From assembly GCA_013286325.1 (NCBI GenBank), contig JABDFZ010000019.1:1-37814 (forward strand): 37,814 nucleotides of DNA, in the 5' to 3' direction. The notes under the pieces are model-generated. The model worked only from the letters and a program-made list of their open reading frames with translations, did not search any database and was not told where the DNA came from. Each line of letters begins with the position of its first letter. Position 1 is the stretch's first letter. Below are positions 1 to 37,814 of the stretch, one piece after another. Made by a program: the position numbers and the translations under genes. The stretch is from Bacteroidota bacterium. Lineage in GTDB: Bacteria; Bacteroidota; Bacteroidia; Sphingobacteriales; Sphingobacteriaceae.

Positions 1-315
1 AATGTTTCGTCGGCAAACCTGTTTGTCAGTGATAATGGTACTAAGTTGCGGTTCCAGATATCGGCGAATCGTTTTTTAAGCAAAATGGTTCGTATAATAA
101 CAGGGCGGTTATTGGATATTGGTGAAGGCCGGATGAGTGTTGATGAATTTGAACATTATCTGATCAGTAAAGAAACGCCAAAGATCATTATACCTGCTTA
201 TCCACAAGGGCTTTATCTTTCAAAGGTTACTTATCCTTACCTCGATCTCCCACCCGCCACAACGTTTACAGCTATGTTTCAGAGCGATATTAATGCCAGC
301 TGGCAGCCTGTTTAA
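1..315 (+). CDS. truA: tRNA pseudouridine synthase A, C-terminal fragment
   Basis: The reading frame is open from base 1 to a stop at 315, so this is the 3' end of a gene that begins outside the window. About 104 residues are visible. They include the block ANRFLSKMVRIITGRLLDIG and the ending motif PQGLYLSKVTYP, both characteristic of the C-terminal half of TruA. TruA converts uridines 38-40 in the tRNA anticodon arm to pseudouridine. The catalytic Asp lies in the N-terminal part and cannot be seen here. A TTG at 46 is internal and is not a start. Identification rests on recognised family motifs only. Confidence 0.88.
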   Translation, partial: NVSSANLFVSDNGTKLRFQISANRFLSKMVRIITGRLLDIGEGRMSVDEFEHYLISKETPKIIIPAYPQGLYLSKVTYPYLDLPPATTFTAMFQSDINASWQPV

Positions 316-369
316 TGGTTATAAACTAAATCATTACAGTAAATACCTGAAAATAAGCTATAAAAAGGG

Positions 370-377
370 TAATTTTG
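370..377 (+). promoter_or_regulatory. Bacteroidota-type -7 promoter element for the helicase-like gene
   Basis: TAATTTTG at 370-377 matches the Bacteroidota -7 consensus TAnnTTTG exactly. A CTG at 347-349 is close to where the weak -33 TTG would sit. Transcription would start near 384, leaving a leader of about 23 bases before the ATG at 407. This is consensus matching by eye. Confidence 0.45.
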
Positions 378-406
378 CACTCCCTTAGGATTTTTAACAT
401 TACAGG

Positions 407-1717
407 ATGGCGTGGTCAGAAAAATTAAAGCTTAATAAACAACTAATCAGGACGGTAACCGAAGCCGGCTACATATCTCCTAAAGAGATCCAGCAGAAAA
501 CACTGGCGCGTATTTATGGCGGGCAGGATGTAATTGCTGTTGGGCCGGAGGGCTGTGGTAAAACTACCACATATATTTTAGCTGTTTTAAACCGGATAAA
601 ATATAACCCGGAAGGTGTTCCGCTTGTTTTGATACTTGTGCCGACCAAAGAAGCTGTGCTGGAAGTTATTGGCAGGATTGAGGAGTTCGGCAAGAATAAA
701 CAAATGGCTGTAGTTGGCTTGTACGCTGCAACTGGTACTGAAGCACAAATGGATGCACTGGCTGATGGAGCAGATATTGTAGTTGCCACTCCTGACAGAG
801 CCCGGGCCATCTATTTAAAACTTGGCCTCAACCTTAATAAAATTGAGCTTTTAATTGTTGATGATGCCGATGCGATTGTTAAACAGGGTTTGCAATTGCC
901 TGTTGTTGAATTAGCAAACAGCATAACCAAATGCCAGCACCTTGTATTTACCGAAGTGGTGCATGACAGGCTGAACAAAATGATCAGTCCATTTATGCAA
1001 TCAGCTACTACAGTTGAGGTTGAAGAAATTAATGATAGCAAGGTTGAAACGCTTCCTCAATTATTATATCACGTTCCTAACTTTATTACCAAGCTAAACC
1101 TGCTGAATTTATTTATGCAGGATAGCGAGTTATTCACAAAAACTGTTGTATTTGTAAACACGCGCCATACTGCTGAAAAGATTTACAAGAGCTTGCAAAA
1201 CAGGCAAAAAAATTCGGTGAGTGTATTAAATCCATGGTCGATAGAGTTGAGTGGGGTTAAGGACATTACTGATCTTAAAGTATCTCCTGAATTAAGGATA
1301 TTGATTATCGCTAATGAAAACAAGGAAACTATTGATCTGAGCTATATCCCTTTCATCATCCATTTTGATTTACCGGAAGAAAAAGAAATTTTTATAGACC
1401 GGGTAACCAGGAATCTAACAGGAGTTGACGAGGAAACACTGGCTATTACATTTACTACGGATCTGGAGCTTACTTTGGTAAAAAGGATTGAACAAGCCAT
1501 CGGTCAAAAAATACCTGTTGGAGAATTACCCGAAGAACTGGTTATTGAGCTGGACAAAAAAGAAGCTGAACCACAGGAAAAGAAACCAGTAAAAAGTAAA
1601 GTAACTGCGCCTGTTGCAGGTGAGGCTTTTCATCAGAAAAAGCCTGAGAATGCCAAGACCTACAACTACAGTTCGGGTGTTAAGGCTAAAATGAATAAGA
1701 AAAAGAAGCACGGGTAA
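407..1717 (+). CDS. DEAD-box-like RNA helicase with degenerate motifs
   Basis: The 436-residue protein has the layout of a DEAD-box RNA helicase: a Q-motif-like region (GYISPKEIQQ, about 21-30), Walker A GPEGCGKT (46-53), motif Ia VPTKEA, motif Ib TPDRA and a second RecA-like domain starting KTVVFVNTRHTAEKIY (about 245-260). Several catalytic motifs are altered. DEAD is DDAD (152-155), SAT is replaced by TEV (182-184), motif V TD is replaced by AN (about 302-303), and HRIGRTGR is DRVTRNLTG (331-339). The last 50 or so residues are Lys-rich, typical of an RNA-binding tail. It may bind ATP and RNA but unwind poorly. It appears monocistronic, with hairpins after the stop. Confidence 0.75.
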   Translation: MAWSEKLKLNKQLIRTVTEAGYISPKEIQQKTLARIYGGQDVIAVGPEGCGKTTTYILAVLNRIKYNPEGVPLVLILVPTKEAVLEVIGRIEEFGKNKQMAVVGLYAATGTEAQMDALADGADIVVATPDRARAIYLKLGLNLNKIELLIVDDADAIVKQGLQLPVVELANSITKCQHLVFTEVVHDRLNKMISPFMQSATTVEVEEINDSKVETLPQLLYHVPNFITKLNLLNLFMQDSELFTKTVVFVNTRHTAEKIYKSLQNRQKNSVSVLNPWSIELSGVKDITDLKVSPELRILIIANENKETIDLSYIPFIIHFDLPEEKEIFIDRVTRNLTGVDEETLAITFTTDLELTLVKRIEQAIGQKIPVGELPEELVIELDKKEAEPQEKKPVKSKVTAPVAGEAFHQKKPENAKTYNYSSGVKAKMNKKKKHG

Positions 1718-1732
1718 AACGTGAAACCTCAA

Positions 1733-1759
1733 CTTTCCCTTTCCAAAGGAAAGAGAAAG
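1733..1759 (+). terminator. Hairpin just after the helicase stop
   Basis: The arms at 1733-1744 and 1748-1759 pair over 12 positions with one mismatch and a 3-base loop. The hairpin starts 16 bases after the helicase stop codon. It could be a terminator or 3' stabilising hairpin, but no strong T-run follows. Confidence 0.4.
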
Positions 1760-1772
1760 ATTATATATAACA

Positions 1773-1806
1773 AAAAGAGATGGCCCGATAACAGGTCATC
1801 TCTTTT
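1773..1806. terminator. Bidirectional terminator between helicase gene and katG
   Basis: Arms 1773-1782 and 1797-1806 are perfectly complementary, and three inner pairs (one G-U) extend the stem to 13 pairs around an 8-base loop. The outer stem is A-rich on one side and T-rich on the other, so it can work on both strands. It sits between convergent genes, as expected for a shared terminator. Confidence 0.75.
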
Positions 1807-1825
1807 GTTTATAATACTATTGATA

Positions 1826-4355
<2,530 letters not shown>

Positions 4356-4574
4356 TTAATTGATCTTGCTATTCAGATACAAATCTTCCACCTTTTTGCG
4401 GGCCCAGGGGGTTTTACGCAGGAAGGTGAGGCTTGATTTTATGCTGGGGTTATCTAAAAAACAGTTGATACGGATGAGATAGCCTAATTCGGGCCAGCCA
4501 TAGTGAGCAACCAATTCGCTCAGGATAGTTTCTAAAGTTTTACCGTGGAGCGGGTTATTGGCCTGTTGCTGCAT
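4356..4574 (-). CDS. VF530-like (DUF2132) small DNA-binding protein
   Basis: A 72-residue protein with the hallmark pattern of the VF530/DUF2132 family: [20 protein letters not shown] near the N-terminus, a Cys-Phe segment, then [20 protein letters not shown]. The Vibrio fischeri member has a structure with double-stranded-DNA-binding character; the role is unknown. I chose the ATG at 4574 because the longer frame to 4610 begins inside the terminator hairpin at 4594-4625, and because family members start just before NNPLHG. It lies downstream of the ArsR/AHSA1 operon on the same strand but is separated from it by that terminator. Confidence 0.8.
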
Positions 4575-4593
4575 GGCTGCAAAATTAGCAAAA

Positions 4594-4625
4594 TACAGAC
4601 GCCCCAACAAATCGGGGCGTCTGTA
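4594..4625 (-). terminator. Terminator of the ArsR-AHSA1 operon
   Basis: A perfect 12-pair GC-rich stem (4594-4605 with 4614-4625) with an 8-base loop begins 9 bases past the stop of the last AHSA1 gene. In the minus-strand direction it is followed by a T-rich stretch (TTTTGCTAATTTT). This is a clear intrinsic terminator. Confidence 0.88.
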
Positions 4626-4634
4626 CCAAAAATA

Positions 4635-5063
4635 TTAACTTTTTTCCACGTATCCGGCAAGCGATGTCCCAACAATATGTGTCCATCCTTTGGTAAAGCT
4701 TTCCCTTGCAAAATCTTTGTTGTTCTGAGGAAAGGTTTCAAGGCCCCTATGCGTTAATTTTACCCGTGTTTTATCACCTTCAGCAAATACTTCCCAGGTT
4801 ACAAACGACTCCCCCGGATAATTGTCGTATTGCCAGCTATGGGTAAGTTTTTTACCGGAAACAACTTCAGTTACTTTACAAAGATGCAGGTATTGCTGTT
4901 CTTTCGATCCGCCATAGAAGCTGAACTCAAAACCAATCTCGGGTTTAAATTCTTCCAGTTTAAAATACCATTCCTTCATTTTGTCTTTATCCGTAATGGC
5001 CTGCCAAACCCTGTCGGCTGGTGCATTGTAAGTTCGCTCGATTACAAAAGGTACTGTTTCCAT
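4635..5063 (-). CDS. AHSA1-family SRPBCC domain protein (distal copy)
   Basis: A 142-residue single-domain protein of the SRPBCC superfamily, AHSA1 (activator of Hsp90 ATPase 1-like) group. Typical features are the opening FVIERTYNAPADRVWQAITD, the WYF segment, and the closing GWTHIVGTSLAGYVE helix. SRPBCC proteins have a deep hydrophobic ligand pocket; the ligand is unknown. It is a paralogue of the gene immediately upstream (17-base gap), sharing NAPAxRVWxAxTD, and is the last gene of an ArsR-led operon. The AHSA1 plus ArsR arrangement is common in soil bacteria, but its function is not established. Confidence 0.88.
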   Translation of the reverse strand: METVPFVIERTYNAPADRVWQAITDKDKMKEWYFKLEEFKPEIGFEFSFYGGSKEQQYLHLCKVTEVVSGKKLTHSWQYDNYPGESFVTWEVFAEGDKTRVKLTHRGLETFPQNNKDFARESFTKGWTHIVGTSLAGYVEKS

Positions 5064-5080
5064 ATACTAAATTTATTATT

Positions 5081-5524
5081 TTATATTTCCGTTTCCTGTT
5101 CAACAAACTCTTTTAAGGCTGTCCCAATAAATTGGGTCCAACCTTCAACAAAATTATTTCTTCCCAAATCAGGATCATTATCTCTATTAAAGGCTTCCAG
5201 ATTGGAATGTGTAACAACAATTTTGGTTTTTTCTGCACTGGCAAATAGTTCAAAACTTACCAGGGAACTTTCGTCATAACCCCCAAATTTCCATTCGTAA
5301 CTAATCTTTTTACCAGGAACAGCTTCAGTTATTTTCCAGATATGAAGAAAGTTTCTTCCATTGTGCGGAACATTAAACTCTGTTTCAAAACCAACTTCAG
5401 GTTCAAATTCAACAAGCTGGGGGAAATACCACTGGCGCATTTTTTCAACGTCTGTTAATGCATGCCATACTCTTTCGGCAGGAGCATTGTAGATACGTTC
5501 AACTATAACTGGTTCACTTTTCAT
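5081..5524 (-). CDS. AHSA1-family SRPBCC domain protein (proximal copy)
   Basis: A 147-residue SRPBCC/AHSA1 protein, clearly homologous to its downstream neighbour: it opens with VIVERIYNAPAERVWHALTD and ends with GWTQFIGTALKEFVE. It begins 9 bases after the ArsR stop codon, so translation is probably coupled. The two copies differ in the mid-protein strands lining the pocket, suggesting different ligands or a heterodimer; that is inference. No signal peptide, so it should be cytoplasmic. Confidence 0.88.
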   Translation of the reverse strand: MKSEPVIVERIYNAPAERVWHALTDVEKMRQWYFPQLVEFEPEVGFETEFNVPHNGRNFLHIWKITEAVPGKKISYEWKFGGYDESSLVSFELFASAEKTKIVVTHSNLEAFNRDNDPDLGRNNFVEGWTQFIGTALKEFVEQETEI

Positions 5525-5533
5525 AAATCGGGT

Positions 5534-5860
5534 TTAAATATTATTGTCTGTGTTGGTTTCCTTATCTAAAAAATCACCTAATGCATCTAATTTCTGTGTC
5601 CAGAATGAGCGGTATTGTTCAACCCAGTTAGATACTTCATTAAGTTTTTTAAAGTCGGCCTCACAATACCTGTCTCTCCCCTGCTTTTTGATGACAAGCA
5701 AGCCGCATTGGGTTAAAATTTTTATATGCTTTGAGACGGCGGGGCGGCTGATATCAAAATTATCCGCAACAGCATTAAGGTTTAATGACCGGTGTGCTAT
5801 TAATCCTATTATTTCCCTTCTTGTAGGGTCGGCAATCGCCTGAAAAACATCTCTTCGCAT
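5534..5860 (-). CDS. ArsR-family transcriptional repressor
   Basis: A 108-residue winged-helix protein that opens MRRDVFQAIADPTRREIIGL, a classic ArsR start, followed by the recognition helix ISRPAVSKHIKILTQCGLL. The usual metal-binding Cys pairs are absent, so a metal sensor is unlikely. A longer frame begins with ATG at 5902, but that start lies inside the promoter/operator (5875-5922), upstream of the predicted transcription start near 5885, so I use 5860. It leads an operon with two AHSA1 proteins and probably represses itself through the twin operator upstream. Confidence 0.88.
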   Translation of the reverse strand: MRRDVFQAIADPTRREIIGLIAHRSLNLNAVADNFDISRPAVSKHIKILTQCGLLVIKKQGRDRYCEADFKKLNEVSNWVEQYRSFWTQKLDALGDFLDKETNTDNNI

Positions 5861-5874
5861 AAATTCTAAAGTAT

Positions 5875-5922
5875 ATGAAACCTTTCGGTTACAAGTATAC
5901 ATGAAACCTTTTGGTTACACAA
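5875..5922 (-). promoter_or_regulatory. Promoter with twin ArsR-type operators
   Basis: Two 19-base direct repeats at 5875-5893 and 5901-5919 differ at one position. Each contains a palindromic core AACC-N4-GGTT. On the minus strand a TTG at 5922-5920 and TATACTTG at 5899-5892 form a -33/-7 pair spaced by 20 bases. The distal repeat fills that spacer and the proximal one overlaps the -7 element and start point. Binding at either would block RNA polymerase, which points to autorepression by the ArsR protein. Confidence 0.7.
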
Positions 5923-5953
5923 ATTAAATTTGAAAATAAGGAGAGACGGCATA

Positions 5954-5985
5954 AAAAAGGAGAACACTTATTTGCTCTCCTTTTT
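5954..5985 (-). terminator. Terminator of the DUF3052-OmdA gene
   Basis: Arms 5954-5963 and 5976-5985 form a perfect 10-pair stem with a 12-base loop, bordered by A on one side and T on the other. On the minus strand it lies 16 bases past the stop at 6002 and runs into a T tract. It also insulates the ArsR promoter. Confidence 0.75.
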
Positions 5986-6001
5986 AAACTTGTGTTTGTT
6001 T

Positions 6002-6664
6002 TTATTTTTCCGACGGATTCTTTTTTCCAGCCTGTAGTTTTTCAACCAATTTTCCTAAACGTTCGTTTCTGGTCTTTTCCTGCTTTGCAGATAAGATCCA
6101 GACTACATATTCCTTTCGGTTACTGTATGACAATGAATGGTAAAAAGCCATTGCTGTTGGATGACTTGCCAGCGCCTGCTCAACATCGTGAGGCAACTTA
6201 ACTTGTTTATTATCTACATCAATATAATCGGCATATTCATTATTTCCCTTTATTGCCTCATTTCTTGAATCTGAAACTTTTGCCTGCTCAACAGGACGAA
6301 AACGTAAGGCTGTCCATGTATCATCGATAGATGCGGATGAAACGACCCGTAAACCGTATTTACCTGGTTCGTCCCAGCTATCCATCATCTCCAGGTCTGA
6401 TTTAATGCCTGAGCTTTTTTTCGGGTAACAGATCCAGAAAACGGCATCCGGTTTCAAAACGGGGATTATGATTTTTAAGCTTCCGGTAAGATCAGCACGG
6501 TTTAATACATATAACTGCACCCCATCAAAAAGGCCTTCAGCATTAAATTTAATCTCAACGCCCTCTGGCAGCGGTTCGAGTGTTGCCAGGTAATTGTCAG
6601 GAGCATTATAAAGCAGCCAGCTTTTCCCTGGCTTCATCTGTAGTTTGTTTGTTAAGCTGTTCAT
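6002..6664 (-). CDS. DUF3052-like plus YdeI/OmdA domain protein
   Basis: A 220-residue protein with two recognisable parts. The N-terminal half (about 1-125) resembles DUF3052: SWLLYNAPDNYLATLEPLPE, then FWICYPKKSSGIKSDLE, then a DDTWTALRFRP ending. The C-terminal part (about 140-215) is the YdeI/OmpD-associated (OmdA) domain: VKLPHDVEQALASHPTAMAF, then LSYSNRKEYVVWILSAKQEK, TRNERLGKLVEKLQ and a Lys-rich tail. OmdA-type domains have been linked to bacteriocin or stress tolerance, but the biochemical function is not known. No signal peptide. It is transcribed divergently from the HAD gene at 6784 and ends at its own terminator. Confidence 0.8.
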   Translation of the reverse strand: MNSLTNKLQMKPGKSWLLYNAPDNYLATLEPLPEGVEIKFNAEGLFDGVQLYVLNRADLTGSLKIIIPVLKPDAVFWICYPKKSSGIKSDLEMMDSWDEPGKYGLRVVSSASIDDTWTALRFRPVEQAKVSDSRNEAIKGNNEYADYIDVDNKQVKLPHDVEQALASHPTAMAFYHSLSYSNRKEYVVWILSAKQEKTRNERLGKLVEKLQAGKKNPSEK

Positions 6665-6702
6665 TATTGATAGTTAACGGTTCGTGGCCATTTTAAATGG
6701 TA

Positions 6703-6727
6703 GTTTGTATCTTTACAAACAAAATTA
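6703..6727. promoter_or_regulatory. Divergent promoter region with 18-base palindrome
   Basis: A perfect palindrome, GTTTGTA-TCTT-TACAAAC, spans 6703-6720. Next to it at 6727-6720 the minus strand reads TAATTTTG, an exact TAnnTTTG -7 element for the DUF3052-OmdA gene. On the plus strand TATCTTTA (about 6708-6715) inside the palindrome is a near match for the HAD gene. The palindrome could be an operator controlling both directions. Confidence 0.4.
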
Positions 6728-6783
6728 AAAGTTTGTAGCAATAAAACTGTATAAGCTATGAACTCTTAACTACGAACTAACAA

Positions 6784-7392
6784 ATGAAATATTCGGACAT
6801 AGATAGTCGCAAAAAGGCATTTATATTTGAGCTGGACAATGTACTTTATCCTGAGAAAGATTATTTATTCCAGGTTTATTACTTATTTGCCAGCCTTTTA
6901 GAATATACAGAACATATTGATGCAAAAGAAGCAACTGACCTGCTTATTAATACGTATGTAAATGAAGGAAAGGAGTTTGCGTTCGACCGTTTAAAAGAGA
7001 AATTTAATATTGCTGAAAAGCACAGAGCAAATTTAAATAACCTTTTAGCAACTGCCAAGCTACCTTTAAAGTTGCTTTTGTATAAGAACATGCTCGATCT
7101 GTTGCAGGAAATTGTGATCGACCGCAAAAAAATATTTATTGTAACCAATGGTAATACCGGGCAACAATTAAATAAAATTAAACAGACTGAATGGCATGGG
7201 CTCGAACAATATTTAATTGCTTATTTTACAAGTGAAAGTGTGCCAAAACCCGAGCCAGATGTTATTGATTTATTAATAAAAGATCATAACTTGCAAAGGC
7301 GGGATATTGTAATGATAGAGAACGGTGAGGCTGACAGAATTTGTGCTGAAGCAAGCGGCATTGATTACGTTAGTGTTAACGAATTTTTATAG
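6784..7392 (+). CDS. HAD-superfamily protein lacking the nucleophile Asp
   Basis: A 202-residue protein with the fold pattern of a HAD (haloacid dehalogenase-like) phosphatase with an alpha-helical cap. Motif I reads FIFELDNVLYPEKDY, so the catalytic nucleophile Asp is Glu16, while the second Asp (Asp18) is kept. Motif II FIVTNG and the motif III Lys in KPEPD are present. Motif IV reads VMIENGEAD instead of the usual VGDxxxxD, so metal-binding acids are altered too. Known HAD phosphatases need the first Asp for phospho-enzyme formation, so this is probably a pseudo-enzyme or uses different chemistry. The rest is intact, with no stop or frameshift, so it is not a decayed gene. Confidence 0.8.
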   Translation: MKYSDIDSRKKAFIFELDNVLYPEKDYLFQVYYLFASLLEYTEHIDAKEATDLLINTYVNEGKEFAFDRLKEKFNIAEKHRANLNNLLATAKLPLKLLLYKNMLDLLQEIVIDRKKIFIVTNGNTGQQLNKIKQTEWHGLEQYLIAYFTSESVPKPEPDVIDLLIKDHNLQRRDIVMIENGEADRICAEASGIDYVSVNEFL

Positions 7393-7463
7393 TCAAAACC
7401 ATAACATAGTTGGTTTATTTCCGTTTAATAAGCTATTTAGAAGAATCTATTAAAACCCCTTAT

Positions 7464-9020
7464 ATGAAAAAAATATTTTACTTAGTAATCATACTAGCCG
7501 CAGGTATCATTTCTTCCTGTTCAAAAGATAAAAAGCCTACGACAGGGGGTGGCGGTACCGGGCCTTCGAAAGATGGAACTACATTACAGCTGATGCAGGA
7601 TTCTATTTATTTGTATGCCAAGGAAGATTATTTATGGTTTGACCAATTACCAAGCTATGGTACAGTTAACCCGCGTTCATTTACTGCAAGCGACCCTTTT
7701 ACCGCCATGCAAAATGAAATGGATGCCATATCGCAATATGCAATAAACCCAAGTACAAATAAACCTTACGAATACTATGCCCCACATCCGGGTATAGCTA
7801 AATATTCGTTTATTGACGACGGAACAGAAGGCGGCGCGTTAAACGGAACTAAAGGTGATTTTGGGTTTGACTATAACTATAATTTAGTTGATGACATCCG
7901 GGTTGTTTATGTATATCCGGGCTCTCCGGCTGATGTAGCTGGCCTTAAACGTGGTTATGAGATCACCAGTATAAATGACGACAGTGATATATCGTACGAC
8001 GGGCTATTCTCTGATGGCACCAAATCAGGAACCGGGACCAGCGCTCATAATAACTATGTGTACAATTCCATTTTTAACAGCGGCACCATAAAGCTAACAT
8101 TGAAAAAACCCGACGGTACTTCATTCACCGTAAGCTTTGCAACAACAAATTATACTGTTAATCCTGTGCTAAAAGAAACCGTTTTAGATTTAGGGAATGG
8201 AAAAAAACTTGGTTACCTGGTTTTTAACAGTTTCACATCTGATGCCAACGCTGATCCTAAGCTTGATGCCGCCTTTCAGGATTTTGCCAACCAGGGAATA
8301 ACTGAGCTTGCTGTCGATCTGCGTTATAACGGTGGAGGATTTGTTTCAACTGCCGAATATATTGATAATTATATAGTGCCGCCATCAAAAACAGGTACAC
8401 TTATGTATACTTATTTTTACAACAGTAACTTACAGAATGATATTTACCCTTTGCTGAGTAAAAAATATAATATCAGCAAAGGCGATTTTAAGCCTGTGAA
8501 TAACCAGGTTGGTTTTGTTAAAAAAGGCTCGCTAAATCTTAGCCGGGTGTTTTTCATAATTACCGGCGGAACAGCATCAGCAAGCGAGCTGACGATAAAC
8601 AATTTAAGGCCAGAAATGGATGTTGAATTAGTTGGAGAAACCAGTTATGGAAAACCTGTTGGTTTCTTTAATATCGACTTTGGTCAATACACTATGTATA
8701 CACCCGAGTTTTCAACCAAAAACTCGTCAAACCAAGGCGATTATTATGCTGGTATGACCCCGAACGCAAACGGCTACAATGGTGTAAATGATCTTGATGA
8801 TTATACAAAGGATTTTGGCGACCCTACCGAGGGCTTGCTGGCACATATTGTAAACAAGGTAAAATTAGGCACCTTTGATATACCAGGTAAAGTAATACAA
8901 AGCCTTTCTTCCAACCCGAAAGCTTTTTCGTTAGCAATGTCTCGTGATAAGAGCATGGCCCTGAATAAAAACAAATTTACCGGTATGGTGAATAACAAAA
9001 AATTAAAACATAGGAGGTAA
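7464..9020 (+). CDS. S41 family C-terminal processing peptidase, lipoprotein
   Basis: A 518-residue serine peptidase related to CtpA/Tsp. The start is placed at ATG 7464 because it gives a lipoprotein signal (MKKIFYLVIILAAGIISSC, Cys19); the upstream start at 7410 would bury it. A Gly-rich linker follows. A PDZ-like region (about 130-215) includes VYPGSPADVAGLKRGYEITS. The catalytic core follows: LAVDLRYNGGGFVS, nucleophile Ser372 in GGTASASE, and Lys397 in ETSYGKPVG. The 25-residue Ser-Lys spacing equals that of E. coli Tsp. It should sit at the outer membrane facing the periplasm or surface and cleave protein C-termini. It is monocistronic. Confidence 0.92.
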   Translation: MKKIFYLVIILAAGIISSCSKDKKPTTGGGGTGPSKDGTTLQLMQDSIYLYAKEDYLWFDQLPSYGTVNPRSFTASDPFTAMQNEMDAISQYAINPSTNKPYEYYAPHPGIAKYSFIDDGTEGGALNGTKGDFGFDYNYNLVDDIRVVYVYPGSPADVAGLKRGYEITSINDDSDISYDGLFSDGTKSGTGTSAHNNYVYNSIFNSGTIKLTLKKPDGTSFTVSFATTNYTVNPVLKETVLDLGNGKKLGYLVFNSFTSDANADPKLDAAFQDFANQGITELAVDLRYNGGGFVSTAEYIDNYIVPPSKTGTLMYTYFYNSNLQNDIYPLLSKKYNISKGDFKPVNNQVGFVKKGSLNLSRVFFIITGGTASASELTINNLRPEMDVELVGETSYGKPVGFFNIDFGQYTMYTPEFSTKNSSNQGDYYAGMTPNANGYNGVNDLDDYTKDFGDPTEGLLAHIVNKVKLGTFDIPGKVIQSLSSNPKAFSLAMSRDKSMALNKNKFTGMVNNKKLKHRR

Positions 9021-9026
9021 GATTAA

Positions 9027-9099
9027 AGCTGAAAGGCGAAAGCAAAAAGCCGGAAGTTAAAGCGAATGTAGCTCTAACTTTCGGCTTTCTGCTTTTAGC
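9027..9099. terminator. Nested bidirectional hairpin between S41 gene and smc
   Basis: The inner stem pairs about 9047-9062 with 9071-9087 (AAGCCGGAAGTTA against TAACTTTCGGCTT, one mismatch). Outer words AGCTGAAAG near 9028 and CTTTTAGCT near 9092 also pair imperfectly. It fills the 86-base gap between convergent genes and probably ends both transcripts. Confidence 0.65.
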
Positions 9100-9106
9100 T
9101 ATATCT

Positions 9107-12100
9107 TTAATCAACCAGTTCCCTTAGATCAACTGCAACAACACGGGATATGCCCTGTTCAACCATAGTTACACCATAGATGATATCTGTACTGGCTATT
9201 GTCCGTTTATTGTGCGAGATGATAATGAATTGCGAATCTTTGGAGAACTCGCGGATAATATTGTTAAACTTATCGATGTTAGTATCATCAAGGGGAGCGT
9301 CAACCTCATCAAAAATACAGAACGGTGCAGGCTTTAACAGGTAAAGCGAAAACAGGATAGCTGTTGCCGTAAGTGTTTTTTCGCCGCCAGATAGCTGGTT
9401 AATTGATAAAGGCCGTTTGCCTTTCGGTTTTGCAATAATGTCGATATCTGATTCGAGCGGATGCAGGGGATCGAGCAGGATCAGGTCGCAGGAATCCTCT
9501 TCATTAAACAGGGAACGGAACACTTTTATAAAGTTCTCACGCACCAAAGTGAACGAAGACATAAATTTCTCTTTGGCTGTATCGTCAATTTCCTGTATGG
9601 TTGCCAGTAAGGATGCTTTTGCATCGCTAAGGTCCTTTTTCTGAGCCTGAATAAAGGTGTAACGTTCATTCATTTCATTATAGGCCTCAACAGCAAGCGG
9701 ATTAATAGCTCCGAAATCATCCAGCTGTCTTTTTAGCTTCTCAGTTTTCTCGCGGATGTCCTGTTCATTTTCTCCCTCTGATATTTCTGTTTCAGGCAGA
9801 TCGTGGATATCGATATTAAATTCTACTGATAAACGCTCTTTTAAAGCATTCAATTCGAGCTTAAGATTATTGCGCTCATCTTTAAGTTCGTTTTCTATAA
9901 TTTCCGCATTATCTTTTTTGCGTCTTAAAGCAGTAATTTCATCTTCCGATTCGGATATCTTTCCGCGCCATGCATAATATTCCTGTTCGGCCTGCTGGGT
10001 TGCTTTTTCCAGAGCATCCTTTTGCTCATACATCTCCAGCAAATCTTCATCAGAGTTATCGGCTTGCTGCAGGTTTTCCTGTATAGCAATTTTTACCAGC
10101 TCCAGTTCGGCACTGTTTTGTTTTATGCGGTTATCCAGGCTTTCTCTCTGCGACTCCCTGTAATCAAGATCTTTTATTAATCCAGATACCTTGTTTTGCT
10201 GTTGATGGAAGCGGATATTCTCCTGGTTATAGGCATTTGATTTTACTGATACGTATTCGTTAAGCTCGTTAAAAGTAGCCTGTTTTTCAACCAATAAATC
10301 GTTTTGTGTTTGTTTTTGAGCTTTTAATTCCTCAAGCTGAGGTATTAAGGTAATAGTTTCTTCTTTAATACTGGCAATCTTGCGCGCTATATCTTCCTTA
10401 CGGTTAAGGCTGTTTTCAATAAAGGTTTGGTATTGCTCCTGCCGGGTTTTAACGGTTATCAGCTCGGTATTTAATAGGTTGAGTTCCTGCTGCTTTTGTT
10501 TGATCTCTGCTGCTTTTCCGGATGCTTTTAATGCAGAAAGCTTAGTTTGCAGTTCGTCAAAGCGCAGCTTAAAATCATTTACTTCAATATCAACCAGCTT
10601 AATCACTTTTAAAAGTGCTTCAAGGTTTTTAGCACGGCCAATCCGCTTTCCTTCAAACAGCCCAACCGAACCACCGGCCATTGCATATCTTGATTTATTA
10701 AACTTACCGCTTTTACCAATTAGCACCACTCCTTCTGGCAAATCGGCGTTGTTCAGTGCATGGTCGTTATCATCATTAACCAGGTAAACATTTCTTAATA
10801 AATGATTACACAGCGGCTGATATTGTTTTTCAACTTCAACAACATTCAACGCAGGAATAGCGCCTTCCAGATCAATGCTAATTGAGGTTCCCTGAAGTTC
10901 ATAATTCTTTAAAACAAAGAATTGGGCCCTCCCCTGCGCACCTTTGCTTAACAGGTTGATCGCCTTTATTGCCTCAGCATACGTTTCAACCACATAATGG
11001 TTCATTAGTGGTTCAAGGTAATTTTCAACTGCTACCCTGTACTCTTCGCGGCAAAACAATATATCACTGAAAAGCGGGGCATTTTTGGACCATTCTGTAT
11101 TTTTCTTTAGAAACCGGATAGACTCTGGGAAGCCTTCAAGGTTATCAACCATACTTTTTGTAAGGTTGTATTCGTTCTGTTTGGCATCAAGCTTACGGCT
11201 TTCGCGGATTATGCTTTCCTGTACAGTATTGAGTTCGGTCGACGTTAACGTTATCTGCTCCTGGAGCTTAGTTTCAAAATCGACTGTGGAATTGTATTCT
11301 TTTTCCGCAGTTTCTACACGTTCCTGCAAGCCATAAACAACTGTATTAAAATGTGAAAGCTCAGCCTCCTTATTGGTGGTGTCCTCCATATTCCGCTGGC
11401 TTTCCTGTTCAAGCGCCTGTTGCTGAATCTGCAAAATATCCAGGTCTTTTTCCGCTTTGTAGGCCTGGTTCTGCAACCTGGTATTGATATTGGTAAGCTC
11501 GGTTAATTCGTTCCTGCCTTCGGCTTGTTGAGCCCTTAGCTCATCTACGGCTTCTTTTAAATCTGCAACCTGTGTTTGTATAGTTTGCAGGGTTTCGTCT
11601 TCCTGTAGTTTTTCTTCTAAAAGGCGTTTTATATTGTAAAGCACATGATTAAACTGGGTTTTGTCGCGCTCCAGTTCTTCGGTTAACCTTGTTTCTTTAT
11701 CCTGCTGAAATTTCAGCTGTTCATTTTTTATCTTCTTTTCGCTTTCGTAAGCCCTTATTTTCGAAACATATTCGTTAGTAGCTTTTTGCTGTACCGAAAG
11801 ATTTTTTTCTTTGGTAAGGCTATCCAGCTTTTGTTGCTGTAAAGCGGCTTCGAGTGTGTCGATCTGAGCTATAATGCCCGATTTTCCTTCACGGTGTTTT
11901 TGCTCCTGCTCTTCTATCCTGCCTAACGATTCGCTAAAGGAAGCAATCCTGAAAGAAGCCAGCACCACACTTAATGATTTGTATTGCTCTTTTAAGCGGT
12001 AATATCTTTCGGTCTTCTTTGCCTGGTTTTCGAGTGTTTTGAGGTTCTTCTCTATTTCAAAAAGCAGGTCTTCTACCCTTTCCAGGTCGGCTTCGGTATC

Positions 12101-12646
12101 TTTTAGCTTGTTAAAGGTTTGTTTTTTGCGAAGCTTATATTTTGAGATGCCGGAAGCTTCCTCAAACAGGTTACGGCGCGAACCTTCTTTATTGGTGATA
12201 ATCTCATCAATCATCTTTAATTCGATAATCGAATAAGAATCTGCACCCACACCCGTATCAAGGAACAGATCAGTTATGTCCTTTAACCGGCATTGCACAT
12301 CATTAAGGCGATACTCACTTTCACCGCTGCGATAAAGCCTGCGGGTTAAAGTAACTTGTGAAAAGTCGGTCGGCAGAATATTCCTGGTGTTATCGAAAGT
12401 AAGTGATACCTCGGCAAGATTGGCAGCTTTGCGGCTTTTGGTTCCGTTAAAAATAACGTTATCCATTTTTTCGGAACGGAGCATCCTGGTGCTTTGCTCG
12501 CCCAATACCCAACGGATAGAATCAACAACGTTTGATTTTCCACAGCCGTTAGGCCCAACAATTGCAGTTACACCCTCATTAAAATTAATGGTAATTTTAT
12601 CGCCAAAGCTCTTAAATCCCTTGATTTCTAACTTAGTAAGCTGCAT
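9107..12646 (-). CDS. smc: Chromosome segregation protein SMC
   Basis: A 1179-residue SMC ATPase of normal length. The N-terminal ATPase half carries Walker A GPNGCGKS (31-38). Two long coiled coils surround a hinge at about 515-690, which contains blocks such as PLFSDILFCREEYRVAVENY and GRAQFFVL. The C-terminal half has the ABC signature LSGGEKTLTA, Walker B with FCIFDEVDAPLDDTN, and the D- and H-loop region FIIISHNKRTIA. Bacterial SMC dimerises and works with ScpA and ScpB to compact and segregate chromosomes. ScpAB genes are not in this window. A TTACTTTG sequence (12689-12682) resembles a -7 element upstream. Confidence 0.96.
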   Translation of the reverse strand: MQLTKLEIKGFKSFGDKITINFNEGVTAIVGPNGCGKSNVVDSIRWVLGEQSTRMLRSEKMDNVIFNGTKSRKAANLAEVSLTFDNTRNILPTDFSQVTLTRRLYRSGESEYRLNDVQCRLKDITDLFLDTGVGADSYSIIELKMIDEIITNKEGSRRNLFEEASGISKYKLRKKQTFNKLKDTEADLERVEDLLFEIEKNLKTLENQAKKTERYYRLKEQYKSLSVVLASFRIASFSESLGRIEEQEQKHREGKSGIIAQIDTLEAALQQQKLDSLTKEKNLSVQQKATNEYVSKIRAYESEKKIKNEQLKFQQDKETRLTEELERDKTQFNHVLYNIKRLLEEKLQEDETLQTIQTQVADLKEAVDELRAQQAEGRNELTELTNINTRLQNQAYKAEKDLDILQIQQQALEQESQRNMEDTTNKEAELSHFNTVVYGLQERVETAEKEYNSTVDFETKLQEQITLTSTELNTVQESIIRESRKLDAKQNEYNLTKSMVDNLEGFPESIRFLKKNTEWSKNAPLFSDILFCREEYRVAVENYLEPLMNHYVVETYAEAIKAINLLSKGAQGRAQFFVLKNYELQGTSISIDLEGAIPALNVVEVEKQYQPLCNHLLRNVYLVNDDNDHALNNADLPEGVVLIGKSGKFNKSRYAMAGGSVGLFEGKRIGRAKNLEALLKVIKLVDIEVNDFKLRFDELQTKLSALKASGKAAEIKQKQQELNLLNTELITVKTRQEQYQTFIENSLNRKEDIARKIASIKEETITLIPQLEELKAQKQTQNDLLVEKQATFNELNEYVSVKSNAYNQENIRFHQQQNKVSGLIKDLDYRESQRESLDNRIKQNSAELELVKIAIQENLQQADNSDEDLLEMYEQKDALEKATQQAEQEYYAWRGKISESEDEITALRRKKDNAEIIENELKDERNNLKLELNALKERLSVEFNIDIHDLPETEISEGENEQDIREKTEKLKRQLDDFGAINPLAVEAYNEMNERYTFIQAQKKDLSDAKASLLATIQEIDDTAKEKFMSSFTLVRENFIKVFRSLFNEEDSCDLILLDPLHPLESDIDIIAKPKGKRPLSINQLSGGEKTLTATAILFSLYLLKPAPFCIFDEVDAPLDDTNIDKFNNIIREFSKDSQFIIISHNKRTIASTDIIYGVTMVEQGISRVVAVDLRELVD

Positions 12647-12874
12647 TTATTTTATCCTGTTCCTTAAATTTTGCGAACCTTCAAAGTAAGGGAAAAAATC
12701 CATTTCTTTAAACAAAATTTCACTTTAGGTAAGAGGATAAAAGCGATGGGTAAAAGGTCTAAAAAAACTCATCAATTCAGGATTGCCTCAACACCAATAA
12801 CGACCATTTCTCTTTAAACTTTCAGTTTTTAACTTCTTACTAAAACATTCTGGCCTTTAATACATTAACTTAGT
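12647..12874. promoter_or_regulatory. Divergent intergenic region, smc and oxidoreductase
   Basis: This 228-base gap separates two divergent genes. I see no gene or strong hairpin. It should hold both promoters; the smc side has TTACTTTG at 12689-12682, one mismatch from the Bacteroidota -7 consensus. Confidence 0.35.
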
Positions 12875-13513
12875 ATGAACATAGCAATATTTGGGGCTAC
12901 TGGTAATATAGGCAGCCGACTTGTTATAGAGGCTATAAACCGCGGACATAATGTTACTGCGGTTGTACGGCACCCGGAAGATTTTACTTTGGATATTCCG
13001 CATTTACAGGTTGCCAAAGGCGACCTTTTTGTTACACAGGACGTTGAAGCAGCTGTATTTAATCATGATGCTGTTGTAAGCGCTTACAATTTCACAAAAG
13101 GCGCAACACCATCAACCATTGTTGAAGTTGCCGTACCGCTACTAAATGGATTAAAACAGGCCGGCGTAAAACGGCTGATAATTGTCGGCGGGGCTGGTAG
13201 TCTTGAAGTGGCGCCGGGATTGCAATTGGTTGATTCGCCGGGTTTTCCTGACGAATTTAAACCCGCAGCGCTGGCGCATCGCGATGCATTGAAAGTTTAC
13301 CAACAGGAAAAAGAGCTTGAATGGACTTATATTAGCCCGGCGGCCTATATTGAGCCCGGCGAGCGCACCGGAAATTTCAGAACCGGGAAAGATCAACTTA
13401 TTACCGATAAAACCGGGAAAAGTCATATCTCAATGGAAGACTTTGCTGTTGCCATAGTTGATGAACTAATGAACCCTCAGCACATTAGGGAACGATTTAC
13501 AGTAGGATATTGA
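12875..13513 (+). CDS. NAD(P)-binding Rossmann oxidoreductase, NmrA/YwnB-like
   Basis: A 212-residue atypical short-chain dehydrogenase-like protein. The N-terminus IAIFGATGNIGSRLVIEAIN holds the GxxGxxG dinucleotide-binding motif, followed by VTAVVRHPE, where Arg suggests NADP preference. KRLIIVGGAGSL is the typical central strand and ELEWTYISPAAYIEPGERTG the typical later strand. It lacks the full YxxxK catalytic pair, so like NmrA and YwnB it may be a reductase of unknown substrate or a redox sensor. Cytoplasmic, single gene, convergent with the PhzF gene. Confidence 0.85.
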   Translation: MNIAIFGATGNIGSRLVIEAINRGHNVTAVVRHPEDFTLDIPHLQVAKGDLFVTQDVEAAVFNHDAVVSAYNFTKGATPSTIVEVAVPLLNGLKQAGVKRLIIVGGAGSLEVAPGLQLVDSPGFPDEFKPAALAHRDALKVYQQEKELEWTYISPAAYIEPGERTGNFRTGKDQLITDKTGKSHISMEDFAVAIVDELMNPQHIRERFTVGY

Positions 13514-13533
13514 GGGACAGAGACTCGAGGTTA

Positions 13534-13582
13534 GAGACCAGAGATTAGTTACTTAATCGTTCGGGAACTGATCTCTGGCCTC
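13534..13582. repeat. Inverted repeat between oxidoreductase and PhzF genes
   Basis: Arms 13534-13550 and 13566-13582 match at 15 of 17 positions, with a 15-base centre. Being between convergent genes it may act as a bidirectional terminator, although T-runs are weak. It belongs to the set of locus-specific intergenic repeats described in the findings. Confidence 0.65.
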
Positions 13583-13590
13583 TTATCATC

Positions 13591-14379
13591 TCACACAAAA
13601 ATCTCTCCTTTTAAATAAGTAACTGCTTTACCGCTCATTTGCACACGGTCGCCTTTTAATTCGCACCAAAGTTCGCCGCGACGGGAAGATATTTGTAATG
13701 CATGCAATTTGGTTTTACCAAGTTTTTCGGCCCAGTAAGGGATAAGATTGCAATGCGCCGAACCTGTAACCGGATCTTCGGGGATGCCAGCACCTGGGGC
13801 AAAAAAACGGGAAACAAAATCCACCTTATCACCGGGGGCAGTAACAATTACACCAACGGTATCCATTTTTGAAAGGGCGAAAAAATCGGGAGAAATATCC
13901 CGGATATCGCTTTCTGATCCATAAACCAAAAAATAGTCCCTGGAGCGTAAAACTTCCAAAGGTTGCTTTTCACCAAGTGCCTCAATCAGCCCAACAGGGG
14001 GATCAATATGTATTGGCGGCCTTGATGGAAAATCCATGGTATATTTATCACCGTCTCTCTTTACAGTAAGTGTTCCGGCTTTTATAGTTTCAAAGTGGAT
14101 CTCATCATTATTATGCCCCAATTGAGTGAACAGAATATGTGCCGAAGCCAGAGTAGCGTGGCCGCAAAGGTCAATCTCATATTCGGGTGTAAACCATCTT
14201 AATTTATAGCCTGTTTCATTTCTTACAAAAAAGGCAGTTTCGGCAAGGTTATTTTCAATTGCAATTTTTTGCATGGTTTCATCGGGCAGCCATTCATTAA
14301 GCGGACAAATTGCTGCGGGGTTACCACCAAAGAGCTTATCAGTAAAGGCGTCTGCCTGGTATACGGGTATTGTTATCAT
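13591..14379 (-). CDS. PhzF family isomerase/epimerase-like protein
   Basis: A 262-residue member of the PhzF family with the diaminopimelate-epimerase fold. Family motifs are visible: YQADAFTDKLFGGNPAAICP at the start, NNLAETAFF with the catalytic-position Glu47, RWFTPEYEIDLCGHATLAS, and GIPEDPVTGSAHCNLIPYW near 190. PhzF itself isomerises a phenazine precursor, but most family members, including those outside phenazine clusters, have unknown substrates. No phenazine genes are nearby, so the phzF name should not be transferred. It appears monocistronic and ends at the inverted repeat at 13534-13582. Confidence 0.92.
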   Translation of the reverse strand: MITIPVYQADAFTDKLFGGNPAAICPLNEWLPDETMQKIAIENNLAETAFFVRNETGYKLRWFTPEYEIDLCGHATLASAHILFTQLGHNNDEIHFETIKAGTLTVKRDGDKYTMDFPSRPPIHIDPPVGLIEALGEKQPLEVLRSRDYFLVYGSESDIRDISPDFFALSKMDTVGVIVTAPGDKVDFVSRFFAPGAGIPEDPVTGSAHCNLIPYWAEKLGKTKLHALQISSRRGELWCELKGDRVQMSGKAVTYLKGEIFV

Positions 14380-14533
14380 ATTATTTTTTAGGTAAAAGGC
14401 GAAACGTTAAAGATAAAAGGTTTTTTTTAATGCGGAAATCTGAATGTGAAATGCAGGTTAATTTTACATGTATAAAACTATTTCAAATTATCGCTTCAAT
14501 AATTGACTCACCCGGTCTTCGCTTCGCTCGACC

Positions 14534-14563
14534 ACCCTCTCTACCGCAAGCGGTAAAGAGGGT
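14534..14563 (-). terminator. Hairpin downstream of the CBM48 gene
   Basis: Arms 14534-14546 and 14551-14563 pair at 12 of 13 positions around a CAAG tetraloop. On the minus strand it lies 25 bases past the stop at 14588. The stem is GC-rich but no long T-run follows, so termination efficiency is uncertain. Confidence 0.55.
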
Positions 14564-14587
14564 TTAGTAGGTTACCTTTCTTTTTTC

Positions 14588-16021
14588 TTATTCAATCCAC
14601 AAAACTGAATTACCTGTATTGAATTCGTTTTGTTCCCATAGTTTATTGCCAGGATCGAGCATCCATTGGCCATCAACCCTGAACTTATAACGGTACTTTC
14701 CGGGTTTGAAGTGGAAGCTGATCGTCCATTCGTCGCCATTGTGCGCCAAGGTATACCCTTCTTCATCCCAGTCGTTAAAACTTCCGGTTACTACAACTTT
14801 TTTAGCTTTTTTAAAGCCTTTTAATTTAAAGGTATAGTTAGGATTTACCGCTATAAATGAGCTGACTTTCCCTCCCTTTGTTCTGTAATAAGGGCTTGAT
14901 GGGTCAGTGATTATTTGCCCATCGACAATGAATTTATAATCGTAATTGCCTGATTTAAGTATGAGCGGTAATGTCCAGTAACCATCTGCTGTTTTTTTCA
15001 TAGCCGATGCATCTGTTTTCCAATTGTTAAAATCACCAGTAACAAATACTTTTTTTGCATCATTGTATCCTTTAAGCTTAAAATAAACGGCTTCCCCAAG
15101 GTTTAATACGGAGTTTACTTCGCCTGATTCATCTTTAGCTTTAGTGGGATTGGCTGGGTCAGTCATCCACTGATCATTGACCAAAAACTTATAAGTGTGC
15201 GTACCTTCGGCTAAATATAAGTGCTTTTCCCATGTATTGCCATTTTTGTTCATGGCGATCTCATTCGTGTCCCATTTATTAAAGCTGCCTGCAACAATCA
15301 CTTTGCGGGCCATTGGAAATCCTGCCAGTTTAAAGGTGTAGTTGTATTTAAAATAAACCGAATTTGTATTACCAATGCCATCATCAATCTGTAAAAGATT
15401 ATTAGGGTCGGTTGTCCAATGGCCGTCAATAATGAATTTATATTCATAAGCTCCGGCAGTTAATTTAACATCAATAACCCAGCCGCCATCAGTTTTTTTC
15501 ATCAAACCTTTTAATGTACTCCAGTTGTTAAAATTGCCTGATAGGAAAACCCGCCGGGCATTTGTGTGCCCGGGAAATATAAACCTTGTTAAGCCTGAAG
15601 AAAGCTCATAAACGGTTGCGTTTGCAAATTTATTAACGCCATAAGTTACATTAACAGGATAACCGCCACCACCATCGAACTTGTCCATACGGGTAGTGAT
15701 CTCGTAAGGGTGACTTTGGGGATTATCATTTAAATCTGTTAACGACCTGTCAAATTGTATTACACTGTTTTGCCGGTTACCCATATTCCAGCCATCTTTA
15801 ATCAGAGCAGAAAAATCTCCCTTTAAAACTTTAGCCGAATTTGGATTATTTAAACCCGCTGCTTTAAGAATACTATCCATTTCGGTTTTGGATGAATGCA
15901 GATCGAGCAGTAAAATTAAATGATCTTTTGCCACAATTAAATTATTACGTTGCTGGGCATCAACACCCATGCCGCTTAACAGCAACAGCATGATGATGAG
16001 TGTATGTCCGTAACGTTTCAT
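14588..16021 (-). CDS. Secreted protein with four CBM48/AMPK-like glycogen-binding modules
   Basis: A 477-residue protein with a signal peptide (MKRYGHTLIIMLLLLSGMGV, cut near DAQ) and a unique N-terminal region to about 140. Four tandem modules follow at about 147-225, 228-307, 312-391 and 397-476. Each has the CBM48/AMPK-beta pattern: xRKVxVxGxFNxW, then Y/T-Y-KFxxDGxWxxDP. Examples are VFLSGNFNNW, VIVAGSFNKW, VFVTGDFNNW and VVVTGSFNDW. This fold binds alpha-glucans in other proteins. No glycosidase catalytic domain is present, so it is probably a binding, sensing or scaffold protein in the periplasm or on the surface. It starts 2 bases after the aspartic-protease gene stop and is surely co-transcribed with it. 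Confidence 0.82.
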   Translation of the reverse strand: MKRYGHTLIIMLLLLSGMGVDAQQRNNLIVAKDHLILLLDLHSSKTEMDSILKAAGLNNPNSAKVLKGDFSALIKDGWNMGNRQNSVIQFDRSLTDLNDNPQSHPYEITTRMDKFDGGGGYPVNVTYGVNKFANATVYELSSGLTRFIFPGHTNARRVFLSGNFNNWSTLKGLMKKTDGGWVIDVKLTAGAYEYKFIIDGHWTTDPNNLLQIDDGIGNTNSVYFKYNYTFKLAGFPMARKVIVAGSFNKWDTNEIAMNKNGNTWEKHLYLAEGTHTYKFLVNDQWMTDPANPTKAKDESGEVNSVLNLGEAVYFKLKGYNDAKKVFVTGDFNNWKTDASAMKKTADGYWTLPLILKSGNYDYKFIVDGQIITDPSSPYYRTKGGKVSSFIAVNPNYTFKLKGFKKAKKVVVTGSFNDWDEEGYTLAHNGDEWTISFHFKPGKYRYKFRVDGQWMLDPGNKLWEQNEFNTGNSVLWIE

Positions 16022-16023
16022 AA

Positions 16024-16998
16024 TTAATTGTTATAAATGTACATTTCAAATTCCTTTTTAACGAAGTTGATAGTGAATATTCCCCGTACAAAGAAATCGT
16101 AACCTAAAATACCATCTACTGAATGCCCATAAGCTTTTCCCATTTTTTCCAGGTTGGTAATTAAAGTCCTGTTATTGATAAAGAGATGGTCGCCGACGGT
16201 CAAATTGTCAAACTTAGCATAAATAACCTCCAATTTTGAACCTCCTACTCCTGTAAGTTTTGAACGACCAATCACCTGCATGGAAGCCAGAAGTTTTTTT
16301 GATCTGTCATAATCCAACAGGTTTGTTTCGGCAGCGCTGTCAAAGGCAAACCATAATGTACTATTATTAACTTGTCCCTTTAAAAAAACAACATCATTTG
16401 CATACATAAAGGAACTCACCATTAAACGATCATGAAAGATCCTTTCTGTTAAAGGTATATTGCCATCCTTATCCAATTTTTGAATATAGAGTACATTTTT
16501 GAAAAGATCGACAGTTACGGCAAACTTCGAAAATAAGCGTGTGCCCAGTAAACCGAGCACTTTTATATTTCGCCCATTTTCAATGAACGACAGATCGGTA
16601 ACATGTGCTGTTAATCGGCTGTATTGGAGATCGAGGATTTTGAAGTTGTGAACATAAGTGGTAAATGACTCGGCAGCTGTTCCGCTGATACCTCCGGTCT
16701 CCTGATCATCAATTTTGGGCAGGTATCTGAAATAAGTTGCATTTAAAACGAGGTCAGGGGCACCGGTATCAAAAACAAAATTACCTTCTAATGAGTCGAC
16801 CTGCGCTTCAACTATAATAAGGTTCCCTGCTCGTTTTATAGGTACAACCAGTGTTTTAAAATCAGCATAAGGGGCAGGGTCGGGATCGTTGCTGATGGTT
16901 TTGAAGCTTATATTACCTATCGCAGTTCTCCCACTATCCAATGCATTTGCATGCTGGAAAATAATAAAGAAGAATACCAAAAGATACAACCTGCGCAT
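16024..16998 (-). CDS. Secreted double retropepsin-like aspartic protease
   Basis: A 324-residue protein with a signal peptide (MRRLYLLVFFFIIFQHANA). ATG 16998 is preferred over the upstream TTG at 17019 because it places the signal at the N-terminus. Two retropepsin-like halves are seen. The first has FVFDTGAPDLVLN (Asp77-Thr-Gly) and a closing VLGLLGTRLF. The second has WFAFDSAAETNLL (Asp220-Ser-Ala) and DGILGYDFF. A single chain could thus supply both catalytic Asp residues, as in pepsin, although the second motif is DSA, not DTG/DSG. It is expected in the periplasm or at the cell surface. It heads an operon with the CBM48 protein, 2 bases apart. Confidence 0.78.
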   Translation of the reverse strand: MRRLYLLVFFFIIFQHANALDSGRTAIGNISFKTISNDPDPAPYADFKTLVVPIKRAGNLIIVEAQVDSLEGNFVFDTGAPDLVLNATYFRYLPKIDDQETGGISGTAAESFTTYVHNFKILDLQYSRLTAHVTDLSFIENGRNIKVLGLLGTRLFSKFAVTVDLFKNVLYIQKLDKDGNIPLTERIFHDRLMVSSFMYANDVVFLKGQVNNSTLWFAFDSAAETNLLDYDRSKKLLASMQVIGRSKLTGVGGSKLEVIYAKFDNLTVGDHLFINNRTLITNLEKMGKAYGHSVDGILGYDFFVRGIFTINFVKKEFEMYIYNN

Positions 16999-17077
16999 TA
17001 TATAATTGCTGATACCCAATAGACAACATTTGGGTTGACATAGTTACAGTGGTATTGAAAAATTATACGGGCTGAGC

Positions 17078-19051
17078 TTAGCGCACTATAAGGATCCAGC
17101 CGGATTGTTTAGGCAGATCATCTTCTTTAAGATCGATGATATAGTAATATGTACCGGCGGGTAATTTACTACCATTGGAATTGCCATCCCAGGGCTTGCC
17201 ATAGCCAATGCTTTGAAATACCTGTTGGCCATAACGGGTAAAAACGTTAATGCTGGCTTTAGGGTAATCGTCAATATTTTTGATGTACCAATAATCGTTT
17301 ACCCCATCGTTATTCGGGGTGAAGCTATTAACTATAGTTAGTTTCTTATAAACTCTTACAAAAACGCTGCTTGTGCTTTGTCCACAGGTAAAGGTTGATT
17401 CCACATGCAGGGTATAAGTAATATCACCTGGCGAACTTGTAACGGGTGTTAGTGATAATGGATTATCGAGGTAATCAGTGGGTGTCCAGTAAAAAGAAAT
17501 CTGATCGCCGCCGGCTTTCCCATTTAGGGTAGCTGTTTGGCCTTCCATCATCTTTATGGTTTTCCCGGCATCAGCGGTTGGATTTTTTAATACATAAACA
17601 GTTAATGATGTTGATGGAGCTATATCAGGGCAGCCATCATTGCTTACTTCCACAGTATATATTGTAGTAATGGACGGACTTGCAACCGGATTTGGAATAT
17701 CGTCATGATCTAGCCCCGCAGAGGGCGACCATTTGAAATGTGTAGCATTTGTGCTTTGCAGATTAAGCTGCTGAGAACCTCCTTCGCAAATTGTAACATC
17801 GCCTAAGGCGCTTATGGTTGCTGCCGGATAAACCTTAACTGTTGTTGAAGCAAAGAAAGGACAATTGTTTTTAGTTACCTTAACTGTATAAACCCCATCA
17901 TAGCTTGGGTCGGCGTTATAAACTACTACGGGGCTGCTGTTTATTGAGCTAAAGTTATTAGGGCCACTCCATTCATAAGTATCCCCCCCGGTTGAACTAA
18001 GCTGGATTGGGTGCCCCGCACATGCATCAGTATTGGGTGCAAGTGTAACGGTAGGCGGCGGATATACGTTGATATTAAGCGGATCGGAGAAAATGCGGCA
18101 CTGTTCCGAGCCGATTAACGCTTGGTTTAATACGCCTATCCGATATTGATATTTACCGGCCGCTGCATTAGGAATATTAACATTTAGCGAGGTAGATTTT
18201 GCATTGACAATGTTAACCCAACCGTTACCGTCGTTTTTGTTTTGCTGCCATTGGTAATCAGGGTTATTGTAACCCGTTTGTTGTGCAACAAGCGTATAGT
18301 TTAAGTTATCGTTCACGCAGCTATTTTTATCTGCAATATCTCCAATGGTAGCAAATCCTGACTGGATAAGGGGGCCACAAGGACTAACTGTAATATCATC
18401 AAGTGCAAGGTCGTTCCCATTTCCTCCCGAACCATTATTAATCATTTTAACTATAACATCCGATCCATCGGAAGGACTGGTAAAGGTCATAGGATATTGG
18501 ATCCATGGGTCAAAATCATCAGTGGCAGGTATCGCGCCAGTGTTATAAGTATTTATAAGAGTACCATCAGGCCTTTCAACCCTGAAAGTTATATCAGGCT
18601 GAGAGTATCCTTGTGTTTGCGGCAGGGCACGTAATATATTCATTATCCAGGCGGCAAACTGGTAGGTTGTGTTGGGGCAAAGCTTATTACCCGGTATTCT
18701 GTAAGTGAAGAACAAGCTGGGTGTTAGTGTTGCATTAATGATCATCATATAGCCATTGGGATCACCAGTATGATCGTGCGGGATAGCTTGCCATGTCCCT
18801 CCTTTACATGAGGGGCCCATTTGAGTTAGTATAGTATAAGTACCATCCTCGCCTCCACAGCCACTTGCTATATATTGCAAATCGGTGATCCCGGCAGGTA
18901 ATTCGGGGCCTACGCCATAAGTAGTTCCTGCTCCAAAAGTTTCTGCAACAACCGGCGCCCCCAAACTGCCGTTACATGTTTGCGCCTTAAGCTTTAGCGT
19001 AAAAACAGAAGTTAAACTGATTGATATTAAAAAAATAAAAGCAAAGCGCAT
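17078..19051 (-). CDS. Large secreted surface protein with T9SS type B sorting domain
   Basis: A 657-residue exported protein. The signal peptide is MRFAFIFLISISLTSVFTLK, cut near KAQ. A jelly-roll-like region, ending LALDDITVSPCG at about residue 226, is followed by several Ig/PKD-like repeats (for example VYTVEVSNDGCP and YTLHVESTFTCG). The last 85 or so residues form the gliding-motility-associated C-terminal domain: NSFTPNNDGVNDYWYIKNID, then VFTRYGQQVFQSIGYGKPWDG, then LPAGTYYYIIDL. This domain directs export by the type IX secretion system. Target or ligand is unknown; adhesin or matrix protein is a guess. Monocistronic. Confidence 0.88.
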   Translation of the reverse strand: MRFAFIFLISISLTSVFTLKLKAQTCNGSLGAPVVAETFGAGTTYGVGPELPAGITDLQYIASGCGGEDGTYTILTQMGPSCKGGTWQAIPHDHTGDPNGYMMIINATLTPSLFFTYRIPGNKLCPNTTYQFAAWIMNILRALPQTQGYSQPDITFRVERPDGTLINTYNTGAIPATDDFDPWIQYPMTFTSPSDGSDVIVKMINNGSGGNGNDLALDDITVSPCGPLIQSGFATIGDIADKNSCVNDNLNYTLVAQQTGYNNPDYQWQQNKNDGNGWVNIVNAKSTSLNVNIPNAAAGKYQYRIGVLNQALIGSEQCRIFSDPLNINVYPPPTVTLAPNTDACAGHPIQLSSTGGDTYEWSGPNNFSSINSSPVVVYNADPSYDGVYTVKVTKNNCPFFASTTVKVYPAATISALGDVTICEGGSQQLNLQSTNATHFKWSPSAGLDHDDIPNPVASPSITTIYTVEVSNDGCPDIAPSTSLTVYVLKNPTADAGKTIKMMEGQTATLNGKAGGDQISFYWTPTDYLDNPLSLTPVTSSPGDITYTLHVESTFTCGQSTSSVFVRVYKKLTIVNSFTPNNDGVNDYWYIKNIDDYPKASINVFTRYGQQVFQSIGYGKPWDGNSNGSKLPAGTYYYIIDLKEDDLPKQSGWILIVR

Positions 19052-19176
19052 CAGGTTATTAATAATCTGTGGTATGAGGCATATAAAAATATAATTTATT
19101 GCTGATAATGCGCTAATATTCTGTTAATAAGGCAGAAAGAATGTTAAAAATAAATTATCGTAAGTTTTACAATGAA
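19052..19176. promoter_or_regulatory. AT-rich upstream region of the surface-protein gene
   Basis: Between the surface-protein start and the rpoD terminator. It is AT-rich and should hold the promoter of the surface-protein gene. I could not pick a convincing -7 element or operator. Confidence 0.3.
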
Positions 19177-19207
19177 AAAAGCCATTGGTAAATAACCAAT
19201 GGCTTTT
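19177..19207 (-). terminator. rpoD terminator
   Basis: Arms 19177-19189 and 19195-19207 form a perfect 13-pair stem with a 5-base loop. On the minus strand it lies 47 bases past the rpoD stop and is followed by a run of T. A strong intrinsic terminator. Confidence 0.88.
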
Positions 19208-19254
19208 CTAACTCCAAACCTGATAATTTAAAAATCAACAGGTATTACCGGGGT

Positions 19255-20115
19255 TTATCCCAGATACGATTTCAGTATCTTGCTTCTTGAAGTATGACGT
19301 AAGCGTTGTAACGCTTTATCTTTTATTTGACGTACACGCTCGCGTGTAAGATTGAATTTTTCGCCAATCTCTTCTAACGAAAGTGGATGATTGGTACCTA
19401 AACCAAAGAACAATACGATGATCTCACGCTCACGTTCGGTAAGGGTTGAAAGCGACCGTTTGATTTCTTCGGATAACGATTCGTTTATTAAAATTGAATC
19501 GGTATTTGGTTCCTGGTTTTCAAGTACATCCAGCAACGTATTTTCTTCACCCTGTACAAACGGGGCGTCCATAGATACATGGCGGCCTGAATTGCTCAGC
19601 GTATCAGAAATCTTATCAACCGTAGTTTCCAGCATATCTGCCAGTTCTTCAGGAGATGGCTCCCGCTCATATTCCTGTTCAAGCTTTGAAAATGCCTTGC
19701 TTATTTTGCTTAATGAACCTACCTGGTTTAATGGCAAACGCACAATACGCGATTGCTCGGCGATAGCCTGCAATATTGACTGACGGATCCACCAAACGGC
19801 GTACGATATAAATTTGAAACCTTTGGTTTCGTCAAAGCGTTTTGCTGCTTTTATTAAACCTAAGTTACCTTCGTTTATTAAATCGCCTAGGGTTAAGCCC
19901 TGGTTTTGGTATTGTTTAGCAACAGATACTACGAAACGCAGGTTTGTTTTTGTTAAACGCTCTAATGCGGCCTGATCACCTTCCCTTATTTTTTGAGCTA
20001 ATATTACTTCTTCTTCGGCTGTTATCAGATCAACTTTACCAATCTCGTGAAGATATTTATCAAGTGATTGTGACTCACGATTGGTAATGGATTGAGTTAT
20101 TTTGAGTTGTCTCAT
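19255..20115 (-). CDS. rpoD: Primary sigma factor RpoD (SigA)
   Basis: A 286-residue sigma-70 group factor. Region 1.2 is [20 protein letters not shown]. Region 2 includes [40 protein letters not shown] and the -10 recognition segment [20 protein letters not shown]. Region 3 follows ([20 protein letters not shown]), then region 4 with [17 protein letters not shown] and the helix-turn-helix [20 protein letters not shown]. Region 1.1 is missing, and the length matches the known primary sigma factor of Bacteroidota, which recognises TTG/TAnnTTTG promoters. Its own promoter carries an exact TAnnTTTG. Monocistronic, with its own terminator. Confidence 0.96.
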
Positions 20116-20158
20116 TTATTTTTTAAACCTCGATTCTTTCCTTTTAGAATAGAACGTG

Positions 20159-20166
20159 CAAAGGTA
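20159..20166 (-). promoter_or_regulatory. rpoD promoter -7 element
   Basis: On the minus strand bases 20166-20159 read TACCTTTG, an exact match to the Bacteroidota TAnnTTTG element. Transcription would start near 20152, giving a leader of about 36 bases. Confidence 0.55.
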
Positions 20167-20276
20167 AGAAATTGTTATGATAAAAATTAACTAATATATA
20201 TATAAAATAAAGGTTTACAATTTACTGATTTTATGCGATTTATTGCACGGTTTTTGTGGCGTTCGGATCAGTTTCT

Positions 20277-21116
20277 TCATACATTATCAAGGTTAAAGGT
20301 TTCATGTAATCTAATGCCCCTCTCGGTCTGTTGTAGGGTGCAGCAATGGTTAATTGGATCGTGTTCAAGATACAAAATATATTTCTTGTCAACCGCTTCG
20401 GTTAAAAAAAGTTTTTTTTCTTTTAAAGTTTGTAGCGGAAACATATCATAAGCCATTACATAAGGTAATGGAATATGCCCCACAGACGGCAGCAGATCAG
20501 CCATATATAAAATATTTTTATCCTTATAATTGATGAGCGGGAGCATCATAGAATCTGTATGCCCATAAACAAAACGGACATGGATATTTTCGCTGAACTT
20601 CACGCCATCCTCGGTAAGTACAAATTTTAGTTGCCCGCTTTCCTGGATAGGTAAAATATTTTCCTTTAAAAATGATGCTTTTTCGCGCTCATTCGGGTTT
20701 ACAGCCCATTCCCAATGCTTTTCATTGCTCCAGTAGGTTGCATTTTTAAATGCCGGAAGTAATTTTTCACCATCTCTTACAACAGCTCCGCCAACATGAT
20801 CGAAGTGCAGGTGGGTTAAAAACACATCTGTTATATCGTTTCTATGAAAGCCATGTGCAGCCAATGACTTATCCATAGTGGCATCGCCATGCAAATAATA
20901 ATGACTGAAAAACTTTTCGTCCTGCTTGTCGCCTATTCCGGTATCAACCAAAATCAGCTTACCTTCATCCTCAATCAGCAGGCAACGCATAGCCCAGGTA
21001 CAAAGGTTATTTTCATCGGCAGGGTTGGTTTTATTCCAGATAGTTTTCGGCACGACGCCAAACATAGCGCCGCCATCTAATTTAAAAAAGCCTGTATCTA
21101 TAGTGTAAAGGTTCAT
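20277..21116 (-). CDS. Metallo-beta-lactamase-fold hydrolase
   Basis: A 279-residue MBL-fold metalloenzyme. The zinc motif HLHFDHVGG supplies His102, His104, Asp106 and His107. Further ligands are expected in FVYGHTDSMMLPL (His) and YMADLLPSVGH (Asp). The opening YTIDTGFFKLDGGAMFGVVP and the LVDTGIG segment resemble the group that includes N-acyl-homoserine lactone lactonases and related lactonases, but this group also holds many enzymes of unknown substrate. No signal peptide. No quorum-sensing genes are nearby, so lactonase activity is only a possibility. Confidence 0.85.
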   Translation of the reverse strand: MNLYTIDTGFFKLDGGAMFGVVPKTIWNKTNPADENNLCTWAMRCLLIEDEGKLILVDTGIGDKQDEKFFSHYYLHGDATMDKSLAAHGFHRNDITDVFLTHLHFDHVGGAVVRDGEKLLPAFKNATYWSNEKHWEWAVNPNEREKASFLKENILPIQESGQLKFVLTEDGVKFSENIHVRFVYGHTDSMMLPLINYKDKNILYMADLLPSVGHIPLPYVMAYDMFPLQTLKEKKLFLTEAVDKKYILYLEHDPINHCCTLQQTERGIRLHETFNLDNV

Positions 21117-21224
21117 AGTTGTGTGTTAGTCCATGGTCAATAGTCTATAGACCATGGTTGAAATAAATTGGGATGAAAGAATATTCAAATTTAGTGAAAT
21201 CGACTTACTTCTATTGTCCATGGA
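21117..21224. repeat. Intergenic inverted repeat upstream of the MBL gene
   Basis: Arms 21128-21143 and 21211-21226 match at 15 of 16 positions around a 67-base AT-rich centre; the right arm runs two bases into the 3' end of the next gene. Extra copies of the same words (GTCTATAGACCATGG near 21143-21157, GGACTATCGACCATCG near 21222-21237) extend the arms. The MBL gene promoter must lie within or beside this structure. Confidence 0.7.
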
Positions 21225-21524
21225 CTATCGACCATCGACTAATACAATTCCATATTCATTAAACAATTGTTCTGCTTTTAACAGATTTGCGAACTCTTCT
21301 TCTCTCAGTGCATACAAGCTATTAATTTCTTTATCAAGACATAAAGTTAACATTTCGTGTGCATAGGATAAAGAAGCAGGGTTAGGCAAGTGGATCATAC
21401 CGGAGTTTTTCAGCATAAATGCGGGTAACTCCTGGTAATCGCCTAAAATAATATTATCAGCCTTTAATTGATTTTTAAGCCGATGGGCCTCTGCCGAATT
21501 TGCGGCGGTTATCAGTATATTCAT
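21225..21524 (-). CDS. Hypothetical 99-residue protein linked to LolD-like gene
   Basis: An open frame of 99 residues that starts with ATG 2 bases past the stop of the upstream ABC ATPase gene, so it is almost certainly co-transcribed and real. It opens MNILITAANSAEAHRLKNQL, a Rossmann-like strand-helix pattern. The later stretch HEMLTLCLDKEINSLYALRE is reminiscent of the N-terminal pre-ATP-grasp region of carbamoyl-phosphate-synthase-like proteins, but the ATP-grasp itself is absent. No signal peptide or membrane segment. I do not recognise a function. Confidence 0.65.
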   Translation of the reverse strand: MNILITAANSAEAHRLKNQLKADNIILGDYQELPAFMLKNSGMIHLPNPASLSYAHEMLTLCLDKEINSLYALREEEFANLLKAEQLFNEYGIVLVDGR

Positions 21525-21526
21525 AG

Positions 21527-22180
21527 TTAATGAACAATCAAACCATCCTTCATTAAAACAGTACGGTCGCTCATATCCGCCAGATCCTGGTTATGGGTAA
21601 CTATCACAAAGGTTTGGTTAAACTCATCACGCAGCTTTTTGAAAAGCTCGTGTAACTCAAGCGTGTTGGCCGAATCGAGGTTACCTGAAGGTTCATCAGC
21701 GAAAATAATAGATGGCTTGTTGATCAGCGCCCTGGCAACAGCTACCCTTTGCTGCTCACCGCCCGACAGTTCATTTGGCTTATGATTTAACCTTTCACCC
21801 AAACCTAATAATTGTAACAGTTCTATCGCCCTGTTTTCAGCCTCTTTGCGTGGCGTACCGGCAATAAATGCCGGGATGCATACATTTTCAATGGCATCGA
21901 ACTCGCCCAATAAATGATGAAACTGGAATATAAATCCAATACGCTGGTTACGGAAAGCGCTTAAATTTTTATTGCTTAAGCCACTTACTTCCTGGTTATC
22001 AATAAAGATCTGCCCACTGTCGGGCCTGTCTAAAGTGCCCAGGATATTAAGCAGGGTGCTTTTCCCGGCTCCTGACGCTCCAACAATGGTTACAATTTCG
22101 CCCTTGCTGACTTCAAAGTCGACTCCCTTTAAAATTTGCAGCTGCCCGTATGATTTATGGATGTTTTTAGCTTTGAGCAT
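21527..22180 (-). CDS. ABC transporter ATP-binding protein, LolD-like
   Basis: A 217-residue ABC ATPase of the MacB/LolD group. Walker A is GASGAGKS (34-41), the Q-loop is [20 protein letters not shown], the signature is [15 protein letters not shown] and Walker B is [15 protein letters not shown], with the H-loop VIVTHNQ. LolD energises LolCE, which releases lipoproteins from the inner membrane for transfer to LolA. No permease gene is adjacent, so the partner is encoded elsewhere, and MacB-type or other exporters remain possible. The 99-residue gene follows 2 bases later. The promoter lies in the repeat-bearing gap shared with sucC. Confidence 0.85.
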
Positions 22181-22357
22181 GGGCGAATTTAGAGATTAGT
22201 GATTAGAGATTAGTGATTAGGTGAAAAAAAATTGATATTCGAGTCTGTTTGTTATCCTTTTTGCTCACTTTAAAGTAAAAAACTAGCTACTAATCTCAGT
22301 CCTCTAATCTCTATTTCCAAACTAAAACGTAGCTTTACGCCAAATTCTTCAAAACAC
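22181..22357. repeat. Divergent lolD-sucC gap with inverted and tandem words
   Basis: The left part (22191-22220) is built from repeated AGAGATTAGTGATT words. The right part (22288-22312) holds the inverse: AGAGATTAG, 6 bases, GAGATTAG on both arms. Promoters of both divergent genes lie in this gap; TAGCTTTA at 22330-22337 is a near match to the -7 consensus for sucC. Confidence 0.6.
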
Positions 22358-23551
22358 ATGAATATTCACGAATATCAAGGTAAAGCCATATTAAAAAGCT
22401 TTGGCGTTAGGGTTCAGGAGGGCATTGTTGCCGATACGGTTGAGCAGGCTGTTGAAGCTGCCCATAAAATGAAAGAAGAGTATGGATCGAGCTGGGTAGT
22501 TATAAAAGCCCAGATCCATGCCGGTGGCCGCGGAAAAGGTGGGGGTGTTAAATTAGCCAAGAATATTGACGAGGTAAAAGAAAAAGCAGCCAACATTTTA
22601 GGCATGCAGTTAATTACCCCACAAACAGGCCCCGAAGGTAAATTAGTTAGAAAAGTTTTGGTTGCCCAGGATGTTTATTATCCGGGAGAAAGTGAAACCA
22701 AAGAATTTTATATAAGCGTTTTGCTCGACAGGGCAAAAGGGCGCAACATCATTATGTATTCTACCGAAGGTGGAATGGATATTGAAGAAGTTGCACATTC
22801 AACTCCTGAGCGTATCCATAAAGAAGAGATTGATCCAAAGGTTGGTCTGCAGGGTTTCCAGGCACGTAAAATTGCCTTTAACCTTGGTCTTTCGGGCGAT
22901 GCATTTAAGGATATGGTGAAATTTATCACTGCTTTATACAAGGCTTATGATGCTACCGATTCGTCGCAATTTGAAATTAACCCGGTTTTAAAAACATCGG
23001 ATAATAAAATATTGGCTGTTGATGCAAAAGTGAACCTGGATGATAATGCTTTATTCCGCCACCCTGATTATGCAGCTTTACGCGATACCAACGAAGAAGA
23101 CCCGATGGAAGTTGAAGCCAGCAAATCGAACCTTAACTTTGTAAAGCTCGACGGTAATGTTGGTTGTATGGTTAATGGCGCAGGTTTGGCAATGGCCACA
23201 ATGGACATTATTAAAATTGCCGGTGGCGAGCCTGCTAACTTTTTGGATGTTGGCGGTACTGCCAATGCCGAAACTGTTAAAGCAGCCTTTAACATCATAT
23301 TAAAAGACCCAAATGTAAAAGCTATCCTAATCAATATATTTGGTGGTATAGTTCGTTGCGACCGTGTGGCACAGGGTGTTATCGATGCTTATCATGAAAT
23401 AGGCAATATCCCGGTTCCGATCATCGTTCGTTTACAGGGAACAAATGCTGTTGAAGCTAAAAAATTGATTGATGATTCGGGATTAAAAGTTTTCTCGGCT
23501 ATATTGCTGAAAGAAGCGGCTGAACGCGTTAAGGAAGTGTTGGCGCTGTAG
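22358..23551 (+). CDS. sucC: Succinate-CoA ligase (ADP-forming) subunit beta
   Basis: A 397-residue enzyme subunit of the tricarboxylic acid cycle, normal length for SucC. It opens MNIHEYQGKAILKSFGVRV, has the ATP-grasp segment VVIKAQIHAGGRGKGGGVKL, the FYISVLLDRAKGRN strand, NPVLKTSDNKILAVDAKVNL, and the ligase CoA-type C-terminal domain with NFLDVGGTAN and LINIFGGIVRCDRVAQG. It forms a heterodimer or heterotetramer with SucD, making succinate, ATP and CoA from succinyl-CoA. SucD is not adjacent, which is common in Bacteroidota. Cytoplasmic. The next gene follows after a repeat-rich gap. Confidence 0.97.
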   Translation: MNIHEYQGKAILKSFGVRVQEGIVADTVEQAVEAAHKMKEEYGSSWVVIKAQIHAGGRGKGGGVKLAKNIDEVKEKAANILGMQLITPQTGPEGKLVRKVLVAQDVYYPGESETKEFYISVLLDRAKGRNIIMYSTEGGMDIEEVAHSTPERIHKEEIDPKVGLQGFQARKIAFNLGLSGDAFKDMVKFITALYKAYDATDSSQFEINPVLKTSDNKILAVDAKVNLDDNALFRHPDYAALRDTNEEDPMEVEASKSNLNFVKLDGNVGCMVNGAGLAMATMDIIKIAGGEPANFLDVGGTANAETVKAAFNIILKDPNVKAILINIFGGIVRCDRVAQGVIDAYHEIGNIPVPIIVRLQGTNAVEAKKLIDDSGLKVFSAILLKEAAERVKEVLAL

Positions 23552-23648
23552 TAAGTCCATAGTCGATGGACCATAGACCATGGCTATCGGCTTTTTGAAC
23601 TATTTAACAATACAAACTATGGACTATCGACTATGGTCTATGGACTTA
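23552..23648. repeat. Inverted repeat between sucC and the 67-residue gene
   Basis: The outer 11 bases, TAAGTCCATAG at 23552-23562, are repeated exactly in inverse at 23638-23648. The arms, about 32 bases each (23552-23583 and 23617-23648), are built from the words GTCCATAG, GTCGAT and ACCATAG in different orders. They begin immediately after the sucC stop. Confidence 0.7.
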
Positions 23649-23653
23649 AAAAC

Positions 23654-23857
23654 ATGTATATAATTAAAGTTAAAGGCGTTGCCAAAATACCTGATTACGT
23701 ACAGTTAAGGGATGATAAGTTTACACTGCTGGCTTATTTCAGGGTTGACAGGCCTGACAAATCGTTAGATAAGGTGGGCTTGCATGACAAAACAGAATAT
23801 ATAATGAATATTATTAAGGATCTGCCTTTTGGACAGATCCTTAAATTAGAATTATAA
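23654..23857 (+). CDS. Small conserved-looking hypothetical protein
   Basis: A 67-residue protein, MYIIKVKGVAKIPDYVQLRD at the start. The upstream start at 23633 lies inside the repeat arm, so ATG 23654 is chosen. It looks like a small beta-rich soluble domain rich in Lys and Asp, with no membrane segment, signal or Cys motif. It sits between sucC and an FtsE-like gene on the same strand. Its last codons form an 11-pair hairpin (23814-23844). I do not recognise the family. Confidence 0.6.
   Translation: MYIIKVKGVAKIPDYVQLRDDKFTLLAYFRVDRPDKSLDKVGLHDKTEYIMNIIKDLPFGQILKLEL
23814..23844 (+). terminator. Hairpin overlapping the 3' end of the small gene
   Basis: Arms 23814-23824 and 23834-23844 are perfect over 11 pairs with a 9-base loop. 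The hairpin lies inside the coding sequence, ending 13 bases before the end of the stop codon, and is followed by an AT-rich stretch. It may be a terminator that overlaps the gene end. Confidence 0.45.
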
Positions 23858-23951
23858 TCATTTGTCATTGGTCACTGGTTATTAGTGGTTATTTTGTAAA
23901 TCAAACCGCCGAAACCAATGACTAATGACAACTGACTAATGACTAAAAAAT
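23858..23951. repeat. Imperfect inverted repeat upstream of the FtsE-like gene
   Basis: Arms at about 23864-23890 and 23913-23943 share the words GTCATTGGTCA and GTCATTAGTCA in opposite orientation, with mismatches. The structure fills the gap and reaches to within 10 bases of the FtsE-like start codon. Confidence 0.55.
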
Positions 23952-24635
23952 ATGATTGGAAATTCGATTATAAAGCTGAATAACGTTGATATCTTTCAGC
24001 AGTCGCATTTGGTATTGTCAAGTGTAAACCTGCATATTGACAAAGGCGACTTTGTTTGGCTTATCGGCCAAACCGGATCAGGGAAAAGCAGCTTGTTAAA
24101 AGTTATATACGGTGATTTGAATATTAATACCGGCGCTGGTTATGCCTGCGGGTATGATTTGAATACTATTAAAAGTAATGACATTCCTTTTTTACGTCGC
24201 AAACTGGGTATAGTTTTCCAGGATTTTCAATTATTAACTGATCGTTCTGTTGAAGCAAATCTGCAATTTGTAATGCGGGCCACAGGATGGACAGATAAAA
24301 AACTTATTGCCGACCGTGCGCTTGATGTTTTAGAAAAAGTAGGGCTTCGCTCTAAATTAAAAAAGATGCCTCACGAGCTTTCGGGCGGAGAACAACAACG
24401 TGTAGTAATTGCACGGGCATTGCTTAACGACCCCGAAATTATGCTGGCAGACGAACCAACAGGGAATCTTGACCCTGATACTTCGGAAGAAATTGTATTA
24501 TTATTAAAACAGATCAGCCAATCGGGCACTGCTGTACTTATAGCCACACACGATTATCATATTATCCGCACTTTTCCTTCGCGCATTATCAAATGCGAAA
24601 ACGGCAAGGTTTTGGAAGATGTGAAGATAGCCTGA
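23952..24635 (+). CDS. ftsE: FtsE-like cell-division ABC ATPase
   Basis: A 227-residue ABC ATPase. Walker A is GQTGSGKS (39-46), the Q-loop LGIVFQDFQLLTDRSVEANL is of FtsE type, the signature is [16 protein letters not shown] and Walker B is PEIMLADEPTGNLDPDTSEE with the H-loop LIATHDYHII. FtsE with the membrane protein FtsX controls cell-wall hydrolases at the division site. FtsX is not adjacent here, so assignment rests on the Q-loop region and length; a LolD/MacB relative is the alternative. No signal peptide. Confidence 0.78.
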   Translation: MIGNSIIKLNNVDIFQQSHLVLSSVNLHIDKGDFVWLIGQTGSGKSSLLKVIYGDLNINTGAGYACGYDLNTIKSNDIPFLRRKLGIVFQDFQLLTDRSVEANLQFVMRATGWTDKKLIADRALDVLEKVGLRSKLKKMPHELSGGEQQRVVIARALLNDPEIMLADEPTGNLDPDTSEEIVLLLKQISQSGTAVLIATHDYHIIRTFPSRIIKCENGKVLEDVKIA

Positions 24636-24654
24636 TTTCAGTTGACAGCTATTA

Positions 24655-24684
24655 GTTTGCAGTGAGCAGTAAAAAACTGCAAAC
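24655..24684. repeat. Hairpin in the ftsE-grpE gap
   Basis: A perfect 9-pair stem (GTTTGCAGT at 24655-24663, ACTGCAAAC at 24676-24684) with an extra inner GCAGT/ACTGC pairing. The rest of this 187-base gap holds variants of the same word (AACTGCCAACTGCGCACTGCC near 24714) and no gene. Confidence 0.6.
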
Positions 24685-24822
24685 CGTCAACCGTATACTG
24701 CAAATTTTAAAAAACTGCCAACTGCGCACTGCCAACTGCTAAGTATTCCGTTTCCAATAAATATTACTGACACGATGTCGCCTTTACACTAATGGCAGGA
24801 TACTTGATTGGCACTATTAGCT

Positions 24823-25395
24823 ATGAATTTTAACGACATGTTGAAGAAAAAAAAGAAAGAAGACCCAGATAACACTGAGGATATAAACGGTATGGTTAAC
24901 GAACAGGAACAAGGTCAGCAAGCTGCGGAGGTTGAAAATGCACCTTCGGAAACAGATAAGCTGAAAGAAGAATTATCACTTGCAAATGATAAGTACCTGC
25001 GTTTATATGCTGAATTTGACAACTTCAGGAGGCGGACAATTAAAGAGCGTGAAGATGCCCGTAAAATGGAAGGCAAGGACATTATTGTTGCCCTGTTGCC
25101 TGTGCTGGATGATTTTGAACGTGCCTTAAGATCGATGGAAGATGCTACTGACGTTGCACCCGTTAAAGAAGGTGTGGTATTGATACAGAACAAGTTAAAA
25201 AATGCATTAACGCAAAAAGGGCTAAAGGAAATGGAAAGCATAGGCACCCCGTTTGACCCTGAATTGCAGGAAGCTATTACAAATATACCTGCCCCTACAG
25301 AAGAGTGGAAAGGCAAAGTGATTGATGAAATGGAAAAGGGCTACTTCCTTAATGATAAGGTTGTGCGTTTTGCCAAAGTAATAGTTGGAGCGTAA
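24823..25395 (+). CDS. grpE: Nucleotide exchange factor GrpE
   Basis: A 190-residue co-chaperone that releases ADP from DnaK. A Lys- and Glu-rich disordered N-terminus is followed by a long coiled coil (about 45-85, including EELSLANDKYLRLYAEFDNF and RRRTIKEREDARK), then a beta-domain ending PFDPELQEAITNIPAP and KGYFLNDKVVRFAKVIVGA, all GrpE hallmarks. I chose ATG 24823 over the TTG at 24808; ATG 24838 is also possible. It precedes dnaJ on the same strand after a 180-base repeat-bearing gap, so the two may have separate promoters. No CIRCE element was seen and hrcA is not adjacent. Confidence 0.95.
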   Translation: MNFNDMLKKKKKEDPDNTEDINGMVNEQEQGQQAAEVENAPSETDKLKEELSLANDKYLRLYAEFDNFRRRTIKEREDARKMEGKDIIVALLPVLDDFERALRSMEDATDVAPVKEGVVLIQNKLKNALTQKGLKEMESIGTPFDPELQEAITNIPAPTEEWKGKVIDEMEKGYFLNDKVVRFAKVIVGA

Positions 25396-25575
25396 GTAAT
25401 TAGTGAGTTAGTGAATTATTGAATTAGTGATTGATCTTAATTTCGTCGCTTGTTTATTAAATAATTCACCAAATCACTCACTAACTAAATAAATAAATAT
25501 TGAAATAGGATTATTAAATTACGATTGGACTTTATTCACTCGATCACTAATTCAATAATTCAATAATTAAACCCC
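25396..25575. repeat. grpE-dnaJ gap with 22-base inverted repeat
   Basis: Arms 25413-25434 and 25540-25561 match at 21 of 22 positions and are 105 bases apart. A third related block (25461-25486) carries the inverse of the TTAGTGAG words. All are built from GAATTA, TTAGTGA and ATTATTG words. The dnaJ promoter must be within. No gene was found. Confidence 0.75.
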
Positions 25576-26739
25576 ATGTCTAAAAGAGATTACTACGATG
25601 TATTAGGCGTAGCAAAAGGTGCCGATGCTGATGAGATTAAAAAGGCTTATCGCAAAATGGCCATTAAATATCACCCTGATAAAAACGAAGGTGATAAGGC
25701 TGCGGAAGATAAGTTTAAAGAAGCAGCAGAGGCATACGAGGTTTTAAGTAATCCTGAAAAACGCCAGCGGTATGACCAGTTTGGTCACGCAGCCAATGCG
25801 CACTCTGCCAATGGCGGCGGTTTTGGCGGCGGCGGTATGGACATGAACGACATATTCAGCCAGTTTGGTGATATTTTTGGCGGCGGCAGCCCGTTTGAAG
25901 GATTTTTTGGGGGCGGTGGCAGACAAGGCGGCGGTGGCCGTCGCGTGCAACGCGGCAGTAACCTGCGCATTAAAGTGCGATTAACGCTTGAAGAAATAGC
26001 TAATGGCGCCGAAAAGAAAATAAAAGTAAACAAACAAATAGCTTGTAAAACCTGCGATGGTACCGGCGCAAAAGACCGGGCATCGTTCCAAACCTGTAAA
26101 ACATGCGGTGGATCGGGAGCGGTACGCAGGGTAACCAATACCATATTGGGCCAGATGCAAACTACCAGCACCTGCCCTACCTGTAATGGCGAAGGCTCAA
26201 CCATACTGTCAAAATGTACTGTTTGTCATGGTGATGGGGTTGTGCGTGGCGAAGAAACCATCAGCATTAATATCCCGGCAGGCGTAAGCGAAGGCATGCA
26301 GCTAAGCATGAGTGGAAAAGGGAATGCCGCCCCACGCGGAGGTGTACCGGGAGACTTGATCATACTGATTGAAGAGATCCCTCACGAAACACTGAAACGC
26401 GATGGCAATAATGTTATATATGACCTGCATATCAATTTTGTTGACGCTGCCCTTGGCACAAGCGTTGAAGTACCTACTATTGATGGTAAGGTTAAAATAA
26501 AGGTAGACCCGGGAACACAGGGTGGTAAAATACTCCGCTTAAAAAGCAAGGGGGTACCCGAAGTAAACTCCTATCGTCGTGGCGATCAACTGGTGCATAT
26601 TAATATATGGACGCCAAAGGCGCTTAGTCGTGAAGAACGCGAGCTGCTGGAAAAACTACAAAGCTCGCCCAACTTTAAACCGAATCCGGGCAAAAACGAG
26701 AAAAGCTTTTTTGAGCGGATGAAGGAATATTTTGAGTAG
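25576..26739 (+). CDS. dnaJ: Chaperone protein DnaJ
   Basis: A 387-residue type I Hsp40. The J domain (1-70) has the HPD motif at 33-35. A long Gly- and Phe-rich linker spans about 75-120. The zinc-binding region has all four CxxCxGxG repeats: [24 protein letters not shown] and CTVCHGDG. The C-terminal substrate-binding domains follow, ending with a [10 protein letters not shown] tail. It delivers unfolded proteins to DnaK and stimulates its ATPase. It follows grpE; dnaK itself is not in the window. A terminator lies 51 bases downstream. Confidence 0.97.
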
Positions 26740-26789
26740 AAGGTAGTCCGAAAGTCGGTAAGACCGAAAGTCCGGAAGATATATAAAGG

Positions 26790-26815
26790 AAGCCCAAGTT
26801 TTAGAATTTGGGCTT
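26790..26815 (+). terminator. dnaJ terminator
   Basis: AAGCCCAA (26790-26797) pairs with TTGGGCTT (26808-26815) around a 10-base loop, followed by a T tract. The segment before it (26747-26776) contains repeated CCGAAAGTC words. Confidence 0.8.
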
Positions 26816-26844
26816 TTTCGTTTAAATAGCTTTTGTTTATACGG

Positions 26845-27852
26845 TTAATTGCTTTTAGTAACTATCTTTTTTACAGGTTGATGCATTATTAGTAAATTAA
26901 TTAAATCCTGCACCGCTTTATAATAAGTTTTTTCAACAAGGTACGCTTGCCTGGTTCCTTTATCATTCCAGGTATTACTGCCGTCTGGTGCTACTTTTAT
27001 TTCTCCATAATGGAGACTGTAATATGGTGCATATCCGCGGATAGCGACCAATACGGCGGTTTCATCCCAGCTTTTTCTTCCGGCAGAATCTTCTTTAGCC
27101 ATAGGAATTGAGATATGAAAGACATCTTTTACAGGGGAATTTTTTATCGCAGTGTTATTTATCAATTGCAGCCCTACCTTTATTTTCTCCCCTATCTCAA
27201 ACCCGCTGAATATAATTGAGGTTGGCCAGTTTGCAAAAACGTTTTTTGAGGCCAGAGCATCTTTCATTACATTAAATTCAAATCCCGAAGGAAACTTGCC
27301 AGCCATGCATACCAATGATTTTACTTTCTTTTTAAGGAGTTCCACTCCCGTCAATGAAGAATATTCATCGGCTTTAGCATTCAATAAATTAGATAAGTTG
27401 GTTAAAAATCCTATAGTAACAATGGTTACGCTATGATCGGGTTGCGATGCCAATATTCTACGGTAAAGTTTTACTGCATCTTCGGCATCGTTGTTTGTTT
27501 TTATTTGGTGAGGATATTTTGCCAGTAAAGTATCTGTCCAATGCTGCCAGTCGCGCAAAGTTAATGCCTCACCTTTTGGAATGCCGACGGGTATGCCGGG
27601 GCGATTAAAATATGTGTTGAATATATTCAAAATTCCTGCCACACCTTCGTACTTTGTACTGGCTATAGTAGCTAAAATTTTGGCTTCGCCTTTATCAGCA
27701 AGTGCGTGCAAAATAGTGATTGCGCCCACATCATCATAATCAGGGCCCATATCGCTGTCGAAAATAATTGCCACAGGTTTAACGGGGTTTTGTGCAGATG
27801 CATTTATCGCGAAGCAAAAAAACGCCAGGAGGATTATGTTTTTAATCGACAT
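26845..27852 (-). CDS. Secreted nucleoside hydrolase-like protein
   Basis: A 335-residue protein with a signal peptide (MSIKNIILLAFFCFAINASA). After it comes IIFDSDMGPDYDDVGAITIL, which is the calcium-binding Asp cluster of the inosine-uridine nucleoside hydrolase family with two extra residues compared with the usual DTDPGxDD (Asp32, Asp34, Asp38, Asp40 and Asp41). Further conserved segments are VTIVTIGFLTNLSNLL and the late SWDETAVLVAI. Such enzymes cleave the N-glycosidic bond of nucleosides. Periplasmic location suggests nucleoside salvage from outside or an altered substrate. It is divergent from an ABC exporter operon across a repeat-bearing gap. Confidence 0.85.
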   Translation of the reverse strand: MSIKNIILLAFFCFAINASAQNPVKPVAIIFDSDMGPDYDDVGAITILHALADKGEAKILATIASTKYEGVAGILNIFNTYFNRPGIPVGIPKGEALTLRDWQHWTDTLLAKYPHQIKTNNDAEDAVKLYRRILASQPDHSVTIVTIGFLTNLSNLLNAKADEYSSLTGVELLKKKVKSLVCMAGKFPSGFEFNVMKDALASKNVFANWPTSIIFSGFEIGEKIKVGLQLINNTAIKNSPVKDVFHISIPMAKEDSAGRKSWDETAVLVAIRGYAPYYSLHYGEIKVAPDGSNTWNDKGTRQAYLVEKTYYKAVQDLINLLIMHQPVKKIVTKSN

Positions 27853-28103
27853 TAATTCAGTTGATTAAGTTAGATTGGGTTGATTAGGTTTAATATAACT
27901 CATTGTTAAAGGTATTAACTATTACCATTCAACACAATAGTAAATAAGACACAAAGTATCGCCTATAAAAATTTTAACCTCTACCCGCTACTGCTTAATC
28001 CAACCAATCAACTCAATCTAACTTAATCAACCTAAACTATGTAACATTTTTAAAAATCCCGTATCTTAAACTAAAATCTATTAACCTTAGCAATTTATAA
28101 CTT
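27853..28103. repeat. Divergent gap with 26-base inverted repeat
   Basis: Arms 27860-27885 and 28006-28031 match at 25 of 26 positions, separated by 120 bases. The arms are themselves made of near-repeats of TTGATTA and TTAGATTG. The left arm starts 8 bases upstream of the nucleoside-hydrolase start codon, so it lies in its leader. No gene in the gap. Confidence 0.8.
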
Positions 28104-29012
28104 ATGTTAAGTATTCGCAATATTGTAAAACAATACGCCGGTCACAGGGCGTTGAGCGATGTAAGTTTAGAAGTTAAAAGCGGGGACATCTTCGGTCTTT
28201 TAGGACCGAACGGCGCCGGCAAAACTTCGCTTATCCGCATCATTAATCAAATTACCGCACCCGACAGTGGTGAGGTCTTTTTTAATGGTGAGAAGCTCAA
28301 TCAATCACATATTAACCGCATTGGTTATCTGCCGGAAGAACGCGGTCTCTATAAAAAAATGGAGATCGGCGAGCAGATGATCTACCTGGCCAGGTTAAAA
28401 GGCCTGAGCCGTGTAGAAGCGGAAAAACGCTTAAAAGTATGGTTCGCCAAGCTGGATATGGAAAGCTGGTGGAAGAAGAAAATTGAGGAACTCTCCAAAG
28501 GGATGCAGCAAAAAGCACAGTTTGTAGCTACCGTATTACATGAACCCGACCTGATCATCCTGGATGAACCTTTTAGCGGGTTCGACCCGGTAAATGCCGA
28601 AATAATAAAGAACGAGATACTGGAGTTGAACCGCAAGGGCGCTACCATCCTGTTCTCAACCCACCGTATGGAATCGGTTGAGGAACTTTGCGATTCTATT
28701 GCTTTGATTAATAAATCGCATAAGATACTGGATGGGGAAGTTAAAAGCATTCGTAACTCTTACCGCAACGCAACCTACCTGGTTGAATATAATGGTACCC
28801 AGTTAAACTTTGATGGCACCCAACCTTTTGATGTGATAGAAGAGAAGGCCGGCAGTGATAATGATCATACTATTAGAATAAAGCTTAACGACCCTAACAC
28901 ATCAAACGATGTGCTGCAATACCTGATTCCTAAAACACGCATTAATATGCTGCAGGAAGTGATCCCAAGTATGAACGAAATTTTTATTGAACAAGTAAAT
29001 TTAATCCGCTAA
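28104..29012 (+). CDS. ABC exporter ATP-binding protein, NatA-like
   Basis: A 302-residue ABC ATPase. Walker A is GPNGAGKT (34-41), the signature is the variant LSKGMQQKAQF, and Walker B is DLIILDEPFSGFDPVNAE with the H-loop LFSTHRM. The C-terminal 80 residues form a DUF4162-like domain, common in NatA-type exporter ATPases. The permease gene starts 3 bases after the stop, so they form one transporter. NatAB of Bacillus exports sodium ions, but substrates of Bacteroidota homologues are mostly unknown, so the gene name is not transferred. Confidence 0.9.
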   Translation: MLSIRNIVKQYAGHRALSDVSLEVKSGDIFGLLGPNGAGKTSLIRIINQITAPDSGEVFFNGEKLNQSHINRIGYLPEERGLYKKMEIGEQMIYLARLKGLSRVEAEKRLKVWFAKLDMESWWKKKIEELSKGMQQKAQFVATVLHEPDLIILDEPFSGFDPVNAEIIKNEILELNRKGATILFSTHRMESVEELCDSIALINKSHKILDGEVKSIRNSYRNATYLVEYNGTQLNFDGTQPFDVIEEKAGSDNDHTIRIKLNDPNTSNDVLQYLIPKTRINMLQEVIPSMNEIFIEQVNLIR

Positions 29013-29015
29013 GCC

Positions 29016-30245
29016 ATGAACAAAGTTTTATTAATAATTCAACGTGAATATGTAACCCGGGTTAGGAAAAAATCATTTATTGTAATGACCTTGCTTGTAC
29101 CAGCATTATTTGCTGCCATGTATGCCGTAATCAGCATTATTGCCAATGATAAGGATCAAACAAAGCATACGGTAAGTGTGATAGATAATAGTGGTATTTT
29201 TAAAGGGAAATTCCAGGATGAGAAATTTGTAAAATATACTTATCCCGATAAATCTTTATTAAATGTTAAAGCAGATTTAAAAAGCGATGATGATTTAGTA
29301 TTAAATATCCCTGCTAAAATAACTGATACAGCAGTATTATATGCAAGAAAAAAAACAACGCTTGCATTAGCAGACAACGTGCAGAGGCAGATGAATGATA
29401 TTGCGTCCGGGATCAGTTTAGTAAAAGCCGGAATTGACACTGCCCGCCTGCACCGGATAAAATCAAACATCATCATCAAGTCAAGCGAGATTACTGCTAC
29501 AGGTGAAAAAAGCACGAGTATTGGTGCTACTTATGCGCTGAGCTTTGCCGGTGCCATTCTTATATATATGTCTTTATTTATATATGGGGCACAAGTTATG
29601 CGTGGGGTTATTGAGGAGAAAACAAGCAGAATAATTGAAGTGATCGTGTCTTCAGTAAAGCCTTTTCAGCTAATGATGGGTAAAATAGTTGGTGTCGGAT
29701 TAGTAGGTCTTACACAATTTGTTTTATGGATCGGGTTATCTGCTGCTATAAGTTATTTTGTAGGCCACAACTCGTCCACACAAAGTCCTGTATATGTATT
29801 TGTGCATAACCTGGGATCGGACGCTGGTTATGAAATTGGCTGTTTCATTTTTTACTGGATAGCCGGATTCTTATTTTATAGTGCACTTTTTGCAGCGGTT
29901 GGTTCTGCTGTTGATAGTGAAACAGAAACACAACAATTTATGTTTCCTATTACTTTGCCGTTATTATTTACCTACATATTATCGGTATCATACCTGTTTC
30001 AGGCTCCTGATAGCCCGCTGGCAGTATGGTTATCCATAATCCCCTTATCAGCTCCTGTAGCAATGATGGTGCGCATCCCATTCCATGTTCCAGGTTGGCA
30101 ATTAGGTTTATCAATGGTTTTAATGGTCATTGGCTTTATCTTTACAACCTATGTAGCTGCGCGCATTTACCGTGTTGGTATATTAATGTATGGGAAAAAG
30201 ACAAGCTTTAAGGAACTGGCCAAATGGTTCTTTTATAAAGAGTAA
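29016..30245 (+). CDS. ABC-2 type exporter permease, NatB-like
   Basis: A 409-residue membrane protein of the ABC-2 permease family. One membrane segment near residues 20-42 is followed by a long extracytoplasmic domain (about 45-170). Further membrane segments follow after YALSFAGAILIYMSLFIYGA. The motif GVIEEKTSRIIEVIVSSVKP, just after the second membrane segment, is the typical NatB/YhaP-like coupling region. It is co-transcribed with the ATPase gene 3 bases upstream and ends at a strong terminator. Substrate unknown. Confidence 0.9.
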   Translation: MNKVLLIIQREYVTRVRKKSFIVMTLLVPALFAAMYAVISIIANDKDQTKHTVSVIDNSGIFKGKFQDEKFVKYTYPDKSLLNVKADLKSDDDLVLNIPAKITDTAVLYARKKTTLALADNVQRQMNDIASGISLVKAGIDTARLHRIKSNIIIKSSEITATGEKSTSIGATYALSFAGAILIYMSLFIYGAQVMRGVIEEKTSRIIEVIVSSVKPFQLMMGKIVGVGLVGLTQFVLWIGLSAAISYFVGHNSSTQSPVYVFVHNLGSDAGYEIGCFIFYWIAGFLFYSALFAAVGSAVDSETETQQFMFPITLPLLFTYILSVSYLFQAPDSPLAVWLSIIPLSAPVAMMVRIPFHVPGWQLGLSMVLMVIGFIFTTYVAARIYRVGILMYGKKTSFKELAKWFFYKE

Positions 30246-30304
30246 GCTTGAATGTCGGAATTCGGATGTTCGATTTCGGAATTAAAAATTCAAATGATAA
30301 GATT

Positions 30305-30344
30305 ATAAAATCCCTTAAATACTAAACAATTTAAGGGATTTTAT
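30305..30344 (+). terminator. Terminator of the ABC exporter operon
   Basis: Arms 30305-30319 and 30330-30344 form a perfect 15-pair stem with a 10-base loop; the right side is T-rich. It lies just 12 bases before the ppx start codon, so the ppx promoter must overlap it or lie before it. Confidence 0.85.
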
Positions 30345-30355
30345 ATTTTAGATGC

Positions 30356-31282
30356 ATGAATAAGCCCGTAGCTGTACTGGATCTTGGCACTAACACTTTT
30401 CACCTGCTGATAGTTGAAGGTAATGCTGCAGAATATACTGAAATTGTACATGAACAGGATGCTGTTAAACTTGGCGAAGGCGGTATTAATAAAGGCTTTA
30501 TACAACCAGCAGCATTTGAGCGGGGCATTAAAAGTATGCGACGATACCATCAACTTATTTTAGATAATAATGTACGGCAGGTTAGAGCCATTGCAACATC
30601 GGCTTTGAGAAGCGCAGCAAACGGACAGGATTTCATTAATGAGGTTAAAGCCCAAACGGGAATTGAGATTGAAATTATTGACGGAACTGCAGAAGCGGCT
30701 TATATTTATAAGGGGGTTAAAGCAGGTAATAGTTTATCTGCTCAAAACAGCCTGATAATTGATATTGGCGGAGGCAGCGTTGAATTTATTATTTGCAATG
30801 AAGACGATATAAAATGGAAGCAAAGTTTTGAAATTGGTGCAGCCCGCCTGATGGATAAATTTCATCGTACAGACCCCATTCCGCCTGAATCGATCACCGC
30901 ATTAAACCTTTATCTGGAGGATACTTTAAAAGAGCTGTTTAGTGCTGCATCAACATATACTATTGAATGTATAACGGGTTCATCAGGGGTGTTTGAATCT
31001 TATGCTGCTATTATTGAAACAAGTAAGGGGTATTCCTTTGATCTCAAAAAAACAAAGCGGTATGATTTTGAAAAAGAGGAACTTTTAGCCATACTTGAAA
31101 TGCTCATCCTTTCATCGCACCAGCAGCGTTTAAGTAACAAAGATATCATCCCGGTTAGGGTTGATATGATTGTTACTGCGTCGTTATTAACACGGTTTAT
31201 TATTGAAAAGTTAAAGGTTGATAAAATAGCCATGTCGACCAATTCGCTGAAAGAGGGTGTGTTGGCAGATATGATGAATTAA
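30356..31282 (+). CDS. Ppx/GppA-family phosphatase
   Basis: A 308-residue member of the exopolyphosphatase/guanosine-pentaphosphate phosphatase family, actin-like ATPase fold. It opens PVAVLDLGTNTFHLLIVEG (phosphate-1 motif) and later has ATSALRSAANG, EAAYIYKGV and SLIIDIGGGSVEFIICNEDD (phosphate-2 motif). It has the N-terminal catalytic domains only and lacks the C-terminal HD-type domain of long E. coli Ppx. Expected substrates are inorganic polyphosphate or pppGpp. Its stop codon overlaps the stop of the convergent gene at 31279 by 4 bases. Confidence 0.88.
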   Translation: MNKPVAVLDLGTNTFHLLIVEGNAAEYTEIVHEQDAVKLGEGGINKGFIQPAAFERGIKSMRRYHQLILDNNVRQVRAIATSALRSAANGQDFINEVKAQTGIEIEIIDGTAEAAYIYKGVKAGNSLSAQNSLIIDIGGGSVEFIICNEDDIKWKQSFEIGAARLMDKFHRTDPIPPESITALNLYLEDTLKELFSAASTYTIECITGSSGVFESYAAIIETSKGYSFDLKKTKRYDFEKEELLAILEMLILSSHQQRLSNKDIIPVRVDMIVTASLLTRFIIEKLKVDKIAMSTNSLKEGVLADMMN

Positions 31283-31587
31283 CGGCCAAATTGTGGCAAA
31301 TAAATGCATGTTGAAATACCTATCACCAAAACCATTACCGCACTTAACACCCACATCCAGGTTTTCATACCTTTAGAAGTTATCGCTACAATCACACAAA
31401 CAAAAACATGGATCACTAAAAATAAAGCATCGAATAAGTAGCCTGCGCCGTCACCTATCCTGGTGAATAAAGTATAAATAACGAGTGCAAGCATATTGTA
31501 GCCAACTATATTAAAGTGGTTATTTGTACTCTCCGGCTGGTTGTTTTCAGGAAGTTGATTGCCTCCGTCTGTTGAATGTTCTTCCAT
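31279..31587 (-). CDS. Small membrane protein in the radical SAM operon
   Basis: A 102-residue protein with a hydrophilic, Asn- and Glu-rich N-terminal tail (1-26) and three predicted membrane segments at about 28-44, 48-68 and 76-94. Its ATG overlaps the stop of the radical SAM gene by one base (TAATG), so translation is coupled. It does not resemble a family I know. As the last gene in an operon with an Lgt-like membrane protein and a Tes-like radical SAM enzyme, it may be a membrane anchor or accessory subunit; this is inference. The end of its gene overlaps ppx by 4 bases. Confidence 0.7.
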   Translation of the reverse strand: MEEHSTDGGNQLPENNQPESTNNHFNIVGYNMLALVIYTLFTRIGDGAGYLFDALFLVIHVFVCVIVAITSKGMKTWMWVLSAVMVLVIGISTCIYLPQFGR

Positions 31588-32984
31588 TATACTGTAATTT
31601 CGTTTCTTAACTGCTTTAAGTATTCAATTTTATCATCCCGGTAAAAAATATTCATGGTTTCGAACGGAATGATCTGCAGATCTTTATTCACAATGTGTAC
31701 GCATGATTTTTTTATCGCCCTTACATCAAAATTCTGCGCATCAATAAATTGCATAATTATCACCCTGAAAAGGTTATCGTAACTTAAGTTAGGTGCGTCA
31801 ATATCAGGCAGGCAGCACATGATCGACTTTAAGTGCTCGCCTGCTTTATCTACAGAATTACCAGTGCTGAACATATTAAGCAGGTGCATTTTCAATTTTT
31901 CATCCTGCTCGTAAACAATCGTATTTTTTGAATTATCCAGCAGGTCGTCTGGGTTTATCATACGGGTAAGAGGAAAAACCTGGCCGCCTAATTTTAAAGC
32001 GTAGCCCATAACCAAAGCATCCGGGTTACAGGGAACCGGGATAAGGTCGTTTTTGTTAAACACATCAGTTTGCTCCAATATAGCCGAACGCACTTGCGTT
32101 AAAGTATAACGATCTGTTGACGGATTAAAATTATCCAGCCTCCCGGCCTGTTGAGTTGGCTGGAAAGTTACCCCCCTAACGCATGGCTGCTGCAGTGCGT
32201 ATTCGATTATTTTACCGATCTCATCTGTATTTAGTCCCTTTTGCAGGGTAACTACCAACGTGGTTGAAAGATTATATTTATTAAGGTTTTCCAAAGCCTT
32301 GCGCCGCACCTCCCTCAGGTCTTCGCCGCGTAATTGCTCCAGGGCTTCCTTTTTAAAGGAATCAAATTGCAGGTAAATTTCAAAATCGGGCATATAAGTA
32401 GCAAGTCGCTGTACAAAAGCTTCGTCTTTGGCTATCCTTATGCCATTTGTGTTAAGCATCAGGTGCTTAATAGGTTTTGTTTTAGCAATATCAAGTATCT
32501 CAAAAAACTGCGGGTGAACAGTAGGCTCTCCCCCACTAATTTGTACAACATCAGGCTGGCCTTCATTTTCAACTATTACATCCAGCATCTGTTCAATCTC
32601 AACCAGTGTACGGTGCCGGCCATAGGTTGGCGATGACATGGCATAACAAGTTGGGCAGCTTAAATTGCACCTGTCGGTAACCTCAACAACAGTGAGGCAT
32701 GAATGCTGTTCATGATCCTGGCATAAACCACAATCGTATGGGCAGCCAAAATGTGTCTTTGAATTAAACTTAAGTGGCATTTCGCTTCGCTTTGCATAGT
32801 TGCGGCAGTTTTTATAATATTCAATATCTGTAGCTATTAAAACCTTTTCAAAACCGTGATGCCTGCAGGTTTTTAGCATGTAAACTTTATCGTCCTCAAA
32901 AACTATCTTAGCATCAACCCTTCTTAAGCAGATTGAACAGATACTCAGGGTAAAATCATAATATATATACGGACGCTCAGGCAT
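31587..32984 (-). CDS. Radical SAM enzyme related to the MJ0619/tetraether lipid synthase (Tes) group
   Basis: A 465-residue radical SAM protein. The N-terminal domain has Cys16-x2-Cys19 and KTCRHHG (Cys40), like the rubredoxin-type site of Tes. CPYDCGLC (Cys81, 85, 88) with a following HEQHSC (Cys96) matches the second-cluster motif. The radical SAM motif CNLSCPTC (Cys106, 110, 113) follows VTDRCN, then ISGGEP for SAM binding. The C-terminal part has paired Cys in IMCCLPD and KSCVHIV; further on, IIPFETMNIFYRD has Glu where I would expect Cys. Archaeal Tes joins lipid chains through carbon-carbon bonds. The target here is unknown. The start overlaps the Lgt-like gene by 8 bases. Confidence 0.8.
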   Translation of the reverse strand: MPERPYIYYDFTLSICSICLRRVDAKIVFEDDKVYMLKTCRHHGFEKVLIATDIEYYKNCRNYAKRSEMPLKFNSKTHFGCPYDCGLCQDHEQHSCLTVVEVTDRCNLSCPTCYAMSSPTYGRHRTLVEIEQMLDVIVENEGQPDVVQISGGEPTVHPQFFEILDIAKTKPIKHLMLNTNGIRIAKDEAFVQRLATYMPDFEIYLQFDSFKKEALEQLRGEDLREVRRKALENLNKYNLSTTLVVTLQKGLNTDEIGKIIEYALQQPCVRGVTFQPTQQAGRLDNFNPSTDRYTLTQVRSAILEQTDVFNKNDLIPVPCNPDALVMGYALKLGGQVFPLTRMINPDDLLDNSKNTIVYEQDEKLKMHLLNMFSTGNSVDKAGEHLKSIMCCLPDIDAPNLSYDNLFRVIIMQFIDAQNFDVRAIKKSCVHIVNKDLQIIPFETMNIFYRDDKIEYLKQLRNEITV

Positions 32985-33726
32985 AAGATTTTATCAGTTT
33001 TGAAGGATAAACAAATACTTTATAATAATACAAAATACCTGCAATACAAGCTAATTGAATTACCGACAAACCAAAACTAAAAAAGTAATCGGGTTTAATA
33101 AACTCTATCGCAAAACGGAATATTAGGTATGAAGAAAGAAAGATTTTAAACTTAGCGCCATCAGCAAACCGGCATTTTTTTTCTATTACTTTTAGTGAGA
33201 TCCATAATAGTACCCAAAATACAATCTCGTATAAATTGGTAGGGTGCCGGCGAACCCCATCGCCAAAATCAATAGCCCATGGTAAATTTGAAGCTATGCC
33301 GTAAGTGCCATCTTCCAGTCCGGCTAAAAAACAACCTATCCGGCCAATTATCATTGCCAGTATTAATGGATAAACCATCATATCTCCGGATGATATAGTT
33401 ACCCCTATTTTCTTTTTTGTAAGCTCTACTCCTAATAATCCACCAAGCATCCCACCAACAATAGTTTTATTACCCATTAAATAGGTAAGGTTAAAATGCG
33501 GCAATAACGATGGGTTTTCAAGCACGCCCACCAAATGTGAGCCTACTAATGCGCCAATAGCAGCCCCGATAAATATAATCAGCCTGTTTTCTGAGCTGAT
33601 CAGGTCGTTATTATGCTTTCTTAAATAAGTATAATACCTGTAACCAACAAAATATGCCAGGGTTTCACAAATAAAGTGAACTGGCAAAAACGATTTACCC
33701 AGGGGAATATTTACCGGAAAGTGCAC
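32977..33726 (-). CDS. Lgt-like membrane transferase, divergent
   Basis: A 249-residue polytopic membrane protein, about seven segments, with the framework of prolipoprotein diacylglyceryl transferase (Lgt): GRIGCFLAGLEDGTYG (129-143), HPTNLYE (161-167) and RFAIEFIKP (204-212). Key Lgt residues differ: GRxGN is GRIGC (Asn to Cys132), and the conserved His in the FHGG segment is Leu94 in VGGMLGGLLG. The Arg129, Arg204 and Glu208 positions are kept. Lgt transfers diacylglyceryl from phosphatidylglycerol to lipoprotein Cys. This copy is likely a paralogue with a different acceptor or donor. It starts with GTG at 33726 and heads the radical SAM operon. Confidence 0.75.
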   Translation of the reverse strand: MHFPVNIPLGKSFLPVHFICETLAYFVGYRYYTYLRKHNNDLISSENRLIIFIGAAIGALVGSHLVGVLENPSLLPHFNLTYLMGNKTIVGGMLGGLLGVELTKKKIGVTISSGDMMVYPLILAMIIGRIGCFLAGLEDGTYGIASNLPWAIDFGDGVRRHPTNLYEIVFWVLLWISLKVIEKKCRFADGAKFKIFLSSYLIFRFAIEFIKPDYFFSFGLSVIQLACIAGILYYYKVFVYPSKLIKSYA

Positions 33727-33827
33727 TAATTCTTTTTTTGAAATATAGTGAGCTTTTATTACAGTTAAAACCTTTGTATAATTTAAAAAGCAAAATAATA
33801 TTCATCAGCATAGCCCTCCGGAAATGC

Positions 33828-34577
33828 TTACTTAAATATTTTACGGACAGGCCTGCGAATGTATTTATAATATACGCGCTTGAAAAACGGGCGCCTAACA
33901 ACAACTACTTCGCCTAATAACATAGGCGCCTCTACAAGTTTTACCTGGAAATTTGTATCCTGCCCTACATTCACATTAATACTTTTGCTAACAAACCCTA
34001 CGTAAGTGATGTTCAGCTGCGTGGTGTAGAAGGGTATTTGCAATTTAAAATCGCCATTATTATCTGTCATTGTGCCTACCGTACTTAATGGTACCTTTAT
34101 AGCTACACCAGGCAATACTTCATTACGCTTGTCGGTAATATGGCCGGTTATTACCCTGTATCGAAGCGAATCTGGCATAGCTACTTTTCCTACTATAATA
34201 TTTCCAGGTATAGGTTCTTTGCATCCGGTTTGTCCCGTAGTTTGATTGGTGCTCGTTTTTGTTTGCGCATCAGCTTTTAAAAATATAGTAGAACCCAACA
34301 AACCCATCGCCATAACCCACCCTTTCCAACCGCCAGCATTTTGTAAATCTTCGTTATAAAGTTTTTGATTGACTCCGGTTAGCTGTTGCTCGCCAAACCT
34401 TCCGCAAACATGGTTTTTGACAGACAGGTAATTAATAATTTCATCGTTGCTCATGTTTGTAAAATCGACAACTGTTTTGCTACAGCTTTGGCAGTGGCGG
34501 CCATTGTCTGCAGGTGTCATTTGCTGCCATGATTGGTGGCAAGTTTCCGGGATGCTGATGTTTTTAAGATGCGTCAT
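33828..34577 (-). CDS. Membrane protein with Cys motif and CarboxypepD_reg-like domain
   Basis: A 249-residue protein in three parts. Residues 1-62 hold four Cys (13, 29, 32, 58) in CHQSW, CQSCSKTVVDFTNMSNDEII and VCGRF, a probable zinc site that recurs in Bacteroidota proteins. Residues about 85-103 form one membrane segment. Residues about 140-220 form a CarboxypepD_reg-like beta-sandwich: VITGHITDKRNEVLPGVAIK, then GTMTDNNGDFKLQIP. A basic tail follows. The zinc-like part would be cytoplasmic and the beta domain periplasmic, a layout like a transmembrane signal or anchor protein. Function unknown. Confidence 0.75.
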   Translation of the reverse strand: MTHLKNISIPETCHQSWQQMTPADNGRHCQSCSKTVVDFTNMSNDEIINYLSVKNHVCGRFGEQQLTGVNQKLYNEDLQNAGGWKGWVMAMGLLGSTIFLKADAQTKTSTNQTTGQTGCKEPIPGNIIVGKVAMPDSLRYRVITGHITDKRNEVLPGVAIKVPLSTVGTMTDNNGDFKLQIPFYTTQLNITYVGFVSKSINVNVGQDTNFQVKLVEAPMLLGEVVVVRRPFFKRVYYKYIRRPVRKIFK

Positions 34578-34653
34578 AATAGTTGTTTTATTACATGATG
34601 CATTTCTCTACAGATTTCCATAACTGAATTGAAAAAAACCTCTTCCGTTAAAA

Positions 34654-34708
34654 GTATCATAGTATTCATGATACAAATTGAAGATTTTGAGGCATCGTTT
34701 GTATATTG
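34654..34708 (+). promoter_or_regulatory. M1 peptidase promoter with upstream palindrome
   Basis: A perfect palindrome GTATCAT-N7-ATGATAC spans 34654-34674. Directly after it, TTG at 34678-34680 and TATATTG at 34702-34708 form a -33/-7 pair spaced by 21 bases. The palindrome just upstream of the -33 element could bind an activator or repressor. Transcription would start near 34714, so a TTG at 34706 cannot be the translation start. Confidence 0.45.
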
Positions 34709-34729
34709 CATTCCACAACAACTGACCAC

Positions 34730-36715
34730 ATGAAACTTAAATTTATTGGCATAGCCATCCTTTTAACGTTGACTATTTCTGCCCAGGCGCAAAGAAAGCG
34801 CAGGACAAACACAAACGACACGGTAACATCCAACTATCAACCATCTGAAGCATTTTCACCTTTGTATTATAGCGAAAAAGGCAATGAAATGCATTCGGCA
34901 AATGGCGAACCCGGGCCCAAATACTGGCAAAACCGGGTAGACTATGTAATTAGTGCCGAGATTGATACTGTGAGCAAGACGCTTACTGCTACCGAAAAAC
35001 TAAATTATACCAATAACAGCCCCGATGCCTTGCAATATTTATGGCTGCAAATGGATCAGAATACCTACAAAAAAACTGCGCGTTCAAATTTCTCAACCCC
35101 ATTTTCTCCAGGCCCAAATCAGCATACCAGCGGGTATGAGGTTGAATCGGTTTCGATCAATCATGGTGATGTGATTACCAAAGCGAATTTTATAATTACA
35201 GATACCCGTATGCAGATAAGATTGCCGAAGGCTATTACACCAAATGGAGGCAGCATTAGCCTGATCATTAAGTATAAATACACTATACCCGGAAATTTTG
35301 GCAACCGTACCGATTATGTAGACACTAAAAACGGAAAGATCTACGAAATAGCACAATGGTTTCCGCGGATGTGTGTTTATGATGATACACGCGGCTGGGA
35401 TACCCTTCCGTTTTTAGGCAGTGGAGAGTTTTATCTGGAATATGGAGATATTGATTACCAGATTACTGTTCCTGCTGATATGATTGTTGCGGGTTCGGGC
35501 GAACTGTTGAACCCTAAAGATGTATTGACCAACCAGCAAATGAACAGGCTGAATGAGGCCCGCAACAGCGATAAAACTATAATGATAAGAACTGCTGCCG
35601 AGGTTACCAGCCCGGCATCACGGCCTGTAAATAAAGGCAAGCTAACCTGGCACTTTAAAATGCTGAACACCCGTGATGTAGCTTTTGGCGCATCAAAGGC
35701 CTATGTTTGGGATGCAGCAAGGGTTAATTTACCCGGAGGTAAAAAGTCGTTAGCTATGTCCGTTTACCCGGTTGAGAGTGAATGGGCAAGGGCAACAGAG
35801 TACCTGAAAAAATCTATAGAATATTTTTCCGAAAAATGGTTTGCCTATCCTTATCCTGTAGCTATTAATGAAGCCGGCATAGCAGGCGGCATGGAATACC
35901 CAGGAATTGTATTTGACGGCATTACTGATAAGGGTAGTGAACTTTACTGGATCACTGCCCACGAGATTGGCCACAACTGGTTCCCAATGATAGTTGGTAG
36001 CGATGAGCGCCGTTTTGGCTGGATGGACGAAGGCTTGAATACCTTTATTGATGTTTATGCTTCGGATGAATTTAATCATGGTGAATTTGCGCCAAAACGT
36101 GATGGCGAATATGCACCGGGCGGTGGTAATCCGGCGGATGAGATCATACCTATTATAACAGACCCTAATGCACCTACAATAATGACAGCGGCAGATGCAA
36201 TTGCTGAAAAATATCGGCATCCGTTCACTTATTTTAAACCAGCATTCGGTTTGGTTTTGCTGCGCGAGCAAATTTTGGGCAAAGACAGATTTGATTATGC
36301 ATTCAGAAATTACATCCATAAATGGGCCTACAAACATCCACAGCCGGATGACTTTTTCAGATCGATAGAAAATGGTGGCGGAGAAGATCTGTCGTGGTTC
36401 TGGAAAGGTTGGTTTTACAACAACTGGGCACTCGATATTGCCTTAATAGATGCTAAATACGCAAGCAAGGACCCTAAAAATGGAATTCAAATAACGGTTG
36501 CCAACAAAGAACAAATGGTAATGCCATTTACCGTAGAAGTTAAACTAAAGGATGGCAGCAAACAACGAACTTATTTCCCTGTTGAGACCTGGCTGCAAAA
36601 CAAAACCCTAACTTTTACTATACCAACAACAACTGAAGTTGAAAGTGTTACTGTTGACCCTGATAATGCATTGCCGGATATCAACAGAAAGAATAATACG
36701 TTATCGGTAAAATAA
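34730..36715 (+). CDS. M1 family metalloaminopeptidase, secreted
   Basis: A 661-residue peptidase. ATG 34730 gives a signal peptide ([20 protein letters not shown]) and lies after the predicted transcription start, unlike the TTG at 34706. The exopeptidase motif is GGMEYPG (386-392), a variant of GxMEN. The zinc site is HEIGHNW (His411, Glu412, His415) with Glu434 in DEGLNTF, 18 residues after the second His. The N-terminal beta-sandwich and C-terminal helical region are typical. It removes N-terminal residues from peptides in the periplasm or outside the cell. Monocistronic. Confidence 0.93.
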
Positions 36716-36727
36716 AAATGGAATACC

Positions 36728-36761
36728 AGATTTACGAAGTTTTCAAAAACTTCGTAAATCT
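36728..36761. terminator. Bidirectional terminator between M1 peptidase gene and maf
   Basis: Arms 36728-36743 and 36746-36761 form a perfect 16-pair stem; the innermost A-T pairs probably open into a loop of about 6 bases. It starts 13 bases past the peptidase stop and lies 10 bases before the convergent maf stop. Confidence 0.82.
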
Positions 36762-36771
36762 TTGGTTGAGT

Positions 36772-37335
36772 CTAGAGTTTTAGCAATTCTCTATATAGTT
36801 TTTCGGTAGGTAAACCTACCACGTTGGTATACGATCCGTTTATTCGTTCGATACCAATGAGGCCTATTCGTTCCTGAATGCCATAGGCACCGGCTTTGTC
36901 GAGTGGCTGGTATTTTTCTACATAGTTCCTGATCTCATCGTCCGTCAGCTTACCAAAATAAACTTCGGAAATATCGTAAAAGCTATGATATTGGTGTTTA
37001 TATAACAAGCACACCCCTGTTATTACCCTGTGCATCCGCCCTGAAAGTAATTGCAGCATTTCAACAGCGTGACTGGTATTTTCTGGTTTGCCCAAAATGA
37101 GGTCGTCAACACAAACTATTGTATCGGCGGTTAGTACAATTTCGTCACTTACAGTTTCGTCAAAAGCACGGGCCTTTTTTTCGGCAATATAAACTGCAAC
37201 TTCTTCGGGTGCTAGATTATCGGGATATGATTCATCTACCTCCTTAAGCACTATGCGAAACTCGAGATCCATAAGCCTTAATAGTTCCTGCCTGCGTGGA
37301 GATTTAGATGCGAGAATGATCTTTAAGGGGCTCAT
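36772..37335 (-). CDS. maf: Maf-family nucleotide pyrophosphatase
   Basis: A 187-residue nucleoside-triphosphate pyrophosphatase. It opens LKIILASKSPRRQELL, the Maf phosphate-binding motif, and has TADTIV with the catalytic Asp, then GRMHRVITGV and KAGAYGIQ with the conserved Lys and Gln. Maf enzymes hydrolyse dTTP/UTP and modified nucleotides to limit misincorporation. ATG 37335 starts right before the motif; the longer frame to 37368 begins inside a repeat. It follows the kdsC-like gene on the same strand, a common order in Bacteroidota. Confidence 0.93.
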   Translation of the reverse strand: MSPLKIILASKSPRRQELLRLMDLEFRIVLKEVDESYPDNLAPEEVAVYIAEKKARAFDETVSDEIVLTADTIVCVDDLILGKPENTSHAVEMLQLLSGRMHRVITGVCLLYKHQYHSFYDISEVYFGKLTDDEIRNYVEKYQPLDKAGAYGIQERIGLIGIERINGSYTNVVGLPTEKLYRELLKL

Positions 37336-37432
37336 TATTTGGTCTATAGTCCATAGACCATGGTCCATGGTGATTATTGGTTTATACGAACTTGGCTATG
37401 GTCTATAGACCATCAACTATGGACTTCTTCAC
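37336..37432. repeat. kdsC-maf gap with inverted words
   Basis: ATAGACCAT at 37353-37361 is inverted at 37398-37406 (ATGGTCTAT), and further TCTATAG and CCATGG words surround both. It uses nearly the same word set as the gaps at 21128 and 23552. Confidence 0.6.
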
Positions 37433-37814
37433 CTACCAGCTATAGGCTTCTTCGGTCATCCACTTATCTTGTATTTTTAATACTTTTTCAATTATATCGC
37501 GGGCACAACCCTTACCGCCCCGCATATGGCGAAACATATTTACTTACTGCCTTTATTTCCTGTACGGCATCGGCAGGGCAAACAGGCAAGCCTACATACT
37601 TCATCACTTCCAGGTCGGGGATGTCGTCGCCCATGTATATAACATTTTCCGGGCTGATGCTTTTTTCCTCGAGGTAAATTTTAAGCTTTTCAATTTTGGT
37701 ATGGATGCCCATGTAAACATCTTTAATACCCAAGCTATTTAAACGATGAAGGGCACTTTTTGAGCGGCTTCCTGAAACTGAGCAAACATTATAGCCACAT
37801 TTTACAGCCAGCTG
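37433..37814 (-). pseudogene. KdsC-like HAD phosphatase, partial and frameshifted
   Basis: From the right edge the minus strand encodes LAVKCGYNVCSVSGSRSKSA, LGIKDVYMG, VIYMGDDIPDLEVM and YVSPYAG, the pattern of 3-deoxy-D-manno-octulosonate 8-phosphate phosphatase (KdsC), which acts in lipopolysaccharide core synthesis. The frame then stops at 37512. One base over, the expected C-terminus continues as GGKGCARDIIEKVLKIQDKW and ends AYSW at a stop at 37433. An extra base in the run of four C at 37518-37521 would explain it. Either the gene is broken, or, since the rest is well preserved, this is a sequencing error. The N-terminus is outside the window. Confidence 0.82.

Follow-up and report, generated by a model that had tools for sequence, protein, structure and literature searches.

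An Lgt paralogue, a radical SAM enzyme with the fold of tetraether lipid synthase (Tes) and one to three multi-transmembrane (TM) proteins carrying a tail cysteine are inherited together, as we show here starting from a 37,814-nucleotide stretch of a Sphingobacteriaceae genome (the window). We propose that they form a three-part module in which the Lgt paralogue would lipidate the tail cysteine and the radical SAM enzyme would remodel the lipid tails, a chemistry that we infer and to which we give somewhat less than an even chance. The Tes-like fold, the donor residues kept by the Lgt homologue and the conserved linkage of the genes together support a role in membrane lipids or lipoproteins, as an earlier note on this DNA had supposed.

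Three overlapping genes on one strand

The ORF coordinates bear out the gene order read in the earlier note, with overlaps of 8 bases and 1 base between consecutive genes (Table 1). A Pfam search identified LGT in the first protein (E 1.9e-23, 83.5 bits against a cut-off of 24.9), and both Radical_SAM and the HMPTM zinc ribbon, each above cut-off, in the middle one; no Pfam or NCBIfam family was above cut-off in the small proteins. Genes up- and downstream of the trio were not conserved outside the genus Mucilaginibacter. The neighbours encoding Ppx/GppA, an M1 peptidase, Maf and a carboxypeptidase-regulatory-like protein, considered as further parts, recur essentially only in that genus and were set aside.

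Table 1. Features of the trio, in window coordinates
Feature	Position	Strand	Description
Lgt paralogue (PF01790)	33726-32977	minus	249 aa, GTG start; rival reading: scaffold with altered catalysis
Tes/TrsS-fold radical SAM enzyme	32984-31587	minus	465 aa
Small 3-TM protein	31587-31279	minus	102 aa, C-terminus ...KTWMWVLSAVMVLVIGISTC(94)IYLPQFGR; predicted cysteine acceptor; rival readings: membrane subunit, or radical SAM peptide substrate
Tail cysteine C94 codon	31308-31306	minus	end of the small protein's last hydrophobic stretch, on the outer side

Conservation of the trio

The linkage between the Lgt-like and radical SAM genes, noted earlier at this single locus, held up in a neighbourhood survey. 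An Lgt homologue stands beside the radical SAM gene in 78 of the 80 named Bacteroidota loci, nearly always directly upstream and on the same strand, a recurrence that places the pairing far beyond chance. An Lgt homologue also accompanies three radical SAM proteins that are more distant, at 33-42% identity. The trio ranges across Bacteroidota and is also found on a Mycobacterium avium plasmid and in Nonomuraea. Chitinophaga eiseniae and Mucilaginibacter gossypii are among its cultured, non-pathogenic carriers.

Within Mucilaginibacter, all three parts were present in every genome positive for the radical SAM gene (10/10) and neither partner occurred in the negative ones (0/8); this co-occurrence survey found no copies elsewhere in the genome. 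Radical-SAM-positive genomes also encode a canonical Lgt at another site. The radical SAM and Lgt trees resolve into the same three clades, although branches in the radical SAM tree are long and the order of its deep forks was not relied on. Several observations count against the lipidation module: one genome has an Lgt of the paired type but no radical SAM gene, two others have the Lgt-like and radical SAM genes unlinked, and radical SAM proteins of the actinobacterial branch are devoid of the N-terminal cluster cysteines. Searches of the literature (Lgt with radical SAM, TrsS, Mss in Bacteroidota, Lgt paralogues) returned no description of this trio, which is weak evidence, as they covered open-access papers only.

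The Lgt paralogue keeps its donor site

The Lgt paralogues of the trio form a clade apart from canonical Lgts (support 100/98), and the protein from the window falls short of both NCBIfam Lgt equivalogs (28.5 bits against a cut-off of 118.9, and 51.3 against 334). The sole significant PDB match of its fold is Lgt (5AZB, TM 0.60). When aligned with the E. coli enzyme, R143 corresponds to R129, N146 to C132, E202 to E167, Y235 to Y200, R239 to R204 and E243 to E208, while H103 is V90 and Y26 is H17. The donor-site residues are those described by Mao et al. 2016 (PMC4728403). R143, G142, G145, G154, E202, Y235 and R239 (E. coli numbering) are each found in 116 of 116 paired Lgt sequences. On the acceptor side, the HGGL histidine H103 is V, M, I or L in paired Lgts, and Y26 is H; canonical Bacteroidota Lgts vary here too, often having Y at H103 and F at Y26. 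The fold and the invariant donor-side catalytic residues thus mark a true Lgt homologue, in agreement with the reading of an Lgt-like transferase.

A Tes-like fold with an altered C-terminal cluster region

The dominant structural match of the radical SAM model in the PDB is Tes (7TOM; Z 41.0, rmsd 2.7 over 403 residues), followed by the next family at Z 19.2, so that the comparison suggested in the earlier note came out in favour of Tes; region 351-399 of the model is unreliable, which takes the second lipid pocket out of the comparison and counts against the lipidation module. Foldseek gave a TM-score of 0.79 against Tes. SkfB and SuiB are among the lower fold matches, and the peptide maturases reach Z 17-19.

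The cysteine motifs reported in the earlier note were found as described: C16-X2-C19-X20-C40-X2-H43, C81PYDCGLC88 with H91 and C96, and C106NLSCPTC113. The rubredoxin-like site (C16, C19, C40, H43; CX2CX20CX2H) and the N-terminal cluster site (C81, C85, C88, H91; CX3CX2C plus His) align with the ligands of Tes (PMC9433317), and C106, C110 and C113 (CX3CX2C) are the radical SAM cluster cysteines. In the C-terminal cluster region of Tes, where the ligating cysteines were assigned by conservation rather than from a structure, M439 and C456 are kept here and C455, C470 and Y459 are replaced by S, E and I; C319, C390, C391 and C428 are candidate altered ligands. The earlier placement in the MJ0619/Tes group therefore stands for architecture and fold, but not for family membership in the strict sense: the protein scores 267.9 bits on the NCBIfam Tes model NF045702 (equivalog cut-off 450) and 317 bits on the TrsS model NF045646 (cut-off 490), and two of the three conserved C-terminal cluster cysteines are replaced. 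A bona fide Tes homologue does occur in the same phylum (493.8 bits on NF045702), and it lacks both the Lgt and the small gene as partners. Taken together, these missed cut-offs, the lost cysteines and the true Tes homologue that does without both partners speak against simple tail joining by a Tes, one of the activities suggested for this operon. In Tes the substrate intermediate is held at the C-terminal auxiliary cluster site; the ligands of this site have changed here, so that C-C tail coupling is not transferable from Tes to this enzyme, which also counts against the lipidation module.

Small membrane proteins with a tail cysteine

A small TM protein with a tail cysteine (<=700 bp, same strand) was counted in 119 of 125 systems, as compared with 13 of 123 control ORFs, and manual reading recovered such a protein in the six systems missed by the count (125/125). 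Each system has one to three of these proteins with 2-3 TM segments apiece, with a longer fusion in a single case, and the small gene is frequently duplicated in tandem across loci. The proteins diverge fast and usually have one tail cysteine each; C94 is kept in 15 of 15 proteins of the same family. The third gene is more than an incidental membrane subunit, and a likely cysteine acceptor fits it better than the generic subunit proposed earlier.

In 146 of the 162 ORFs in this zone, a positive segment is followed by a hydrophobic stretch with the cysteine at its outer end, the periplasmic side of the cysteine being assigned by the positive-inside rule. The loop before the last TM segment is net positive in 133 of these 146 and never negative. 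The last helix ends in a lipobox-like motif, I-G-[FL]-[SG]-[TAIS]-C, with G at position -4 in 131 of 146. Position -1 is mostly T, A, I, S or V (T accounts for 63 of 146, A or S for only 39), and the tail after the cysteine is variable (1-16 residues, median 8). We did not find the canonical lipobox [LVI][ASTVI][GAS]C with an N-terminal signal peptide; the motif is C-terminal, which argues against the lipidation module.

Possible functions of the trio

In the proposed module, the Lgt paralogue would use its retained donor-lipid site to transfer diacylglyceryl, or a similar group, from phospholipid to the tail cysteine. The last helix, with its positive cytoplasmic loop, hydrophobic stretch, lipobox-like motif and cysteine, would mimic a lipoprotein signal peptide, within the limits that it lies at the C terminus and that its -1 residue is poor for canonical processing. 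The lipid tails would be the target of the radical SAM enzyme, whether before transfer or after it, through hydrogen abstraction at an unactivated carbon; the enzyme might couple tail ends as Tes does, or form another C-C or C-S bond. The module would yield a small integral membrane protein bearing an unusual lipid, possibly tail-joined or membrane-spanning. A stronger version, on balance doubtful and offered tentatively, is a second, dedicated bacterial lipoprotein pathway in which the Lgt paralogue lipidates the cysteine of the C-terminal helix and the Tes-fold enzyme then builds a tail-joined or carbon-modified lipid on the small polytopic protein. It would be, as far as we know, the first case of a radical SAM enzyme modifying a membrane lipid that is bound to a protein.

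Bacteroidota make iso-branched tails, and the radical SAM enzyme could instead join or modify tails of bulk phospholipid in the manner of Tes or Mss (iso-C15 to iso-diabolic acid), with the Lgt-like protein moving head groups or diacylglyceryl between lipids and the small protein serving for docking. The Tes fold suits such a role, and a role in branched tetraether lipids has been put forward for bacterial homologues of Tes (PMC8941075); we nevertheless consider it unlikely, given the score under the Tes cut-off, the changed cluster site and the absence of both partners beside the phylum's real Tes homologue, and it leaves unexplained the invariant cysteine of fast-diverging, often duplicated small proteins. 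In a lipid study of soil Bacteroidetes, a Mucilaginibacter isolate among them, diabolic acid appears in the reference list only; GDGTs are mentioned there and in the introduction but nowhere else.

The position of the small genes next to the radical SAM gene, their tandem copies, the invariant cysteine followed by a short variable tail and the presence of SkfB and SuiB among the fold matches would all suit a RiPP-like substrate, changed at or near the tail cysteine (for example to a thioether) and then lipidated or held by the Lgt-like protein. We judge this improbable: Tes rather than the peptide maturases dominates the fold matches, the linked small ORFs encode TM proteins without a recognisable leader or known leader family, and the cysteine lies across the membrane from a cytosolic enzyme. 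Least probable among the readings weighed is a membrane complex (such as a sensor or redox complex) with an inactive Lgt-like protein, where the tail cysteine would bind a metal or take part in a disulfide; it would accommodate the replacement of H103 and Y26 and the several metal-binding cysteine sites of the radical SAM partner, but invariant donor-site catalytic residues are unexpected in a dead scaffold, and the small proteins usually offer a single tail cysteine.

Bacterial Tes homologues are widespread, and their substrates outside Mss are an open question (PMC9433317, PMC8941075). The trio offers a concrete candidate substrate, the cysteine of a small membrane protein, together with a partner enzyme of known chemistry, and thereby makes this question testable in harmless, cultured genera such as Mucilaginibacter and Chitinophaga. 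It points to an undescribed way of linking a membrane protein to a modified lipid in Bacteroidota and actinobacteria; if the lipidation module is correct, it would be a second route to lipoproteins and would introduce a radical step into protein lipidation.

Comparison with known systems

The small proteins share with bacterial lipoproteins a positive loop, a hydrophobic helix, small residues and then a cysteine at the outer membrane face; they differ in that this helix is the C-terminal one of a multi-TM protein, with a median of 8 residues past the cysteine. The Lgt paralogue shares the fold and donor-site residues of E. coli Lgt (5AZB), whereas H103 and Y26, both essential there, are replaced, a difference that counts against the lipidation module. 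It also stands apart from Lgt by its scores below the equivalog cut-offs, its separate clade and its coexistence with a canonical Lgt.

Mss is reported to be the bacterial enzyme that couples fatty acids into membrane-spanning lipids (PMC13274423) and is described with Ger, not Lgt; it is by this description that we compare it with the present enzyme. Among NCBIfam models, TrsS matches the protein best, along most of its length. Methyltransferase-linked homologues have C96 and C319 in common with our enzyme; these relatives come from Mycolicibacterium and haloarchaea, no Lgt gene is annotated close to them, and they also miss the TrsS cut-off. A methyltransferase was not found among the identified neighbours in the window and did not recur in the surveyed loci; it is present at loci L164-L166.

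With Tes, or GDGT-MAS (MJ0619, PDB 7TOL/7TOM), the enzyme shares the whole-chain fold, the rubredoxin site, the N-terminal cluster site and the CX3CX2C site, and the labile Met position is kept (M411 here, Met439 in Tes). Tes binds phospholipid without specificity for the head group (PMC9433317). Identity is only ~30%; C96, C319, C390 and C391 are missing from Tes, and Y459, conserved in archaeal Tes, is I here. Unlike Tes, this enzyme is partnered with an Lgt and with tail-cysteine proteins.

Conserved linkage of the trio

Three minus-strand genes of the window encode an Lgt-family protein, a radical SAM protein and a small membrane protein, and their ORF coordinates bear out the overlaps of 8 bases (Lgt-family/radical SAM) and 1 base (radical SAM/membrane protein) described in an earlier note, all of whose listed motifs were found in the trio sequence. 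The source genome, 61% complete, has a single copy each of the Lgt-family and radical SAM genes; named close matches are Mucilaginibacter, up to 99% identity. A Carboxypeptidase-regulatory-like gene adjoins the trio in several Mucilaginibacter and not elsewhere, and appears incidental to it.

Positions of the trio and of related features (L, surveyed locus; G, surveyed genome)
Record	Positions	Strand	Feature
Window	33726-32977	minus	Lgt-family protein gene
Window	32984-31587	minus	Radical SAM protein gene
Window	31587-31279	minus	Membrane protein gene, 102 residues
Window	33828-34577		Carboxypeptidase-regulatory-like protein, N-terminal C...CxxC motif
L167, Mycobacterium avium mobilizable plasmid pS2b	3126-6446		Lgt-family protein, two tail-Cys small proteins, radical SAM
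L168, Nonomuraea	3045-4151		Long Pro/Gly-rich N-terminal part fused to a tail-Cys domain, encoded before the Lgt and radical SAM genes
L179 (G166)	4153-4998		Paired-type Lgt
G244 (L126, L171)	6166-6588		Tail-Cys ORF

The three members are associated both statistically and in evolution. The earlier note's expectation of a conserved radical SAM-Lgt linkage held in a neighbourhood survey: an Lgt homologue was present at 78 of 80 named Bacteroidota loci, in 77 cases close upstream on the same strand. L077 is the sole absence without a contig edge, and at L084 the homologue lies 3.8 kb off. The trait is patchy (23/151 family genomes, 26/296 phylum genomes). Distant radical SAM proteins (33-42% identity) with an Lgt neighbour occur in G268, G301 and G244, and the pair is also found on the M. 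avium plasmid and in Nonomuraea. As exceptions, the two genes are unlinked in G183 and G415; the paired-type Lgt of G166 (39% identity), with no detectable radical SAM partner in its genome, is possibly a relic or has changed use. More distant relatives (Mycolicibacterium, haloarchaea) pair the radical SAM gene with a methyltransferase instead, which directly follows it at L164-L166; the haloarchaeal loci further share a DUF547 protein and a redoxin as neighbours. The radical SAM proteins of Tenacibaculum (L066-L070, L075) are 77-78% identical to the window's, whereas genus g14 (L012-L022), although of the same family as the window, reaches only 69-73%, suggesting that the trio may have moved by horizontal transfer.

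Small proteins with an invariant tail cysteine

Immediately 3' of the radical SAM gene, or in some loci between it and the Lgt gene, are one to three small genes. Sequence divergence among their products is rapid: identity to the small protein of the window is about 25-44%, and they share no Pfam family. Even so, the last helix of every one closes with I-G-[FL]-[SG]-[TAISV]-C or something very near it, and the chain runs on for a median of 8 residues. In a scripted test, 119 of 125 systems had a tail-Cys ORF on the same strand and no more than 700 bp away; among the remaining small multi-TM ORFs of these loci, 13 of 123 qualified. The 125 systems are not independent, since they count close relatives and, in some cases, one genome more than once through overlapping records. 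On reading by hand the six misses also hold such an ORF: L029, L094, M. avium (with two such ORFs), Nonomuraea (with one, fused to a Pro-rich region) and both records of G244 (ending ...LSGGMCIFLPQPL). Within the genus, with no correction for relatedness, the small protein, confined to the locus, and the paired-type Lgt each occur in 10/10 positive genomes, and neither occurs in the negative genomes searched (0/8). By hydropathy and charge rules, 133 of 146 small proteins carry a net positive charge in the loop preceding the last helix and none a negative one, which by the positive-inside rule would put the tail Cys on the periplasmic side, that of the Lgt active site.

An Lgt paralogue that keeps the donor-site residues

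The Lgt-family protein matches PF01790 well above cut-off, and E. coli Lgt is the only significant PDB match of its model (TM 0.60). Residues are numbered on the E. coli Lgt sequence, in agreement with the 5AZB stretch compared. Across 116 linked Lgt sequences the equivalents of R143, E202, Y235, R239, G142, G145 and G154 are invariant, and that of E243 is E or D. In Lgt the donor lipid is surrounded by R143, E202, Y235 and R239, and the HGGL motif (H103) was proposed to bind the acceptor peptide (Mao et al., PMC4728403). In the linked paralogues H103 is replaced by V, M, I or L; this is only suggestive of a change on the acceptor side, because canonical Bacteroidota Lgts vary at the same column. 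The canonical Lgts form a clade apart (support 100/98), and the searched positive genomes with a linked copy carry a canonical Lgt too; most negative genomes have a single Lgt.

A radical SAM protein on the Tes scaffold

The Tes-like layout proposed in the earlier note is supported by sequence search and structure prediction. Tes (7TOL) is the top PDB sequence match (E 2.8e-64; runner-up 2e-6), and the AlphaFold model (pLDDT 79.8, pTM 0.85; residues 351-399 unreliable) matches 7TOM with Z 41.0 across 403 residues, versus 19.2 for the second family, MoaA. However, the protein falls below the NCBI equivalog models for both Tes (268 bits, cut-off 450) and TrsS (317 bits, cut-off 490), and its C-terminal cluster cysteines are changed; it is therefore built on the Tes scaffold, yet is not a Tes member on the features tested. 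A protein of the same phylum (G215) exceeds the Tes cut-off (494 bits), and neither an Lgt nor a small-protein gene lies near it. Branches in the radical SAM tree are long.

Proposed function and comparison with Tes

We infer lipid transfer, the identity of its acceptor and a radical chemistry as follows. In the simplest account, the tail Cys would be the acceptor of the Lgt paralogue, because it is invariant, predicted to face outward and encoded beside a donor-competent enzyme, and the radical SAM enzyme would act on the lipid tails of the donor or product, because a Tes-fold enzyme is inherited together with the other two members. Tes itself has little head-group specificity for lipids (PMC9433317). 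All four parts of its metal layout are recognisable in the radical SAM protein by alignment, by which the ligands of the altered C-terminal part were also assigned: of Tes cysteines 455, 456 and 470 only 456 is kept (as C428), Tes Tyr459 is Ile, and C96, C319, C390 and C391 are without counterpart in Tes. End-to-end tail coupling is only putative for the trio: in Tes this C-terminal cluster site holds the substrate intermediate, and in the radical SAM protein its ligands differ.
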